Part shown: one piece after another, positions 1 through 64,000 of the stretch
Position numbering within the stretch: position 1 is the first letter of the stretch
Layout: each line of letters starts with the position of its first letter
Assembly: GCF_000020005.1 (NCBI RefSeq)
Contig: NC_010718.1
Coordinates: 625,001-689,000 of the forward strand
Direction: 5' to 3'
DNA: 64,000 nt
Source of the DNA: Natranaerobius thermophilus JW/NM-WN-LF
GTDB lineage: Bacteria; Bacillota; Natranaerobiia; Natranaerobiales; Natranaerobiaceae
Made by a program: the position numbers and the translations under genes
The notes under the pieces: generated by a model
What the model was told of the DNA's origin: nothing
Seen by the model: only the letters and a program-made list of their open reading frames with translations
The model's database searches: none

Positions 1-776
1 AGGGAGATTGGTCTATATTTTATTTGGCCTGGTGGATTTCCTGGTCCCCCTTTGTTGGAATGTTCATTGCTAGAATTTCTCGCGGAAGAACTATCAGAGA
101 ATTTATCTTAGGTGTTTTGATTGTTCCTTCCCTGCTGTCTTTCTTCTGGTTGTCTGTTTTTGGGGGTACTTCCATTTTTTTAGATGGACAAGCAGGTGGA
201 GCTTTATTTGAGACAGTACAAGACGATTATCCTGTGGCTTTATTTGAAATGATCGATTTACTACCAATGCCATTTTTGGCTGGAGCACTGCGGGTATTAA
301 TGTTTATTTTAGTGATAGCGCTAGTATCATCTTATTTTGTCACATCTTCTGATTCGGGCTCATTGGTAGTAGACAAAATTACATCTAGCGGCAAAATCAA
401 CACACCTAAAAAACAAAGAGTTTTTTGGGCCTGTCTGGAGGGACTAGTTGCTGCTACACTGTTACTGATCGGTGGTGAAAAGGCGCTGGATACTCTACAG
501 ACGGCCGTTATCAGTGCTGGACTACCCTTGGCTTTTATTTTGACAGTTATGGCCATTTCATTAATTAAAGGAATCACCGTTACCCATAAAAAGCAGAAAA
601 AGATCAGGGATAAAAGAAAATTTGAAGAACTCTTTGAAGATCTTGAAGAAGAACGGGAACAGGATCAGGAGCAAGGGGAAGGACAGCATACGAGTGAAAC
701 TGAAACAGCAGTTAAAAAAACAGATCATCAAGCTGAACCAGAAGTATCACCTAATGTTACACCACCACAAGATTAA
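1..776 (+). CDS. BCCT family osmolyte transporter, C-terminal part (5' end outside window)
   Basis: The reading frame is open from base 3, so this is the 3' part of a longer gene. The translated start (GDWSIFYLAWWISWSPFVG) and the following ARISRGRTI segment are hallmarks of TM8-9 of betaine/choline/carnitine carriers, and the protein ends in a long hydrophilic, Glu/Gln-rich cytoplasmic tail (about the last 65 residues), as in osmotically regulated members. The family takes up glycine betaine or similar compatible solutes with Na+ or H+. It closely resembles the full-length BCCT gene at 8491-9963. It ends directly against the convergent small gene at 777-1016 with no visible terminator. Substrate is not determined by what remains. 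Confidence 0.93.
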   Translation, partial: GDWSIFYLAWWISWSPFVGMFIARISRGRTIREFILGVLIVPSLLSFFWLSVFGGTSIFLDGQAGGALFETVQDDYPVALFEMIDLLPMPFLAGALRVLMFILVIALVSSYFVTSSDSGSLVVDKITSSGKINTPKKQRVFWACLEGLVAATLLLIGGEKALDTLQTAVISAGLPLAFILTVMAISLIKGITVTHKKQKKIRDKRKFEELFEDLEEEREQDQEQGEGQHTSETETAVKKTDHQAEPEVSPNVTPPQD

Positions 777-1016
777 CTAAGATAAAAAGTTAAAACCAAA
801 AGGTTCTAGAACATTGGTGATTATAAATTCCTGAATAACCAATATGATATCAGTGACATTAGGTATAGGAGCTCCAGCTACCACTAAACTAGCATATATA
901 CCAGCAAAAAGCCATAATGGGATATAGACCTTAAGTGTGTTAAATTGTTTCTTTTTGATCATTCTGGGAATTTGAATTGCGGCAACTAAAATTAATATTG
1001 CCCAAATAAGAAACAT
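777..1016 (-). CDS. small two-helix membrane protein behind gerC
   Basis: A 79-residue protein with a hydrophobic N-terminal helix (about residues 1-17), a KKK-containing loop and a second hydrophobic segment (about 30-50). ATG start preceded by AGGAG at a workable distance. It lies 68 bases downstream of gerC on the same strand, so it is probably the last gene of the ger operon. I do not recognise the family. Small membrane proteins encoded with ger operons can influence receptor assembly, but a role here is inference. Confidence 0.65.
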   Translation of the reverse strand: MFLIWAILILVAAIQIPRMIKKKQFNTLKVYIPLWLFAGIYASLVVAGAPIPNVTDIILVIQEFIITNVLEPFGFNFLS

Positions 1017-1084
1017 TATTGTTCGCTCCTATCTAGATGCCTTGAAATTTTGACTTTTTAGTTGATGGTAGAACAAGTCTAATT

Positions 1085-2344
1085 TTAATCTCTAATGAGA
1101 GGGTCCGTTACAAGCCCCGCGCGTCTTAATTCAAATTCTACGTCTACGTTGACAGCTAAATCTGTAAATATCTCTTCTTGCCATTCGTGTTTTATTCCAT
1201 CCCAAACATCAGGTTTTTTCCTATAGAAAACATTACCGAAACCAAATACATCGGATTCATGTTGGTGGGCCCTTTCAATACTTGATTTTATTTCATTTTT
1301 AATAGCTGTGGCTGTTCTGTTTTCAATAGAATCTATTAATTCCCCCTCTTCTTCATACCCTTGGGGACAGGTCTGATCCTGGATTCGTCCATCTGCACTA
1401 ATTTTAATATCTATTTGATAATCTCCTTCTTCTGTAATAATAGGATTAACATGAGATTCGGATTCGAAAATTTCAATACTGATAGGATGGGTATCATGAA
1501 CTGGACAATTAATCACCTTAATGGCATTATCTACATTTCCGTGAATCCAGAACCAGCCTCTAGTTTCTTCGATATCAAACCATCCTTGCATCTGATCTCC
1601 TTTAAATACGGCTCCACCTTCTAGTCGGGTGGTTCCTCTAACTACATCTTCTTCACCAAGGATATCTTCCTCTTCCTGATCTCCTAAGTCTATCTTTCCA
1701 ATCACAGTTTCTCTTCCGGGCATTGATAGTACATTAAAGGACTCAATTAAAGATCTAGAGGGGAAAACCGACCGTTCAAATACCGAAAGAATTATTTGTC
1801 TTTCAATACCTTCTCCTATATATGTTTCAAAAGGTAACTCTGTTCTAAATAATTGAGTTATGTCATGTTCTTCCGGAAGTATTGCAGGGAATGCTATTAA
1901 CCGTGTTTCTCTCTCTCTATCAAAATAATCTAGGACAGGCCCAATTCCTCTCCGTGCTAGATCTTCGCTGATTATTAATAATTTATTATGTGTAAAAAAC
2001 GGCTCCCTGGTCATGTGTAATTGTAAGTTTTTAGCAGCATGATAAGGAGTCCTTCCTTTGGCACTCATAACACCTACATTTGGTCCGTCATTTCCACCAC
2101 CACCTCCCAGGCCATTACCACCTTCTATTCCTGTGGGATCAGCTACTTGGACGGTTATTTCATATAAATCTTGATCTTCGTCGTAATCAAAGCCAGTAGC
2201 CAGTACAAAAGCTCTATTTTCTGGCTCATTCCTGTCCCAACAGCCTGTAATAATGAGCGGAATTACAGTTATTATTGTCATCAAAATGACTAGTTTAGAG
2301 CTTTTTTTGTTTTGTTTAGAAAGATTATTGTTTATAAGTTTCAT
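1085..2344 (-). CDS. gerC: spore germination protein GerC, Ger(x)C lipoprotein
   Basis: Third subunit of a GerA-type germinant receptor in the spore inner membrane. The N-terminus has a Lys-rich segment, a hydrophobic stretch and a lipobox ending LIITGC (Cys35), so it is a lipoprotein; the CWDRNEPENRAFVLATGFD block is typical of Ger(x)C proteins. I chose the ATG at 2344, which follows GGAG at about 9 bases; a TTG at 2359 is in frame but has no better ribosome site. A Gly-rich loop (GLGGGGGND, about residues 75-85) is a local peculiarity. Order gerA-gerB-gerC with gaps or overlaps of only a few bases marks one operon, presumably forespore-expressed. Confidence 0.93.
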   Translation of the reverse strand: MKLINNNLSKQNKKSSKLVILMTIITVIPLIITGCWDRNEPENRAFVLATGFDYDEDQDLYEITVQVADPTGIEGGNGLGGGGGNDGPNVGVMSAKGRTPYHAAKNLQLHMTREPFFTHNKLLIISEDLARRGIGPVLDYFDRERETRLIAFPAILPEEHDITQLFRTELPFETYIGEGIERQIILSVFERSVFPSRSLIESFNVLSMPGRETVIGKIDLGDQEEEDILGEEDVVRGTTRLEGGAVFKGDQMQGWFDIEETRGWFWIHGNVDNAIKVINCPVHDTHPISIEIFESESHVNPIITEEGDYQIDIKISADGRIQDQTCPQGYEEEGELIDSIENRTATAIKNEIKSSIERAHQHESDVFGFGNVFYRKKPDVWDGIKHEWQEEIFTDLAVNVDVEFELRRAGLVTDPLIRD

Positions 2345-2359
2345 TTTACAGTTCTCCAA

Positions 2360-3451
2360 TCAGTTCGATTTGGTTAGTTTTTTAAATACGTAACTGACCC
2401 ACAACAATATAAAGGGTAAAAACCCTGTCATAGCATATGGAAAGAAAACTTCAGGAGCAAAGAAATTTCTAATCTGAAAAATACTTTCAAAGGAATGCAT
2501 AGCCATAACTACCCATACAATAGCCATTGGAAAAGTTAAAGGGCGATAATCCCTGAGACCAAACCACTGTGAAAGTCCTTTTGCTCCACAGTATAAATAT
2601 ACAGATAGTGATATATATATTCCCATTCCCCAGGCCAGGACTGCAAAAATTTCCAACCTTTCTATATATTCACTGAGCTCTAAAGCTCTAATTGTGAGTA
2701 AGAAAGGAAAAACTGCCTTTGCTCCTTCAACTGATCCAAGTTTTCCAATTACTGCTATGGAGATTAACAGTACCAATAGATTTGCTGCAGTAAAAGCTAC
2801 TATTATTGTCTTTATTCCCTTTTTTGGTTCGACAACTCTGGGAAGCAAAATTGTGACGACCAAAACCTGGCTTCCTATAGCTGTAGGGGTTAGAGCTGAA
2901 CTCATTACTTGAGTTAGCCCACCAGCTAGTACTGGTTCAAAGTTTTCTGGTACTAGTTCTGGCAACGGCAATAATATGGAAATACCAATTAAGAATATGT
3001 AAAAGGGAAATAATAGATCCGCCATTCTTCCTAAAACTTCTACTCCTATATATACAGTAATAGCAGCTAAAAACACCATGGCTCCAATTACAAAAACCAG
3101 TGGAGTTCTGGGTAAAAAAGCTATATTCAATAATTCCCCATAAATTCTCACTTCAGTAGCTGCCATGTGTAGAAAGAACCAAAGTATTAATAAAGTTATT
3201 AGTTTTCCCGGATATTTTCCCAGTAAATCCTGGCTGTATTCTACAATGGTTTGCTCGGGGAACTTAATTCCTAGCCCCACTACTAAAAATATCAGAGCAA
3301 CCGTTGTAAATGTCATAATAATTGTAGCCAGCCAAGCATCTTGTCCGGCATTTCCAGTTGTTAACACAGGTAAAAATGCTATAGCAATTGTTGCTCGTAC
3401 TAGAAAAATCATAAACAGTAATTGTCTATTAGCTATTTTTTCTTGCAGCAC
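2360..3451 (-). CDS. gerB: spore germination permease GerB
   Basis: Membrane subunit of the germinant receptor, belonging to the spore permease (APC-related) family with about ten helices; it is thought to recognise the germinant. Hydrophobic helices run through the whole 363 residues, with the usual start LQEKIANRQLLFMIFLVRAT. The best start is GTG at 3451: the upstream gerA stop codon TAG is followed at once by GGGG, giving an AGGGGG ribosome site 6-7 bases before it. A longer frame to 3487 would overlap gerA by 26 bases without a ribosome site. Its stop codon is next to the gerC ribosome site, so translation is likely coupled. Confidence 0.92.
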   Translation of the reverse strand: MLQEKIANRQLLFMIFLVRATIAIAFLPVLTTGNAGQDAWLATIIMTFTTVALIFLVVGLGIKFPEQTIVEYSQDLLGKYPGKLITLLILWFFLHMAATEVRIYGELLNIAFLPRTPLVFVIGAMVFLAAITVYIGVEVLGRMADLLFPFYIFLIGISILLPLPELVPENFEPVLAGGLTQVMSSALTPTAIGSQVLVVTILLPRVVEPKKGIKTIIVAFTAANLLVLLISIAVIGKLGSVEGAKAVFPFLLTIRALELSEYIERLEIFAVLAWGMGIYISLSVYLYCGAKGLSQWFGLRDYRPLTFPMAIVWVVMAMHSFESIFQIRNFFAPEVFFPYAMTGFLPFILLWVSYVFKKLTKSN

Positions 3452-3461
3452 AATTTTCCCC

Positions 3462-5066
3462 CTAACTATCCTTGCTATCACTATCATTTTCTACTTCAGG
3501 TTGTTCTTCATGATCTTGATCTTCACTTGTTTCTAAGCCTTGGGGTGGACTTGGAAATTGGGTTTTCTGTTTGGAAGGGTCTTTTCCACCTTCTAATTTA
3601 GGCCTTGTTTTTTGTAGTGGCCAGGGTACTCTTAAAATAGCATCTTTCCAATCAGACTTAATTAATGGTCCAACGGGGGCCATATAGGGATAACCAAAAG
3701 ATCTAAGTGAACACAGATGTAGTCCCAGAAGTAAAAATACAAATTGAATTCCAAATAAACCAAAGGCAGAACCAAATAAGACTGCGATAAACCGGGTTAT
3801 CCTACCGGCAATTGCCAGAGAATAAGCTGGAACTATAAAAGAAGAAATTGCCGTTAAAGCGACAACAACCACGACTGCAGGTGAAACCAGTCCAGCTCCA
3901 ATGGCTGCATCCCCGAGAATTAGAGCGCCTACAATTCCTAAAGCAGGGCCAATCATGCCAGGCAGGCGAAGGCCTGCTTCACGTAAAAGTTCAAATAGAA
4001 ATTCCATTAATAGTACTTCCATGGCGGCGGGGAAAGGAACTCCCTGTCGAGCGGCTGTTATCTGTAGCATTAAACTAGTAGGTAGAAGTTCAGGATGGAA
4101 ATTAATCACTGCTACATAAGCTCCTGGAAAGAAAATTGAAAATAAAAAGCCTATATGTCTTCCAAGTCTTATTAGGGTACCTACTGGGAATTTTTCGTGA
4201 TAATCATCTGGTGCTTGTAACAATTCTAAAAATTTGATGGGGACGATCATTACAAAAGGAGTGCCATCGGTAAAGATGGCTACTTTACCTTCTAGAATAG
4301 CTGACGACACTATATCTACTCGTTCCGTTCTATGAGTTAGAGGGAATAAAGTAAAAGGGGTATCTTCAATCATTTCTTCCACATATCCGCTTTCTAAAAC
4401 TCCATCTAAATCAATATTTTCCAGGCGGTGTCTAACTTCATTTATTAGATCTTCATGGGCTAACCCCTTTAAGTAAGCAAAAGCAACTTCATTTCCCGCT
4501 TCTTGTCCTACTGTGACTTTTTCCATCCACAGATTTGGACTGCGTATCCGTCTCCTGACTAGCCCAGTATTCACTCTTAAAGATTCTATAAAACCTTCTC
4601 TAGGCCCTCTAATCGTTTTTTCTGCTTCAGGCTCTTCGATTCCTCGGGTTTCCCACTCCTTTGTGTCACAGAGTATAGCCTGTGAGACACCGTCTATCAA
4701 AATTGCCGTTTCACCGATTAAAATTTTATTAAAAATGTCGGCAAAATTATCAGTGGGCAACATATCTTCATTGCTAAGGATTTTACGGTGAGCAATATTA
4801 AAGGCTTCCTTGGGATTTTCAGGAGTCAGGTTTGCTTTGTGAAGTTCACTGGTAAGATCTCCAATAATTCTTTCAATAGCCCTGGGATCTTCCAGGCCTG
4901 ACAGAAACACTGCAGCTCCTTGAATTTCTTTATGACCAATTACGAATTGCTTTATCTGCAAATCGTAACTGCTTCCTAAATATGATTTGATCTGATCTAA
5001 ATTGGTATATATTTTTTTATCTAAAGTTTTTTCCTTAATAAACTGGGAGCGGTCCTCTAAGTTCAT
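3462..5066 (-). CDS. gerA: spore germination protein GerA
   Basis: First subunit of the germinant receptor: a large hydrophilic N-terminal domain (to about residue 290), then several membrane helices and a Pro/acidic C-terminal tail. The motifs IRGPREGFIESLRVNTGLVRR and the later PAAMEVLLMEFLFELLREAG region are characteristic of the family. The first ATG (5066) has no ribosome site. The frame stays open to a TGA at 5177-5175 and encodes a Lys-rich segment (FKSVLEKIKTKLKTKKQQ) of the type that normally opens GerA proteins; the only initiation codon placed well against a ribosome site there is ATT at 5165 (GAGGG, 6 bases). The true start may therefore be non-standard. Confidence 0.93.
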   Translation of the reverse strand: MNLEDRSQFIKEKTLDKKIYTNLDQIKSYLGSSYDLQIKQFVIGHKEIQGAAVFLSGLEDPRAIERIIGDLTSELHKANLTPENPKEAFNIAHRKILSNEDMLPTDNFADIFNKILIGETAILIDGVSQAILCDTKEWETRGIEEPEAEKTIRGPREGFIESLRVNTGLVRRRIRSPNLWMEKVTVGQEAGNEVAFAYLKGLAHEDLINEVRHRLENIDLDGVLESGYVEEMIEDTPFTLFPLTHRTERVDIVSSAILEGKVAIFTDGTPFVMIVPIKFLELLQAPDDYHEKFPVGTLIRLGRHIGFLFSIFFPGAYVAVINFHPELLPTSLMLQITAARQGVPFPAAMEVLLMEFLFELLREAGLRLPGMIGPALGIVGALILGDAAIGAGLVSPAVVVVVALTAISSFIVPAYSLAIAGRITRFIAVLFGSAFGLFGIQFVFLLLGLHLCSLRSFGYPYMAPVGPLIKSDWKDAILRVPWPLQKTRPKLEGGKDPSKQKTQFPSPPQGLETSEDQDHEEQPEVENDSDSKDS

Positions 5067-5177
5067 ATCAGTACGCAGCCAGTGGTGGAGGACCTCACCA
5101 TCGGAAGTTTGTTGTTTTTTTGTCTTAAGCTTAGTTTTTATTTTTTCAAGGACTGATTTAAAAATATTTATCCCTCA

Positions 5178-5441
5178 CTTCTTCCCCTAAATTATTAGAA
5201 TTTTAATATCCATCTGTTGGATTAGTAATTATGTAATTATAGTTTTTTTTAGTATTTTTCCTTATATAGCTATTATACTGTTAGTCAGGGAATCTTTAAT
5301 CTTATCCTGATAGATTTACGGTTATTTTTTTATGATGTAAAATATAATTACAGTAAAATATAATTACAATTGATTTTTGTTGGTATTCTGTTATAATTAA
5401 ACACTTGGGTGCTAGAATTTAATTAGGAGGGCTGAAAAACA
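5178..5441. promoter_or_regulatory. divergent spacer with promoter and 16-bp tandem repeat
   Basis: A+T-rich spacer between the ger operon (minus) and the FAD gene (plus). Two perfect 16-bp copies of GTAAAATATAATTACA lie back to back at 5337-5368, directly followed by a candidate promoter for the plus gene: TTGATT (5370-5375), 16 bases, TATAAT (5392-5397). The repeat could be a protein-binding site; this is inference. The gene's ribosome site AGGAGGG follows near 5425. Confidence 0.45.
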
Positions 5442-6884
5442 GTGAAAAAATATGATGTGATTGTTGTAGGTGCAGGTCCTACTGGAATTTTTACCTGTTA
5501 TGAACTCATTGAACAAAATCCATCATTAAATATTTTACTAGTGGAAAAAGGCCGCGATATTTATAGACGAAGTTGTCCGATTTTAGAAAATAAAGTTTCC
5601 AAGTGTCCACATGCCACTAAAAAACAAGATATAGCCAGCTGCTATCCAAACTGTTCTATTACAAATGGCTTTGGAGGTGCAGGTGCTTATTCAGATGGAA
5701 AGTTTAATATTACTACTGAATTTGGTGGTTGGCTCACTGATTACATGTCTCCCTCTCAGGTGTTAGAATTGATCAAATACGTTGATGAGATCAATGTCAG
5801 TCATGGGGCAAAATCTCAGGTATCAGATCCTACTACAAGTGAAGTTAAAAATATTGAAAAACGCGGGTTGGCCGCAGGTCTAAAATTACTCAGAGCAAAA
5901 GTTAAACATTTGGGAACAGAGCAGAATTTCCAAATACTAACTGATATTTTTGACAATTTGCAAACAAAGGTGGATATGGTTTTTGAAACCGAAGTAGCAG
6001 ATTTTATTACTAAATCTAATAACCAACAAGACTCTAGCTCCTATGAAATCCACGGTTTACTGACAGAGGATAATGAAGAGTATTACGCCGATAAGATAGT
6101 AATAGCACCCGGAAGAGATGGTTCGGAATGGCTAACTAAAATATTGCAAAGATACGATCAAGAAGTGAGCAGTAATCAGGTGGATATAGGTGTTAGGGTG
6201 GAAACTTTAGATACAATTATGGAAGAGATTAATAAAAATCTTTATGAAGGCAAATTTCTCTACAGAACTTCTGTAGGTACAACAGTGAGAAGTTTCTGTA
6301 ATAATCCCTCGGGACACGTGGTTATAGAAAATCATAGTGGTGTAATGTTGGCTAATGGACACGCTTACAAGGATAAAAATCGTGGGAGCAATAATACAAA
6401 TTTTGCTTTATTAGTTTCTCATAAATTTTCATATCCCTTTAACAAACCTGTGGAATATGCCAAATCAATTTCTAAATTGGCTAATGATCTATCCGAAGGC
6501 AGTGTGTTGATTCAAAGTTATGGTGATGTTATGAAAGGGCGCCGTTCAACAGATAAAAGGATTGATGAATGCTTTATTGAACCCACTCTAAAGGAAGCGG
6601 TACCCGGGAATTTAGGTTTAGTACTACCCTATAGTACTATGATTAGTATCATCGAGATGATTGAAGCACTAGACGTAGTAACGCCAGGTATAGCATCAGA
6701 TCACACTTTACTTTACGGTGTAGAAGCTAAGTTTTATTCTTCCAGGCCATTACTAAATAATAATTTTGAAACCGGGATAAAAAATCTCTACGTAGGTGGA
6801 GATGGAGCTGGAATCACACGTGGATTAGCCCAGGCCAGTGCCTGTGGAGTGGCAATTGCGAGAGATATTGTAAAAAGATTATAA
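5442..6884 (+). CDS. NAD(P)/FAD-dependent dehydrogenase of the COG2509 type
   Basis: 480 residues with an N-terminal Rossmann FAD-binding motif (DVIVVGAGPTGIFTCYEL, GxGxxG) followed by LLVEKG, a Cys-containing segment (CPILENKVSKCPHA, CYPNCS) and the GFGGAGAYSDGK block seen in uncharacterised FAD dehydrogenases of Firmicutes. A second dinucleotide-binding signature near the C-terminus (LYVGGDGAGITRGLAQA) closes the FAD site. Start is GTG with AGGAGGG upstream. Monocistronic: its own promoter lies upstream and a strong terminator follows 15 bases after the stop. The physiological substrate is unknown; relatives act on flavins, tRNA or steroids, but none of these can be chosen from sequence. 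Confidence 0.85.
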   Translation: MKKYDVIVVGAGPTGIFTCYELIEQNPSLNILLVEKGRDIYRRSCPILENKVSKCPHATKKQDIASCYPNCSITNGFGGAGAYSDGKFNITTEFGGWLTDYMSPSQVLELIKYVDEINVSHGAKSQVSDPTTSEVKNIEKRGLAAGLKLLRAKVKHLGTEQNFQILTDIFDNLQTKVDMVFETEVADFITKSNNQQDSSSYEIHGLLTEDNEEYYADKIVIAPGRDGSEWLTKILQRYDQEVSSNQVDIGVRVETLDTIMEEINKNLYEGKFLYRTSVGTTVRSFCNNPSGHVVIENHSGVMLANGHAYKDKNRGSNNTNFALLVSHKFSYPFNKPVEYAKSISKLANDLSEGSVLIQSYGDVMKGRRSTDKRIDECFIEPTLKEAVPGNLGLVLPYSTMISIIEMIEALDVVTPGIASDHTLLYGVEAKFYSSRPLLNNNFETGIKNLYVGGDGAGITRGLAQASACGVAIARDIVKRL

Positions 6885-6899
6885 AACTAACAGTTATCG

Positions 6900-6928
6900 A
6901 AGACGGCCTAAAACAGGCCGTCTTTTTT
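6900..6928 (+). terminator. Rho-independent terminator
   Basis: Perfect 10-bp stem AAGACGGCCT / AGGCCGTCTT with a 5-base loop and a T tract, 15 bases after the FAD gene. Confidence 0.93.
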
Positions 6929-7028
6929 GTGAATTTAATCTTTTGAATTAAGGAGAAAAGAGTGATGTAATCATTTAACTTTTAAAACAATATAATGTTG
7001 ATGAAATAAACTTTAAGGAGGAATGTTT

Positions 7029-7631
7029 ATGGGTTCTCCAAGACACATTAATATCGAAGACTGTGCCTTGTTGATCGTCAACATGCAAAATGATTTTTTA
7101 GATAAAATCACTTCTTTTGAATGTCCTCGGTGCAGGGAGATTGTTCCTAATTTACAAAAGTTCAAGCATGATATGAAATTTTTTAGAGTTCCAGTTATCT
7201 ATACAAAGGAACTGCATAGACCAGGAATGGTTGATTATGGGAAAGAGCTTAGTAAAGAAGGAGAAGAGCACTGTATAGAAGGAACAAAAGGGGCGGAGAT
7301 AGTTTCAGAATTGACCCCTGATGAAGATGATCATGTGATTTTAAAACGTCGCCATAGTGGTTTCTATGCTACAGATCTGGAAATTTTACTAAGAGGCCTT
7401 AAGAAAAATACTATTATTTTGGCTGGAGTTCCTACTAATATTTGTTATTATGCTACTGCATTGGATGCTCATCAATTGAATTTTAATATAATTGCAGTTC
7501 CAGATTGTACTGCTCCTTCAAAAGGTGTAGATAAAGAACCTTTCCTCAGGAGTATAGAAAAAGTAGTGGGGGAAGTCATGTCTTCCCAAGAAATTAAAGA
7601 GAGATTTCACATGATGGTAGAAGAACCTTAA
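7029..7631 (+). CDS. cysteine hydrolase, isochorismatase-like family
   Basis: About 200 residues with the family's catalytic triad: Asp in VNMQNDFLD near the N-terminus, Lys in VILKRRHSGF, and Cys in VPTNICYYAT. Members hydrolyse amides or ethers such as nicotinamide, biuret or isochorismate; the substrate cannot be chosen here. A pair of cysteines (CPRCREIV, about residues 35-38) between the first two motifs is unusual. I chose the second ATG (7029): AGGAGG is 7 bases before it, while it is only one base before the ATG at 7023. Single gene closed by a terminator. Confidence 0.88.
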   Translation: MGSPRHINIEDCALLIVNMQNDFLDKITSFECPRCREIVPNLQKFKHDMKFFRVPVIYTKELHRPGMVDYGKELSKEGEEHCIEGTKGAEIVSELTPDEDDHVILKRRHSGFYATDLEILLRGLKKNTIILAGVPTNICYYATALDAHQLNFNIIAVPDCTAPSKGVDKEPFLRSIEKVVGEVMSSQEIKERFHMMVEEP

Positions 7632-7638
7632 TGATTCT

Positions 7639-7685
7639 AAGGGCTGAAGCTTGCTGATGTTAGCACAGTTTCAGCCCTTTTTTTT
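7639..7685 (+). terminator. Rho-independent terminator
   Basis: Stem AAGGGCTGAA / TTCAGCCCTT with a partly paired 21-base loop, then a run of T residues; follows the hydrolase gene by 8 bases. Confidence 0.9.
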
Positions 7686-7696
7686 ATTAAATTCGA

Positions 7697-7752
7697 CGCT
7701 GTTATAAAATTAAAATTTTACTAGTTATCAACATTCAACTCTTTAATGCAGA
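7697..7752 (+). repeat. dispersed repeat copy A (ATCAACATTCAAC family)
   Basis: Contains GTTATA, then ATCAACATTCAACTC and TTTAATGCAG. The same order of words recurs at 8424-8466 and 22236-22296, and inverted at 37947-37990, always between genes. Confidence 0.5.
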
Positions 7753-7875
7753 TCAAATCAAAATATTGATGAAAACTTTTGTTATATTTAAGTTTTTGAT
7801 AAGATAAATACGATATAAATAGCTGTATTCATTGTTTACAAATTAAAATTTTGCATGTTAAAGGAGTTGAGTTCC

Positions 7876-8418
7876 ATGAATCAAGGTCAAAGAATTAATG
7901 TAAGGCAATTAGTTTATATGGGATTGTTAGTGGGCATTGGAACATTATTGATGGTAACAGTTCAGATTCCCGTATTCACGGAATATTTAATGTATGACCC
8001 CAGTGATGTAGCTATGTTAATTGGAGGTTTTTGGTTTGGTCCCTTAGCTGGGATAGTAATGAGTTTTTTCAAAGCTCTCTTGTATCTATTTTCTAAAGGT
8101 TTGGCAGGGCCTATTGGAGCCATGGCCAATTTTTTTGCTACTGCTGCTTTTGTTGGTGTGGCTGCATTTATATATCAACGAGATAGAACATTTAGGGGTG
8201 CAGTTAAGGGAATGATTATGGGAACACTAGCCATGGTGATCCTGAGTGGTTTCACAAATTATTTTATTGCACTACCTCTGTGGGGAATTCCCCAAGAAGC
8301 ATTACTTCCGACGATTTTAGCTGCTACAACTCCCTTCAATATTTTCCGTGGGACTGTAAACAGCATTTTGACTATTTTTGTTTATAAACGGGTCAAGAAA
8401 CTGCTTCAGTCCTTATAA
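7876..8418 (+). CDS. ECF transporter S component, riboflavin (RibU) type
   Basis: 180-residue membrane protein with five to six helices. The segment YLMYDPSDVAMLIGGFWFGP followed by GP.AGIVMSFFKALLYL matches the riboflavin-specific S components (RibU), where YDPSDVP-like residues and a GP-K motif form the ligand site. S components bind the vitamin and work with a shared energising module (EcfA/A'/T) encoded elsewhere. Start ATG 7876 has AAGGAG 9 bases upstream; an ATG at 7855 is before the ribosome site. I looked for an FMN riboswitch in the leader and saw none. Substrate assignment is by motif resemblance only. Confidence 0.8.
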   Translation: MNQGQRINVRQLVYMGLLVGIGTLLMVTVQIPVFTEYLMYDPSDVAMLIGGFWFGPLAGIVMSFFKALLYLFSKGLAGPIGAMANFFATAAFVGVAAFIYQRDRTFRGAVKGMIMGTLAMVILSGFTNYFIALPLWGIPQEALLPTILAATTPFNIFRGTVNSILTIFVYKRVKKLLQSL

Positions 8419-8423
8419 AAAGG

Positions 8424-8466
8424 TGTTGTTATACAGTTATTAACATTTAACTTTAATACAGTCTAT
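8424..8466 (+). repeat. dispersed repeat copy B
   Basis: GTTGTTATACAGTTATTAAC followed by ATTTAACTTTAATACAG, a shorter and slightly diverged copy of the 7697-7752 element, lying between the converging ECF and BCCT genes. Confidence 0.45.
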
Positions 8467-8490
8467 AAAAAGTGCTGTATAGTTCGTTGA

Positions 8491-9963
8491 CTAAACTTCT
8501 TCTTTCAAGGCTGACAATAGGTTATAGCATAACAAGACCATAATAATTGAAAAAGGTAGAGCTGCTGTTATTGACATTTGTTGTAGAGCTTGAATTCCAC
8601 CTGTGAATAACAGGATAAGAGCTATCCCTGACTGGCTAGCTCCCCAGGTCATCTTTTTAGCTAGTGATGGATTGAGAGTACCATTTGAGCTTAAAATACC
8701 AAGGACGAAGGTTGCCGAGTCTGCACTAGTAATGAAAAACACAAATAGTAACAGGATAGTGACTGACGATAAAATACTTCCCAATGGGAAAGCTTCAAAT
8801 AAGTGGAATAATGCCAGGGAAGCGTCCTGTTGAGCAATTTCCGCTATATGGATACCTTCGGTCAATTGTAGTTGAAAACCGGCTCCACCGAATACGCTGA
8901 ACCATAAAAATGTCATCAGGGTTGGTACCAGCAACACTCCGTGGATAAATTCCTTAATAGTCCTACCTCTGGAAATTCTCGCTACAAATAAACCGACAAA
9001 AGGTGACCAGGAAATCCACCAGGCCCAATAGAAAAGAGTCCAGGATTCTATCCATTCATGTCCAGTAAAAGGGTTAGTATCAAGGCTCATCTCAAGTAAA
9101 CGGTTAGTATATGTTCCGATGGTACTTGTAAATATGTTAAAGATATAAGAGGTGGGACCCATTATTAACATGAATACCATCAAAATTAAGGCAATAAACA
9201 TATTTAATTTACTTAATGCTTGAATACCCTTGTCCAATCCTACTACACTGGAAATCATATATAAAATTGTAGCTATTATTACGATTATTAAAGTAATGTT
9301 AAAACCATCGGGTAATCCGTAGAGAAAGCTTAAACCACTATGAATTTGTGTAGCTCCCAATCCCAAGGAGGTGGCCACACCAAATATAGTTGCAACTACG
9401 GCTAAAATGTCAATCAAGTATCCCGGGAATTTGTATATGTTTTCTCCCAACATGGGATAGAAGCACGAACTGATTAGGGGAGGCATCCCTCTCCTAAAGG
9501 AAAAATAGGCAATTGACAGGCTCATAATAATGTAGATAGCCCATGGCTGTAATCCCCAGTGGAAAAAACTGTACCTCATGGCAAAGCCAGCAGCATCCCC
9601 AGAAGCTTCTGGAATATGGGCCGGGGGTTCAAGATAATGAACCAGAGGTTCACTTACACCCCAAAAAATTAACCCAATTCCCATTCCAGCTGCAAATAGC
9701 ATACTAAACCAGCCAAAGTAACTATACTGAGGTTTTTCATGATCAGCTCCTAGTTTGATCTGCCCAAACCTACTAAATGAAAGGCCTATGGCAAAAACCA
9801 AAAAGAAAAAGGTGGCTAACATGTAAACCCAGCCAAAATATTCGAGAATGCCTTGGTAGGCCGTTTCCACATAGTATTCCAAGGCTGGTTGATTGAAAAT
9901 ACCCAAACCCAGAACTATTAATGTAATGGCCAGGGAAACTATAAATACTGTTTGCATTTTCAT
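8491..9963 (-). CDS. BCCT family glycine betaine-type transporter
   Basis: About 490 residues, twelve helices. Key family features: AAGMGIGLIFWGVSEP in TM3 (the Gly-rich MGIG segment typical of Na+-coupled betaine carriers such as BetP), FFHWGLQPWAIY, and the Trp box YWAWWISWSPFVGLFVARIS. The role is uptake of a compatible solute in salt or osmotic stress. Start ATG 9963 follows GGGGTG by 6 bases; a GTG at 9972 overlaps the ribosome site. The C-terminal tail is short, unlike the carrier at the window start. The Usp gene at 9988-10839 precedes it on the same strand with a 24-base gap, so the two form an operon, a common pairing of carrier and Usp regulator. Confidence 0.94.
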   Translation of the reverse strand: MKMQTVFIVSLAITLIVLGLGIFNQPALEYYVETAYQGILEYFGWVYMLATFFFLVFAIGLSFSRFGQIKLGADHEKPQYSYFGWFSMLFAAGMGIGLIFWGVSEPLVHYLEPPAHIPEASGDAAGFAMRYSFFHWGLQPWAIYIIMSLSIAYFSFRRGMPPLISSCFYPMLGENIYKFPGYLIDILAVVATIFGVATSLGLGATQIHSGLSFLYGLPDGFNITLIIVIIATILYMISSVVGLDKGIQALSKLNMFIALILMVFMLIMGPTSYIFNIFTSTIGTYTNRLLEMSLDTNPFTGHEWIESWTLFYWAWWISWSPFVGLFVARISRGRTIKEFIHGVLLVPTLMTFLWFSVFGGAGFQLQLTEGIHIAEIAQQDASLALFHLFEAFPLGSILSSVTILLLFVFFITSADSATFVLGILSSNGTLNPSLAKKMTWGASQSGIALILLFTGGIQALQQMSITAALPFSIIMVLLCYNLLSALKEEV

Positions 9964-9987
9964 TCTGATCACCCCAATTTAAGTTAT

Positions 9988-10839
9988 TTACGGAATAATT
10001 AAAACTGAAGACTGGGTTCCTTTTAAAACTCGTTCAGCAGTTGTACCCATGATAATTTCCCCAGGGCTTTTAACTTTCAGTTTACCTAGGATGATCAAAT
10101 CTGCTTGAGTTTGTTTTGCTTCCTTGAGTATTTCTTTTGAGGGAATACCAATTCGGTCTCTAGTATTGATATCATGACAATAACACTGATAATCTTTCTT
10201 TAGTTCTTCAAGTTGTTGCTGGACATGTTCTCTTCTTTTGGACTCACTAAAGGGATCGCCAGCCCGCTTTCCAATGTGTAGATAAGTAACAGTAGATGCT
10301 AAATTGCCTAATTCCGTAAGAGAATAGCTAGTACGATCAGTATTGGGTCCAAAATCTATAGCTACTATAACTTGCCCAAATAGTCCCTTGTTATGATCGT
10401 TATTTTCCTTTTCAATTTCAGAATTTGATTCCTCAAACTTTATAATTGGTTGAGATTTATGGACAAATACTGGACGGTCAGACAGCCTAACCACATCTGA
10501 TGCTGTACTTCCAATTAGTAATTGCCCTAAACGGTGACGCTGACTTGCCGGTAGATAAATAAATTCCGACTCTGATGTTTTAGCACTTTCTATTATTTTA
10601 CTTCCGGCATGCCCTGATAAGATTTCCGAACTCACATTGAGAGAAGGAAACTTATCTGCCAGGATATTTTTATAAAGTTTTATTTTGTTTGATACCAGGG
10701 AATATTTTGTGAATCCCGAATCTATTACATGACATAAATGCACTGTATTTGTGGACAGTTTTGCCAAGAGACTTACCGAAGATAAAAACTCATCTTGCTG
10801 TTCTCGTAAAGTTAACGGCATCAAGGCTTTCTTAAACAA
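9988..10839 (-). CDS. tandem universal stress protein (UspA) domains
   Basis: Two Usp domains of about 140 residues each. Both carry nucleotide-binding-type tails: LGQLLIGSTASDVVRLSDRPVFVH near residue 115 and an IIMGTTAERVLKG segment near the C-terminus, preceded by DLIILGKLKVKSPGE. Likely ATP-binding stress protein. The start is best placed at TTG 10839: GGGGGTGA stands 5-6 bases before it, while the ATG at 10854 lacks a ribosome site. Immediately upstream of the BCCT gene; Usp domains fused to or co-encoded with osmolyte carriers are common in haloalkaliphiles and may gate transport (inference). Confidence 0.87.
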   Translation of the reverse strand: MFKKALMPLTLREQQDEFLSSVSLLAKLSTNTVHLCHVIDSGFTKYSLVSNKIKLYKNILADKFPSLNVSSEILSGHAGSKIIESAKTSESEFIYLPASQRHRLGQLLIGSTASDVVRLSDRPVFVHKSQPIIKFEESNSEIEKENNDHNKGLFGQVIVAIDFGPNTDRTSYSLTELGNLASTVTYLHIGKRAGDPFSESKRREHVQQQLEELKKDYQCYCHDINTRDRIGIPSKEILKEAKQTQADLIILGKLKVKSPGEIIMGTTAERVLKGTQSSVLIIP

Positions 10840-10902
10840 ATGGTTCACCCCCATAATGTATAAAACATCTCAGTAATTTAATTTTATTAGAAAAACATAC
10901 AG

Positions 10903-10930
10903 TTGAAAACAATAATCAACAATGTATAAT
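10903..10930 (+). promoter_or_regulatory. sigma-A-type promoter for tex
   Basis: TTGAAA (10903-10908), 16-base spacer, TATAAT (10925-10930), about 45 bases before the tex start. Confidence 0.6.
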
Positions 10931-10975
10931 AAAGTTATAATTTCAATTTATGTAAGTATAATCAGGAGGGATAAT

Positions 10976-13159
10976 TTGGATCAAAAGATCTTAAAACAAG
11001 TTTCACAGGAAGAAAATTTTCCGGAATCAAAAGTAGCCAAAGCTATCAATCTCATAAAAGAAGCAGGTAATACAGTTCCTTTTGTTGCCAGGTATAGAAA
11101 AAATGAAACAGGCAATTTATCCGAGGATGAATTGAGATCTATTGTTGAAAGATGGGATTATCTCGTAAATTTACAGGATAGAAAAGCGGAGATAATTGCT
11201 ACTCTTGAAAAAAGAGAAAAATTAACCCCGGAGTTAAAAGAAGCTATTCAAAAATCTGAAACAATGCAAGAATTAGAAGAACTTTATAAACCTTATAAGC
11301 AAAAAAAGAAAACCCGGGGTATGAAGGCCAAAGAAAAAGGTTTAGAACCTCTAGCTAACAAGCTTCGCCAAGGAGAACTTAAAACTGAAGCTGAAGCTGA
11401 ATCTACAGCCAGTGATTTTATTGACGATGAACAAGGAGTTAATTCAACTGACGAGGCACTGCAGGGTGCTCAGGACATTATCGCAGAACAGATTTCAGAA
11501 ACAGTGGATAATCGTCGAGATGTTAAAGAAATAGCAGCTCCAGAGACCTATCTTGAAACTCAACTAAAAGATCAGGCTCAAGATGAAAACAAGGTATATC
11601 AAGATTACTACGATTACAGGGAAAATTTGAAAAAGATGCCTTTACATAGAGCGATGGCAATTAATAGGGGCGAAAAAGAAGGAGTTTTAAAAGTCTCTCT
11701 TAGTTCTCCTGAAGAAAGAATAATTGATAAAGTAGCCCTTAGAGAACTGGTATCCCTGGAAAATGCCGGATTTTCGAGAGAATTGGTATTTGAAGCAGTT
11801 AAAGATGCCTGTAAAAGATTGATTATCCCATCTATTCAAAGAGAACTGAGGACTAGTAAAACAGAACAAGCGGAAGAGCATGCCATCAAAATCTTTTCTC
11901 AAAATTTGGAACGTCTATTAATGCAGCCCCCCATTAAAGGTAAAAATGTCATGGGAATTGATCCGGCTTATAAATCTGGTTGTAAAATTGCAGTGGTAGA
12001 TTACAAAGGAGATATGCAGGAAGTAGATGTTATTTATCCTACACCTCCTTTTAACAAAACAGAACAGGCTGCAAAAAAGGTGATTTCTTTGCTAAATAAA
12101 TATCAGGTAGAAATTATAGCTATAGGAAATGGAACTGCTTCCAGGGAAACCGAAGAATTTGTTTCCGAGACTATTGAGGATGTGGAACTATCCCTGGAGG
12201 TTCAGTATGCCATAGTGAGCGAAGATGGAGCCAGCGTATATTCGGCTTCCAAACTGGCAGCTGAAGAATTTCCAGAGCTAGATGTCCAGGAAAGAAGTGC
12301 TATTTCCATTGCCAGGCGAGTAATCGATCCCCTGGCGGAACTTGTTAAAATAGATCCCAAATCTATCGGAGTTGGTCAATATCAACATGATGTTCCCCAG
12401 AGCAAGTTAAAAGAGGCCGTTCAATTTGTTGTAGAAAAGGTTGTCAATCAAGTAGGTGTAGATGTAAACACTGCATCTGTCCATTTGCTTCGGTATATTT
12501 CAGGTCTTAACAAAAAAAGTGCTGAAAATATGGTAAATACCAGAAGTGAACTAGGAGGATTTGACAGCAGAGCCCAATTAACTGAAGTTAAAGGGTTAGG
12601 TGCCAAGACATTTGAGCAATGTGCTGGATTTTTGAGAATACTTGACGGCAGTAACCCGCTGGATAAAACCGCTATTCATCCCGAATCTTATCATATTGCC
12701 GAGGGAATAATTGCTCATCTGAACGAAGTTCCGGAAAATATAGGCTCTGAAGCTTTGAGAACGGGTGTAGATAGTTTATTGAACAATAAAAATCAAATTC
12801 AGTCTCTTTGTCAGGAATTTGATACCGACAAATATACTCTAGAGGATATCTTAACTGGTTTAAAGAAACCTTTATATGATCCCAGAGAAGAGTTTGACAA
12901 ACCAAGGTTAAAAAAAGATGTTATGAAACTTGAAGATCTTAGTGAAGGAATGATCTTGGAAGGAGAAATTAGGAATGTAGTGGATTTTGGTGCCTTTGTA
13001 GACCTTGGCATCAAAGAAGACGGTTTGATCCACATATCTAATTTAAGTGAGAAATTTGTTAAACATCCCATGGAAATAGTGTCTGTTGGGGATGTGGTTC
13101 AAGTAGAAATAGTCAGTATTGATAAGGATAGAGGCAGAATAGGTTTGAAAAAAGTTTAA
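10976..13159 (+). CDS. tex: Tex-family S1 RNA-binding protein
   Basis: About 727 residues in the standard Tex order: N-terminal helical region with VAKAINLIKEAGNTVPFVARYRK, a YqgF/RNase H-like domain (GIDPAYKSGCK near residue 324), helix-hairpin-helix motifs (LGGFDSRAQLTEVKGLGAKTF) and a C-terminal S1 domain (GMILEGEIRNVVDFGAFVDLG). Tex is a nucleic-acid-binding factor linked to transcription and RNA quality control. Start is TTG 10976 with AGGAGGG 5 bases upstream; the longer frame from 10922 begins inside the promoter. An acidic Glu/Asp/Ser-rich stretch near residues 125-170 differs from shorter homologues. Confidence 0.93.
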   Translation: MDQKILKQVSQEENFPESKVAKAINLIKEAGNTVPFVARYRKNETGNLSEDELRSIVERWDYLVNLQDRKAEIIATLEKREKLTPELKEAIQKSETMQELEELYKPYKQKKKTRGMKAKEKGLEPLANKLRQGELKTEAEAESTASDFIDDEQGVNSTDEALQGAQDIIAEQISETVDNRRDVKEIAAPETYLETQLKDQAQDENKVYQDYYDYRENLKKMPLHRAMAINRGEKEGVLKVSLSSPEERIIDKVALRELVSLENAGFSRELVFEAVKDACKRLIIPSIQRELRTSKTEQAEEHAIKIFSQNLERLLMQPPIKGKNVMGIDPAYKSGCKIAVVDYKGDMQEVDVIYPTPPFNKTEQAAKKVISLLNKYQVEIIAIGNGTASRETEEFVSETIEDVELSLEVQYAIVSEDGASVYSASKLAAEEFPELDVQERSAISIARRVIDPLAELVKIDPKSIGVGQYQHDVPQSKLKEAVQFVVEKVVNQVGVDVNTASVHLLRYISGLNKKSAENMVNTRSELGGFDSRAQLTEVKGLGAKTFEQCAGFLRILDGSNPLDKTAIHPESYHIAEGIIAHLNEVPENIGSEALRTGVDSLLNNKNQIQSLCQEFDTDKYTLEDILTGLKKPLYDPREEFDKPRLKKDVMKLEDLSEGMILEGEIRNVVDFGAFVDLGIKEDGLIHISNLSEKFVKHPMEIVSVGDVVQVEIVSIDKDRGRIGLKKV

Positions 13160-13228
13160 AAGGAGTTTAATTGTAGATAATTAAATATTGGCATTAGGAG
13201 CTGATTGAATTCAAGGAGGGATTTTATT

Positions 13229-14140
13229 GTGAGTAGACAATCTGATACCAGTCAGATAAGAGCACAAACTGCCAGGGAAACTTTGGAAATAATTGACAAA
13301 GGTGGCTATTACAATGATCATAAGGAATGGGTAGGCCTTGGCAGTTCAATTGATCACTGTGTAAAAAACACCCGATTATATAGTCCCGAGGATTTTTCCA
13401 AGATCAAAGATTATGCCAGTCAAAAATTGGCTAGTCGTAAATCGGCTTCTAATGCCTCTGAAATATCCCAGTTAAAAGACAGGGTGCTAGAAATAGCTCT
13501 TGAATCCACTTTAGCCGCTGCCAATCGTCTTCTTCAACTTGGCTATCATCCTGTTTGCCTTAACTTTGCTTCAGCTAAAAATCCTGGAGGTGGCTTTCTC
13601 AAAGGAAGTGGTGCCCAGGAGGAAAGCCTTTCTAGGGCTTCTGCTCTGTATGCCAGCATTTCACGTCAAAAGGAGTATTATCGGCAGAACAAACAGTACT
13701 CCTCTGCTTTGTATACCGATCATATGATTTACTCACCTCAGGTACCTGTTTTTCGGGATGACCAAGATAGGCTTTTAAAAAAACCTTATCAAGTTGCTTT
13801 TATTACGGCTCCGGCAGTAAATGCAGGAGTAGTCAGGTCAAAAGAGCCTGATAATATACATTTGATTGAAGAAACCATGGTTGAGCGAATACAGAAAATC
13901 ATTTGTTTGGCAGTTTATCACGGTCATTCTGCCATAGTCTTAGGAGCCTTTGGTTGCGGAGTTTTCAAAAATGACCCTGAAAAGGTTGCTGAGTACTTTC
14001 ATCGTTGTCTGTTTGATGTTGATGAAGTTGGTGAATTGGGATATTTGTTTGATAAAATTGTCTTTGCCATTTTAGCTCGTTCTAAAAACAGCCCGTACAC
14101 AACTTTTAAAAGAAGTTTAATCGCTGATCAGGCTTATTAA
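13229..14140 (+). CDS. bacterial-type poly(ADP-ribose) glycohydrolase (TIGR02452)
   Basis: About 303 residues. The signature NPGGGFLKGSGAQEESLSR (near residues 117-135) is the GGG-X-QEE catalytic loop of bacterial-type PARG, with the two adjacent Glu residues needed for glycosidic cleavage; VLGAFGCGVFKNDP is the second conserved macro-domain block. It would remove ADP-ribose polymers or related adducts. GTG start at 13229 with AGGAGGG 8 bases upstream; the TTG at 13205 precedes that ribosome site. It lies 69 bases after tex, same strand. No ADP-ribosyltransferase is visible in the window, so the substrate source is unknown. Confidence 0.88.
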   Translation: MSRQSDTSQIRAQTARETLEIIDKGGYYNDHKEWVGLGSSIDHCVKNTRLYSPEDFSKIKDYASQKLASRKSASNASEISQLKDRVLEIALESTLAAANRLLQLGYHPVCLNFASAKNPGGGFLKGSGAQEESLSRASALYASISRQKEYYRQNKQYSSALYTDHMIYSPQVPVFRDDQDRLLKKPYQVAFITAPAVNAGVVRSKEPDNIHLIEETMVERIQKIICLAVYHGHSAIVLGAFGCGVFKNDPEKVAEYFHRCLFDVDEVGELGYLFDKIVFAILARSKNSPYTTFKRSLIADQAY

Positions 14141-14196
14141 CAACTAAATATAACAGCGCCTCTATGAAAGTACTTTCTGGGTAGGAGGTGAAGGGG

Positions 14197-14460
14197 ATGT
14201 CGCGCAGGAGTTTAAAACTTGACCTTCATCCTATCTACAATAAAGGTGATAAAATCAATGAAGCTCTTTACGGAGCTTTTGACGATGCTGAACAGAAAAA
14301 AGCCAAAGAGCTGGAGATAATTTGTGGTAAAGGTACTGGTCAGTTAAAAAAAAGAGTGCTTAGATTTTTAAACCAAAAAGATATTAGACAGCGATATCAC
14401 AGAGTGAAGAAAGATCCTAAAAACTTTGGCAGGGTTTTTGTTTATTTTAAGTGGAAGTAG
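14197..14460 (+). CDS. stand-alone Smr domain protein
   Basis: 87 residues made almost wholly of one Smr domain: the LDLHP motif at the N-terminus and ELEIICGKGTGQLKKRVLRFL in the middle, equivalent to the HGxG loop of MutS2 C-termini (here CGKGTG). Smr domains nick or bind branched DNA or act on RNA in ribosome rescue. ATG 14197 has AGGAGG 8 bases upstream; the GTG at 14188 overlaps the ribosome site. Lies between the PARG and M20 genes, same strand, about 40-base gaps. Confidence 0.85.
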   Translation: MSRRSLKLDLHPIYNKGDKINEALYGAFDDAEQKKAKELEIICGKGTGQLKKRVLRFLNQKDIRQRYHRVKKDPKNFGRVFVYFKWK

Positions 14461-14501
14461 GAGAACTAAAATAAATAAAAGAGTGAAACTGAGGTGGTTT
14501 T

Positions 14502-15704
14502 TTGTTAAAAGAAATCACGGACAGTATCAAAGAGATCGAAAATTGGATAATTGATAAAAGGAGACAGTTACACAAATATCCTGAAAAGAGCGCCTGTGAA
14601 GTTAAAACTAAAGAAGTTCTAAAGTCTACTTTAGAAGATTTAGGGATTGAGGTAGTCGAAGGGTATTATACTACTGGTCTTACTGCTGTCATTAGAGGTA
14701 AATTAAGTGGTTCAAAGGATAAGACAATTGGCCTCAGATTTGACATGGATGCTTTGGAAATGGAAGAAAAAACGGAGTTGGATTTTAAATCACAAAATCC
14801 TGGTCTAATGCATGCTTGCGGTCACGATGGGCATATGGCTATGGGACTTGGCTGTGCCGTAGTTTTAAATAAGTTTAGAGATAAATTTGCTGGGAATATA
14901 AAATTAATTTTTCAACCTGCCGAGGAAGATGCATTAAACGGTGGTGGAGCTAGATACATGATTGAAGATGGTGTTTTGCATGATGAACCTGGAGTTGATG
15001 CCATGGTGGGAGTTCATATTTGGCCCACTTTAAATGTTGGTACGGCTGGGACTAGAGTAGGGCCCATCATGGCAGCATCAGATCCCTTTAAAATTAGAGT
15101 TAAAGGTAAAGGTGTGCACGCTTCTCTACCGCATATGGGTACCGATCCTATTCTAATTGCTTCTCAGATAGTAACTAATTTACAAAGTATTGTTAGTCGA
15201 AATATCGATCCCTTTGAACAGGCTGTTGTCTCTACAGGGACAATCCAAGGTGGGACGGCACATAATACAATTCCTGATGAAGTTGAAATAATGGGGACTG
15301 TGAGAACTTTTGACGATAATATCAGACAAGTAGTAAAGGAAAAGATGCAGGAAATAGTGACTAAAACTGCAGAATCCCTGGGCGGTCAAGGTGAGTTGGA
15401 GTATACTTTTGGTTATCCACCTACCGTAAATAACGAAAAAATGGTTTGTGTTGCGCAAAAAGCTATTAAGGCTGTTTTAGGAGACGAAAACTACATTCCG
15501 GTTCAGCGACCAGCTCCGGGTGGAGAAGACTTTGCTTACTTTGCCCGAGAGGTACCCTCAGCCTTTATTTGGCTAGGCTATAATCAGGAAAATGAGCAAA
15601 TTTTTCCACCCCACAATCCATACTATAATTTTAATGAAGGTATATTAATCTGGGGAACGGAAATTTACTGTAACATAGCCTTAGAATGGCTCAGAAATAA
15701 TTAA
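14502..15704 (+). CDS. M20 family amidohydrolase
   Basis: 400 residues with metal-binding motifs of M20D amidohydrolases: LRFDMDALEMEE, HACGHDGHMAMGLG, FQPAEED and a final PGGEDFAYFAREVP. Such enzymes remove acyl groups from N-acyl amino acids (IAA-amino acid, hippurate or N-acetyl-diaminopimelate type); the exact substrate is open. TTG start 14502 with GAGGTGG upstream. The dimerisation domain insert (about residues 185-295) is normal. Ends at a symmetrical terminator whose stem overlaps the stop codon. A second, less similar M20 enzyme is at 19467-20657. Confidence 0.9.
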   Translation: MLKEITDSIKEIENWIIDKRRQLHKYPEKSACEVKTKEVLKSTLEDLGIEVVEGYYTTGLTAVIRGKLSGSKDKTIGLRFDMDALEMEEKTELDFKSQNPGLMHACGHDGHMAMGLGCAVVLNKFRDKFAGNIKLIFQPAEEDALNGGGARYMIEDGVLHDEPGVDAMVGVHIWPTLNVGTAGTRVGPIMAASDPFKIRVKGKGVHASLPHMGTDPILIASQIVTNLQSIVSRNIDPFEQAVVSTGTIQGGTAHNTIPDEVEIMGTVRTFDDNIRQVVKEKMQEIVTKTAESLGGQGELEYTFGYPPTVNNEKMVCVAQKAIKAVLGDENYIPVQRPAPGGEDFAYFAREVPSAFIWLGYNQENEQIFPPHNPYYNFNEGILIWGTEIYCNIALEWLRNN

Positions 15705-15732
15705 AGTCCCGCATTGTGCGGGACTTTAATTT
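15701..15732 (+). terminator. Rho-independent terminator
   Basis: 13-bp perfect stem TTAAAGTCCCGCA / TGCGGGACTTTAA with a 3-base loop, overlapping the M20 stop codon. It may work for both strands because the zinc-ribbon gene converges here. Confidence 0.85.
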
Positions 15733-15769
15733 AAATAATCAGCAGGGTAACTACCCCGAACCATTAACC

Positions 15770-15967
15770 TCAACCAAAGCCACTCTTAGATAGTTTGTTG
15801 AGATCTCTTAAACTTTTAACTACCTTTTTAGAAAAGCAATTTTCGTAGTTTTCTTTCAAATTTTTGGAGTTACAATTTGGACAGATAATTTCACTCTTTT
15901 TATCTGAGCTTGATAGTTTAGAAAATTTATGTTGGCAGTCTTGACATGTAAATTCATAATTAGGCAT
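15770..15967 (-). CDS. FmdB-like zinc ribbon protein
   Basis: 65 residues: MPNYEFTCQDCQHKF then CPNC, the two CxxC knuckles of FmdB family zinc ribbons, followed by a short Lys-rich tail. AAGGAGG stands 7 bases before ATG 15967; the upstream in-frame part to 16012 is not translated. Small proteins of this family are linked to regulation of amide metabolism genes or to ribosome hibernation, without firm proof. A second copy of the family is at 34942-35151, beside a formamidase gene. Confidence 0.85.
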   Translation of the reverse strand: MPNYEFTCQDCQHKFSKLSSSDKKSEIICPNCNSKNLKENYENCFSKKVVKSLRDLNKLSKSGFG

Positions 15968-16171
15968 TGATTTGCCTCCTTTCAAATTGAGAGCTTTAGA
16001 ATTTTGAAGCACAAACTATAAACCTTATACCCCTATTGGGTATTTTAATTTTATTATGCTTTCCCAAAAATGTCAACTAAATTATTATTTGACTCTCTCT
16101 TCTTACTTTTTTATAATCGAAGTAATCGATAATAATTTTCAAAAAAATCTTCCGAATGGGGCTTGAGAATT

Positions 16172-16825
16172 ATGAAGAAACTTTTTGACAAAGTAAAACA
16201 GTTATTTAAATTCGAGCAAGTTGTACAGGAAGAGCTCATAGATACTTCCAAAATTCAAATACTTCATATAAGTGATACCCCATCGGAAATTCATGGAGAT
16301 ATAATTAGGTTAGCTGAACGTATAAAACCTGATCATATTATTCACACTGGGGATTTGGTCGATGAATTGAAAATAGGAGAGCAGGAACAACAAACTTACC
16401 GTTATCTAAGATTACTAACTGATTTTGTTGGGAAATTAAAAGAGTTGGATACCGAGCTTTGGGTAGTTCCCGGTAATCATGATTGTATCAATACTATCAC
16501 CAACTTATCATATTATCAGAATGGAGAAATAAAGATTATATCACCTGGTAATAGTCTAACAATAGCTGGCTCTGAGTTTATTTGCGCTCATTATCTGGAA
16601 GATTTATTTTTAAATGATCGACAAGGTGATTATTATTTATATGGTCATAACTATGACCTCCCACAAACAGGTTGTTTTACTAGTGATACAAAAAAACCTG
16701 TAATACTAAATGGAGTAGAGGCCATAAATTTAATGCAGTTTCCTGACGAGACTGTAAATAGATTTTCTTATCCCCGAGGCACTGATCACTATAGAAAATA
16801 CAATAAATCAATGAGATTATTATAA
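16172..16825 (+). CDS. calcineurin-like metallophosphoesterase
   Basis: About 217 residues. Recognisable motifs in order: LHISDTP (site I), HTGDLVD (II), VVPGNHDC (III), ICAHY (IV) and YLYGHNYD (V). Site I normally reads DxH; here it is DTP, so one metal-binding His is replaced by Pro, and site V lacks the second His of GHTH. Activity or metal use may be altered. ATG 16172 is preceded by GGGG at about 10 bases. It begins a same-strand run of four genes (to 19481) with gaps of 12-42 bases, probably an operon. Substrate unknown. Confidence 0.75.
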   Translation: MKKLFDKVKQLFKFEQVVQEELIDTSKIQILHISDTPSEIHGDIIRLAERIKPDHIIHTGDLVDELKIGEQEQQTYRYLRLLTDFVGKLKELDTELWVVPGNHDCINTITNLSYYQNGEIKIISPGNSLTIAGSEFICAHYLEDLFLNDRQGDYYLYGHNYDLPQTGCFTSDTKKPVILNGVEAINLMQFPDETVNRFSYPRGTDHYRKYNKSMRLL

Positions 16826-16851
16826 TTAATTTTTGTTAGGGAGAGGATTAT

Positions 16852-17883
16852 ATGTTATTTATTAGAAGAGGGCCTCTAATACTTTTTATGAAATGTGAAA
16901 CCCCCGATGAGTTACGCGGGGTATTGAACGAGATTGAAGAATCTGTCATCAAAATTGAGGGTGATATCAAAAGGGTAGTATGTACTGCTATGGATGAAGC
17001 AGGTGAAGCAGATACCATAGCAGCCTTTCAGCCAAAAGATACTGAAAATTTTTCACTATATAATGCCGAACAGGTCTTTTCTATTTCAGATACTCCCACT
17101 AACTTCCTTGCTAAATTGATCAGTTGTGGAAAATCTCATTTAATTGATCAAGTAGAACCAGGACCTTCTTTTATAGTTATGCGGGTTCCTACGCCAGGTA
17201 AAAAAGTGATTGATCAGCTAGCTGAGCATTACTCCGCTACAGCTGCTTATAAAACAAGCTTTGATGATGCAGTTAAAACAGGAACTAGAAATTCAACAAT
17301 TTTATTATTTTCGGATAAACCTATAAGTAGAGTGTTATCACGCAGGGATATTTTACAGGAAGTATTATTTATTCCCCAAGTACCTTTGGAGATTTACAAA
17401 GATTTGAGAACTAATGCTATGCAGTTCTTTACTAGGGGATTAGAAGACGAAGAAAGCAATTGGTATGAATTGAAGATTAATATTTACGATAGTAATGATC
17501 AATATTTTCTTCATCTGGATAGATTGTATACTGTTTTATCGGATCTGGAACTGGGTTTTGTCATAAATGAAGAATGGACTAGGGACCAAGCTTTCATTAT
17601 GATGTCAGTACCAGTATATCAAGTCAAATTATTCACTTTGACAGAACCCAAAGAATTAAAGAAAATAATTATGGGTCTTGAATATGACGAAGAAGGTAAT
17701 CGACTAGTTGATATGGATATTTACTTTAGGAACAGAAAGGTCGAGCGTAATAGCCTTCCTGAAGTAAGAAAAATGAGCAAGGAAAAGAGTGGTATCACAT
17801 TCAGAAAAAATGTAATTGACATGATTTCCAAAGAAGCGGGTGATACTTTAAAAAGCCTGGAAGGAGAGATATCAGACTACTAA
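16852..17883 (+). CDS. protein of unknown function, operon with phosphoesterase and rhomboid-like gene
   Basis: 343 residues, soluble, no signal peptide or obvious membrane helix, mixed alpha/beta character, acidic. I do not recognise a family. Visible features: an N-terminal segment LLFIRRGPLILFMKCETPDEL, an internal IYDSNDQYF and a C-terminal stretch rich in Lys/Glu. ATG with GGGAGAGG upstream. It sits 26 bases after the phosphoesterase and 23 bases before the rhomboid-like gene, so the three are probably cotranscribed. Confidence 0.75.
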   Translation: MLFIRRGPLILFMKCETPDELRGVLNEIEESVIKIEGDIKRVVCTAMDEAGEADTIAAFQPKDTENFSLYNAEQVFSISDTPTNFLAKLISCGKSHLIDQVEPGPSFIVMRVPTPGKKVIDQLAEHYSATAAYKTSFDDAVKTGTRNSTILLFSDKPISRVLSRRDILQEVLFIPQVPLEIYKDLRTNAMQFFTRGLEDEESNWYELKINIYDSNDQYFLHLDRLYTVLSDLELGFVINEEWTRDQAFIMMSVPVYQVKLFTLTEPKELKKIIMGLEYDEEGNRLVDMDIYFRNRKVERNSLPEVRKMSKEKSGITFRKNVIDMISKEAGDTLKSLEGEISDY

Positions 17884-17906
17884 TAAACTAATAAAGGGGT
17901 ATCGAT

Positions 17907-18728
17907 ATGATAAATAATTGGTTAAATAAACTAGAAAGAAAATATCGACGTTTTGGGATTAATAATTTAATGGCATATATTGTTGGTTTGATGGCTTTGG
18001 TGTATGTAGCCAGCTTGGCTGTACCTGGCCCCGCAGGAGTTATTCCTGGACTCATGTTGCACCCTCAGTTAGTCTTACAGGGAGAGGTATGGCGATTAGT
18101 TACCTTTTTATTCATTCCCCCTAGTGCTCGGTCTATTTTTGTAATTATCGTACTGTATTTATACTATATTATTGGAACTGCTTTAGAAAATGAATGGGGA
18201 AGCTTTAAATTCACTTTATACTATTTAATTGGGGCAGTAGGCACTATTGCAGCCTCTTTCCTAACAGATACAGCAGCTACTTCACAGTATATTAATCTGT
18301 CACTCTTTTTAGCCTTTGCTAGCCTTTATCCAGACTTTCAGTTACGATTATTTTTTATGATTCCAATTAAAATTAAGTACTTGGCAATTTTATCGGGAGT
18401 GTTTTTAGGATTCAACTTGCTATTTTCACCAATGCCGCAAAGGATTTTTATTATTGTAGCTTTATTGAACTTCATCTTATTTTTTGGAGAATACTTTTTT
18501 AAAACTGTAACTAGACGGACTAAAGCTGCTGGGCGAAAGCGCGAATTTATGTCAAAGGCTCGCACTAGAGAAGGCCCCTTTCACAGATGTGTTGTTTGTG
18601 GAAGAACAGAGGAGGATGATCCACAATTAGAATTTAGATATTGCTCTAAATGTGAAGGTGATTATGAGTACTGTATGGAGCACTTAAAAAATCATGAACA
18701 TGTGCGAAACAATGGAAACAATAATTAA
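17907..18728 (+). CDS. rhomboid-like membrane protein with C-terminal zinc ribbon, catalytic motif absent
   Basis: 273 residues with about six helices. The segment WRLVTFLFIPP and the following ALENEWGSFKFTLYYLIGA resemble the L1 loop and TM2-3 region of rhomboid-fold proteins. The TM4 catalytic motif GxSG is not present (the corresponding region reads YINLSLFLAF), so it is most likely an inactive rhomboid relative. After the last helix comes a basic linker and a Cys-rich tail: CVVC, CSKC and a CMEH-H-H cluster that could bind zinc. The combination suggests a membrane scaffold or adaptor. Start ATG with AAAGGGG upstream. Function is unproven. Confidence 0.75.
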   Translation: MINNWLNKLERKYRRFGINNLMAYIVGLMALVYVASLAVPGPAGVIPGLMLHPQLVLQGEVWRLVTFLFIPPSARSIFVIIVLYLYYIIGTALENEWGSFKFTLYYLIGAVGTIAASFLTDTAATSQYINLSLFLAFASLYPDFQLRLFFMIPIKIKYLAILSGVFLGFNLLFSPMPQRIFIIVALLNFILFFGEYFFKTVTRRTKAAGRKREFMSKARTREGPFHRCVVCGRTEEDDPQLEFRYCSKCEGDYEYCMEHLKNHEHVRNNGNNN

Positions 18729-18770
18729 AAAAGCGTCTCAATGGGTAAGCCGCGATTAGAGGTGTTTTTG

Positions 18771-19481
18771 ATGAAAGAACTAATAGTTATGGTTCATGGC
18801 TTCAACGCCAGAGCTTCCCAGTTTAATGATTTTAAAACATGGTTTGAGGAATGTGGCTATGAAGCTAGGGCTATAGAACTATCTACTGCATGTAATTCAT
18901 TAAAAGATTGTACAGCAGAGCTGGAACAAAAGCTTGAAAACTTGTTTGAAGACAAGAAAATTCAAAAAGAAAGTATTAAAGTTCACTTAATAGGCCACAG
19001 TATGGGCGGATTAATAATTAAAAAATATTTAAATCACAACTTAATTAAGGGCTTCTTAGAGTCAAATCAGGGAGTAAAGGCAAAGTTAGGAAAAGTTATT
19101 CTTATAGCTACTCCCAATCAAGGCTCTAAAATGGCTGATATTGTGTGTCAATATATGAAACCCTTGACTAAAATCTATCAGCCATTATTAGACCTACAAA
19201 CTACTGATTTCCAGTTAGAACATCCACAAATGGCTGAGGAAATAGAGATAGGTGTTATAGCCGGAAATAAGAGTAATATTATTTCCGGCTTATTGTTAGA
19301 AGGTGAAAATGATGGGCGGGTAACCGTGAGTTCTGCCCGGGTTCCAAGTATGCAAGATATGGTGGTACTGCCTTTAGGGCATAAGAAAATTCATAGGTCT
19401 CCAAAAACATTTCAATTAGTAATTCATTTTTTAGAGAAAGGATCATTTACTAGCGAAGGGAAGGGTTTAGTAGACTGTTGA
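18771..19481 (+). CDS. alpha/beta hydrolase (lipase/esterase type)
   Basis: About 236 residues. MVHGFNARASQF gives the oxyanion HG motif and LIGHSMGGLIIKKYL the nucleophile elbow GHSMG; Asp in GENDGRVTV and His in LGHKKIHRSP fit the rest of the triad. Related to GPI-inositol-deacylase-like/ triacylglycerol lipases. ATG 18771 with AGAGGTG 6 bases before. No signal peptide, so cytoplasmic. Its last 15 bases overlap the end of the convergent M20 gene at 19467, with no room for a separate terminator. Confidence 0.82.
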   Translation: MKELIVMVHGFNARASQFNDFKTWFEECGYEARAIELSTACNSLKDCTAELEQKLENLFEDKKIQKESIKVHLIGHSMGGLIIKKYLNHNLIKGFLESNQGVKAKLGKVILIATPNQGSKMADIVCQYMKPLTKIYQPLLDLQTTDFQLEHPQMAEEIEIGVIAGNKSNIISGLLLEGENDGRVTVSSARVPSMQDMVVLPLGHKKIHRSPKTFQLVIHFLEKGSFTSEGKGLVDC

Positions 19482-20657
19482 ATTAAATTCCTGGATAATT
19501 TGTTCTCGCAGATCTACACTTGTTAGAAGATCGTATCCTGTCATAGCCATGGCTTTAGCTGATTTTATGGTTTGTTCAAAAGCCATGTCTTCGCCTGCCT
19601 TACGGCTAAACTCATCAGTATGTCCCCTTATGGCCTCATTGGCTATTTTAATATATGGATGAATAATGGGTAGGCATTTGGAAACATTGCCAATATCGGA
19701 AGATCCTAAAATTTCGTCCCTGGCAGGGTAAGTTACCTGTTCTTCCATGGACTCAAGATTGGCTTTAAATGCTTCCCCCATAGATTTATTAGGATAACGC
19801 TCCTGATAAATTAGATCGTGTTGACACTTTAGCTTAGCATTAGTCAGTAATTCGGCTCCCTTAGTTATATTATTAATCTTGTCTAACAAATTTTCTAATT
19901 CTTCTCCTGTAGCTGATCTGACTGTAAAAACTCCTCTGGCATAGTCGGGTATGACGTTGGAGGCACTCCCTCCATGAGTAATAATTCCATTAATTTTATT
20001 TGTGCTTTTAGTACTACCTTTTATGATTTCAATTTCGTTAAAAACGTTGATCAATGCAGTGAGTGCATTAATACCCTTATGAGGAGCAGCTGAGTGGTTT
20101 TTTTCTCCAAAGGACTCAACTGTTACTTTTGTACAAGCCAATCCACCTCTGCCGATCATATTTTTAGGAGCCGGATGGACCATCATTGCGAAGTCCGTAT
20201 CATGAAAGGCTCCTGCGTCTATTAAGTGAATTTTACCACCCCCACCTTCTTCGGCAGGAGTTCCAATTACGTTAATAGTTCCATTTATTTTATCGCTCTT
20301 ATCTAAAACTCTACTCAAACCTATAGCTGCTCCTACAGCAGCAGTAGCTATTAGATTATGTCCACAGGCATGGCCAATATCAGGGAGAGCATCGTATTCA
20401 GAGAGAAAGGATATAGTAGGGTTAACTTTTTTATCAATCCGGTCTTTTTGATAACTGGCAATAAATGCAGTTTCTAAGCCTCCTACTGGATTTAAAAATT
20501 TGAATCCAAACTTTTCAAGAATTTCTTTCTGAAATTCAACTCCTTGATATTCTTGGAAAGCCAGTTCAGGATTGTAATATATTTTGTAGTTTAAATTTTC
20601 AAGAATATCTTTTATGCTATCGATTTCCTTGTTAATTAATTTTTTCTGAGATTCCAT
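19467..20657 (-). CDS. M20 family amidohydrolase (AbgB/M20D2-like)
   Basis: 396 residues. Motifs: SFLSEYDALPDIGHACGHNL, GTPAEEGGGGKIHLIDAGAF, VHPAP and ends GRHTDEF/AGEDMAFEQT-like region that supplies the last metal ligands. This arrangement (SEYDALP and GHACGHN) is that of p-aminobenzoyl-glutamate hydrolase subunit B or the M20 domain-containing 2 group, which cleave dipeptide-like amides. ATG 20657 with AAGGAGG upstream. Overlaps the convergent lipase by 15 bases. Confidence 0.88.
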   Translation of the reverse strand: MESQKKLINKEIDSIKDILENLNYKIYYNPELAFQEYQGVEFQKEILEKFGFKFLNPVGGLETAFIASYQKDRIDKKVNPTISFLSEYDALPDIGHACGHNLIATAAVGAAIGLSRVLDKSDKINGTINVIGTPAEEGGGGKIHLIDAGAFHDTDFAMMVHPAPKNMIGRGGLACTKVTVESFGEKNHSAAPHKGINALTALINVFNEIEIIKGSTKSTNKINGIITHGGSASNVIPDYARGVFTVRSATGEELENLLDKINNITKGAELLTNAKLKCQHDLIYQERYPNKSMGEAFKANLESMEEQVTYPARDEILGSSDIGNVSKCLPIIHPYIKIANEAIRGHTDEFSRKAGEDMAFEQTIKSAKAMAMTGYDLLTSVDLREQIIQEFNSTVY

Positions 20658-20814
20658 AATAAGCCTCCTTTAATTACTTATTTCGCCATAAATAATTACA
20701 TACCTTTCTTATAGATGCTAGTTGGATAAGTGATTAAAAAAATTAAAACCAGTTTTGATGTTTCTGTTATAATAATATATGTGATGTGAGTAATATAAAA
20801 GAAGAGGTGTTATC

Positions 20815-21768
20815 ATGAAAGGAATTGCTAAGATAAGAACTATAAGTAACTCCAACTGGATATTATCTTTTTTAACCATTTTACTGACAGTTTGCTTACT
20901 AGTAGCCACCTCTTCAGTTATCATGGAACAAGCTTTAACAGAGTCTTTTATGATGAAAACTTTTGACAAAATAGATTTTTATAATACTTTTGACGAAATT
21001 TATATAAAAGACAATTTTAAAAATATTGAAGACGCTCCTCAGGGACGCCGAACCCTTAATTATTTACTTTCGGAAGTAGATCGTTCCCGAGTATTAGAGG
21101 ATAACGCCCAAAAAATAGTTCCTGATGTTCTCAATTATTTAAAGGGAGAAGAAGAAACTTTAAACTTAATGCTCTCTGTTGGAGTACTTGAGTCAGAATT
21201 AAAAGCGCAGTTGGATGATTACGAATCCTTTAAAAGAATTTTGGAATTGGAAGCACCAGACCAAGCTAGAATTTTCACAAGTCTTCCCGATGAGTTTCAA
21301 AAGAATTTTTACGATGTAATCAAAGAAGATTTGATCGATCAAATCCAACTTCCGCAACAACTACCATTAAGCTATTTTATCGTGGAGGATGAGATTACTG
21401 AAACTTTGACTACCATAAAATCAATAGTCAATTTAATAAGAGAATTTTCCGCAGTTGCTACTGTCGGTATCGGATTGACTGGGATACCATTGTTAGTGTT
21501 AGGGAAATTAAAAGGTATTCTCATGGTGGGGATTTCTTTATTTGTTTCGGGATTAATCTTTATAACTGCTCCCGTATTTTTAAATATTAAGGGGTTAATT
21601 GAAAACTATACCGAGGCCGGAGAGGGCGCACCCCTTTTAGCTGCTATTTTAAAAGAAGCTCTACATTCGGGATTGACTATAAGCTACGGGTTCGTTTTCC
21701 TAGGGATCGCGTGTATACTAGGAGCAATAGTGATAATATATAAAAAACACAAGCAAAACTTTGATTAA
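20815..21768 (+). CDS. membrane protein of unknown function
   Basis: 317 residues: an N-terminal helix (about 18-40), a roughly 170-residue charged, probably extracytoplasmic domain, then three helices (about 215-300) and a short basic tail. No family recognised. GAGGTG ribosome site before ATG 20815. Ends in a terminator shared with the convergent DUF1992 gene. Confidence 0.75.
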   Translation: MKGIAKIRTISNSNWILSFLTILLTVCLLVATSSVIMEQALTESFMMKTFDKIDFYNTFDEIYIKDNFKNIEDAPQGRRTLNYLLSEVDRSRVLEDNAQKIVPDVLNYLKGEEETLNLMLSVGVLESELKAQLDDYESFKRILELEAPDQARIFTSLPDEFQKNFYDVIKEDLIDQIQLPQQLPLSYFIVEDEITETLTTIKSIVNLIREFSAVATVGIGLTGIPLLVLGKLKGILMVGISLFVSGLIFITAPVFLNIKGLIENYTEAGEGAPLLAAILKEALHSGLTISYGFVFLGIACILGAIVIIYKKHKQNFD

Positions 21769-21785
21769 CTGTTTTGCTTGTGTTT
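21745..21785. terminator. bidirectional terminator
   Basis: 15-bp perfect stem AAACACAAGCAAAAC / GTTTTGCTTGTGTTT. It includes the last codons of the membrane protein gene and the stop of the convergent gene, so one hairpin serves both strands. Confidence 0.8.
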
Positions 21786-22155
21786 AAGTAAATTTTTGTC
21801 TTATTTTGTTTCGATATTTTTTAAATGCTGAAGTCTTTTTGATGCTGCGTTTTTCCATTAACTGGTTAAATCGCAGCATTTTTTCATTTCTCTGGCGTTT
21901 CAAATCTTGTTTTTCATCAGGGTCATTACATGCTTTTATTAAATCATCTAGATTCACTAGCTCTTTTTTAAGTTGAACTTCCTCAGGTAAATAGCCCGAA
22001 TTCTTTAAAATTTTATATCCAGCTCTTAATTCTTCAGGTACTTGTGAAAGATCTTGCAATTCTAGTGGTTTGCCTTTACCAGGTAAGTTATCGAATACTC
22101 CATCCTGTTCAGCCTGTCGTATTTTTTCTTCACACATTTGTTCAAAAAGTTTCAT
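21784..22155 (-). CDS. DUF1992 (DnaJ homologue C28-like) protein
   Basis: About 123 residues, opening with FEQMCEEKIRQAEQDGVFDNLPGKGKPL, the conserved DUF1992 core, followed by a charged helical region and a Lys/Arg-rich tail. The family is widespread in bacteria and eukaryotes; function is unclear. ATG 22155 is chosen because AAGGAG lies 10 bases upstream and homologues begin near here; the ATG at 22182 has a poorly spaced site. Confidence 0.85.
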   Translation of the reverse strand: MKLFEQMCEEKIRQAEQDGVFDNLPGKGKPLELQDLSQVPEELRAGYKILKNSGYLPEEVQLKKELVNLDDLIKACNDPDEKQDLKRQRNEKMLRFNQLMEKRSIKKTSAFKKYRNKIRQKFT

Positions 22156-22235
22156 GGCCCCATCGCTCCTTATCTGACTCATTTTCCTTTATTTCTATAA
22201 TTATAACATGGATTTGTTCTTCTTTCTAAACTTTG

Positions 22236-22296
22236 GCGTTGTTATATTTATTAGTTGAAATCAACATTCACCACATTCACCTTTAATACAGCTAAA
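22236..22296 (+). repeat. dispersed repeat copy C
   Basis: GTTGTTATAT, TTAGTTGAAATCAACATTCA and CTTTAATACAGCTA, the same word order as copies A and B, in the divergent spacer upstream of the TetR promoter. Confidence 0.45.
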
Positions 22297-22330
22297 GCTT
22301 TTACTCTATTCAATTTGGTATATTATATAC

Positions 22331-22360
22331 TTGACAACTATACCGACTGGACGGTAAAAT
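22331..22360 (+). promoter_or_regulatory. promoter with embedded TetR-type operator
   Basis: TTGACA (22331-22336), 18-base spacer, TAAAAT (22355-22360). Between and overlapping these is the inverted repeat TACCG-ACTGGA-CGGTA (22341-22356), a classic TetR-family operator. It lies about 105 bases before the TetR gene, so it should bind the regulator and repress its own operon. Confidence 0.75.
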
Positions 22361-22463
22361 AAGAATAGCCTTAAAGGGATTAGGGATTTAACTTTATTTA
22401 AGAAGTCTGTTTAGTGTTTGTGTTTTGAACTTTGTTTTGACTCGAATTAAAAGGGGTGGTTTT

Positions 22464-23009
22464 ATGAGTGACGATACCAAGAGCCGAATTTTTGAAGCAG
22501 CGGCCAAAATCATAAAAGAAAGAACTGTTGATGATATGACTTTAGAAGAAGTAGCTAAAGAAGCGGGAATCAGCAAAGGCGGGTTGTTATACCATTTTCC
22601 CAGCAAAGAAGATTTAATTGAGGGTTTAGTGGCTTATTATGAGCAATTATTTACTGGAGAGATAGAACAAGAGATGGGAAAAATGCCTGAAGGAGAGAAA
22701 CGTCCATTAACAGCTTATATAAATGCTGCTTTTAATTTTCAATCAAAAGCTTATGAAATTAGTCAGGGAGTATTAGCTGCCAGCTTATTGAGCCCGGGTT
22801 TACTCGCCCCTGTGCAGAAGCGGCTGTCTGATTTTACCTCGCAGTATGATCAACATTTAAAGGATGAGGATATGGCTAATATTGTAAGATTAGCAGCAGA
22901 TGGTCTATGGTTAGAGGATATCTTGGAGCTCAATACTGTTCCAAAAGCCGAAAGAGATCGTATTAAAGAAAAACTTATTCAATTAGCTAAGGAGGTGGAG
23001 GAACGATGA
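22464..23009 (+). CDS. TetR family transcriptional regulator
   Basis: About 181 residues. N-terminal helix-turn-helix: RIFEAAAKIIKERTVDDMTL, EEVAKEAGISKGGLLYHFPSKEDLIEGL, with the GLLYHF recognition helix typical of the family. The C-terminal ligand domain carries a tetracyclin-repressor-like C-terminal pattern. ATG 22464 follows AGGGGTGG by 4-5 bases. The stop TGA overlaps the start of the exporter gene, so the two are translationally coupled; the regulator probably senses a compound handled by the exporter. Confidence 0.92.
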   Translation: MSDDTKSRIFEAAAKIIKERTVDDMTLEEVAKEAGISKGGLLYHFPSKEDLIEGLVAYYEQLFTGEIEQEMGKMPEGEKRPLTAYINAAFNFQSKAYEISQGVLAASLLSPGLLAPVQKRLSDFTSQYDQHLKDEDMANIVRLAADGLWLEDILELNTVPKAERDRIKEKLIQLAKEVEER

Positions 23010-23452
23010 TGGAGTATATCATGTTAGCAGTTACAGCGTGGTTATTAGGTTTTATACCTTATTTTGAAATTTATCTGGCAGTTCCAGCTACAATAGCAAT
23101 GGGTTTAGACCCAATATCAAGCGTATTTTGGGCCGGACTGGGAAATTTTTCAGCAGTTCCGGTTATTTTATTTGCTCAAAAAAAGTTATCTCATATACCT
23201 AGAATTGCAGCTTGGTTAGAAAAACTTACTAATAGCAAGTACCGTGAAACTATTGATAGATTTGGAAGTTCATTCGTACTATTGTTTACCCCTGTCACAG
23301 GGATTTGGATAGCTGCTGCTTTAGCCAGCACTTTTGGATATCGAGGAGCTAAACTAATGATAACCTCTGCATTTACAGTCTTATTATATGGTTCACTAGT
23401 GGCTGTGGCCACAAGTACAGGATTAGAATTGATTGGACTACTAAACTTTTAG
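23009..23452 (+). CDS. small multidrug-export-type membrane protein (COG2426)
   Basis: About 147 residues, four helices, starting WLLGFIPYFEIYLAVPATIAMGL and containing SSVFWAGLGNFSAVP, which are typical of the Sm_multidrug_ex family; experimental function is scarce. Either ATG 23006 or ATG 23009 may start it; GGAGG is 4 or 7 bases before them and I prefer 23009. Coupled to the TetR gene. The gene is followed at once by a strong terminator and then by the group II intron. Confidence 0.85.
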   Translation: MEYIMLAVTAWLLGFIPYFEIYLAVPATIAMGLDPISSVFWAGLGNFSAVPVILFAQKKLSHIPRIAAWLEKLTNSKYRETIDRFGSSFVLLFTPVTGIWIAAALASTFGYRGAKLMITSAFTVLLYGSLVAVATSTGLELIGLLNF

Positions 23453-23475
23453 CGGCCGAGTAACGGCCGCTTTTT
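23451..23475 (+). terminator. Rho-independent terminator and intron target
   Basis: AGCGGCCG / CGGCCGCT stem, 5-base loop, TTTTT. The group IIC intron begins three bases after the T tract; this class inserts behind such stems. Confidence 0.92.
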
Positions 23476-23882
23476 ATTGTGCGCCATGCATGACGATTAG
23501 CTAGGTGGTGTAAGTCCACTATGGGGGTTTGTAGTTACCAACCATTAGCCAAGAGCAAGGGTGCCCATCGTGAGGTGGGATCTGAAGGAAGCTTAAGGCA
23601 AAATTCCGACCCAAGGCACACGAACATCATCAGGCATAAGGTATGGGATGAGTTTGCAATACAAAACGAAGTCCAATCAACTACACGGACATACCAGTGT
23701 AAATGATGTGGGTACATGGAATGAAAGTTAATCGTCTTACCGTGGGAGGTCTCATGGACGTGGCAAGATGAACTTCGAACCACGGTTGAAATAAGATTTG
23801 TCATGAGAAGTCAGCAGATTCCATAGTACTTGATGAGGTCGACATCATTAAGGAAGGGATGAACCTAGGAGGAGATCAGTAA

Positions 23883-25310
23883 ATGACTGTTACCAATAAA
23901 GGAATGAAGTGCCGCCAACTTCTGACAGGCGAAAGCTGCAAAGAAGGCTCACCGCAGAAGAATAGTGCGGAACACGAAGGATATGCGGGAGTGCACAGTT
24001 CTTTAAGGATAACTGAAAACAACATCTCCAATGCAAACTTGTCGAAGGGGAATTTGCTAGAGGAAATTTTGGATAGAGACAACATGAATAAAGCATTCAA
24101 GAAAATAAAATCCAACAAAGGCTCTCACGGGATTGATGGGATGGGAGTAGATGAACTTCTACAATATCTCAAAGAAAACGGGGACCACCTCAGGCAAAGA
24201 GTCCTGGACGGTAAATACCGCCCTAATCCCGTCAGAAGGGTAGAGATACCTAAAGAAGATGGGAAGAAAAGAAAATTAGGCATACCTACAGTGGTAGACA
24301 GGGTAATCCAACAAGCAATAGCCCAAGTACTATCTCCAATATATGAGGAGCAATTCTCAGATAACAGCTATGGTTTTCGCCCTGGACGCAGTACTCATGA
24401 TGCAATTAAGAAAAGTCAACAAAACATAAATGAAGGATACAAATATGTAGTAGATATGGACTTGGAGAAATACTTTGACACAGTAAACCAGAGCAAATTG
24501 ATAGAAGTGCTATCTAAGACAATAAAAGACGGTCGAGTAATATCTCTTATCAACAAATATCTAAGAGCAGGAGTAATGATCAAACACACCTATAAGGATA
24601 CAGAAGTTGGCGTGCCCCAGGGCGGGCCTCTTAGCCCTATCCTCAGTAACATAATGCTCCACGAATTGGATAAAGAACTTGAGAAAAGGGGGCACGAATT
24701 CGTCCGCTATGCGGACGACCTGCTAATCTTTTGTAAAAGCAGAAGAAGTGCCGGACGCACCTTGAAGAACATACTACCCTTCATCGAAAATAAACTATTT
24801 CTCAAAGTAAATAAAGATAAAACTGTAGTTGCCTATGTAGGAAAGGTAAGATTTCTTGGGTTTGGCTTTTACAGACATAAAGGAAAAGCCAGATTAAGAG
24901 TTCATCTTAAATCAGTTACAAAGATGAGAACGAGAATAAAAGAACTCACATCTAGAAGTTATGGAATAAGCAACGAAGCCAGAGCAAAGAAACTTAGCCG
25001 ATACATTATGGGTTGGGTTAACTACTTTAAACCAGCTGATATGAAGAATCTGTTAATAAATACTGACAGTTGGATGAGAAGGCGTATTCGCATGATTTAC
25101 TGGAAACAATGGAAGAAAGTGAGAACAAAATTTAAAATGCTCAAGTTCTTTGGAGCCAATAAATACAAAGCATGGGAATATGCAAACACAAGAAAGGGCT
25201 ACTGGAGAATTTCCAATAGCCCCGTCTTATCCAAATCCCTTGGAAATGATGTAATCAAAGGATTTGGTTTCCTATTCTTTTCGGAATATTATCGACAAGT
25301 TAAAGCGTAA
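23883..25310 (+). CDS. ltrA: group II intron reverse transcriptase/maturase
   Basis: 475 residues. Reverse transcriptase blocks are complete: GIDGMGVDEL, RPGRSTHDAI, DMDLEKYFDTV, GVPQGGPLSPILSN and the active site FVRYADDLLIF (YADD about residue 276), followed by a maturase domain X and a GWVNYFKPADM segment. No C-terminal HNH endonuclease is seen, as usual in class C. ATG 23883 has GGAG 8 bases upstream. The protein splices its host intron and drives target-primed insertion. Confidence 0.95.
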   Translation: MTVTNKGMKCRQLLTGESCKEGSPQKNSAEHEGYAGVHSSLRITENNISNANLSKGNLLEEILDRDNMNKAFKKIKSNKGSHGIDGMGVDELLQYLKENGDHLRQRVLDGKYRPNPVRRVEIPKEDGKKRKLGIPTVVDRVIQQAIAQVLSPIYEEQFSDNSYGFRPGRSTHDAIKKSQQNINEGYKYVVDMDLEKYFDTVNQSKLIEVLSKTIKDGRVISLINKYLRAGVMIKHTYKDTEVGVPQGGPLSPILSNIMLHELDKELEKRGHEFVRYADDLLIFCKSRRSAGRTLKNILPFIENKLFLKVNKDKTVVAYVGKVRFLGFGFYRHKGKARLRVHLKSVTKMRTRIKELTSRSYGISNEARAKKLSRYIMGWVNYFKPADMKNLLINTDSWMRRRIRMIYWKQWKKVRTKFKMLKFFGANKYKAWEYANTRKGYWRISNSPVLSKSLGNDVIKGFGFLFFSEYYRQVKA

Positions 25311-25315
25311 ACTAG

Positions 25316-25361
25316 GAACCGCCGTGTACCGAACGGTTTGCTCGGTGGTGTGAGAGGTCGG
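25316..25361 (+). ncRNA. group IIC intron domain V
   Basis: GAACCGCCGTGTACCGAACGG followed by a loop and GGTGGTGTGAGAGG: the catalytic domain V hairpin of class C introns, just after the maturase stop codon and just before domain VI. Confidence 0.8.
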
Positions 25362-25373
25362 TAGATAAAATAA

Positions 25374-25562
25374 TTATCTACCTCCTACTCGATTTTGGTT
25401 ATCTTTGTTTTCTTGATCGCTTTCATTTTCTTCAAGAGCCATGACAAAAATGTCGTTATTGTACTTTTGAGTTAGCTCATGTTCTAAATTCTTTAGTTTA
25501 TTTAGATCTTCTTTTTTTAAATCAGCCAAAGGCAAGTTGTCAAGATTATTGTACCTTTCCAC
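25374..25562 (-). CDS. small acidic protein, 3' end supplied by the intron
   Basis: 62 residues, Asn/Leu/Glu-rich, helical, no recognised family. GTG start with AGGAGGT 7 bases upstream, so it is probably real. Its last five codons and stop (RVGGR-stop) lie inside the group II intron, on the opposite strand. If the intron is removed in silico, the frame reads on through the exporter's terminator for many codons, so the present end is created by the insertion, or the original gene ended differently. Confidence 0.55.
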   Translation of the reverse strand: MERYNNLDNLPLADLKKEDLNKLKNLEHELTQKYNNDIFVMALEENESDQENKDNQNRVGGR

Positions 25563-25716
25563 AGAGAGACCTCCTTTGTTAAAAGCTATTATGATTAATT
25601 TAGTTAATCATTTGATATTATTACACAAAAAGTCTTATTTTAGTACAGCTAAAAACATGTTATAATATTGTTGGATAAATATTGAAATCTAATTCATAAA
25701 TTAACTGTAGAGTCAT

Positions 25717-26301
25717 TCACGAGAACAATCTTGACTTATCTTGTCTGCGTTTTTGATAAGCTTGTGTAAGTATGTTTTGATAATTAGGATGACTATCCAA
25801 TAAACTTATCTGATTATAATTGGGTATATATTTATCAATTAATATTTGTTCAAGTTCTTGGTGAGAAATTAATTTGTTACTAGATAAGATATGATAGACT
25901 GTAATTTCTTCTTTAATCAAAAGGGGACTGATTAAAGAGGATCTATGGCATTTGGAAGGATCTCGTTCACTGCACATAATAGTAACCTCTCCTGTTAGTC
26001 TATTCGCACAGTTCAAAATTTGCTGAAATTTCTTTAAACCTATTTGTAATTCATTCTGTGGTATCTCTTGAAATCCACCTAGATACTTGCCTAAATAACA
26101 ATACTTGATATTATTTTCAGCTAGCTTTTTTTCAAAATTCTTTTTGGAAAAATGGGGAACATGGGAACTATATGGAATTCTCCTAATATCAGCTACTGCC
26201 TTTATGTTATATAAACTCAATAATTTCAAGAATGTGTTAAAATTATTATTAGAATGTCCTATTGTAAAACACTTGGATTTATACATATTGGTTTCATACA
26301 T
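25717..26301 (-). CDS. DUF488 family protein
   Basis: 194 residues. FTIGHSNNNFNTFLKLL near the N-terminus, VADIRRIPYSSHVPHFSKK, and MCSERDPSKCHRSSL near residue 125 are the three conserved DUF488 blocks; the Cys and Arg/His residues suggest a catalytic or nucleic-acid role that is not established. ATG 26301, ribosome site GGAGGTG 10 bases upstream. Monocistronic on the minus strand, divergent from thiN. A TATAAT-like promoter sits in the spacer near 25660 on the opposite strand. Confidence 0.85.
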   Translation of the reverse strand: MYETNMYKSKCFTIGHSNNNFNTFLKLLSLYNIKAVADIRRIPYSSHVPHFSKKNFEKKLAENNIKYCYLGKYLGGFQEIPQNELQIGLKKFQQILNCANRLTGEVTIMCSERDPSKCHRSSLISPLLIKEEITVYHILSSNKLISHQELEQILIDKYIPNYNQISLLDSHPNYQNILTQAYQKRRQDKSRLFS

Positions 26302-26428
26302 AGATGATGTTCACCTCCATATATTTAAAATTTCAATTTTACTTTACAATGCTTATACTTGGTACATCTAATACTCCTAAACAAAGGATTTAGAGCGCCT
26401 TGTAATAAGAGGAGAGGGGGAAACTTAA

Positions 26429-27088
26429 TTGGTTTCGGGAAAAATTAATCGGGTAGCTATTTTTGCCAATGGAGACTACGATAATCCTCAGTTTTATTGT
26501 GAAGAACTGGAGAAAAGTGATTACATAATAGCGGTTGATGGTGGAGCTAACTTTTTATATAAAGTCGATGAAACTCCTGATCTTTTGCTTGGTGATATGG
26601 ATTCGATAACAGCTGAAGCTTATCAGTATTACTCCAGATTAGATATCCCGATTAAACACCATCCTGCTGAAAAGGATGAATCTGATTTAGAACTAGCTTT
26701 AGTTACAGGAATAAATTTAAAACCCAAAGAAATATTTGTATATGGTGCCTTTGGTAACAGGGTTGATCACTTATTTGCAAATATTATGGTTATGTTGAAT
26801 CCCATAAAAAATGGGATCTATACTTGTTTAAAAGATACATGCCATGAAATCACTATTACTGATTCCAAATTAACTTTGATTGGAAATCCCGGTGATTACT
26901 TGTCTTTATTTGCTTTAACTCAGGAAGTGAGTGGTATTTACGCTCATGGGGTAAAATATCCTTTAGAAAACGATTCTTTAACTATGGGTCCTTCTAGAGG
27001 CTTAAGCAATGAATTTATAACTGAGCAAGTGGATATTGCTATAAAGACAGGATACCTCCTGGCTATTAAGGTTAACACAAAATTTTAA
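26429..27088 (+). CDS. thiN: thiamine diphosphokinase
   Basis: 219 residues. ANGDYDNPQFYCEEL, IIAVDGGANFLYKV, PDLLLGDMDSI and HPAEKDESDLELAL are the ThiN catalytic blocks; the GDMDS acidic cluster binds Mg-ATP. It converts thiamine to the cofactor thiamine diphosphate. TTG start 26429 with GGAGAGGGGG 8 bases upstream. No TPP riboswitch was seen in the leader. The cofE-like gene follows 26 bases downstream. Confidence 0.93.
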   Translation: MVSGKINRVAIFANGDYDNPQFYCEELEKSDYIIAVDGGANFLYKVDETPDLLLGDMDSITAEAYQYYSRLDIPIKHHPAEKDESDLELALVTGINLKPKEIFVYGAFGNRVDHLFANIMVMLNPIKNGIYTCLKDTCHEITITDSKLTLIGNPGDYLSLFALTQEVSGIYAHGVKYPLENDSLTMGPSRGLSNEFITEQVDIAIKTGYLLAIKVNTKF

Positions 27089-27114
27089 TTTGAGACAACA
27101 ACTGGAGGGGTATC

Positions 27115-28029
27115 GTGAAAGTTGCGAAATTAATTGGTCTAGACAAAACACCTGATATTAAACCAGGTCACGATTTAGCGCAAATTATATCAGAAAATAT
27201 GGTAAAAGAAAGTTTAGAATTAGTTTCTGGAGACATAGTTGTAATCAGCAGTAAAATAGTTTCCAAGGCAGAAAATCGAATAATAGATCTCAACTATGTT
27301 TCACCTGGTAAAAAGGCTAAATCCCTTTCCCAATTGACGGGGAAAGATGCTGCCCGAATTCAAGTGATCCTTGAAGAAGCAGAGCAAGTGGTTGGTTATC
27401 TGTCACTAAAAAAGCTTGTTCAGGACCGAGGTTTTGTTGAATCTTATTTTGGGAATGAAGATGCCCACAAAATGTTACAGAATAATGAAGCTGTACTCTT
27501 TACCGTTATGCCCAGTGGACAATTGATGACAGATGGAGGAACAGATTTTTCCAATGTAAAAGGAAAAAGAGTATTGTCTTTGCTCCCTCGCAAGCCCATG
27601 GAAAGCGCTGAGGAAATTCGAACACAACTTGAAAGCATTTGGAATTGTTCACTAGGGGTGGTGGTTTCTGATTCAGAGATTAGAGCTCTTCGTCAAGGAA
27701 CTGCAGATATAGCAATTGGTTATAGTGGGATAACTCCTTTAGAGCAAGGCTTTGGCAAACAAGATTTATATGGTGAACCTACATTTGGTGGGGTTGATTC
27801 CATCTGTGACCAAATAGCAAATAGTGCGGCTTTGTTGATGGGACAGCGGGATGAGAATGTACCGGTTGTCATACTTAAAGGACTGGCCAATTTTCAAGAA
27901 AATTATGTTAAAATAGATAGCAAACCAGAATTACCATATAGTTACATGGCCAGATTCATTAAAGAAGTTGCCATATCCAGGTTCAAATTATATACTTGGC
28001 CTTTACTAGCTTTGTTGAGAAATGACTAG
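27115..28029 (+). CDS. coenzyme F420-0:L-glutamate ligase family protein (CofE-like)
   Basis: 304 residues. The core GDIVVISSKIVSKAENR, IDL and later GVVVSDSEIRALRQGTADIAIGYSGITP belong to the F420_ligase family (CofE/FbiB), which adds glutamate to F420-0 with GTP. Whether this organism makes F420 is not visible here; homologues occur in Firmicutes without an evident F420 pathway, so the acceptor may differ. GTG start (27115) with GGAGGGG upstream. Same strand and close to thiN, but no functional link is evident. Confidence 0.8.
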   Translation: MKVAKLIGLDKTPDIKPGHDLAQIISENMVKESLELVSGDIVVISSKIVSKAENRIIDLNYVSPGKKAKSLSQLTGKDAARIQVILEEAEQVVGYLSLKKLVQDRGFVESYFGNEDAHKMLQNNEAVLFTVMPSGQLMTDGGTDFSNVKGKRVLSLLPRKPMESAEEIRTQLESIWNCSLGVVVSDSEIRALRQGTADIAIGYSGITPLEQGFGKQDLYGEPTFGGVDSICDQIANSAALLMGQRDENVPVVILKGLANFQENYVKIDSKPELPYSYMARFIKEVAISRFKLYTWPLLALLRND

Positions 28030-28104
28030 TAGGTAGGGAGAGTAACTATTTTTCACATAAAAAATTAAAACAGGAATATAAAGACACTAAGGGAGGACGA
28101 ATTC

Positions 28105-28839
28105 ATGGAAAAAAAAGTAGTTGGAGTACTCGGTGGTATGGGACCCCAAGCGACTGTTGATTTTATGGACAAGGTAGTTAAAAAAACCCCAGCAACCAAG
28201 GATCAAGACCATATTAGAATGGTGGTAGATAATAACCCCCAGGTGCCGGATAGAACCAAGGCCATCATAGAAGGGGGGGATAACCCAAATACCTATTTAC
28301 GGGATATGGCTAAAAGGCTTGAAAATATGGGTGCTGATTTTTTGGTCATGCCTTGTAATACAGCTCATTACTTTTATAAAGATATTCAAGATGTGGTTAA
28401 TATACCTTTTGTAAACATGCTTGAATGTACGGCCAGGTATATAAATAAACTAATAGGGAATGATTCAAAACAGGGTAAAGTAGGACTATTAGCAACTAGC
28501 GGAACACTTCAAACAGAGATATACCAAAATCAATTATCTCAATTCGGTTTTGAAGTTATTACCCCAGAACCATACCAACAACTTGTTATGGAAGCGATTT
28601 ATGCTGTAAAAGCAGGCGATATTGGCACTAGCACCAGAGAACTATTAGAAAAGCCTATTAAACAATTAGAAAATAACGGTGCTAAAGCTATCATTATGGG
28701 TTGTACGGAAATTCCAGTAATTGCAACGACTGAACAAACTACCCAAGCAGAATTGATTGATCCTACTGAAGTGCTGGCCGATGAAACTGTTTCTAGAGCC
28801 CTGAAAACTGGTGACAAATTGGAAATAGGTAAAAATTAA
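28105..28839 (+). CDS. aspartate/glutamate racemase
   Basis: 244 residues. VGVLGGMGPQATVDF at the N-terminus and the catalytic cysteine pair: Cys84 in MPCNTAH and Cys200 in MGCTEIP, the two-base mechanism of PLP-independent racemases. Likely forms D-aspartate or D-glutamate for the cell wall or for the next gene. ATG preceded by GGGAGG. The D-amino acid aminotransferase follows 31 bases downstream, so the pair can convert L-amino acid to D-amino acid and on to other D-amino acids. Confidence 0.9.
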   Translation: MEKKVVGVLGGMGPQATVDFMDKVVKKTPATKDQDHIRMVVDNNPQVPDRTKAIIEGGDNPNTYLRDMAKRLENMGADFLVMPCNTAHYFYKDIQDVVNIPFVNMLECTARYINKLIGNDSKQGKVGLLATSGTLQTEIYQNQLSQFGFEVITPEPYQQLVMEAIYAVKAGDIGTSTRELLEKPIKQLENNGAKAIIMGCTEIPVIATTEQTTQAELIDPTEVLADETVSRALKTGDKLEIGKN

Positions 28840-28870
28840 AAAAATTATAAAATTTTCAGGAGGTGTCTTC

Positions 28871-29725
28871 ATGTCACAAGCACTTGCTTATGTAAATGGG
28901 GATTTTGTGGAGCTAGAAAAGGCAAAAATAGATGCCCTGGATAGGGGGTTTATTTTTGGTGATGGGCTGTATGAAGTAGTAGCTATTTTTGGTGGAAAAA
29001 TGTATCAATTGGATGAGCATCTGCAGCGGTATTGGGATGGAGCTCAAGAAATGATGTTTGAGAACACTCCCCGACCTGAAGATTTAAAGAAAGCAGCTCG
29101 TGAACTTCTTCAAAAAACTGGTATTGGTGAAGGAATCATTTATTTAGAGGTTACTAGAGGCACAGCACCCAGAAGTCATCGTTTCCCCCAAGAACCGGAA
29201 CCAAATGTATTCATGTTTGCTAAAGAAGCACAGTTCCCCGACGGTGAAAAACGAACTAAAGGTGTCAAGACAATTTTAGTCCCTGATGAACGATGGAATA
29301 GATGCCATGTAAAAAGTATCAATCTATTGCCAAATTGTTTTTATAAAGAAAAGGCCAAGCGAGCAGGAGCATATGAGGCTATACAGGTACACCGTTTGGG
29401 AATAACGGAAGGAACTAGCACTAATATCTATGGGGTAAAAGACGGGGTGATATATACAGCTCCAGCGGGTCCCAGAATCTTAAAAGGAATTACCAGGACT
29501 ACAGTATTGGAGTTGGCAGAACAACAAGGAATTGAAGTTGTGGAGAAGTTTATGACAACAGGAGAACTGTTAAGCTGTGACGAAGTATTCCTTACAAGTA
29601 CTACTAATAAAGTCTTGCCTATAAATCAGGTAGATCAAGTAACCTTCCCTGTCGACCAGTATCGTGTCACTTTCACCTTACAGGAAGAACTAGAGAAGCA
29701 TATAATCGAAAACAGAGAAGACTAG
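28871..29725 (+). CDS. dat: D-amino acid aminotransferase
   Basis: 284 residues, fold-type IV PLP enzyme. DRGFIFGDGLYEVV, the Lys148-containing HVKSINLLPN (Schiff base lysine), TEGTSTNIYGVKDG and RILKGITRTTVLEL are conserved. It transfers the amino group between D-amino acids and 2-oxo acids (D-Ala/D-Glu). The racemase gene directly before it and a Gly/Arg-rich motif favouring D-amino acids support D- over branched-chain specificity. ATG with AGGAGGTG upstream. Confidence 0.87.
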   Translation: MSQALAYVNGDFVELEKAKIDALDRGFIFGDGLYEVVAIFGGKMYQLDEHLQRYWDGAQEMMFENTPRPEDLKKAARELLQKTGIGEGIIYLEVTRGTAPRSHRFPQEPEPNVFMFAKEAQFPDGEKRTKGVKTILVPDERWNRCHVKSINLLPNCFYKEKAKRAGAYEAIQVHRLGITEGTSTNIYGVKDGVIYTAPAGPRILKGITRTTVLELAEQQGIEVVEKFMTTGELLSCDEVFLTSTTNKVLPINQVDQVTFPVDQYRVTFTLQEELEKHIIENRED

Positions 29726-29794
29726 TTGTACTTCTATTACCATGTGCTAGCCATAGTTCATGACTGATTTATCAAGAAAAGGGAGGTTTAAAAA

Positions 29795-31696
29795 TTGTCA
29801 GTAAAAATCACAGACACCTCGTTAAGAGATGCTCATCAGTCTCTGTTTGCTACCAGGATGAGGACAGGAGATATGGTGCCCATCCTTGAAACAATTGATA
29901 ATGTTGGTTTCCATTCCCTGGAGATGTGGGGAGGGGCAACCTTTGATTCTTGTATGAGATTTTTAGATGAAGATCCTTGGGAACGGCTAAGAGTAATTCG
30001 AAAGTACGTTAAAAATACTAAGTTACAAATGTTATTAAGAGGTCAAAATATTGTAGGATATAAAAACTATCCCGATGATGTTTTGGAAGAATTTATTAAG
30101 AAAACAGTAGCTAATGGAATGGATATCATAAGAATTTTTGATGCCGTCAATGACTTAAGGAATATGGAAAAAGCCATTGAATTTACTAAACGCGAAGGGG
30201 CTCATGCTCAAGGAACAATTTGTTACACCATTAGTCCTGTTCATAATAATAATGTATTTGTTCAGTTCGCCAAGGATTTGAAAGAAACAGGCTGTGACTC
30301 TATTTGTGTAAAAGATATGGCAGGTCTTTTATCTCCATATAAAGGATATGATTTGGTAAAAAGATTAAAAGAAGAAGTGGGTTTACCTGTTCAGATACAC
30401 AGTCACAGTACTAGTGGAATGGCTACAACCACTTATATAAAGTCAATTGAAGCTGGGGCGGATATAGTAGACACTACTATATCACCTTTTGCACTGGGTA
30501 CCTCACAACCTCCCGTAGAACCAGTTGAAGCAATGTTAAGTGAAACTGAAAAAGAATTAGAATTAGATGGGGATGCTTTGACGGAGATGAGCGAGTATTT
30601 CAAAGGAATGAAAAAGAAATACGAAAAATATTCAAAACTTGCCTTCACTGTTGATACTAATGTTTTAAATTATCAGGTACCGGGTGGAATGATATCCAAC
30701 TTAACATCTCAACTATCAGATGCCAATGCCATCGAAAAATATGATGAAGCTTTACAAGAAATTCCTAAAGTCAGAGAGGAATTGGGTTATCCTCCTCTGG
30801 TTACACCAACAAGCCAAATAGTGGGAAGCCAAGCTGTACTTAATGTGTTAACTGGGGAAAGGTATAAAATGATTTCTGAGGAAGTGAAAAATTATGTAGC
30901 TGGGTATTATGGAAAGCCTCCCCATGAAATAGATCCTACACTTAAAGAACGGATACTTCAAGAAAAAGAAGAATTCACGGGAAGGCCTGCAGATCATTTA
31001 GAACCACAACTTGACAAAGCTAGGAATGAAATAGAACAATATCTAGAACAAGAGGAAGATGTACTGTCTTATTGTCTGTTCCCCAACGTGGCAATGGAAT
31101 TTTTCAAAAAACGCCAAGAAGGTAAAATAAATGCTTCAGAGGATAACGTGGAACCAGAACCAGAAAAAGAAAAAGCTGAAGCTAGCGGTAATGGCAAGTC
31201 AGGGACAGATTCTGATACCAAGGCCCAGGGACAATCAGCTGCTATGCAAGGCCCAGATTCTTTAAAACAATTGCGAGTTACTGTGGACGGTCAAACCTTT
31301 GATGTGGAAGTAGAACCTGTAGCAGGTGGTAGTCCTTCCATTAAGTCTATACAACCTTCTCAAACTCAGACAACTAAATCAAGCCAAGCCCAAAAACCCC
31401 AAAAACAAAAACCTCAGACAAATAACGCATCAGAGTCGGCTTCACAGGTACAGCAAGGTCAAGCTTCAGCGACTTCAGGCACTGGTACTACTATAACTGC
31501 TCCAATAGCTGGTAATGTATTAAAAATCAATGTATCTCCTGGAGATAATGTCAATAAAGGAGATGTGGTCATGATTTTAGAAGCTATGAAAATGGAAAAT
31601 GAGATTACTGCCGATTCAGATGGGACAGTTAAGGATGTTAATGTATCCGAAGGAGCCACAGTGAATTCTGGAGATCCTTTAGTTGTATTAGAATAG
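29795..31696 (+). CDS. oadA: pyruvate carboxylase subunit B / oxaloacetate decarboxylase alpha subunit
   Basis: 633 residues. N-terminal carboxyltransferase TIM barrel (TDTSLRDAHQSLFATRMRTG, LRGQNIVGYKNYPDDV), a conserved PYC_OADA domain, a long Glu/Gln/Ser/Pro-rich linker (about 450-560) and a C-terminal biotinyl domain with EAMKMEN (Lys599 biotinylated). Transfers carboxyl between oxaloacetate and biotin. In Na+-pump complexes it works with membrane beta and gamma subunits; none is here, and no biotin carboxylase gene is near, so it may pair with subunits elsewhere. TTG start, GGGAGG upstream. Confidence 0.9.
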   Translation: MSVKITDTSLRDAHQSLFATRMRTGDMVPILETIDNVGFHSLEMWGGATFDSCMRFLDEDPWERLRVIRKYVKNTKLQMLLRGQNIVGYKNYPDDVLEEFIKKTVANGMDIIRIFDAVNDLRNMEKAIEFTKREGAHAQGTICYTISPVHNNNVFVQFAKDLKETGCDSICVKDMAGLLSPYKGYDLVKRLKEEVGLPVQIHSHSTSGMATTTYIKSIEAGADIVDTTISPFALGTSQPPVEPVEAMLSETEKELELDGDALTEMSEYFKGMKKKYEKYSKLAFTVDTNVLNYQVPGGMISNLTSQLSDANAIEKYDEALQEIPKVREELGYPPLVTPTSQIVGSQAVLNVLTGERYKMISEEVKNYVAGYYGKPPHEIDPTLKERILQEKEEFTGRPADHLEPQLDKARNEIEQYLEQEEDVLSYCLFPNVAMEFFKKRQEGKINASEDNVEPEPEKEKAEASGNGKSGTDSDTKAQGQSAAMQGPDSLKQLRVTVDGQTFDVEVEPVAGGSPSIKSIQPSQTQTTKSSQAQKPQKQKPQTNNASESASQVQQGQASATSGTGTTITAPIAGNVLKINVSPGDNVNKGDVVMILEAMKMENEITADSDGTVKDVNVSEGATVNSGDPLVVLE

Positions 31697-31718
31697 TGTT
31701 TAAATATGTTAATTTAAA

Positions 31719-31750
31719 AAAAGGACCTGGTTTTTGCCGGGTCCTTCTTT
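31719..31750 (+). terminator. Rho-independent terminator
   Basis: AAGGACCTGG / CCGGGTCCTT stem, 6-base loop, then CTTT; 22 bases after oadA. Confidence 0.85.
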
Positions 31751-31891
31751 AAGGGTTGTGAAACCCTACTGAACAGTCTAAGTTTGATCTCTCTGTTTAA
31801 CTATCCCTGAATGAAATTAGCAAATATAAAATGTAACAAGCTTGTAAAGATGGAAAATTGGGGTTGGATTATAGGGGTTGGATTATAGAGG
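31751..31891. other. spacer with a short tandem repeat
   Basis: Apart from the terminator, this spacer contains two adjacent copies of GGGGTTGGATTATA (about 31859-31887). No gene or regulatory element was recognised. Confidence 0.3.
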
Positions 31892-32137
31892 TTAATCTGC
31901 CAATCCCCTGCATATTTCTCTCGCACATTTATAACAAACTTGTTTGTCATCCTTATAAATTTCGTCAACATAAATTTCGCCGACAAATTTGTCTTTGAGT
32001 AAAAGCGCACCACTACGTGTGGTTCCTAGAAGGCCCAAACCTACTAATAGCATAGTTAGTGGCGTAGGGACCCACATGCTTGATAAAATTAATCCGGTTA
32101 CGAAAACTGTAATGCTCAATAGTAAAACATTAAGCAT
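31892..32137 (-). CDS. small membrane protein of unknown function
   Basis: About 81 residues: two hydrophobic segments (about 3-22 and 28-42), then a hydrophilic part with CYKCAREIC, a CxxC-containing tail that could bind a metal. AAGGAGGG stands 7 bases before ATG 32137. No family recognised. Confidence 0.65.
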   Translation of the reverse strand: MLNVLLLSITVFVTGLILSSMWVPTPLTMLLVGLGLLGTTRSGALLLKDKFVGEIYVDEIYKDDKQVCYKCAREICRGLAD

Positions 32138-32361
32138 GAGCATCCCTCCTTATACTTATATTATACTTATATTTAGTAATTGAGAGAAATACTACCAAAA
32201 AGGCAAAGGCGCTCAGTAATTTGCCCATTATATATTTACCATTAACATTTAAGACTGTCAATAACAATATTATATAACTGCACATAGTCAATGCACATAT
32301 TGTCAATAAATATAGATTTACAGGAATATATCATTGTGGGATAATAGATTTTGGTGATGTT
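32138..32361. other. A+T-rich spacer
   Basis: Contains short TATACTTATA-type repeats and an ATTAACATTTAAGACTG word that weakly resembles the dispersed repeat. No gene or hairpin of note was seen. Confidence 0.3.
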
Positions 32362-32895
32362 ATGTTTAAAAATCGACTTAACAAGATAAAAAATAAATTT
32401 AAACAGGTATTGAAATTAGAATCAACTCCTAAAAAAATAGCCATAGGTGTAGCTATTGCCGTCTTTTGGAATTTTTTACCTTCACTGGGGGTTGGCCCAT
32501 TTTTGTCTGCTTTTGCAGCTAGATTACTTGGTGGTAGTATAGTGGCGGCTGTGACTGTTAATTTAGGAACAGGGGCTTTAATTCCTTTGTTTTATACATT
32601 GAACGTTATGGTAGGACGGTTTGTGATGGGTGGAGAAACAACGGGATTAAAGTTAACAGAAATGGTTAGGTCGGTTTTTAGTAATACTATTGATTTTTTA
32701 GAGGGCTTATTAGGACAATCTCAGGTTGAAACTCTTCTAGCAAGTTTGGAGACTTTTTCAGTGGGATTTTTAATTGGATCAATAATAAATTCATTGTTAG
32801 CAGGCATTTTGCTGTACTGTAGTTTCTATTACTTACTGATAAAAAGGGAGCAGTATAGAGAAAAACTGCGTTTAGAGGAGAACAATTTGAATTAA
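32362..32895 (+). CDS. DUF2062 membrane protein
   Basis: 177 residues. Amphipathic basic start, then FWNFLPSLGVGPFLSAFAARLLGG and NLGTGALIPLFYTLNVMVGR, the DUF2062 core, and a further membrane segment (about 130-165) with a basic end. Function unknown; often beside glycosyltransferases, which is not the case here. Ribosome site is weak (GGTG). Confidence 0.8.
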   Translation: MFKNRLNKIKNKFKQVLKLESTPKKIAIGVAIAVFWNFLPSLGVGPFLSAFAARLLGGSIVAAVTVNLGTGALIPLFYTLNVMVGRFVMGGETTGLKLTEMVRSVFSNTIDFLEGLLGQSQVETLLASLETFSVGFLIGSIINSLLAGILLYCSFYYLLIKREQYREKLRLEENNLN

Positions 32896-32932
32896 GAAAG
32901 AAAAGCTGATAACAAAACAATTTTAAGATTAA

Positions 32933-32961
32933 CAGAAACCGCTTTAATTGAGCGGTTTCTG
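32933..32961. terminator. bidirectional terminator
   Basis: CAGAAACCGCT / AGCGGTTTCTG stem (11 bp), between converging genes; its right arm overlaps the 3' end of the CheX-like gene. Confidence 0.8.
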
Positions 32962-33426
32962 TTCTATTGCTTCTTTAACAGATATATTCAAATCAAACTT
33001 TCCTATGTCAGTTTTTACTGGTAAAAGCAATGCTTTTTCAGTAGCCATAGAAAGAGATTTGTTTTGTCCAATAATAACCTGGGGAGGTACTATATCGCAG
33101 TTATAATTTTCATTCTTCAGATAAGTTACAGCATTACCACTTATAATGTTAGCCACTTCTCCCAAAGCTGATGTAACAAAACTATCTAGTTCCTCCATTT
33201 CCATTCCTGACATCATCTTTACTATTTCTAAAGTCATATCTTTTGAAAAGCTGTATAATATGGATCCCGATAAGTCACCAGTAATACCAATGATAACATT
33301 TGCTTCATTTCCTGGTACGATATCTTCAATTACGTCTAATTGTCCTCTTTCTGTGTTCAACTCTAGCATATTGTTAAGTACATCGTTAGTTGCCTGGTAG
33401 AACGGGTTGATGTACTTAGCTTTCAC
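32944..33426 (-). CDS. cheX: CheX-family chemotaxis phosphatase
   Basis: 160 residues. The signature LGEVANIISGNA contains the E-xx-N phosphatase pair that dephosphorylates CheY. The rest fits the CheX/CheC fold (GITGDLSGSI, MSGMEMEELDSF). GTG start with AGGAGG 8 bases upstream; it overlaps the stop of the hemerythrin gene by 11 bases, so the two are coupled. This suggests a signalling unit linking O2/NO sensing with motility or with a CheY-like response. Confidence 0.85.
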   Translation of the reverse strand: MKAKYINPFYQATNDVLNNMLELNTERGQLDVIEDIVPGNEANVIIGITGDLSGSILYSFSKDMTLEIVKMMSGMEMEELDSFVTSALGEVANIISGNAVTYLKNENYNCDIVPPQVIIGQNKSLSMATEKALLLPVKTDIGKFDLNISVKEAIEQKPLN

Positions 33427-33847
33427 TGTGACTACCTCCTTCCTGACTTTCTACATATTCACCTATTTTTTGATCTGTAGCAGCTACATGATTAATCAGC
33501 CAAGCCATTAATTTACCCCCAAATTCTTGAACCAATTCTTCGTTATAGTTTTCTTCCTCAAATCTACGGGCGTATTCTTCAACTTCTTGTTTAAAATTTT
33601 CATGGATTTCTTTGTGTTCTTCATAACCTGGAAAGTCAATTTTCTTTTGAAAAGCTTCTTCCGAATCAAAATGGATTACTACATACTCTTTCATAAATTC
33701 CAATGTTTCTTTCACAGTGTCAAGCTTGTCCTCCCAATTTTCGTCACTTCTGACAACCTTTAAAAAATTACCGACACGCTCAAATAATTCTTTATGTTGA
33801 CGATCAATTTCTTCTACCCCAATTTTGTACTTATCTTTCCAGAGCAT
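33416..33847 (-). CDS. bacteriohemerythrin
   Basis: About 143 residues. Ligands for the di-iron centre: His in IDRQHKELF, HFDSEE, HKEIHENF and INHVAATDQKIG (His and Asp). These match the bacteriohemerythrin pattern with the HxxxE, HxxxH and HxxxxD groups. It binds O2 reversibly and can sense, store or scavenge it. ATG 33847 follows AAAGGAG at 8 bases; the frame extends to a GTG at 33856 inside the ribosome site. Overlaps the cheX start. Confidence 0.92.
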   Translation of the reverse strand: MLWKDKYKIGVEEIDRQHKELFERVGNFLKVVRSDENWEDKLDTVKETLEFMKEYVVIHFDSEEAFQKKIDFPGYEEHKEIHENFKQEVEEYARRFEEENYNEELVQEFGGKLMAWLINHVAATDQKIGEYVESQEGGSHSES

Positions 33848-33871
33848 TTTTTTCACTCCTTTACATGCTTT

Positions 33872-34789
33872 TTAGCTAAATAGTTGCTCCGATATTCCCA
33901 GTTGTTTGAGATACTTGTGAGCAATTTCCATCCTAACCGTCATTAATGGGTCAACTACTTGGCAAATCTTAACATCTCCCACTAAACTAAGCAAACTAAC
34001 AGCATCTTCTAACTCTAAATCTGAGTATTCACGGATGAAATGTGTAGTTTTAGAAGTGACTTGTTTTACTGATTCATCCAAGGTTTTTTCACTGTGGACT
34101 ACTATTAAGTTTTCATTATTGATGATCATGGGTAGTGGCAATTTAGCACTTTGTCCCGAGAGAACTTCTATTTGTAAGGTGACTTTTCCGGCTACCTCTA
34201 AACCAGTCATAGAGACTTCTCCATCAGCCATAACAGCGTGTAAGTCACCTAAGGCAAGTAATCCTCCTTGGTGGTGAACAGGTAAATATATAGTAGATCC
34301 TGCTATGACTTCTTGACAATCCATATTTCCACCGTGTTCACCTGGTGTACCGCAGGGAATAGCCTGATCCCCCTCTGGAGCGGTTCCAATTACACCTATC
34401 ATAGGTTTAATGGGGATTTCTATATTATCATTGAAAATAGCTTTATTATCTTTGATAGGGATAATTTTAGTAGTTTCTTTGGTGATCTCATCTTCAATAG
34501 TACCAAATCCCGGTGCGGTAACCATGACACCGTAATCAGCTACAGAAATATCTTCGATTTTGATTTTTAAAACATCTCCTGGCTGGGCTCCTTTTATAGA
34601 GATTGGTCCAGTAGCAGGATTGATCATTTCCCATCCAATTGTAGTAAATTTATCTTTTGTACTTCTTATTTGATCGGAAAAACAATCATAAGTATCAAAA
34701 GTTACCCTTTGGCCGGGTTCTATTTCGGCAATAGATTGATTTGCACCACTGAGTTCATAAACTACATCTTGCTTGGAAATAAAATTCAT
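33872..34789 (-). CDS. fmdA: acetamidase/formamidase family protein
   Basis: About 305 residues. Conserved blocks: ATGPISIKGAQPGDVLKI, TPGEHGGNMDCQEVIAG, LPVHHQGGLLALGDLHA (His and Asp for metal) and EVSMTGLEVAGKVTL. Hydrolyses short amides (formamide, acetamide) to ammonia and acid. ATG 34789 follows AAAGGAG by 9 bases; the longer frame to 34852 has no ribosome site. An FmdB-type zinc ribbon is divergently encoded at 34942, the classical fmdA/fmdB partner arrangement. Confidence 0.9.
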   Translation of the reverse strand: MNFISKQDVVYELSGANQSIAEIEPGQRVTFDTYDCFSDQIRSTKDKFTTIGWEMINPATGPISIKGAQPGDVLKIKIEDISVADYGVMVTAPGFGTIEDEITKETTKIIPIKDNKAIFNDNIEIPIKPMIGVIGTAPEGDQAIPCGTPGEHGGNMDCQEVIAGSTIYLPVHHQGGLLALGDLHAVMADGEVSMTGLEVAGKVTLQIEVLSGQSAKLPLPMIINNENLIVVHSEKTLDESVKQVTSKTTHFIREYSDLELEDAVSLLSLVGDVKICQVVDPLMTVRMEIAHKYLKQLGISEQLFS

Positions 34790-34941
34790 AATAGTCAACT
34801 CCTTTTCTGTGTTTAAGTTAGATTTCTTCAGTACATTTTTAAACTCCTGCAAAGTACTGATTTCTACAGCCTTGATTTAGTGATTTTAAAATTGTAATAT
34901 AAAAGAAGAGTAAATAACATTTAAAGCAGGGGGGATTTAAA

Positions 34942-35151
34942 ATGCCAACTTATGATTTTAGATGTAATGGCTGTCAGATAAAATTCACACAAAGAGTCTC
35001 CTTTGAAAAAAAGGATCAAGTTCATTGCCCAGAATGTGGATCGCGGGATACCAAACAAATTTTTACCGGTTTAAATATAGGTAAAGGCAGTCAAGCTGGA
35101 GCAAGCTCTGGTAGTGCTTGTGGAACTTGTAGTGGTGGAAGTTGCTGTTAA
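34942..35151 (+). CDS. fmdB: FmdB family zinc ribbon protein
   Basis: 69 residues: MPTYDFRCNGCQIKFTQRV with CxxC, then CPECGS (second CxxC), followed by a flexible Gly/Ser/Ala tail ending CGTCSGGSCC. Such proteins are linked to expression of amidase genes such as fmdA. GGGGGGA-type ribosome site before the ATG. Divergent from fmdA with a 150-base spacer between. The Cys-rich tail is a common variant. Confidence 0.88.
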   Translation: MPTYDFRCNGCQIKFTQRVSFEKKDQVHCPECGSRDTKQIFTGLNIGKGSQAGASSGSACGTCSGGSCC

Positions 35152-35154
35152 AAA

Positions 35155-35191
35155 ACACCCCTCTTTTATGATCACAAACAAAAAAGAGGGG
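35155..35191. terminator. terminator between fmdB and cls
   Basis: CCCCTCTTTT / AAAAGAGGGG stem. On the minus strand it follows the cls stop by 26 bases and is followed by a T-rich stretch, so it likely ends cls; it may also stop fmdB. Confidence 0.75.
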
Positions 35192-35216
35192 CTTAGGAAT
35201 TAAGTTTCTTCTGTTT

Positions 35217-36635
35217 TCATAGAATTGGTGATAATAATCGGGAAATAGATTCTTTAAATTTGGAAGATATTCCCCTTTGATTATACTGGTCTTCCGTTAA
35301 TTCGCAAGAATTATCTAGATCTCTTAGAAAAATTTCATTAAGTCGTTGGGCCATTTGTGGATCATAGATAAAAGCATTGACTTCAAAATTTAATTTAAAA
35401 CTTCTTACATCCATATTAGCAGTTCCTACAGATGCAATTTTTCCGTCAACTATAATTAACTTGCTGTGTAGAAAACCATGTTTATAAATAAATCCCCTAG
35501 CGCCAGTTTCTAGCATAAGGCCTAGATAAGCTCTATTGGCCCAAAATACAAAGGGATGATCTGGCTTATCAGGGATAGCAATTCTAACATCAACACCGGA
35601 ATAGGCTGCTATTTGCAAAGCTTCCAGAATGCTTTCATCTGGAATAAAATACGGTGTTTGCAAGTAAATTGATTCCTTAGCAGAGTAGATCATTTTTAGT
35701 AAAAAAGCTTTAATCTCTTCGTGAGGGGAGTCAGGTCCACTTGCTACTATTTGAATACCTGAATTACCTTGATCAGAAATCTCTGGGAAAAATTCTCGAT
35801 TCATCATGATATCTTCGTCTTCTTCCGTTGCGAAAATCCAATCTAGTAAAAACCTAACTTGAAGGGACTTAGCGGCATCGCCAGTAACTTTTAAGTGGGT
35901 ATCCCGCCAATCATCAAAACGCTGGGAAATACCAAGATATTCTTTACCTATATTTGTACCGCCCACAAAAGCTGTTTTGCCATCTATAACAGCGATTTTT
36001 CTGTGATTTCTGTAATTAATATCTAAGATAAAAGGAAAAAATCGTGTTACAAGACCGCCTGCTTCTTCCAATTCGGAAAAGAAATCTTTTGGAAGTTTTC
36101 TACAACCCACACTATCATACAATACCCTAACTGTGACGCCTTGACGAGCTTTTTTGGTTAATTTGTTTACTATAGCTTTTCCCAATTCGTCGTTACGAAT
36201 GATATAATAGCTAATGTGGATATGATGTTCGGCTGTTTCCATGACATTAAATAATTCTTTGAATTTTTCTTTTCCATGGGTATAAATCTGAACATCATTG
36301 TTATCGGTGTAGACGATTTCTTCTTTACCAAAATCAATTTGAAAGATATTGTTTGCCTGATGAGGCAAGCTTTTACCTTGATAATTGGGTGAGCCTTCAA
36401 TTAATTGCTTATTTTTAATTAGATCTTTTTCAGTTTTGCGATCGAAAATTTTTCTTTTTCGCGGAGTAAGACCAATGAACAGATAAAGAATTAAACCGAG
36501 TATAGGAAATAAAACCAGGATTAAAACCCATGCCCAAGTGGCAGTAGGATTTTTTCTCTCGAAAAAGATTAAAGTTATTACTACAACAATATTTAATAGT
36601 GTGATTGTTGATAATATTAAAGGTATTAAGGTCAC
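35217..36635 (-). CDS. cls: cardiolipin synthase
   Basis: 472 residues. Two N-terminal helices with PILGLILYLF and two HxK PLD motifs: NYRNHRKIAVIDGKTAFVGG near residue 215 and FLHSKLIIVDGKIASVGTAN near residue 390. The enzyme joins two phosphatidylglycerols into cardiolipin in the membrane. GTG start at 36635 with AAAGGATGG upstream. Cardiolipin increase is a common response to salt, consistent with the other osmo-adaptation genes. Confidence 0.93.
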   Translation of the reverse strand: MTLIPLILSTITLLNIVVVITLIFFERKNPTATWAWVLILVLFPILGLILYLFIGLTPRKRKIFDRKTEKDLIKNKQLIEGSPNYQGKSLPHQANNIFQIDFGKEEIVYTDNNDVQIYTHGKEKFKELFNVMETAEHHIHISYYIIRNDELGKAIVNKLTKKARQGVTVRVLYDSVGCRKLPKDFFSELEEAGGLVTRFFPFILDINYRNHRKIAVIDGKTAFVGGTNIGKEYLGISQRFDDWRDTHLKVTGDAAKSLQVRFLLDWIFATEEDEDIMMNREFFPEISDQGNSGIQIVASGPDSPHEEIKAFLLKMIYSAKESIYLQTPYFIPDESILEALQIAAYSGVDVRIAIPDKPDHPFVFWANRAYLGLMLETGARGFIYKHGFLHSKLIIVDGKIASVGTANMDVRSFKLNFEVNAFIYDPQMAQRLNEIFLRDLDNSCELTEDQYNQRGISSKFKESISRLLSPIL

Positions 36636-36713
36636 GCTTTCACCATCCTTTAGGAAAATACATGAATTGATCCGGATAAGGTGGTTTTAAATTTAGTTTA
36701 AGGAGTTGTTTTG

Positions 36714-37946
36714 ATGATTTTAACTTGTAGGAATCAGTACCGATCCGAAAAACTCCTTGTCAATCAAAACCAATTAGATTACATAGAACAAGTAGTTAAA
36801 TTTTATCAAAAAATCACTAATTATCAACCTACACCTCAAATCTCTTTACATGACATGGCGAATTCCATAGGCGTAAAAAATATCTTTGTTAAAGATGAAT
36901 CTTCTAGATTAGGTTTGGATTCTTTTAAGGTCCTTGGCAGTTTGTATGCCGTTGCAAATATAATAGCCGAGTACCTGGGAGAAGACCTGTCTCAACTTGA
37001 TGAACAGGAGCTACAAAGTCGTAAAGTAAAAGAACGGGTGGGTCACTTAACTTTTGTGACAGCCACTGATGGGAATCATGGTAAAGGATTGGCTTATGCC
37101 GCCAATTTTTTTGGGCATAATGCAGTTGTGTACTTACCTAAGGGTAGTGACAATGATAGAGTCAAGGCAGTTGAACAAGCCGGAGGTAAAGCTTATGTCA
37201 CTGAAGCTAATTATGATGATACCGTAATCTTTGCTTCCCAAAAAGCCCAGGAAGAAGGTTGGATTTTAGTACAAGATACTGCCTTTGATTCTTACACTAA
37301 AATACCGGGCTGGATAATGGAAGGCTATTCAATGATAGCCAAGGAAATAGTGGATTATTTTAATGCTCAAGAATCAAGTCAATTCCCCACCCATCTGATT
37401 ATTCAGGCAGGAGTTGGTTCTCTGGCGGGAGGGGTATTAGATTACCTGGTCAATAGATTAGGAGAACAAATTCCCAATATAATTGTGGTTGAACCGGAAA
37501 ATGCCGCCTGTATGCTTAATTCGGCCTTGGAAGAAGGGGGTACAGCTAAAAGAATATTTGGTGACTTGGATACTATTATGACAGGTTTGTCTTGTGGTGC
37601 TCCTAATCCCTTAGGGTGGAAAGGAATAAAAGATGCAACTAATACATTCATATCAGTACCGGACTGGGTAGCAGCCAGAGGGCTTAGAATTTTACATAAT
37701 CCTCATGGAAGGGATCCTATAGTGCAAGCTGGTTTTTCTGGAAGCCCTGGTATAGGATTGCTTTCATTATTTGAATTCGATCATTTTACTGGATTAAAGG
37801 ATTGGTTGGAAATAGATGAAGAATCAGTAGTTTTAACTATAAATACTGAAAGTGTAACAGACCATGGTAATTACAAAAGTGTTATGTGGGATGGCCATCC
37901 TTGTACTCCGGTAAATGGAGATTTTGACTGGAAAGCGCTTTTATGA
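36714..37946 (+). CDS. dpaL: diaminopropionate ammonia-lyase
   Basis: About 410 residues, fold-type II PLP enzyme. The SSRLGLDSFKVLGS motif includes the PLP lysine; TATDGNHGKGLAYAA and QAGVGSLAGGVL bind the substrate and phosphate. Splits 2,3-diaminopropionate to pyruvate and two ammonia (YgeX family). ATG 36714 with AAGGAG 8 bases upstream. Alone, no purine-catabolism neighbours. A large palindromic element follows it. Confidence 0.87.
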   Translation: MILTCRNQYRSEKLLVNQNQLDYIEQVVKFYQKITNYQPTPQISLHDMANSIGVKNIFVKDESSRLGLDSFKVLGSLYAVANIIAEYLGEDLSQLDEQELQSRKVKERVGHLTFVTATDGNHGKGLAYAANFFGHNAVVYLPKGSDNDRVKAVEQAGGKAYVTEANYDDTVIFASQKAQEEGWILVQDTAFDSYTKIPGWIMEGYSMIAKEIVDYFNAQESSQFPTHLIIQAGVGSLAGGVLDYLVNRLGEQIPNIIVVEPENAACMLNSALEEGGTAKRIFGDLDTIMTGLSCGAPNPLGWKGIKDATNTFISVPDWVAARGLRILHNPHGRDPIVQAGFSGSPGIGLLSLFEFDHFTGLKDWLEIDEESVVLTINTESVTDHGNYKSVMWDGHPCTPVNGDFDWKALL

Positions 37947-37990
37947 TTTAGCTGTGTTAAAGTTGAATGTTGATAGTTGAACTCTTCAAT
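37947..37990 (-). repeat. dispersed repeat copy D (inverted)
   Basis: Reverse complement reads ATCAACATTCAACTTTAACACAGCTA, an almost identical copy of the 7697/8424/22236 element. It forms the left edge of the nested palindrome. Confidence 0.5.
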
Positions 37991-38186
37991 TTCACATCAA
38001 ATGTTTCGGGTTGGTCCATCTAAAACTCCCCAACAGTAGAATTAAAGCTTCCTGATCAGCTGCTCATCCTGGAGCATGATCAGCAAATAACATCCTGTTA
38101 TTTGACTTTAATTCTACTGTTGGATCGTTAAGATGTAATATCAACCTTACACAAAATTCGTTCAATCGAAGAGTTCAACTATCAAC
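37969..38186. repeat. nested palindromic element (about 220 bp)
   Basis: Three inverted repeats one inside another: outer 19 bp perfect (37969-37987 / 38168-38186, GTTGATAGTTGAACTCTTC), middle 18 bp perfect (38030-38047 / 38106-38123, CCAACAGTAGAATTAAAG) and inner CTGATCA-GC-TGCTC / GAGCA-TGATCAG (38052-38065 / 38072-38083). No ORF inside. It fills the stretch between dpaL and the NTPase gene. Could be a MITE-like element or a structured RNA. Confidence 0.7.
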
Positions 38187-38241
38187 AACGGAGTATAAAA
38201 GAGCCTTGATTTAAGCCTTAGTTTGGATATGGGGTGATCTT

Positions 38242-38775
38242 ATGACAGAATCCAATATTTTATTGACTGGTAAACCCGGTATTGGAAAGACCACCGTGAT
38301 TAAAAGAACTGTAGAACTTCTTTCATGTTCAAGTACTGGTTTTTATACCCGTGAAATTAAAAGGGGTGATCCCCGGGTTGGATTTGAAATAATATCTTTA
38401 CAAACTGGAGAGAGATTACCTTTAGCTCATACTGATTTTACCACTGCTGAAGATAGAGTAGGAAAATACGGTGTAAAAGCTGAAAACCTGCTTGGATTCT
38501 TAAAGGAAATTAATGAAGCTATGACTAGTAACAAACCTCAATGCCTGGTGATAGATGAAATTGGAAAAATGGAATTTTTCACTCCCGGTTTTCATGAAAC
38601 CGTGGATAAAGCTTTTCAAAGTTCTTATCCCTTGTTGGCAACTATTATGAAAAAGTCTCATAAATTCTGTGATTATTTGAAAAACAGAGGTGATACTGAT
38701 GTTATTGAGGTTACGGAGAATAACAGGGATGACTTACCAGAAAAGTTAGCAAAACGTATAGAAGAGCAATTATAA
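38242..38775 (+). CDS. THEP1-type nucleoside-triphosphatase
   Basis: 177 residues. Walker A ILLTGKPGIGKTT near residue 10 and Walker B LVIDEIGKMEFF, followed by the THEP1 family segment PLLATIMKKSH. Members hydrolyse NTPs slowly; the biological role is not settled. ATG with GGGGTGA upstream; the YfcE gene follows 18 bases after. Confidence 0.85.
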   Translation: MTESNILLTGKPGIGKTTVIKRTVELLSCSSTGFYTREIKRGDPRVGFEIISLQTGERLPLAHTDFTTAEDRVGKYGVKAENLLGFLKEINEAMTSNKPQCLVIDEIGKMEFFTPGFHETVDKAFQSSYPLLATIMKKSHKFCDYLKNRGDTDVIEVTENNRDDLPEKLAKRIEEQL

Positions 38776-38793
38776 AATCTAGGAGGTGTTTTT

Positions 38794-39351
38794 ATGCGGA
38801 TAGGATTAATCAGTGATACTCATGGCAGTTTAAAAGCCTGGAATCAAGCTATGGAACTATTTCAAGATTGTCAGGTAATTTTACACGGAGGAGATATTTT
38901 ATACCATGGTCCTCGAAATCCTTTACCAGAAGGGTACGATCCTAAGGAATTGGCCAATGAATTAAATAATTTAGGTAAGAGTTTATTTATGGTCGGCGGA
39001 AATTGTGATGCAGAAGTTGATAACATGGTACTTAACCATCCTGTATTAACTCCCTATTTTTATACCAGTCTCGAAGGACTTAACATCTTAGTTTTGCATG
39101 GTCATAAATATAGTCAAGAAGAGCTATTTCAACTGGGTAAAAGATACCAAGCTGACATGATCATGGTAGGCCATACTCATATACCACAAATCAAACACCA
39201 AGATGATTTAATCTTAATTAACCCTGGTTCCCCGTCTTTACCCAAGGGTGAAGACAAAGTTCCTGCTGTTGGTATTTTAGATACAACCGAGAAAACAGTG
39301 GAGATCAAGGACCTTAGAAATACTAATACTTTAATATCAAGTAGTTGGTAA
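38794..39351 (+). CDS. yfcE: YfcE-type phosphodiesterase
   Basis: 185 residues, all five calcineurin-like sites intact: LISDTHGS, HGGDILY, GGNCD (GNxD variant), LHGHKY and VGHTHIPQ. YfcE-type enzymes are Mn-dependent phosphodiesterases. In contrast to the 16172 phosphoesterase, the metal ligands are canonical. ATG with AGGAGGTG upstream; cotranscribed with the THEP1 gene. Confidence 0.9.
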   Translation: MRIGLISDTHGSLKAWNQAMELFQDCQVILHGGDILYHGPRNPLPEGYDPKELANELNNLGKSLFMVGGNCDAEVDNMVLNHPVLTPYFYTSLEGLNILVLHGHKYSQEELFQLGKRYQADMIMVGHTHIPQIKHQDDLILINPGSPSLPKGEDKVPAVGILDTTEKTVEIKDLRNTNTLISSSW

Positions 39352-39430
39352 CAGGTTCTGACCGTATTGTATAATGAGAAGCGAAGAAAGTAACTATTAC
39401 AAGGGCATAGTAATTACTACAGGAGTGGTG

Positions 39431-39829
39431 ATGGGCGTGAGTACTAATAGTAACGGAGCCCAAATTAATTTTGAAATTATTCAAGACAGAGAACAATTAC
39501 CAAGGAAAATTTTTGATACTATAGATCGGCTTAAACAAAATAGAGGGTTTTTTGTTTTTAACCATGAAAATTTTGATACAAAGGATGATTATCTCGTAAT
39601 TTTTTCTGGCAAACGTAAAACAGGCGGTTATAGTATCCAAGTTGACAGTGTTAAACTTACAGGAAAAACAGTTGAAGTAATAGTTTCTGAAAAGGTACCA
39701 GGCGATGATGAAATAACCATTCAGGCTTTGACTTACCCACACGTAATTACCAAGCTGGAGTACAAAGTCGAGGTAGAAAATCATAAGGTGATAACAGATC
39801 AAGGTGAAGAATTATCTAAATTATACTGA
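39431..39829 (+). CDS. PrcB domain-like protein
   Basis: About 132 residues. The segment KRKTGGYSIQVDSVKLTGKTVEVIV, with KTGGYS, matches PrcB_C-type domains of protease-complex partners. No signal peptide is present. Start is uncertain: ATG 39431 (AGGAG 5 bases before) is favoured; the ATG at 39374 has no ribosome site and GTG 39437 is possible. Confidence 0.65.
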   Translation: MGVSTNSNGAQINFEIIQDREQLPRKIFDTIDRLKQNRGFFVFNHENFDTKDDYLVIFSGKRKTGGYSIQVDSVKLTGKTVEVIVSEKVPGDDEITIQALTYPHVITKLEYKVEVENHKVITDQGEELSKLY

Positions 39830-39962
39830 AGACAACTGATCAATCATATCATTATCGTTTTCACATCATTTTCGTTTTTGACATTAGAAAGTCGCAGGTT
39901 TTTCAAACTGCGATAAACAGTTATTTAATTAAATAGCGTATAATCTGTTAGTTCTATAAAGA

Positions 39963-40004
39963 TATGGCAGTTTCTCATTTTTATAAAGAGAACTGCCATT
40001 TTTT
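39963..40004 (+). terminator. Rho-independent terminator
   Basis: ATGGCAGTT-CTC / GAG-AACTGCCAT stem, T tract after; ends the PrcB-like gene transcript or insulates arrA. Confidence 0.85.
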
Positions 40005-40059
40005 AATGTAAATAATTAGTGATTTGTAATGAACTTTTTTTACCCTGATTTACAAATTC

Positions 40060-40073
40060 AGGGTTTTCCCTGA
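40060..40073 (+). promoter_or_regulatory. palindromic candidate regulator site upstream of arrA
   Basis: AGGGTTTTCCCTGA. It differs at one base from the site at 50038-50051 before the sensory genes, and lies about 100 bases before the arrA start. The dimer partner is presumably the NarL-type regulator encoded at 46794. Confidence 0.45.
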
Positions 40074-40175
40074 AAGGTGATAAATGTATTTAACTAGAAG
40101 AAAACTCATAAAATTTAGTGAATATTCACAAAACAATGGTTTTAACAACCTTTTCTCGAGACGGAGGTGAATTAT

Positions 40176-42776
40176 TTGACTTTAAAAAAATTGCTCAATA
40201 AAGAAATAAAGCGAAGGACATTCCTAGCAGTTACCGGTGCAGCAGGGGCTGGTATAGCAATTGGACACGGATTGGCTAAACCGCCAGAAGAGGCAGAAGC
40301 CGAGGAAAAAGAAAAAGTAAAAGAAGTGTACGAGATGAGTAATCGGATCGGTGAAGTTGATGATTATGTAGAAGGCCAGTGGATACCTACAGGGTGTTCT
40401 GGTTGTACTTCTTGGTGCAGTAAAGAAGCTAATGTGGTTAATGGACGTGTAATTAAAGTTAGAGGAAACAAGAACTCTAAAGTAAATGGTGAAGTCAGTT
40501 GTCCCAGGGCCCATCTTTCATTACAACAACTTTACGATCCAGATAGGATAAAACAACCTATGAAACGGACAAATCCTGACAAAGGAAGAGATGTTGATCC
40601 CGATTTTGTCCCCATCTCCTGGGATGAAGCTATGGAAGAAATAGCTGACAAGATTTTGGAATTGAGAGAACAGGACGAGAACCATAAAATAGCTGTGCAA
40701 AGAGGAAGATATACCCAGTTGAGAGATATAATTTACAGCCATGTTCCTGCCATATTGGGGACTCCTAATAATATTTCACATAGTTCCATCTGTGCTGAAG
40801 CCGAAAAATTTGGTCCCTACTATACTGAAGGATACTGGAATTATCGAGATTTTGACGTGCTCAACAGTGAGTATATTATTCTTTGGGGAGCAGACCCTAT
40901 TGCTTCTAACAGGCAAATTTCTTATTATCTGGGAGTTTGGCCTGATGTTTTAGACAAAGCAAAAGTTGCTGTGATTGAGCCACGATTGTCAGCTAGTGCT
41001 ACTAAAGCTCATGAGTGGTTACCGGTTAAACCGGCTGAAGACGGTGCTCTAGCCGTGGCAATGGCCCATGTAATATTAACTCAAGGGCTTTGGAACAAAG
41101 AATTTGTTGGAGATTTTCACGATGGTGAAAATAGATTTATACCTGGAAAAACTGTAGATGAAGAAACTTTTGAAGAAAATTACACTCACGGGTTAGTTAA
41201 ATGGTGGAATTTAGAATTGAAAGATAGGACACCAGAATGGGCTGAAGCTCGTTCAGGTGTGCCAAGGTCTCAAATCATACGGGTTGCAACTGAATTTGCA
41301 GAAAAAGCTCCCAAGGCATTGGTCTGGATGGGTGGAGGACCTGTTATGCAAGTACGAGGTGGATATACCTCCATGGCAATTTCAGCACTAAATGGCCTTG
41401 TGGGCTCTGTTGATAGTGAAGGTGGCACTTTAAGAGGTGCAGGTGTACCTAGAAAGAGTTATCCTGCACCTGATGAATATATGGATGAAAATGCTCAAGA
41501 AAAAATTAACTACCAAAAAATCGATCAAAGAGGATACTTAGAATTCCCAGCTTTGAAAGAAGGAAAACCTGGTAGCGGAGTTGTTACAAACCGAATGGCT
41601 GATGGTATTTTAAAAGAGGACCCTTATGATATTAAGATGATTATGGCTTATTGGAACAACTTTGCCTTTTCAGCACCTGAAGCCAGACGTTGGGAAGAGG
41701 CCTTGAAAAAAGTAGATTTTATTGTTCATATGGTGACTCACGAATCTGAAATGACTAGGTATGCCGACATAGTTCTACCGTCTACCCATCATATGTTTGA
41801 ACAGTGGGGATTTTTAAACCAGAAAGGAAATAAACATACCCACTTATGGTTAGCTAGACCAATGATAGAACGGTTTTTCGATGTAAAAGACCCTGAAGCT
41901 GAAGTGCAGTGGTTATTGGCTGAGAAACTAGCTGAAAAAGGCTTTGATAAGCTTTTAGAACACTTTAAAAACTTTAAAGATCCTGAAACAGAAAAAGAAC
42001 CAACTAATGAAATAGAGTTTGCTGAATACGCAACTAAATTGACCTTACAGCCAATTTGGGATCCTAATGAGTATGAAAGTGGAGATCAGTTTGATGGCTG
42101 GGAAGACTTTAAAGCTGTTGGGGTATGGAATTCGGATGAATATAAATATAAACAGTACTGGGACAATTTTGGAACCAAGACTGATAAATATGAATTTTAT
42201 AGTGAAACTTTAAAGGACGCTTTAGAAAAGCATGCAGCCAATCACAATCTTACAGTCGATGAGGTTCTCGAAGCATGTAAATACGAAGCTGAAGGAGAAG
42301 TGGCTTTTATCCCTCATTATGACCCCCCCTTTGTGCACGGTCAGAAAGAAGAATATCCCTTTATGTTTGTAGATTTTAAAAATAGGCTGAACAGAGAAGG
42401 ACGTTCAGCAAATTGTTATTGGTATCATGAATTTAATGATATCAATCCAGGTTTAGAGAAGGAAAAAGATGTGGCTTTATTAAATCCAAAGGATGCCGAT
42501 GAATATGGCATAAAAACTGATGATAAGATTATTATAAAATCACCTGTAGGAGAAATAGAATGTTATGCAAAATTATGGGAAGGAATACCTCCAGGAGTTG
42601 TTGCTAAAGCTTACGGCCAAGGACATTGGGCTTATGGACGAGTAGCCAGTGAAAATTTTGACAGAGGAATTCCCCGTGGGGGGAATAATAATGAAATTTT
42701 AGTTGCGGATTATGAAAGGCTTAGCGGAAGTACGGCTTTTTATTCCCATACCAGAGTGAGGGTAGAAAAATCTTAA
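40176..42776 (+). CDS. arrA: arsenate respiratory reductase catalytic subunit
   Basis: About 867 residues, molybdopterin (bis-MGD) enzyme of the DMSO-reductase family. The N-terminus has a Tat signal (EIKRRTFLAVTGAAGAG). A CX2CX3CX27C iron-sulphur motif (CSGCTSWC then SCPR) follows at about residues 76-111. The RGRY substrate motif (VQRGRYTQ), ICAEAEK, and the blocks GLWNKEFVGDF and RTPEWA match conserved ArrA regions used in detection primers as I remember them, and differ from arsenite oxidase and thiosulfate reductase. Role: arsenate to arsenite as terminal electron acceptor outside the membrane. TTG start 40176 with GGAGGTG 5 bases before; GTG 40167 overlaps the ribosome site. Confidence 0.87.
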   Translation: MTLKKLLNKEIKRRTFLAVTGAAGAGIAIGHGLAKPPEEAEAEEKEKVKEVYEMSNRIGEVDDYVEGQWIPTGCSGCTSWCSKEANVVNGRVIKVRGNKNSKVNGEVSCPRAHLSLQQLYDPDRIKQPMKRTNPDKGRDVDPDFVPISWDEAMEEIADKILELREQDENHKIAVQRGRYTQLRDIIYSHVPAILGTPNNISHSSICAEAEKFGPYYTEGYWNYRDFDVLNSEYIILWGADPIASNRQISYYLGVWPDVLDKAKVAVIEPRLSASATKAHEWLPVKPAEDGALAVAMAHVILTQGLWNKEFVGDFHDGENRFIPGKTVDEETFEENYTHGLVKWWNLELKDRTPEWAEARSGVPRSQIIRVATEFAEKAPKALVWMGGGPVMQVRGGYTSMAISALNGLVGSVDSEGGTLRGAGVPRKSYPAPDEYMDENAQEKINYQKIDQRGYLEFPALKEGKPGSGVVTNRMADGILKEDPYDIKMIMAYWNNFAFSAPEARRWEEALKKVDFIVHMVTHESEMTRYADIVLPSTHHMFEQWGFLNQKGNKHTHLWLARPMIERFFDVKDPEAEVQWLLAEKLAEKGFDKLLEHFKNFKDPETEKEPTNEIEFAEYATKLTLQPIWDPNEYESGDQFDGWEDFKAVGVWNSDEYKYKQYWDNFGTKTDKYEFYSETLKDALEKHAANHNLTVDEVLEACKYEAEGEVAFIPHYDPPFVHGQKEEYPFMFVDFKNRLNREGRSANCYWYHEFNDINPGLEKEKDVALLNPKDADEYGIKTDDKIIIKSPVGEIECYAKLWEGIPPGVVAKAYGQGHWAYGRVASENFDRGIPRGGNNNEILVADYERLSGSTAFYSHTRVRVEKS

Positions 42777-42860
42777 GATCGTCCAATTATTTGAATTAGT
42801 TATAAATAATTAATTTAGGGAGAAAATTGTCTCTCTGTTTGACTTAGGAGGTGTTTACTG

Positions 42861-43550
42861 TTGACTAAATATGCTATGGTTATCGACTTGCACCGATGTA
42901 CAGGTTGTGGTGCATGTGCTATTACGTGTAAAATAGAAAACAATGTCCCTAGAGGATTTCGCTGGGCTGATTATATTCATGAAACAAAAGGAGAATTTCC
43001 CAATGTAACGTATACTTATATTCCCACCTTGTGTAACCATTGTGATCACGCTCCCTGTGTGGAAGTATGTCCAACAGATCCTAAAGCTATGTATAAGACG
43101 GAACACGGCTTGACCTTGCACGATTCAAAAGAATGTATTGGGTGCCGTCAATGTGAAGATGCTTGTCCCTATGGTGTAGTATACTTTAATAGCGAGAAAG
43201 CTCATGAATTTTGGAGAGATGGAAAGGCTCAAGAAGTTGTTAATAAAATAAGTAAAGAAAATGACGTTATTCCTCCTTACTATAATCCTAATAGAGCCAG
43301 AACTTATGCTGGGATACGCCCTCCAGATATTGTAGAAAAGTGCACATTTTGTGATCATCTCATAATAGAAGGGAAATTACCTTATTGTGTAGAACAATGC
43401 CCTTCCGGTGCAAGGTATTTTGGTGACAAAGAAGATGAGAATGATTTAGTAAATCAAATGCTAAAAGAATATATGAGCAAACGGTTAAAAGAATATAAAG
43501 GAACTGAACCCAATGTATATTACATTAGAGATTACAATAAAAATGCTTAA
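42861..43550 (+). CDS. arrB: arsenate respiratory reductase iron-sulphur subunit
   Basis: 229 residues with four [4Fe-4S] clusters: RCTGCGACAITC, CNHCDHAPCVEVCP, CIGCRQCEDACP and CTFCDHLIIEGKLPYCVEQCP. Passes electrons to ArrA. TTG start with AGGAGG 9 bases upstream, 84 bases after arrA. No membrane ArrC (NrfD-type) follows, so the electron donor is unclear. Confidence 0.88.
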   Translation: MTKYAMVIDLHRCTGCGACAITCKIENNVPRGFRWADYIHETKGEFPNVTYTYIPTLCNHCDHAPCVEVCPTDPKAMYKTEHGLTLHDSKECIGCRQCEDACPYGVVYFNSEKAHEFWRDGKAQEVVNKISKENDVIPPYYNPNRARTYAGIRPPDIVEKCTFCDHLIIEGKLPYCVEQCPSGARYFGDKEDENDLVNQMLKEYMSKRLKEYKGTEPNVYYIRDYNKNA

Positions 43551-43619
43551 CAGTTATCCAAAAAAATAATAAAATAATGAAGTGAAAAAGAACTGTTTAC
43601 AAAGGGGCGATAGTATATC

Positions 43620-44264
43620 ATGACAATGCAAGAAGAAAATTCTTTGGCAAGATGGGCATTTTACGACTTTTTTAGTAAAGCTTTATATGAACCGGAAGAA
43701 GATATGTTAAAACCTCAATTTTGTAAATTGATCCAAGAAGCTAACCAAGCTTTTCCCGCAGTTGAATTTTCTTTGATTGATAAATTTTGCAAAATAATTG
43801 ATGAGCAAGATGGTCTACAAGAATTACTAGTCGAATATAGTAAATTATTTGTAGGGCCTTCTAAGTTGCTGGCACCGCCCTATGAATCTTACTATCGCGA
43901 TAGAGGAAGAGTTATGGGCGAAAGTACAATGAATGTAAAAAAGTTTTACCAACAAGCAGGTATGGAAGTGCTACAGGAGATCAAAGAGCCACAAGATCAT
44001 ATTGCCATTGAGATGAACTTTTTAGCCCAGTTGTATCGAATTCAAACACAATTGTTAAATTCAGGAGATAATGATAAAGCAGACCAAATTTTAACTCTGG
44101 CAAAAGATTTTTATTTAAAACATCCGGCAACTTGGATCGATCAATTCACATACTTAGTCAAATCAGAAACTAAACATAGTTTCTATTATTGTGTCGCAGA
44201 AATTTTAGAGTTATTTCACAAATATGAAATGAATTACTACAAAACAACCGTCTTCAGTTGCTGA
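43620..44264 (+). CDS. arrD: TorD/DmsD-type chaperone, ArrD-like
   Basis: 214 residues, helical. LLVEYSKLFVGPSKLLAPPYESYY and AIEMNFLAQLYRIQ are TorD family hallmarks. Chaperones of this type hold the molybdoenzyme while the cofactor is inserted before Tat export. ATG with GGGGCGATA-like weak site. Directly downstream of arrB, upstream of moeA. Confidence 0.85.
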   Translation: MTMQEENSLARWAFYDFFSKALYEPEEDMLKPQFCKLIQEANQAFPAVEFSLIDKFCKIIDEQDGLQELLVEYSKLFVGPSKLLAPPYESYYRDRGRVMGESTMNVKKFYQQAGMEVLQEIKEPQDHIAIEMNFLAQLYRIQTQLLNSGDNDKADQILTLAKDFYLKHPATWIDQFTYLVKSETKHSFYYCVAEILELFHKYEMNYYKTTVFSC

Positions 44265-44274
44265 AGGCGGTTGT
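44244..44274 (+). terminator. hairpin over the arrD stop codon
   Basis: ACAACCGTCTTCAG / CTGAAGGCGGTTGT stem with one wobble pair and a 3-base loop. Few T residues follow, so it may be an attenuating or processing hairpin rather than a full terminator. Confidence 0.5.
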
Positions 44275-44296
44275 TAACTATTGAAAGGGGATCAAA

Positions 44297-45595
44297 ATGA
44301 TTTCACCAGAAGAAGCATGTCAGAAGATTTATAATTTAATGCCTGATAGAAACATAGAAAGTGTATCTCTGTTAAGTTGTGTGGAAAGTTGCATATCAGA
44401 GAACATAATTGCTCAAGAAGACGTCCCTTCTTTTTGTAGATCACCATATGATGGATACGCATTTAATTCTGAAGCTACCCGTAATGTTACTTCTACTAAC
44501 CCGGTAGAAATCGATATAATTGATACAGTACCTGCAGGAAAAAATTTTGAATACTTTAATAACTTGGAAGATGCAGATCTAAATTCACCTTCCAAACCAA
44601 AATTAAATGACCGGAAAAAACAAGATTGGAAACAAACAGGCATGAAAGTCATGACAGGGGGTATGATTCCTGATATATACGACGCTGTTCTGCCCTGGGA
44701 ACAAGTAGGAATTAAAGATAAAGAGCAAAAGATTTTAATCAATAAAGAAATACCCTCTCAACACAATATCATTCCCAAAGGTGAAGACATAAAAAAAGGA
44801 GAACTAGTAATTAAGGAAGGAGAGAAGTTAACCCCTTATCATATTGGGGTTTTAGCATCTCTAGGGTTTACTCATCCTAGAGTGTATGCACCGTACAAAA
44901 TAGGAATATTAGTTACGGGGACAGAGCTAGTTAATCCAGAAAATGACATAAGCCCAGGAAAGATTAGAAGTAGTAATAACTTTTCCCTTGGTGCTACTTT
45001 GCAGTGTATGGGACATGAAGTTCTAGACTTTGGAATTGTTGGTGACAGTAAGAAAAAATTGGCCGAAAAAATTGAAGAAGCTGTTAGTAAAGTTGATATT
45101 TTACTTACTACCGGAGGGGTTTCGAGGGGAGATTATGACTTTGTTCCTTATGTATTGGAGGAGATGAAAGCAAAAAGATTATTTTGGAGAGTGAAAATGA
45201 AACCCGGCACTCCATTGCATGTTTCACAATATCAAGGAACTCCCGTAATATCATTATCAGGTAACCCGGCAGCATCCATGGCATCTTTTCATTTATTGCT
45301 AGCACCGGCTCTTCAAAATAATGGCAAACGACAAACTGCTACTAGTCTTAAAGAGCGTAGCCATGCTTCTTTCCTTGCAAAGGATATTAAAAAGAAAACC
45401 TCTTCATTATGGAGATTTGTTCGAGGTAAAGCATGGATAGGAAATGATGGAGTATTTTATAGTACTCCTATTGCCAAGGAAAAGCCTAATATGTTGAAGA
45501 CTATGATTTGGGCCAATGGATATATAGTTGTTCCCCCGGATAGCCAGGCGATAAGGGCCGGTGATAAAGTTAATTTTATCCCAATAGATAAGTGA
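44297..45595 (+). CDS. moeA: molybdopterin molybdenumtransferase MoeA
   Basis: 432 residues. SPYDGYAFN, TGMKVMTGGMIP, PKGEDIKKGE, GILVTGTEL, GKIRSSNNFSLGATL and LLTTGGVSRGDYDFV are MoeA motifs. Inserts Mo into molybdopterin; its place here supplies cofactor to ArrA. An extra acidic/Lys-rich insertion (about residues 90-118) is unusual for the family. ATG with GAAAGGGG upstream. The next gene starts 12 bases later. Confidence 0.92.
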   Translation: MISPEEACQKIYNLMPDRNIESVSLLSCVESCISENIIAQEDVPSFCRSPYDGYAFNSEATRNVTSTNPVEIDIIDTVPAGKNFEYFNNLEDADLNSPSKPKLNDRKKQDWKQTGMKVMTGGMIPDIYDAVLPWEQVGIKDKEQKILINKEIPSQHNIIPKGEDIKKGELVIKEGEKLTPYHIGVLASLGFTHPRVYAPYKIGILVTGTELVNPENDISPGKIRSSNNFSLGATLQCMGHEVLDFGIVGDSKKKLAEKIEEAVSKVDILLTTGGVSRGDYDFVPYVLEEMKAKRLFWRVKMKPGTPLHVSQYQGTPVISLSGNPAASMASFHLLLAPALQNNGKRQTATSLKERSHASFLAKDIKKKTSSLWRFVRGKAWIGNDGVFYSTPIAKEKPNMLKTMIWANGYIVVPPDSQAIRAGDKVNFIPIDK

Positions 45596-45606
45596 AGTGA
45601 TGTGAA

Positions 45607-46731
45607 ATGATATGGCAGAGATTAATTTGGAAAAAATTAATTCATGGAACTGTTCCTAGAATTAATCCTGGAAAATGTATTAATAAAAAAGTCAATATCA
45701 AAAATTGTAATAAATGTGCTAGCATTTGCCCTAGAGAGGCTATTTCCATTCAAGGTGCATTCCCTAGTATACTTCGAAAGAATTGTATTGGATGTCATAT
45801 CTGTGTACGACAGTGTCCTAACGGGGCAATATATCAGACAGATTTTGATTATTATAGGAAATACAGGGAGATTTTACATTTAAAAGAACCCATCTTAGGT
45901 TGTTACTATCACACGAGTCAATGTAATATAGTGTTTCCGTGTTTGTATTCGATAAACATGGATTTTCTCCATGCCATATTTCTAAACAGTGCAGTTCAAG
46001 GCTCGAATTTATATTTTTATCTGGAAAAGTGTCCTCAATGCGAAATTTTTTCAAATTATCCTGTGTTTTTGGAAACCGTCAAAAAAGCTTTTTATTTAGC
46101 TGAACAATTAGGGCAAGAACCAAGAGTTGCAGCAATTAATCAAAAAAACACTCAACAATTTCCAAATTCAAAATCGGAAACAAACTTTATGTCAAGGAGG
46201 GAACTATTCAATTTAATTCGAGATGAGACTTTAAACAATATGAGAGGTGTTACCAGAGAACTCTTATTTGATGATATCAATGACTTAACCACATGTCGTA
46301 GTTTATTACTTAAGGAGTGGTTAAGAAAATATCAAAGCCAATTCCTTAAAGGAAAACCAAGACCGGGTTTTGGCAGTTTAAAGATAAGTCCTGATTGCTA
46401 TGGCTGTGGCTTGTGCGCAAAAAGCTGTGATTTTGGTGCACTGACTATTAATACCTGGGGTTCAGGAGAATCAAAACAAATAGTAATACAACACAGTCCT
46501 TGGAAGTGTTTTGATTGTGGTATTTGCAAACTAGCTTGCCCTGTTGATGCCATAAAGAAAACTAAATTCACTGGTAAAATTAAGCAAATGCTTACAAAGC
46601 AGACTTTAAAAAGCCTGCTTGCCAGGAGATGCAGTCAATGTCATCGAATAACTATGAAAGACCAAGAACTGTCTATAACAGACAAATTTGTTTGTAATCC
46701 CTGTTTGAAAAAATCCGAAATAGAATTTTAA
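45607..46731 (+). CDS. polyferredoxin-like 4Fe-4S protein
   Basis: 374 residues with cysteine sets CNKCASICP, CIGCHICVRQCP, CYGCGLCAKSC and CFDCGICKLACP, and a final CSQCHR / CNPC pair resembling a zinc ribbon. Two ferredoxin pairs are separated by about 200 residues of non-cluster sequence. It could carry electrons to the arsenate reductase or help molybdoenzyme assembly; both are inference. Start is ATG 45607 with a weak ribosome site and probable coupling to moeA. Confidence 0.8.
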   Translation: MIWQRLIWKKLIHGTVPRINPGKCINKKVNIKNCNKCASICPREAISIQGAFPSILRKNCIGCHICVRQCPNGAIYQTDFDYYRKYREILHLKEPILGCYYHTSQCNIVFPCLYSINMDFLHAIFLNSAVQGSNLYFYLEKCPQCEIFSNYPVFLETVKKAFYLAEQLGQEPRVAAINQKNTQQFPNSKSETNFMSRRELFNLIRDETLNNMRGVTRELLFDDINDLTTCRSLLLKEWLRKYQSQFLKGKPRPGFGSLKISPDCYGCGLCAKSCDFGALTINTWGSGESKQIVIQHSPWKCFDCGICKLACPVDAIKKTKFTGKIKQMLTKQTLKSLLARRCSQCHRITMKDQELSITDKFVCNPCLKKSEIEF

Positions 46732-46793
46732 TAAAAAATTTTGCTAAAGAATTTTAATAAAGAAGTAAGATAAAGATTAAATTCTATCTAGCT

Positions 46794-47441
46794 TCACTCG
46801 GTACTGATTATATTATTTCTCATTGCATATCGGACTAGCTCGGATCTGCGGTTAAGGCCTAATTTTTCTTTTATTCTTGCAATATGGGTTTCCACCGTTT
46901 TTATGCTTATATATAATTTCTCGGCAATTTCTTTATTGGTATATCCTAAGGCTATTAGCTGCAATACTTCCTTTTCCCTGTCGCTGAGATCATAGTTTTT
47001 TTCTGTACCGCTCTGTTTATCTGGGTTTCGATAATAGTCGATTAATAATTTAGTAAAAGTTTTATCTACAATAACTTCTCCTTGATAAACTGACCTGATG
47101 GCTGAAATCAATTCGTCATCAGCTGCTTTTTTTAAAATATACCCATCTCCTCCTGCTTCAACCACTCTTTTGAAATAAGCTTCATCTTCGTGCATTGTCA
47201 GTGCCAAAACTCGGGCACTACAAGATTCTTTGAGTTCTTTGATTATTTCATGACCCTGTTTATCTGGGAGTGACAGATCCAGTAATACTACATCGGGACA
47301 TTTTTCCTTGCATGTATCTAAAGCTTCTTTGGCAGTACCAACTTGCCCACATACCTCCATATCATCTTGGGAATTTAAAAGCATACTCAATCCTTTTCCA
47401 AGTACGGCATGATCATCAACTACTAGTACCGAAATAGTCAT
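46794..47441 (-). CDS. NarL/FixJ-type response regulator
   Basis: 215 residues. Receiver domain: LVVDDHAVLG, phospho-Asp in VVLLDLSLPDKQG, Lys in ILKKAADDE; output LuxR-type helix-turn-helix LSDREKEVLQLIALGYTNKEIAEKLYISIKTVETH. ATG 47441, AAAGGAGG about 12 bases upstream; overlaps the kinase 3' end by 26 bases. Likely the ArrR-type regulator of the arr genes, since the sensor and binding protein are in the same operon. Confidence 0.92.
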   Translation of the reverse strand: MTISVLVVDDHAVLGKGLSMLLNSQDDMEVCGQVGTAKEALDTCKEKCPDVVLLDLSLPDKQGHEIIKELKESCSARVLALTMHEDEAYFKRVVEAGGDGYILKKAADDELISAIRSVYQGEVIVDKTFTKLLIDYYRNPDKQSGTEKNYDLSDREKEVLQLIALGYTNKEIAEKLYISIKTVETHIARIKEKLGLNRRSELVRYAMRNNIISTE

Positions 47442-48888
47442 GGTTTGATGTTTCCTCCTTTGCTAAATTAATCTTTAAATAAACGGCAGTACCATCTCCG
47501 GGAGTGCTTTCAATCGCCAAATGTCCCCCAATTAATTCTGCTCTTTCTTCCATTCCAAATATTCCAAGTCCCCGCGTTTCATTTTGTTTATAATTATCAG
47601 AAAACTGTTCCAGGTCAAATCCTTTCCCATCATCTTCAATAATAACTATTAACTGAGAAGAAATGGTCTTGACAATCACATCAATTTTACTAGCATCAGC
47701 GTGTTTGATAGAGTTATTGACAGATTCTTGGACTATCCGATAAATATTAGTAGAAATTTCTGGCTCTAATTTTAATCCTTGATCTGCTTGAAACCAAAAT
47801 TCGGTAGATACTCCAGTCCTTCCTTGTATTTCTTTGAGATATTTTTCTAGGGCATAGTCTAATCCCAAATCATCTAACACACTAGGACGCAGATCCCTGG
47901 CCAAACTTTTGATTTCATCAATTACATCTCCAGTAAGTTCTCTTAGTTCTTCAGACATTCTTTTAGCTTCTTCTAAATCGTTTGTTTCGCTGATTTGTTT
48001 TAACGCTAACTTTAAAGTAGTCAAAGATTGTCCGGTTCCATCATGAAGCTCCCTTGATATTTTTTTCCGCTCTTCTTCCTGGGCGGACATCATTTTGTTT
48101 AACAATTTTTTTCTCATCTCTTCTTTTTTTTCAAGTTGGACCCAACAACTCTCATTATTTTCTCGTAAAGATTTAAGTCCTTCAATCATTTTCTTAAAAG
48201 ATAGGGATAGCTTGCCAATTTCATCATTTGTTACCACCAGGGGGATACCATGTAAATGACCCTTTGCTACTTGTTCAGTGGCTGAAACTAGTCGATATAT
48301 TGGATTGATTATTATAAGAGATAATAAATAAGCTGTAATCAAACCAACTATAGAAACTATCAAAACTGTTAACCAAATATTGCTACAAATTTGATGAACT
48401 AACTGATCGATTTCACTAGTAGACATTCCCAGGCGAACAGTACCAATTCTACCCTCAAATATTGGTACTGCAATGTCATAGACTAGTCCATGTTCAGTAT
48501 TTAAAGGTTGAATATTATATTCCTCATTTTCCTCAACAGTATTTACTTGCTTCAAATTGTCTGGTAATTCATTGGCAAAAGAACTGATTTCTACAGTTCC
48601 TCCCGCCCCTTCTATAAATAAATATTCAACATCTGAATTATTATCCATAGTTTCGGATACCAGTTGATGTAATCTATAACGGTCGTTAGTTAATAAATAA
48701 TTTTCACTTCTAGTGCTAACATTTTTAGCTATGGAAATTCCATGGCGTTGCAAGTACTCGTTTAATGCACTTGAGGTAGTTGACCTGACTTGAACTACAG
48801 TCCAAATCCCAAGCATTAATACAATTATAACTACAATAGCTATTATTTTCTCTTTAATACCAATTTTATTTTTAATTTTATTTATCAT
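47416..48888 (-). CDS. sensor histidine kinase (NarX/LiaS-like)
   Basis: 490 residues. Helix 1 (about 13-32), extracytoplasmic domain (about 33-170), helix 2 (about 171-195), HAMP, then HisKA_3 (SRELHDGTGQSLTTLKLAL) and HATPase (NSIKHADASKIDV, DDGKGFDL). Partner of the NarL-type regulator. GAGGTGG before the ATG. It overlaps the end of the binding protein gene by 11 bases, so binding protein, kinase and regulator form a coupled three-gene unit. Confidence 0.92.
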   Translation of the reverse strand: MINKIKNKIGIKEKIIAIVVIIVLMLGIWTVVQVRSTTSSALNEYLQRHGISIAKNVSTRSENYLLTNDRYRLHQLVSETMDNNSDVEYLFIEGAGGTVEISSFANELPDNLKQVNTVEENEEYNIQPLNTEHGLVYDIAVPIFEGRIGTVRLGMSTSEIDQLVHQICSNIWLTVLIVSIVGLITAYLLSLIIINPIYRLVSATEQVAKGHLHGIPLVVTNDEIGKLSLSFKKMIEGLKSLRENNESCWVQLEKKEEMRKKLLNKMMSAQEEERKKISRELHDGTGQSLTTLKLALKQISETNDLEEAKRMSEELRELTGDVIDEIKSLARDLRPSVLDDLGLDYALEKYLKEIQGRTGVSTEFWFQADQGLKLEPEISTNIYRIVQESVNNSIKHADASKIDVIVKTISSQLIVIIEDDGKGFDLEQFSDNYKQNETRGLGIFGMEERAELIGGHLAIESTPGDGTAVYLKINLAKEETSNHDYFGTSS

Positions 48889-49873
48889 AACCTACCACCT
48901 CGGCCATATCTCTGATGGAGTCATAGCTACTATCTTGAGCGGGCTCAAACTGCTCAATTCCCAATTGCTCCAATATATATTGACCATTAGAAGTTTCATG
49001 TAATTCCAAGAAAAAGTTTTTAATATCTTCTTTTAATGAAGTTTTTAATTTGGGACTAGCCACAACAGGTGAGATTTCAAAAGCAGGTGAAGTATGAATT
49101 ATTTCCACATTTTCAAATCTAGCTGGATCTTTAGTATACAAGTAGTCATATACAAGACTATCAACAGCAGCGGCATCCACAACCCCTTCTATCACACTAT
49201 CTACAGAATTATTGTGGCTATATGTGAAATAACTGTGTTCAAAAAAATCCTGGGGACTTTGTCCTTGTTGTTTTAGTAAATATGCAGGATATAGTTTGCC
49301 TGCATTAGATAGGGGATCTGTAAAAGCAAAAGTTTTATTCTCCAATTGATTAAAAGCATCTATATTAAGCTCTTTTCTTGCTAGAATTACAGATCTATAT
49401 GTGGTGGTTCCATTTATCTCAGGTACGACCAATAATGGCACTCCATGGCTATCTTGTAATTGAATGTAAGAATAAGAACAAATGAATGCTATATCGATGT
49501 TACCATGGCGTATTAATTCATTCATTTCTGAATGGGTACGAGTTTGATGGATTTTAACTTCCATCCCTAGCTGATCTTCTAAATGGTCTAATAGTTCTTT
49601 ATAGTAATAAAGGGATTCACGACCTGCTGTTATTGCTCCCAGGCCAACTCTTAATAAATGAGAGTCATTGTCTCTCTCTTTGTTAAATTCTTTTGTATCT
49701 TGGGAAGTTATTTCTTGAAATTCGGAAGGGTTCTGATCCTTTGATGTTAGATTCACTTTAGGATACTGCTGTAATTGATAATTTTCGTAAAAAGGTAAGA
49801 AAATTCCAACAATTACTGTGATGGATAATAAGAGACCTACTCCGAAAAACACCTTTTTTTGAAAGCCAGGCAA
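48878..49873 (-). CDS. PhnD/AioX-like periplasmic binding protein of the arr sensory operon
   Basis: About 331 residues. A membrane anchor at the N-terminus (KKVFFGVGLLLSITVIVGIFL) is followed by a phosphonate/phosphite-type binding domain: LRVGLGAITAGRES, DIAFICSYSYIQ and FAFTDPLSNAGKLYPAYLL. In AioX, a homologue binds arsenite and presents it to the kinase; the Cys in FICSYSY may matter, but I cannot confirm it aligns to the AioX site. TTG start at 49873 has AGGGGG 7 bases upstream; the longer frame to 49924 lacks a good site. It does not belong to an ABC transporter operon. Confidence 0.8.
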   Translation of the reverse strand: MPGFQKKVFFGVGLLLSITVIVGIFLPFYENYQLQQYPKVNLTSKDQNPSEFQEITSQDTKEFNKERDNDSHLLRVGLGAITAGRESLYYYKELLDHLEDQLGMEVKIHQTRTHSEMNELIRHGNIDIAFICSYSYIQLQDSHGVPLLVVPEINGTTTYRSVILARKELNIDAFNQLENKTFAFTDPLSNAGKLYPAYLLKQQGQSPQDFFEHSYFTYSHNNSVDSVIEGVVDAAAVDSLVYDYLYTKDPARFENVEIIHTSPAFEISPVVASPKLKTSLKEDIKNFFLELHETSNGQYILEQLGIEQFEPAQDSSYDSIRDMAEVVGYDK

Positions 49874-50272
49874 TCCGATACCCCCTACTCTAATATCAGT
49901 AGATAAATGATAATTTATCCTCACTTAAAGTGTTAAATATATTTTACTATAAACCCTTACATATTTAAATTTGTTGTATTTTTATTATTACATACTTGCA
50001 CTAGTCAACTCTAGAGGGTAAACCATTAAAGGGTGTAAGGGTATTCCCTGATATTTACCTATTTTTAAAAAAAGCAAAGGAGTTAAAGCAAATTACAAAG
50101 AATAGTTGAATAAAGTTATAAGGAAAGTTAATAAGGATTGTCGTAACAAGCCGCAAGCACATTATAAAAGGGTGTTGTGAGCCCATTCAGATTCATTGAT
50201 CCTAAGCAAGGAAGGATAGGACTCCTTATGAAAATGGGAGAGGGGTGTGATTTTAATGGTTCTTAAAACTTT
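49874..50272. promoter_or_regulatory. spacer between sensory operon and Rnf remnant
   Basis: About 400 bases, no intact gene. It includes the palindrome at 50038-50051. Translation near 50176-50260 gives only a short open stretch starting with VVSPFRFIDP and ending at a TAA, which might be more decayed Rnf sequence; that is not certain. Confidence 0.4.
50038..50051 (+). promoter_or_regulatory. palindromic candidate regulator site upstream of the sensory operon
   Basis: AGGGTATTCCCTGA, one base different from 40060-40073. It lies about 165 bases upstream of the binding protein start on the minus strand. Confidence 0.45.
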
Positions 50273-50574
50273 CCGGAGGTATTGGCTGCTATGGCATTCC
50301 TTGTAGAGGAAAGGATTCTGTATCACCTATTTAGCGGATCGGCAATTTTTGCCGCTGTTTATATGGTTACATGTATGGTAACATCACCATATACCAAGAT
50401 GGGTAATTTGATTTTTGGATAGGTTGTGGTGTATTTACTGGGATATTTAGGATGCTTGGTTCAGCTCCTGAGGGAGTGACTTATGCCGTCCTCCTAATGA
50501 ATGCAACAGTACCTTTTATTAATAAATACACCAGACCGAAAATATACGGGGAGGTGTCTATAAATGAAAAATGA
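50273..50574 (+). pseudogene. rnfD: rnfD remnant (C-terminal third, frameshifted)
   Basis: Two overlapping frames together read as the end of RnfD. Frame 1, from 50273, gives FLVEERILYHLFSGSAIF then VTSPYTKMGNLIFG and a TAG (50420-50422). Frame 2, from 50416, gives GCGVFTGIFRMLGSAPEGV then YAVLLMNATVPFINKYTRPK and a TGA (50572-50574). The junction needs a one-base shift, and the frame is blocked upstream by a TAA. The frame 2 end still overlaps the rnfG start by 11 bases, the ancestral D-G coupling. RnfD is a membrane subunit with a covalent flavin; this copy cannot make one. Confidence 0.75.
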
Positions 50575-52306
50575 TATGATTAGGCTTGCAGGTGTTTTGA
50601 TGATTATAGCAGCCTTATCCGCTGCTTTGCTTGGTTTTTCCAATGAATTTACGTCACCAATAATAGCAGAGCGCCATAGAGAAACAATGGAAACCAAAAT
50701 GTTTGAATACTTTCCAGAAGCTAATGAATTTGAAATTGAAGATGTGAATGGTGAAGAGTATTACGTTGTGCTAGACGAGGAAGACGTACTAGGTGTTGCA
50801 GGTATAGTTGAACCAGGAGGATATGGAGGAGTAATAGAAATGATGGTGGCTATGGACGTAGCAGGTACAGTTACTGGAATCGAAATTTTATCACACAGTG
50901 AAACTCCTGGAATTTCCGATGAAATAGAAGATTCTGAATGGCAAGAACAATTTGTAGGTTTAACTATATTTGACGATATTCAACTCGCCCAGGATGTAGA
51001 AGCGGTTTCAGGGGCTACAGCCAGCAGTGAAGGTGTGACTGAAGGTGTTAGAAAGGGAATTGAAGCCATAGCTGTGAACTACTTCCAGAGAGACCCAGAA
51101 GATTTTCCGGAAATCAAAGAAGCTCCAGCACAGTTAGAAGATGGTGTGTTTGAAGGGGAAGGGTTTGGAACCGAACCAGGTATAGAAGTAGAAGTAAATG
51201 TTTCTAATGGAGAAATTATTGATATAGAGCTGATAGATCATAATGAATCAGAAACTTATATGGAAATGGCTTGGGAAGAAGTGCCTGAACAAATCATTGA
51301 AGAAAACTCACCTAAAGTGGATACAGTTTCTAGAGCCACCCAATCAAGTCTTGGCATTATGGAAGCAGTCCAAAATGCTATCGTAGGTCTAGAACAAGAA
51401 CCTGGTGAGCTACAAGACGGCACTTATCAAGGGGAAGGCTCTGGACACTCTCCGGGTGTTATTGTAGAAGTAGCTGTTTCTGATGGAGAAATTACCGATA
51501 TGGAATTAATAGAGCATGACGATTCCTCAGATATAATGGAATCAGCCTGGGAAGGAATGCAAGAAAGGATTCTTGATAGTCAATCAACAGATGATGTGGA
51601 TACTGTTTCAGGAGCAACTCAATCTAGTTATGGAATTATAGAAGCCGTGGAAGAAGCACTTCAGGAAGCAGAAGCTTCTCCTGTAGAGGTAGCTGATGGT
51701 GTTTATAGAGGAGAAGCAAGTGGTAGAAATCCTGGTATTGAAATAGAAGTAACAATTTTAGATGGCGAGATCTCTCAGTTGGAACTGATCGATCACGAAG
51801 AATCTTCAGATATGATGAATCCTGCATGGGAAACACTTAAAGAAGATATTTTAGACAATCAATCAACAGATGTAGATGTAGTATCAGGTGCTACCCAATC
51901 AAGTAATGGCATAATAAAAGCAGTTGAAAATGCCCTTGACGAAGAATCTTTAGTAGAAGATGTTGACGAAAAACTTGAAGAAGAGCTTGACGAAGACACA
52001 GAAAAAGACACAGAAAAAACTGAAGAAGTTGGAGATTTATCCGATGGAAGTTTTACAGGTTCTGCAGTTGGCTATAGCGGTGATGATATAGAAATAGAAG
52101 TAACTGTGGAAAACGAGTCAATAGTAGATATTGAATTGTTAGATCACCAGGACACTGAAGATATTATGGAAAAAGCTTGGAATGAGCTTCCCGATAGAAT
52201 TATCGATGCCCAATCTTTAGATGTTGATACTGTATCTGGGGCAACCTATTCTAGTGAAGGTATCTTAGAAGCCGTGGATGAAGCTTTAGAGAAGGCTAGT
52301 GAATAA
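50564..52306 (+). CDS. RnfG-like protein with four additional FMN-binding repeats
   Basis: 580 residues. N-terminal membrane anchor (LAGVLMIIAALSAALLGF), then an RnfG-type domain with the flavin-attachment motif SGAT (Thr152). Next come four homologous FMN_bind repeats starting DGVFEGEG, DGTYQGEG, DGVYRGEA and DGSFTGSA, each ending in an attachment motif: SRAT (Thr259), SGAT (Thr352), SGAT (Thr444) and SGAT (Thr561). The first repeat's Gly to Arg change may weaken attachment. If flavinylated by ApbE, it would carry up to five FMN outside the membrane and act as an electron wire. ATG with GGGGAGGTG. Very acidic. No other intact rnf gene is near. Confidence 0.85.
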   Translation: MKNDMIRLAGVLMIIAALSAALLGFSNEFTSPIIAERHRETMETKMFEYFPEANEFEIEDVNGEEYYVVLDEEDVLGVAGIVEPGGYGGVIEMMVAMDVAGTVTGIEILSHSETPGISDEIEDSEWQEQFVGLTIFDDIQLAQDVEAVSGATASSEGVTEGVRKGIEAIAVNYFQRDPEDFPEIKEAPAQLEDGVFEGEGFGTEPGIEVEVNVSNGEIIDIELIDHNESETYMEMAWEEVPEQIIEENSPKVDTVSRATQSSLGIMEAVQNAIVGLEQEPGELQDGTYQGEGSGHSPGVIVEVAVSDGEITDMELIEHDDSSDIMESAWEGMQERILDSQSTDDVDTVSGATQSSYGIIEAVEEALQEAEASPVEVADGVYRGEASGRNPGIEIEVTILDGEISQLELIDHEESSDMMNPAWETLKEDILDNQSTDVDVVSGATQSSNGIIKAVENALDEESLVEDVDEKLEEELDEDTEKDTEKTEEVGDLSDGSFTGSAVGYSGDDIEIEVTVENESIVDIELLDHQDTEDIMEKAWNELPDRIIDAQSLDVDTVSGATYSSEGILEAVDEALEKASE

Positions 52307-52311
52307 ATATT

Positions 52312-52354
52312 CAGTTCCTACCGATGCTCTTTTGAGTTTGTTCGGTAGGAACTG
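52312..52354 (+). terminator. Rho-independent terminator
   Basis: CAGTTCCTACCGA / TCGGTAGGAACTG stem (13 bp) with a 17-base loop, shortly after the RnfG-like gene. Confidence 0.85.
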
Positions 52355-52391
52355 TATATTTAAATTAAGATAGTTTTTTGGAGGGAGTTAA

Positions 52392-52676
52392 GCTACTTTT
52401 GTAACCTTAGTTGATATGCTTTTAGAAGCTTACAGCCCAGCTTTGCAAAAATCCCGAGGGATTTTTGTCCCTTTAATAGTTACAAATTGTCTAATTTTAG
52501 AGCGATCAGAAGCTTTTGCTTCCAAGAAAAAATCAGTTCATCTCTTGGTGATGCTTGCTTCAGTACCTTTTATCATAGCAGGTGTACTTTCTATTGCCTT
52601 TACGGGCTTTTTAGGGGTAATTTTAGTATTAAACCCTGACAGTATTTTAAAAAAAACTAGGGGTTTACCCCTTTAG
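52392..52676 (+). pseudogene. rnfE: rnfE fragment joined to rnfA end (operon remnant)
   Basis: The frame from 52392 reads [20 protein letters not shown], then [24 protein letters not shown], the middle of RnfE. It then changes to [20 protein letters not shown], which resembles the last helix of RnfA. A TAA precedes the fragment in frame, so it has no proper start. A deletion removing the rest of rnfE and most of rnfA, and then a fused frame, explains it. Identification of the RnfA part is tentative. Confidence 0.7.
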
Positions 52677-52766
52677 CAGATTAAATACTTCCCCCGATTG
52701 TAAAAAGTGTGATTTATGAGAAAATTTAAATAAGAAAACATACTAAATCCAAGGGGGATTTTGGCT

Positions 52767-52970
52767 ATGAGTAGAAACGGAAACTATCTTTTGGTGATGG
52801 ATTGCCATAGTAAGGAAGACTTCGATGGTATGCGTTGGATCGATGCTAAAGAATTAGGGCGAATTAAAGAAAAAGCTCAAAAGGGGAAAATGAAGATAGA
52901 TTGTAAGGAATGTAATTTAAAAATTGAAGATTCTAATGGTGAATTAGTTTTCAGTTATTGCAGTATTTAA
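52767..52970 (+). CDS. small hypothetical protein
   Basis: 67 residues, with CHSKEDFDGMRW, a Lys-rich helix, CKECN and a final FSYCSI, so four to five cysteines. AAGGGGG is 9 bases before ATG 52767. Own terminator after. Function unknown. Confidence 0.65.
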   Translation: MSRNGNYLLVMDCHSKEDFDGMRWIDAKELGRIKEKAQKGKMKIDCKECNLKIEDSNGELVFSYCSI

Positions 52971-53015
52971 TTTAAATTTAATTAGACTTCTCCCTTATTA
53001 GAAGTTCGGTAGAGT

Positions 53016-53042
53016 AGAGCCTGATCATAGGCTCTTTTTTTT
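53016..53042 (+). terminator. Rho-independent terminator
   Basis: AGAGCCT / AGGCTCT stem with a 6-base loop and an eight-T tract. Confidence 0.92.
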
Positions 53043-53153
53043 GTGCTATTTATTGACAAATAAAAGGACATTTTGACATTCTATAGAATTTAATAACAAC
53101 CAGCTTATGTTTAGACAATATCCAATTGTTGCAGATTGAGGGGAGGGGTCAGA

Positions 53154-54308
53154 TTGGAAAAGTTCAAAAAAGAGTTACGACGACTTCCTGACATATCTAA
53201 GGAGTCTGTTCAAGAATATGAAACACAACAAAATGCCATTGTGAATAAAGTTATGGAAATATTAGATAATGAAAAAAATTTAAAGGCCTTGACAAACAAT
53301 TATCCTGAGAATTTTTTATATTACAATCAAGATAACTTATCAAAATTATGGTTATCAGCTATTTATAATAATAAATTTGAGTTAGCTATTCCTTATTTAT
53401 GCTGGTATTACAGAGCTTATAGTTATGGGGGTTTTTCTGAAGATTTTTTTCGATTGGAATTACAAGCATGGATTGCCGCCACTCAGGAACTGCTCTCGTC
53501 TTCAGCACTGAAAGAGTTAATGCCTTTTTATCAATGGCTAACAGATCAACAAGGAAATTTAATAAAACTTGCTAATTCCCAAACCAAATCAGTTTTTAAG
53601 ATTCCAGCCTGGTGGAAACGAGTGGAGACATCTTTTTTCTCATCATTGATGCAGGGAGATTTAGACCGTTGCCTTGAGATAACAAAAAGACATGTGACTG
53701 CAAAAGAAATAATACCTGAATTCTATATGAATGTATTGCGCCCTGTTATGTACAAAATAGGATATTATTGGGAAATGGGAGATATTAATATGATACACGA
53801 ACAACACGCTACTTCCATTGTTATTAAAGTAAGGCATTATCTTTACAATCAGTATTTGTCATCAACAGAAAAGGATAAAGGGAAAGTAGTATTTACAACT
53901 GCCGCCTCTGATTCAAGCCAACTGGGTATGAAAATAGTGGGAGATTTATTAAGTCTTTACGGTTGGGATGTGAAGTATCTGGAGAACTTTACAGATAACC
54001 AATCAAAACATACTCTCGTTAACCAAATAAAAGAAATTAATCCTGATCTTATTGGGATATCATTCTCAGTATCATTTAATTTAGTAGAGGTCCACAGATT
54101 AATATCAGAAATCAGAAAATCTGATACATTAAAAAATAATTATATTTTAATAGGTGGGAGAGTAATTAATGAATTTAAGGATATAAATCTGGCCTCTTTA
54201 GTAAATGCGGATAACCAAGCTGAGGGAGCTTATCAGGCTTTAAGAAAAACAGAACGCTGGTGCCAAAACAAATTATCAGTTCAAGAAACTAAATCAACAG
54301 TAAATTAG
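53154..54308 (+). CDS. B12-binding-domain sensory protein with altered ligand motifs
   Basis: About 384 residues. A helical N-terminal half, a B12-binding-2-type cap (YYWEMGDINMIHEQHATS near residue 203) and a C-terminal Rossmann-like B12 domain (TAASDSSQLGMKIVGDLL). The usual DxHxxG reads DSSQLG, so the cobalt-binding His is missing, and the cap's EH pair reads EQ. It may bind cobalamin base-on, another corrinoid, or none. TTG start at 53154 with AGGGG 5 bases upstream. A hairpin covers its stop codon. Confidence 0.72.
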   Translation: MEKFKKELRRLPDISKESVQEYETQQNAIVNKVMEILDNEKNLKALTNNYPENFLYYNQDNLSKLWLSAIYNNKFELAIPYLCWYYRAYSYGGFSEDFFRLELQAWIAATQELLSSSALKELMPFYQWLTDQQGNLIKLANSQTKSVFKIPAWWKRVETSFFSSLMQGDLDRCLEITKRHVTAKEIIPEFYMNVLRPVMYKIGYYWEMGDINMIHEQHATSIVIKVRHYLYNQYLSSTEKDKGKVVFTTAASDSSQLGMKIVGDLLSLYGWDVKYLENFTDNQSKHTLVNQIKEINPDLIGISFSVSFNLVEVHRLISEIRKSDTLKNNYILIGGRVINEFKDINLASLVNADNQAEGAYQALRKTERWCQNKLSVQETKSTVN

Positions 54309-54334
54309 CTCCTTGTTTCAAAGGAGCTAATTTC
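54305..54334 (+). terminator. hairpin at the stop of the B12-domain gene
   Basis: TTAGCTCCTT / AAGGAGCTAA stem (10 bp) starting at the stop codon; T tract is short. Confidence 0.6.
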
Positions 54335-54369
54335 AGACTGTAGACAAATGGCTAGCTAAAACTTGAATT

Positions 54370-54798
54370 TTAGGATAAATCAGGCCTGCTAGGTGTAGAA
54401 ACCTGACTTAAAGTTTGACCAGCTTCGTCTTTTGTTTGGTTTTCAGTAGCTAAATCTCCTAAAGCTACCATTCCCACCAGTTTTCCATTTTCAATAACAG
54501 GTAATCGTCTAACTTGATACTTAGCCATGATATCTGCTGCTTCTTCAACAGAATTTTCAGGTGAACAACTAATGACGTCAGCTGTCATGGCTTCTTCACA
54601 AGGTACATTGACACTGTTTTCTAAAGCTACGTTTCTAATAGCAATATCTCTATCTGTTAACATGCCCACTACGTTTTCTCCGTCGTGTACTGATAAAACA
54701 CCTATATTAGTTTCCCTCATGATTTGAGCAGCCCGACTGACATTTTCACCTTTGTCAACTGAAAAGATTTCAGAAGTCATTACATCTCTAACTTTCAT
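54370..54798 (-). CDS. tandem CBS domain protein
   Basis: 142 residues: two CBS domains (VRDVMTSEIFSVDKGENV, GMLTDRDIAIRNV and EEAMTADVISCSPENSV, VALGDLATE) and a hydrophilic tail. These domains bind adenosyl nucleotides and usually regulate other proteins. AGGAGGG before the ATG. Single gene, convergent to the B12-domain gene. Confidence 0.88.
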   Translation of the reverse strand: MKVRDVMTSEIFSVDKGENVSRAAQIMRETNIGVLSVHDGENVVGMLTDRDIAIRNVALENSVNVPCEEAMTADVISCSPENSVEEAADIMAKYQVRRLPVIENGKLVGMVALGDLATENQTKDEAGQTLSQVSTPSRPDLS

Positions 54799-54978
54799 TA
54801 AAACCCTCCTAATAGTTTTAGATTAAATCATTTATAGAATGTGCAGTTTATTAATAAATATAACCAGGCTAAGCTGTTAAAAAATTAAAATATATGGAAG
54901 GGAATATTTTCTCTTATGGCGAATTTAATTATTGGGAAAATATAGTTAAATTGCATAATCTCTAAAAGGAGGAGCAAT

Positions 54979-56034
54979 ATGATTGATGAAGGAAGTAGAA
55001 AATCAGCTATCAAATTAGGTTTATCTTTAATGATTCTAGTTTTTACAACCGCTCCTGTATCTGGTCAAGACATAACAAATTTAGAAGAGTTGGATGGTTT
55101 AACTGCAGAAGACATGATTAATAGAGGAAAAGAACAGTTGCAAGCGGAAGAGACTCATACAATGAGCGGAGATGGATTAGCAACTATTTCATTGTCCACA
55201 AGATGCAGCTCAGATGCCTCTAATAACCACGAGATTCCCGATTTCGAGGTACCTTATCACGTAAAAACAAAAACTCAGTATGATCCCTTTAAATATTATA
55301 GCCAGTACGATATGGAAAATTATTTTCCCTTATTAGATTATTTTCCATTACTATCTAGCGGAAATTCTCTAGAGAGCTTTGGAATCCAAAAAGAAAGTGA
55401 TGAAATGTTATTAACGGATCAGAAATTGTATCAAAAATATAGAGGCGAGCAAGGCAAAAAATGGGTGGTTGGTGATCTAGCTTTAATGGATATGACAAAT
55501 TCAATCAAATACTTTATAAGTATGGATCCGTTAACTTCGATAGAAATGTTCCAGGAGTATGATGGAGATGTTAATTTAATTGGTGAAAAAGATATTGATA
55601 ATCAAGAATACTATGTTGTTGAAAGTAATTTCGATCCTGATACATATATGAATATGCTGGATGATTTTTTTGAATCCCCCGAGATTATTACAGATGAACA
55701 TCAAATACCAACCGAATTTGAAGAAGAACTAAAAGATATGGAACAAGAACTTCAAGAACAATGGGAAGAAACCAAAGAAAATTTGCAAGTATCTTTAACT
55801 AGAACTAAGTATATAAATCAAGAAAACTTCACTATTGATAAGTTAAATTCTGAGATTGATTTTAATTTTACTGCTGAAGAAGAAATTCCGGATGAACTGA
55901 TTGAGCTAGAAGTTGACTTAAACTTTGATACAGAATTATATATAGAGGATTATGGGCAAGAGTTGCATTTTTCTGATATAACAGAGAATCCCATTTCATA
56001 TGAAGAATTACTCAATGAAATTATGTTTGAATAA
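54979..56034 (+). CDS. secreted acidic protein of unknown function
   Basis: 351 residues. N-terminal signal peptide (IKLGLSLMILVFTTAPVSGQ). The mature part is acidic, Asp/Glu/Tyr-rich, with a helix around EEELKDMEQELQEQWEE (about residue 255) and repeated ideas of beta strands. No family is certain; the profile resembles DUF6612 or LolA-like folds. GGAGGAG ribosome site. Strong acid content fits the salt-adapted exterior. It is followed by a terminator. Confidence 0.75.
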   Translation: MIDEGSRKSAIKLGLSLMILVFTTAPVSGQDITNLEELDGLTAEDMINRGKEQLQAEETHTMSGDGLATISLSTRCSSDASNNHEIPDFEVPYHVKTKTQYDPFKYYSQYDMENYFPLLDYFPLLSSGNSLESFGIQKESDEMLLTDQKLYQKYRGEQGKKWVVGDLALMDMTNSIKYFISMDPLTSIEMFQEYDGDVNLIGEKDIDNQEYYVVESNFDPDTYMNMLDDFFESPEIITDEHQIPTEFEEELKDMEQELQEQWEETKENLQVSLTRTKYINQENFTIDKLNSEIDFNFTAEEEIPDELIELEVDLNFDTELYIEDYGQELHFSDITENPISYEELLNEIMFE

Positions 56035-56098
56035 TACTCTGATTAATTACTCAATGAAATGTTATTAGCAGATGGCGTATAAATGGTGTATAAAATGT

Positions 56099-56149
56099 AA
56101 GGGTTATTCCAAAAGTTAAAATAAAGACTTTTGGGATAACCCTTTTTTT
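56099..56149 (+). terminator. Rho-independent terminator
   Basis: AAGGGTTATTCCAAAAGT / ACTTTTGGGATAACCCTT, an 18-bp stem with one mismatch and a strong T tract. Confidence 0.93.
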
Positions 56150-56221
56150 GTAATATAAAAGCTAGTTCATTGTATACTTTGATAATAGACAAATAAGATT
56201 TTATAGGGGTGAATTGTTTAT

Positions 56222-57361
56222 ATGAATGTATTCAATATTAAAAAAAACCATAAAATCATGCTCATTTTTCTTGTTTTAATAATGCTTAGTTTAATTATTA
56301 CTTTTCTTCTCGGTCGGGATGACTTAAATGATGAAATCCATGATACGAAAAAAAATGAAGAAAAGCGAGATGGTGCTGACAAGGACTATACTGAGTTACC
56401 ATCATGGCAAACTATTGACCCCCAAGACTTAGATTATGTGGTTGATCCCTATCAGACCTATACTTATGACCAAATGGAACAGGATTTGGACCAATTAAAA
56501 GAAAATTATGGTGATTTGTTAGAAGTTAGGACAATAGGAAAATCAGTCCTGGGGAAAGATTTATATGCAGTAAGGATAGGGAATGAGGACAACACAATTT
56601 TAGTGGAAGCCAGTCATCATGCCAGGGAATGGATCTCCACTAATTTAACAATGAAAAAATTGGATCGTTATGCTTATAAATACGTCCAAAACGAAAAGAT
56701 AGGTGAGTTTAATATTAGAGAAATTCTGGACGATGTGGGAATTTGGTTTGTCCCAATGGTCAACCCTGATGGTGTAACATTACATCAAAAAGGGCTTGAT
56801 GGGATTCCTGAAGAATATCATGACGAATTTGTAGACTATAATGTAGACTGGGCTGGAGAAGATTTTTATTTATGGAAAGCAAATATTAATGGAGTTGACT
56901 TAAATAGGCAGTATCCTGCGGATTGGGAAGACTCCGATTGTACTGGTGTTAGATTTGCTATGAATTATAAAGGAGAGGAACCTTTATCAGAACCTGAATC
57001 TCAAGCTCTATATGAGTTTACTAAAGAAACCAAACCTTTAAGTGCTATATCATATCACACTCGAGGGCAAGTGATTTTCTGGTATTACCATAACAAACAT
57101 TTGGAAAGGGATCAGGAAATTGGTGATCAGCTCAGCGAATTAACAGGTTATACATTATATCCTCCTAGACCCGATTACAGAGGTGCAAATTTCAATGACT
57201 GGTTTATCCAAAAATTTGATAGGCCAGCTTATATTTTAGAATTAGTGCCTTTCACAGGTGACGAGGAAGATCGTGATTTGGATTATCTTAAGACTGAATG
57301 GAAAAATAATCGAGAGGTAGCGGTGTTTTTGGCAAAAGTTGCTAATAAAAAGTTAAAATAA
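56222..57361 (+). CDS. M14 family zinc carboxypeptidase
   Basis: 379 residues. A single N-terminal membrane helix anchors it. Zinc ligands lie in ASHHAREWIS (HxxE) and SYHTRGQVIFW (His); NPDGV, NGVDLNRQYP and YILELVPF complete the active site. Possibly acts on peptidoglycan peptides (D-glutamyl-L-diamino acid type) outside the cell. Start ATG 56222 has AGGGGTG upstream. Transcript follows the preceding gene's terminator. Confidence 0.9.
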   Translation: MNVFNIKKNHKIMLIFLVLIMLSLIITFLLGRDDLNDEIHDTKKNEEKRDGADKDYTELPSWQTIDPQDLDYVVDPYQTYTYDQMEQDLDQLKENYGDLLEVRTIGKSVLGKDLYAVRIGNEDNTILVEASHHAREWISTNLTMKKLDRYAYKYVQNEKIGEFNIREILDDVGIWFVPMVNPDGVTLHQKGLDGIPEEYHDEFVDYNVDWAGEDFYLWKANINGVDLNRQYPADWEDSDCTGVRFAMNYKGEEPLSEPESQALYEFTKETKPLSAISYHTRGQVIFWYYHNKHLERDQEIGDQLSELTGYTLYPPRPDYRGANFNDWFIQKFDRPAYILELVPFTGDEEDRDLDYLKTEWKNNREVAVFLAKVANKKLK

Positions 57362-57438
57362 CAAAATGTTTCAGTAATAGTAATTTTTTAGAAGGAATCA
57401 CCTAAAATAAGGTCGAATTTAACATTGGAGGTGATTCC

Positions 57439-57648
57439 ATGAGACCTAAAGCCATAGCTATTTTAGTGATAGCAATCATCTTTTTAATTTTATTATTTCA
57501 AAATACTCATCAGGTCGAACTGCAGTTACTATTTTGGAAAATTGATGGCCCTTTAATACTACTAATTTTGCTATCCCTTGCCGGTGGATTTGTCATTGGT
57601 TATCTTACCAGGGCTTTGTTTACGATTTCAAGAAGAAATAAAATGTAA
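57439..57648 (+). CDS. LapA domain (DUF1049) small membrane protein
   Basis: 69 residues with two helices: RPKAIAILVIAIIFLILLFQNTHQVEL and LLILLSLAGGFVIGYLTRALF, the typical LapA layout with NTHQVEL/LFW. GGAGGTGA ribosome site before the ATG. Converges with the selenoprotein gene at 57662 with a 13-base gap. Confidence 0.85.
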   Translation: MRPKAIAILVIAIIFLILLFQNTHQVELQLLFWKIDGPLILLILLSLAGGFVIGYLTRALFTISRRNKM

Positions 57649-57661
57649 TCAATTTAGCCTA

Positions 57662-57976
57662 TTATAAAGGAGTGACTGATTGAATATTTAAGGCAATTAA
57701 TCTTTTCAAAAACAAAAAGCCCCAGATAGTAACTACAATTCCCTGTTCTGGATCGGTTAATTCAATACTTTTTTGGATGTAAATCGTATAAGGATGGATT
57801 TCTTTTTTAACGAAACCGTCTTTAACAGCTGGTTCTTTAACCTGGACCTCAGGTTCTAAAGTACCACTGCATCAGCCACCACTGTTCCTAATTAATCTAA
57901 TAGTCAAAGTTGTTATTCCTTTTTTATCTAAATATTTTTTTGCTTTATCGTCTATTTGTAAACGGTAATCACTCAT
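57662..57976 (-). CDS. HesB-like CC/Se-motif selenoprotein (in-frame TGA = Sec35)
   Basis: A 104-residue minus-strand gene with an in-frame TGA at 57874-57872, so it is missed by standard ORF calling. ATG 57976 has AGGAGG 7 bases upstream. The protein reads MSDYRLQIDDKAKKYLDKKG, then IRLIRNSGG-Sec-CSGTLEPE, ending VTIWGFLFLKRLIAL. Upstream and downstream are coding-like with a proper stop (TAA 57664-57662). NSGG-U-CSG resembles the GGCCSG loop of HesB/IscA-like CC/Se-motif proteins, in which Sec can replace the first Cys. A SECIS-like hairpin follows the TGA. Predicted redox or iron-sulphur function is inferred; the selenium machinery is not in the window. Confidence 0.82.
57835..57861 (-). 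promoter_or_regulatory. SECIS-like hairpin
   Basis: On the minus strand the sequence reads CTTT-AG-AACCTG-AGGTC-CAGGTT-AAAG: a 6-bp stem plus 4 outer pairs with a 2-base bulge and an AGGTC loop. GGTC in the loop and 22 bases between TGA and the loop match bacterial SelB-binding elements such as E. coli fdhF. Confidence 0.75.
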
Positions 57977-58295
57977 CAAATACCTCCTAGCTTTACTTCT
58001 CCCAATACCCTTACGTGGGAGAGTATATTGTCCTGTATTATAATCATATTGACTACTGATGTCAATTGATATAATTACTATTAACGTACTTCCACAGCTG
58101 AATCAGTGTGCTTTCTTGCTAATGCTCATATTTAAAAAGCAGGATTTAGAATAAACTTTGCGGAAAACTCCCCTTTGAAGCATCACTTATCCTATTGCTT
58201 CATTGAGGGAGTTTTTTTCGGTATAATGAAATAATTGGATTTATGTACCCAAAAATTAAAATTCACTACGTATTGATTAGTAAAGGGTGAAGTAT
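57977..58295. other. spacer with possible small RNA before sigI
   Basis: About 319 bases. On the plus strand, TTGACT (about 58049) and TATAAT-like sequence (about 58070) are followed by about 90 bases and the nested hairpin at 58164-58218. A short transcript ending at the hairpin is possible; no gene is seen. Confidence 0.35.
58164..58218 (+). terminator. nested hairpin, terminator-like
   Basis: Outer stem AAAACTCCC / GGGAGTTTT, inner TGAAGCA / TGCTTCA, then a seven-T tract. It ends about 80 bases before sigI, with no obvious gene upstream on the plus strand. Confidence 0.65.
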
Positions 58296-59096
58296 ATGGA
58301 GAAAAAAGACATACAACTTTTACAAAAGGCTCAATCAGGTGATGAACAATCTAGAGAACTTTTAATAACATCATATACTTCATATATCCAGGAAATAGCT
58401 TCAGGGTATTGCAATCGTAAACTTGTATGGGAAAATGATGATGAATTAAGCATTGCACTTTTGGCACTGAATGAAGCTATTGACAGTTATGATCTCAACT
58501 CAAATAAAAAGTTTAAGAACTATTTGAGAATGGTTGTTAAAAGTCGCCTAGTTGATTATTTTAGAACTGAAAAACGGCATCACCATTTACCATTGAGTAA
58601 TAATTTGGAAGAATCCAACACTGAATTAGATGAACCTCCTGATAACAAAATTGAAGATGAAGCTGCCTGGAAGCAATACCATCAACAAAAAGAGTTTCAA
58701 GAAAGAGTTGAAGAAATGAGTCAATTTGAATACGTATTACAAGAATATGGTTTATCTTTTCATGACCTCGAACAAGCATCTCCTAAACATCAAAAAACTA
58801 GGGATAAACTGGTTGAAGTGGCGAAATTAATTGCAGAGCGAGAAGATTTATTAAAATACATAAAAAAGAAGAAAAAATTACCATTAAAAAAGCTCATTTT
58901 GGAAACGGGAAATAGCAAGAAAGTGTTAAAACGAGGCAGAAAATATATTCTAGCTGTGACAATGATAATATCAGACGAGCGCTTTTCCTATTTGAGATCA
59001 CTATTTTCATTACCCAACAAATCATCTGAAAAAGCTCAAAAAGTAACTGAAAGTGGCTCTCCTTTGAAAGGGGATGAAGATAATGTCAAAAATTAA
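58296..59096 (+). CDS. sigI: RNA polymerase sigma factor SigI
   Basis: About 266 residues. Sigma region 2-like start (LLQKAQSGDEQSRELLITSY) and ALLALNEAIDSYDLNSNKKFKNYLRMVVKSRLVDYFR are SigI hallmarks; the C-terminal region 4-like part is Lys-rich. SigI directs genes for heat or carbohydrate-related stress in Firmicutes. ATG 58296 follows AAAGGGTG by about 5 bases; GTG 58287 overlaps the site. Translationally coupled to rsgI (14-base overlap). Confidence 0.92.
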   Translation: MEKKDIQLLQKAQSGDEQSRELLITSYTSYIQEIASGYCNRKLVWENDDELSIALLALNEAIDSYDLNSNKKFKNYLRMVVKSRLVDYFRTEKRHHHLPLSNNLEESNTELDEPPDNKIEDEAAWKQYHQQKEFQERVEEMSQFEYVLQEYGLSFHDLEQASPKHQKTRDKLVEVAKLIAEREDLLKYIKKKKKLPLKKLILETGNSKKVLKRGRKYILAVTMIISDERFSYLRSLFSLPNKSSEKAQKVTESGSPLKGDEDNVKN

Positions 59097-60417
59097 GGCT
59101 GTAGTTATTAAAACAGAAAAAAATTATATGCATGTTGCTACTGAAGATCGCAGGTTCTTGCGGGTTCCTATTCCAGAAAAGGGAGTAGCCAAAGGTGAGG
59201 AAGTTTGGATTGATCCTGAGAATATTCAAGAAGATAAATTTATAGATACACGAAATAGTGTGCCACCGTCTATAAAAAACGTGGTTTCTATTGCAGCAAT
59301 TTTTATGCTATTAATAATTTCTCCATTTCTCAGTGATTTATTTTTTGAATCTGATGAAGCTGTGGCTTATTTAAATGTGGATATAAATCCAGGTTTTGAG
59401 TTAGCAGTTAATTCTGATTACAAGGTTATCGAAGCAGTTCCGCTAAACGAAACAGCAAAAGATTTATTTCAAGAGATCCAGTTAGAAGATAAATATCTCA
59501 CTAATTCAATGAGTAAATTGGTCAATACAGCTAGAGAAAAAGGTTATATTTATGACGAAATGGATAATTTAATAATGATCACATTGGTAAATGTGGATCA
59601 GGTTAATCAAAAAGACCTAACTTCTTCTAATTATCAAAATTTAAGAGATGAAATTTTAACCGGGGTGGAAGACACTGAAATTACAGCTAATATTGCATTA
59701 AGGGAAGGGACGATGGCTGAACTGAATCAGGCTAGAGAACAGGGAATAACTCTAAATGACTATAAGATAAAAGCAGAAGTTGCTCACACCTCAGAAGGCC
59801 AAGTTGAATCAACAAAAGAAAAGTCCCAGGAAGAAATAGATCGGGAAAAAATGATCACGGAGTTACGGGATGAGGGTAGATCTGTTGAAGAATTATACGA
59901 TGAAGTGACTCAAATAGGTAAATCAACAACAGACACAAAAAAGCCAAGTCCCCCAGATCATACTCCACCAGGGCAAGATGAACAAAAACCCCCTGGCCAA
60001 AGAGAAGAACATCCAGGAAGATCTCCTGAAGAAAAACCTCCTGGCCAGGATGAAGAAAAACCTCCAGGTCAAGATGAGAACGGTCACCCTGGCCAAAGAG
60101 ATGATGATCATCCGGGACAAAGAGACGAAATACCGCCAGGACAAACAGAAGATGGACCACCAGGACATGAGAATGATAGTCCTGGAACTGACGAGGGATA
60201 TGACGACAAATCTCCTGGTCATTCTGAAGAGGGGCCACCAGGACAGCTAGAGCAAGAACCGCCGGGAGAACCCCCGGGACAGAACGATAATGGTCCCCCT
60301 GGGCAGCAGGACAACGGTCCTCCTGGACATCAGCAGGACAATGGACCACCCGGACATCAAGATGATAATCTTCCTGGAAAGCAGCATGAAAATGGTCCCC
60401 CTGGGCAAGGTGAATGA
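59083..60417 (+). CDS. rsgI: anti-sigma-I factor RsgI with C-terminal PPG repeats
   Basis: About 444 residues. N-terminal RsgI domain binds SigI; one helix (about 64-84) crosses the membrane; the outer domain contains NVDINPGFELAV, where the Asn-Pro bond is the known autocleavage site of RsgI. The last about 160 residues are an unusual low-complexity region of about 20 PPG(Q/H)-type repeats with Asp/Glu/Gln spacers, in place of the carbohydrate-binding modules found in other RsgI. It may act as a wall or polymer sensor. ATG 59083 lies 9 bases after AAAGGGG and overlaps sigI by 14 bases. Confidence 0.92.
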   Translation: MSKIKAVVIKTEKNYMHVATEDRRFLRVPIPEKGVAKGEEVWIDPENIQEDKFIDTRNSVPPSIKNVVSIAAIFMLLIISPFLSDLFFESDEAVAYLNVDINPGFELAVNSDYKVIEAVPLNETAKDLFQEIQLEDKYLTNSMSKLVNTAREKGYIYDEMDNLIMITLVNVDQVNQKDLTSSNYQNLRDEILTGVEDTEITANIALREGTMAELNQAREQGITLNDYKIKAEVAHTSEGQVESTKEKSQEEIDREKMITELRDEGRSVEELYDEVTQIGKSTTDTKKPSPPDHTPPGQDEQKPPGQREEHPGRSPEEKPPGQDEEKPPGQDENGHPGQRDDDHPGQRDEIPPGQTEDGPPGHENDSPGTDEGYDDKSPGHSEEGPPGQLEQEPPGEPPGQNDNGPPGQQDNGPPGHQQDNGPPGHQDDNLPGKQHENGPPGQGE

Positions 60418-60527
60418 TTGGCATATTAAAGTTTTTCTAGAAAATTTTATCATAGGGTCCCAAAATTTAAATTGACTTTCGTATAGCTTAATGAGAAGAA
60501 AGATAATAACAAGGAGGGACCATAATT

Positions 60528-61547
60528 ATGAAAAAACTGTTGATTCTAGCTTTAGCCACTGTAATTTCCTTTGGAGGAATTTCCTATGCAGTAGCTGAAC
60601 AACAAGATGATGGTACAGAATTACCACCACCTTTTCAGGGGGAAGATAAGGAAAATCTACCTCCAGGACAAAGGAAGAAGTTAGTTGATAATGAGGATGA
60701 AGATGTGCCACCAGGATTAAGGGACAAAGATGGATTACCTCCAGGCATCCAAAAGCGATTTGGTGACCGTATTGAAGAGGAAGTAAAGGACTTAGAATTA
60801 ATTAGTGGAGAGGTAGTTGCGGTTGACGAAGACGATAACTATATCGACTTGTCAGCAGGAGAAAGTTATTTTTATCTAAAAGTATCCGAAGATTTTGTTG
60901 ATGAGCTGGAAGAAGGGTATGTTTACAAGCAAGATGAAGATGAAGAAAAAATTGAAGAATTAGCAGACTTAAAAGACTTATATATAGAGGTAGCAGTTGA
61001 TGAAGATTACGTTGTTTCAGAGATGAAAGATTTAGAAGAGAAAGAAGACGATGATGACGAAAAAACTGAAAAGTTTAAATTTGGCTTTATTTCGGATGTG
61101 AATGATGATGAAATTGATTTGTTTGTGAAAGAAACAGGGGAAGAAAAAACCTTTGATTTAGATGATGATGTGGCAGTTTATGGTGAGGCAGAGGAAAAAG
61201 ATGAACTAGAAGAAGGTCAGTTCATTGAAATGTCCGTTCTAGAAAATGATGAATCACTAATTCTTTACATTTACGTATTTGATGAAGAAGACATTGGAGA
61301 TTATGTAGTAGTCTACTTTGATGAAGATGATAAGGAACTACTTGTAGAAGACATAGAAGAAAACGAATACAATCTTTATAGTAGTTCAGAGGAGATGGTA
61401 GTAGTTTTAGAAGATGAGTCCCTAACACATGAAGAATTTGAAGAAGAAATGATGGATATTAGACTTAGAGATGAAGAGCTTGAAATAGAACATTTGTATA
61501 AAGAAGCCGGTAAAGTGATTGGTGTAAAATTAGTGGAAATTGATTAA
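60528..61547 (+). CDS. secreted highly acidic protein with PPG motifs
   Basis: 339 residues. Signal peptide (KKLLILALATVISFGGISYAVA). The first 70 mature residues carry LPPGQRKK, VPPGLRDK and LPPGIQKR, similar to the RsgI repeats next door; the rest is Asp/Glu-rich with repeated beta-like stretches (ISGEVVAVDEDDN, FGFISDVNDDE). Probable surface protein of the SigI regulon or a partner of RsgI (inference). AAGGAGGG before the ATG. No family recognised. Confidence 0.8.
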   Translation: MKKLLILALATVISFGGISYAVAEQQDDGTELPPPFQGEDKENLPPGQRKKLVDNEDEDVPPGLRDKDGLPPGIQKRFGDRIEEEVKDLELISGEVVAVDEDDNYIDLSAGESYFYLKVSEDFVDELEEGYVYKQDEDEEKIEELADLKDLYIEVAVDEDYVVSEMKDLEEKEDDDDEKTEKFKFGFISDVNDDEIDLFVKETGEEKTFDLDDDVAVYGEAEEKDELEEGQFIEMSVLENDESLILYIYVFDEEDIGDYVVVYFDEDDKELLVEDIEENEYNLYSSSEEMVVVLEDESLTHEEFEEEMMDIRLRDEELEIEHLYKEAGKVIGVKLVEID

Positions 61548-61657
61548 TTGACCTTGATTCACACCTAAACAACTTGTTTTACATTGCTATCGGTGATACA
61601 ATAACAATAATTGATAGAATAGGAATAAAAGGGAAATTAACAGTTGAGGCGATATCT

Positions 61658-62527
61658 ATGAAACAGACAATTCCAAGTTTTATTACCAAAATAAAGCCGG
61701 GAACTTTGATGGGATTTACAATATTATACTTGTTAGTTGCAGCAATTTTGGTGTATTTGGTAGATATCCAAAATGTTGGAATGCAAGGTTTCTTGGACAG
61801 ATTGTATGAGGTTACGAAATATAGAGCCCAGGAACCAACGGAACCCTTATTATTCGCCCATATTTTTAGAGAAGGAGGTCCCACAGAAATCCTGCAGTGG
61901 ATTTTACTGGGGGCGGCGGCCTTAATCAGTGCGTATCACGCAGGAAAATTAAGTAGTGAATTAGCAAATAACCGAAAAGAATCTCTCACAGATGCTCAGA
62001 AATTCACTTGCTTGTTGAGTATAGGATTACTATTCATGTTATTAGAAGATGCAGGTAATCCCAGACACACTTTGGCCACATATTTTCCTACTATCTTTGA
62101 ATATTTGGGTATTGAAAACTTTTTAACCGGTAGCACTGGGATTGAACTAGTCTACTTTGGTGTTTTAGGCTTATTTATGCTGGGTGCCGCCTGGTATTTT
62201 TGGCGGCATGCCCGGCATTTATCTATGGCACGAAATTACTTGATTCTGGGTTATTTGTCTTATGGAGTCGCAACAATGGCATCAGCTACCAGAAACATAG
62301 GTAATTGGTATATTAAAGTAGGATCTAGGATAAATGAAATGATTGGTGAAGGAGCCATAGCTAATAATCTTGACCCTAATTATATTAGGGGCAATTTTAC
62401 GCCAACAGAGCGTGTTGGATTCTTGCTAATGGATAATTTGTTTGAAGAATCTTTAGAATTAATTGGTGCTACTGCCTTGGTAGCCGGGATACTAGCTTAC
62501 ATTAAATACCAGGATTTTACAGAATAA
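61658..62527 (+). CDS. multi-helix membrane protein of unknown function
   Basis: About 289 residues with about six helices; conserved-looking acidic residues in helices (LLEDAGNPRH, LFEESLELIG). ATG 61658 with GAGGCG 6 bases upstream; the longer frame to 61574 has no ribosome site. No family recognised. It closes with a terminator. Confidence 0.7.
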   Translation: MKQTIPSFITKIKPGTLMGFTILYLLVAAILVYLVDIQNVGMQGFLDRLYEVTKYRAQEPTEPLLFAHIFREGGPTEILQWILLGAAALISAYHAGKLSSELANNRKESLTDAQKFTCLLSIGLLFMLLEDAGNPRHTLATYFPTIFEYLGIENFLTGSTGIELVYFGVLGLFMLGAAWYFWRHARHLSMARNYLILGYLSYGVATMASATRNIGNWYIKVGSRINEMIGEGAIANNLDPNYIRGNFTPTERVGFLLMDNLFEESLELIGATALVAGILAYIKYQDFTE

Positions 62528-62528
62528 A

Positions 62529-62554
62529 AAACCTGCCATTAAAGGCAGGTTTTT
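62529..62554 (+). terminator. Rho-independent terminator
   Basis: AAACCTGCC / GGCAGGTTT stem with a 6-base loop and T tract. Confidence 0.92.
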
Positions 62555-62608
62555 GTATATTATGGTATAATTAACTAAAATAATACTAGAAAGGGGATTA
62601 CATATAGT

Positions 62609-64000
62609 ATGAGCAGTTTAGCTAGCCTGAGAAGAGAAATATTACTACTATTTGTTTTAGCAGCAACTATTGCAATTATTAGTGCATCTTTAGGAAACTT
62701 TACTAATACGACTTTTGCACGTGAAAAGGAGAATATGGTTGAACTGGGTAATGAAGTGCTTTTAGATGATTACCTTCACTTGGTAGAAGATAAACGAGTA
62801 GGGTTGATCACCAATCACACCGGTGTAAATAGCAATAAAGAAAGTCTAGTTGATGTTTTCATGGATGATGATGGAATAAATTTAACTGCTGTATATGCAC
62901 CAGAACATGGTTTGGACGGCGAAGCTAGTGCTGGAGAATACGTAGAATCATATACTCATGAAGAACATGATATTCCCGTTTTCAGTTTATATGGACAGAC
63001 TAGAGAACCTACCAGGGAAATGTTATCCAAAGTCGATGTATTACTGTTTGATATCCAGGATATAGGTGCCAGAAGTTATACATACATATCCACACTAAAT
63101 TATTCCATGATGGCTTCTGAGAAATATGATGTCCCTGTAATTGTTTTGGATAGGCCAAATCCCCTTGGGGGCATGACAGTAGAAGGTCCAGTCATGGAAG
63201 AAGAATTTATTTCTTTCGTTGGAGTGGACAAGTTACCTAAAGCCCATGGGATGACTGTAGGGGAACTGGCTCAGTTCTTTAATCGTAAAATTGACGTGGA
63301 CCTGACAGTTATTCCTATGAAAAATTATCAAAGAAATATGATCTTTCAAGATACCGGTTTACCTTGGGTTCAGACTTCGCCTAATATCCCGGATTTGGAT
63401 TCTTGTTTTGGATATATGGCTACAGGCTTAGGTGAGGGAACTGGTGTTTATCAAGCGGATAAATTCGAATGGATTGGTGGAAAAGATCTCGATTCATATA
63501 AATTTGCAGAAGCTCTAAACCAGGCGGGACTTGAAGGGGTTTCTTTTATCCCAGAAGATAGGGGAAGTGCCGGGGGAGTAAGACTTAATATTACTGATTA
63601 CTATGCCTTTAATCCTGCTAAAACTGGAATTTACGCCTTATCCCAGGCCTTTAAAATAGGAGACTTTGAAGTACCAACTAGTGACCAGGGAAATATTGTC
63701 ATGTTCGACAAAATTATGGGTACGGACCAAATAGGTATCGGCCTTAAAAAGGAGTTATCTCCACAGGAGATTGAAGAGAAGTATGCTCCTGAGTTACGCA
63801 ACTTTAAAGCAACTAGAAAACAGTATTTGCTGGATGAATACCAACCGGGAATCCTAGTTAAAGTAAATGAATCTATTATAAGTTTTGATGTCAAACCTTA
63901 TATCGATGACAATAATCGTGTTTTAGTTCCTCTAAGAAATATATCTGAAGCTCTGGGAACCTTTGTTCAATGGGAAGGAGATCATCAGGATGTGATAATA
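62609..64000 (+). CDS. NamZ-type exo-beta-N-acetylmuramidase (DUF1343), 3' end outside window
   Basis: 464 codons to the window edge. Signal or anchor helix (LLLFVLAATIAIISASLG), then the DUF1343 domain: VGLITNHTGVN, APEHGLDGEASAGE, LFDIQDIGARSYTYI, LDRPNPLGG and TSPNIPDLDSCFGYMATG. The family includes NamZ, which removes terminal MurNAc from peptidoglycan fragments. The last 60 residues begin a copper-amine-oxidase-N-like stalk domain (VLVPLRNISEALG). AAAGGGG about 12 bases before the ATG. The gene continues beyond 64000. Confidence 0.9.
   Translation, partial: MSSLASLRREILLLFVLAATIAIISASLGNFTNTTFAREKENMVELGNEVLLDDYLHLVEDKRVGLITNHTGVNSNKESLVDVFMDDDGINLTAVYAPEHGLDGEASAGEYVESYTHEEHDIPVFSLYGQTREPTREMLSKVDVLLFDIQDIGARSYTYISTLNYSMMASEKYDVPVIVLDRPNPLGGMTVEGPVMEEEFISFVGVDKLPKAHGMTVGELAQFFNRKIDVDLTVIPMKNYQRNMIFQDTGLPWVQTSPNIPDLDSCFGYMATGLGEGTGVYQADKFEWIGGKDLDSYKFAEALNQAGLEGVSFIPEDRGSAGGVRLNITDYYAFNPAKTGIYALSQAFKIGDFEVPTSDQGNIVMFDKIMGTDQIGIGLKKELSPQEIEEKYAPELRNFKATRKQYLLDEYQPGILVKVNESIISFDVKPYIDDNNRVLVPLRNISEALGTFVQWEGDHQDVII

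Follow-up and report, generated by a model that had tools for sequence, protein, structure and literature searches.

A divergent CC/Se motif family member with a predicted selenocysteine codon in Natranaerobius thermophilus

Background

Does a TGA triplet within a short minus-strand reading frame of Natranaerobius thermophilus JW/NM-WN-LF end the protein, or is it read as selenocysteine (Sec)? The question was raised by a sequence-only reading of the window (the whole stretch of DNA analysed here, 64,000 nucleotides of contig NC_010718.1), which proposed a 'hidden' selenoprotein gene at this locus. No publication on Natranaerobius selenoproteins came up in our literature search.

Results and discussion

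Reading frame

The elements on which the proposal was built, i.e. a ribosome-binding site, an in-frame TGA and a proper stop codon in one minus-strand frame, are all present (Table 1). The frame starts with the ATG at 57976, has the TGA as codon 35 and continues for 69 sense codons up to the TAA. Standard ORF callers had been expected to split or skip such a gene, and the plain caller output at the locus indeed consists of a 35-residue fragment only. The word 'hidden' is appropriate for plain ORF callers alone, because the family to which the gene belongs is already catalogued (NF041239); PMC13188914 lists it as a hypothetical protein, with Moorella thermoacetica as the species of the prediction.

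Table 1. Coordinates of the candidate selenoprotein gene and of further elements observed in the window
Feature	Position	Strand	Basis
CDS, predicted CC/Se motif family selenoprotein, 104 residues with Sec35	57662..57976	-	Reading frame; NF041239 match
Stop codon TAA	57662..57664	-	
In-frame UGA, predicted Sec35, motif NSGG-U-CSG	57872..57874	-	Cys/Sec site of family alignment
Bacterial SECIS-type hairpin (longer stem)	57830..57866	-	MFE fold; constrained fold; published bSECIS criteria
Core stem AACCUG-AGGUC-CAGGUU	57839..57855	-	
Apical loop AGGUC	57845..57849	-	
Ribosome-binding site AGGAGG, 6 nt before ATG	57983..57988	-	Sequence
Short 5'-UTR hairpin, CUCUCCCA/UGGGAGAAG	57977..58032	-	
Promoter-like TTGACA-17-TATAAT, sigma-70-type, 12/12 consensus positions	58037..58065	-	Consensus match only
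Inverted repeat ATTGAC-7 nt-GTCAAT, possible operator	58037..58066	-	
sigI-like sigma factor gene, then RsgI-type anti-sigma factor gene	58287..60417	+	Sigma70_r2 (sigma factor)
Group II intron domains D1-D4	23564..23859	+	RF02001, 141 bits; RF01998, 45 bits

Family membership

Read with Sec at the TGA, the protein reaches 46.2 bits against the NCBIfam profile NF041239 ('CC/Se motif family (seleno)protein', cut-off 40), which is above the cut-off by a modest margin; in the genome search the score is 40.1. The match covers residues 5 to 94 and runs across the TGA. Taken alone, the 69 residues past the TGA match the profile as well (E 2e-4), and for the 34 residues before it no match was reported. 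The Cys/Sec motif of the protein is GGUCSG, with a Cys adjacent to the Sec.

A search of 61 genomes (the window genome and 60 relatives) found family members in 20, and in the majority of copies there is just one TGA, at the site. In the family alignment, for which Cys was substituted for Sec, the TGA falls in a motif of the GG-U-C type and other copies have Cys at this place. Where the residue is not Sec it is Cys in all homologues but one, and never Trp; the exception (L039, 1501-1743, minus strand) is a family member that reads GTAGGP here, without Sec or Cys. The possibility that the sequence-only reading named as refuting its proposal, a recent TGA mutation in a pseudogene, is not borne out by the alignment of the translated product with its homologues, in which Sec or Cys is kept. 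The nearest relative (L028, from the same taxonomic family) shows 37% identity and has an SCU motif; when this is compared with the GUC of the window protein, U is aligned to U if no gaps are allowed, and CC to CC by BLAST. The genome contigs yielded no relative when scanned with the single protein, and no part of the broad alignment was conserved well enough to serve as a search query; with an alignment of three sequences the search obtained 7 named loci, among them Cys forms of Thermoanaerobacter. Genes of the family can also be neighbours: a Sec copy (SCU) adjoins a Cys copy (SCC) in L027 and L037 (G046:C17, 28912-29489), forming a natural Sec/Cys pair, and L021 and L035 (G039:C21, 6363-10096) lie side by side too.

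The motif given for the family is CxxU (PMC13188914), against UC in the window protein. Among 23 UGA copies (the window's included) the nearest Cys is found at +1 in 11, at -3 in 3, at -1 in 2, at +3 in 2 and at +4 in 1, with none within four residues in the remaining 4. Because of this variation the CxxU label fits only part of the family, and the variable position of the partner Cys is a modest new observation. Given that the family was already known, the gene is a new member of it, divergent and of low novelty. It resembles the family in length, in the profile match over the whole domain, in the Cys/Sec site and in the downstream SECIS-type hairpin, and differs from it in its low score, in having PEVQV for PAVxxG and in a hairpin loop of AGGUC where CGUGNNN is common.

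Predicted fold and relation to IscA/HesB proteins

The AlphaFold model (again with Cys for Sec, and based on 8 sequences) is fair, with a pLDDT of 76 and a pTM of 0.67. Its leading PDB matches are IscA/SufA proteins (Foldseek, probability 0.98-1.00, E about 1e-3 to 8e-3); among viral models, its best matches are iron-sulfur assembly proteins. PDB searches by sequence found nothing useful. A profile comparison with HesB/ErpA-type proteins yields 95.9% probability (E 5e-9, a value for this single comparison); in it, Sec35 falls on the conserved first Cys/Sec of these proteins. An IscA/SufA/HesB fold, with Sec at the position of the first cluster-ligand Cys, is supported as a model-based prediction. 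Of the earlier suggestion of a CC/Se-motif, HesB/IscA-like protein, the family assignment stands and the fold agrees as far as predicted; lacking the C-terminal CxC, the protein does not qualify as a strict IscA/HesB carrier. With the HesB-like selenoproteins (TIGR01911) it would share the predicted fold and an equivalent Sec position, although it has no UxGP motif, and the TIGR01911 profile itself has no match in the genome.

It might be argued that the protein nevertheless works like IscA, SufA and ErpA, as an A-type carrier of Fe-S clusters in which Sec supplies one of the ligands, an alternative that concerns its role and not the insertion of Sec. The matching fold would fit such a role, and so would the alignment of Sec to ErpA's first ligand Cys; moreover, no PF01521 match was found in the genome at E <= 0.001, so the genome may be without another such carrier. 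Unlike these carriers, however, the window protein has Sec35 and Cys36 as its sole candidate ligands in place of three ligand cysteines (in the scan of the relatives a CxC was seen once only, at the end of the partial match L042), and its Pfam Fe-S_biosyn score of 15.6 stays below the cut-off of 26.3. We consider a carrier role unlikely and, because of the absent CxC and the low Fe-S_biosyn score, prefer a predicted redox or soft-ligand centre over a classical Fe-S carrier.

Selenocysteine machinery and SECIS-type hairpin

The sequence-only reading placed the Sec machinery elsewhere in the genome and regarded a lack of selB and selC as fatal to the proposal. Both were found by the genome search, together with selA and selD, the selC tRNA-Sec having the anticodon UCA. 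In-frame TGAs are also carried by the genome's own selD (L012) and grdA (L052); past its UGA, the SelD gene has a stem of 8 bp that bears a GGC loop.

The stem and AGGTC loop that had been noticed just after the TGA were recovered as well. The core of the hairpin is contained in the MFE structure, and the extended form has -13.6 kcal/mol in a constrained fold. The published bSECIS model describes a loop of 3-9 nt with G in the first two loop positions, a stem of 4-16 bp, a spacing of 16-37 nt and an MFE <= -7.5 kcal/mol (PMC13188914); the window hairpin, with its 5-nt loop, a UGA-to-loop spacing of 22 nt and the energy mentioned, fits this description. Among the 2478 TGA triplets in the window, an equal open frame on both sides is seen for 10, an equally stable hairpin for 27 and both for 2, and under randomisation of synonymous codons 3.6% of the sequences form a hairpin that is as stable and has a G[GU] loop. 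By itself the hairpin is only moderately unusual, and therefore homology decides the case.

In the UGA homologues a hairpin is found 19-23 nt past the UGA in 18 of 20, most commonly as CCUGC-CGUGNNN-GCAGG (one of the two that fail the strict scan, L040, has by eye a comparable stem and a loop of 8 nt), and none of the six Cys homologues examined has a hairpin of comparable stability. Across 14 homologues 96.4% of the stem cells are paired, with double changes in 3 of the 6 pairs; the covariation score is 0.353 against <= 0.112 in slid controls, every one of which collapses. In the window the stem bases are partly different, as are the encoded peptide and the loop, yet the hairpin occupies the homologous place.

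These patterns bear on the reading in which the TGA is a true stop and the remainder a pseudogene in decay, descended from a Cys form. The support for translation past the UGA comes from sequence alone, and the homologues are distant (<= 37% identity among those aligned), which would leave some room for decay. Against this, the match to the family profile persists past the TGA, Sec or Cys occupies the site throughout the family with the TGA common to most homologues, the hairpin is kept in spite of the different peptide, and the genome has the machinery; such a pseudogene is highly improbable. Hardly any weight can be given to a UGA read otherwise than as Sec (Trp or near-cognate decoding, or programmed read-through). 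In favour of it, the frame is open whatever the TGA encodes; against it, the alternative residue in homologues is Cys (neither in L039) and never Trp, and the distance of the SelB-type hairpin is as it should be.

As judged from these comparisons, the internal UGA almost certainly encodes selenocysteine, in agreement with the originally proposed 104-residue Sec35 protein, for which homology, machinery and hairpin all speak.

Genomic neighbourhood

The candidate gene stands alone between a gene for a small membrane protein, which we take to be LapA-like, and the divergently oriented sigI/rsgI pair, whose RsgI-type anti-sigma factor has a C-terminal repeat rich in PPGQ. No shared gene context is apparent at L028, L045, L047 and L048, so the neighbourhood gives no function. 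The -35 hexamer of the full-consensus promoter lies within the inverted repeat of Table 1, and the energy of the 5'-UTR hairpin is not unusual in comparison with shuffles (z -0.86). Elsewhere in the window a stretch with group II intron domains was observed.

Proposed mechanism and conclusions

Taken as a whole, the gene very probably is a functional single-gene CC/Se motif selenoprotein, with SelB-dependent insertion of Sec35, a predicted IscA/HesB beta fold and a selenol-thiol pair. SelB carrying Sec-tRNA-Sec would bind the hairpin just past the UGA, and selenocysteine would be inserted at residue 35 instead of a stop. The resulting product may then expose the adjacent Sec35 and Cys36 on a loop between two strands, where the pair might act as a redox centre (a selenenylsulfide) or as a ligand of soft metals or chalcogens. 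Both the insertion in vivo and this biochemical role are what we infer from sequence and model. For the family at large, one might tentatively think of an IscA-fold lineage that has lost its cluster ligands, and in which the remaining Cys became a selenol centre whose thiol partner is mobile (-3, -1, +1, +3, +4) and whose activity is new, for instance the handling of soft metals or of selenium/sulfur intermediates; we put this forward as a possibility of rather low probability.

Summarizing, the analysis confirms a gene that is shortened by plain ORF calling, and a selenoprotein family of uncharacterised function thereby gains a divergent member. Within this CC/Se family the SECIS stem and the encoded peptide are seen to change jointly, and the predicted IscA fold with Sec at a ligand position offers a testable hypothesis on what the family may do.
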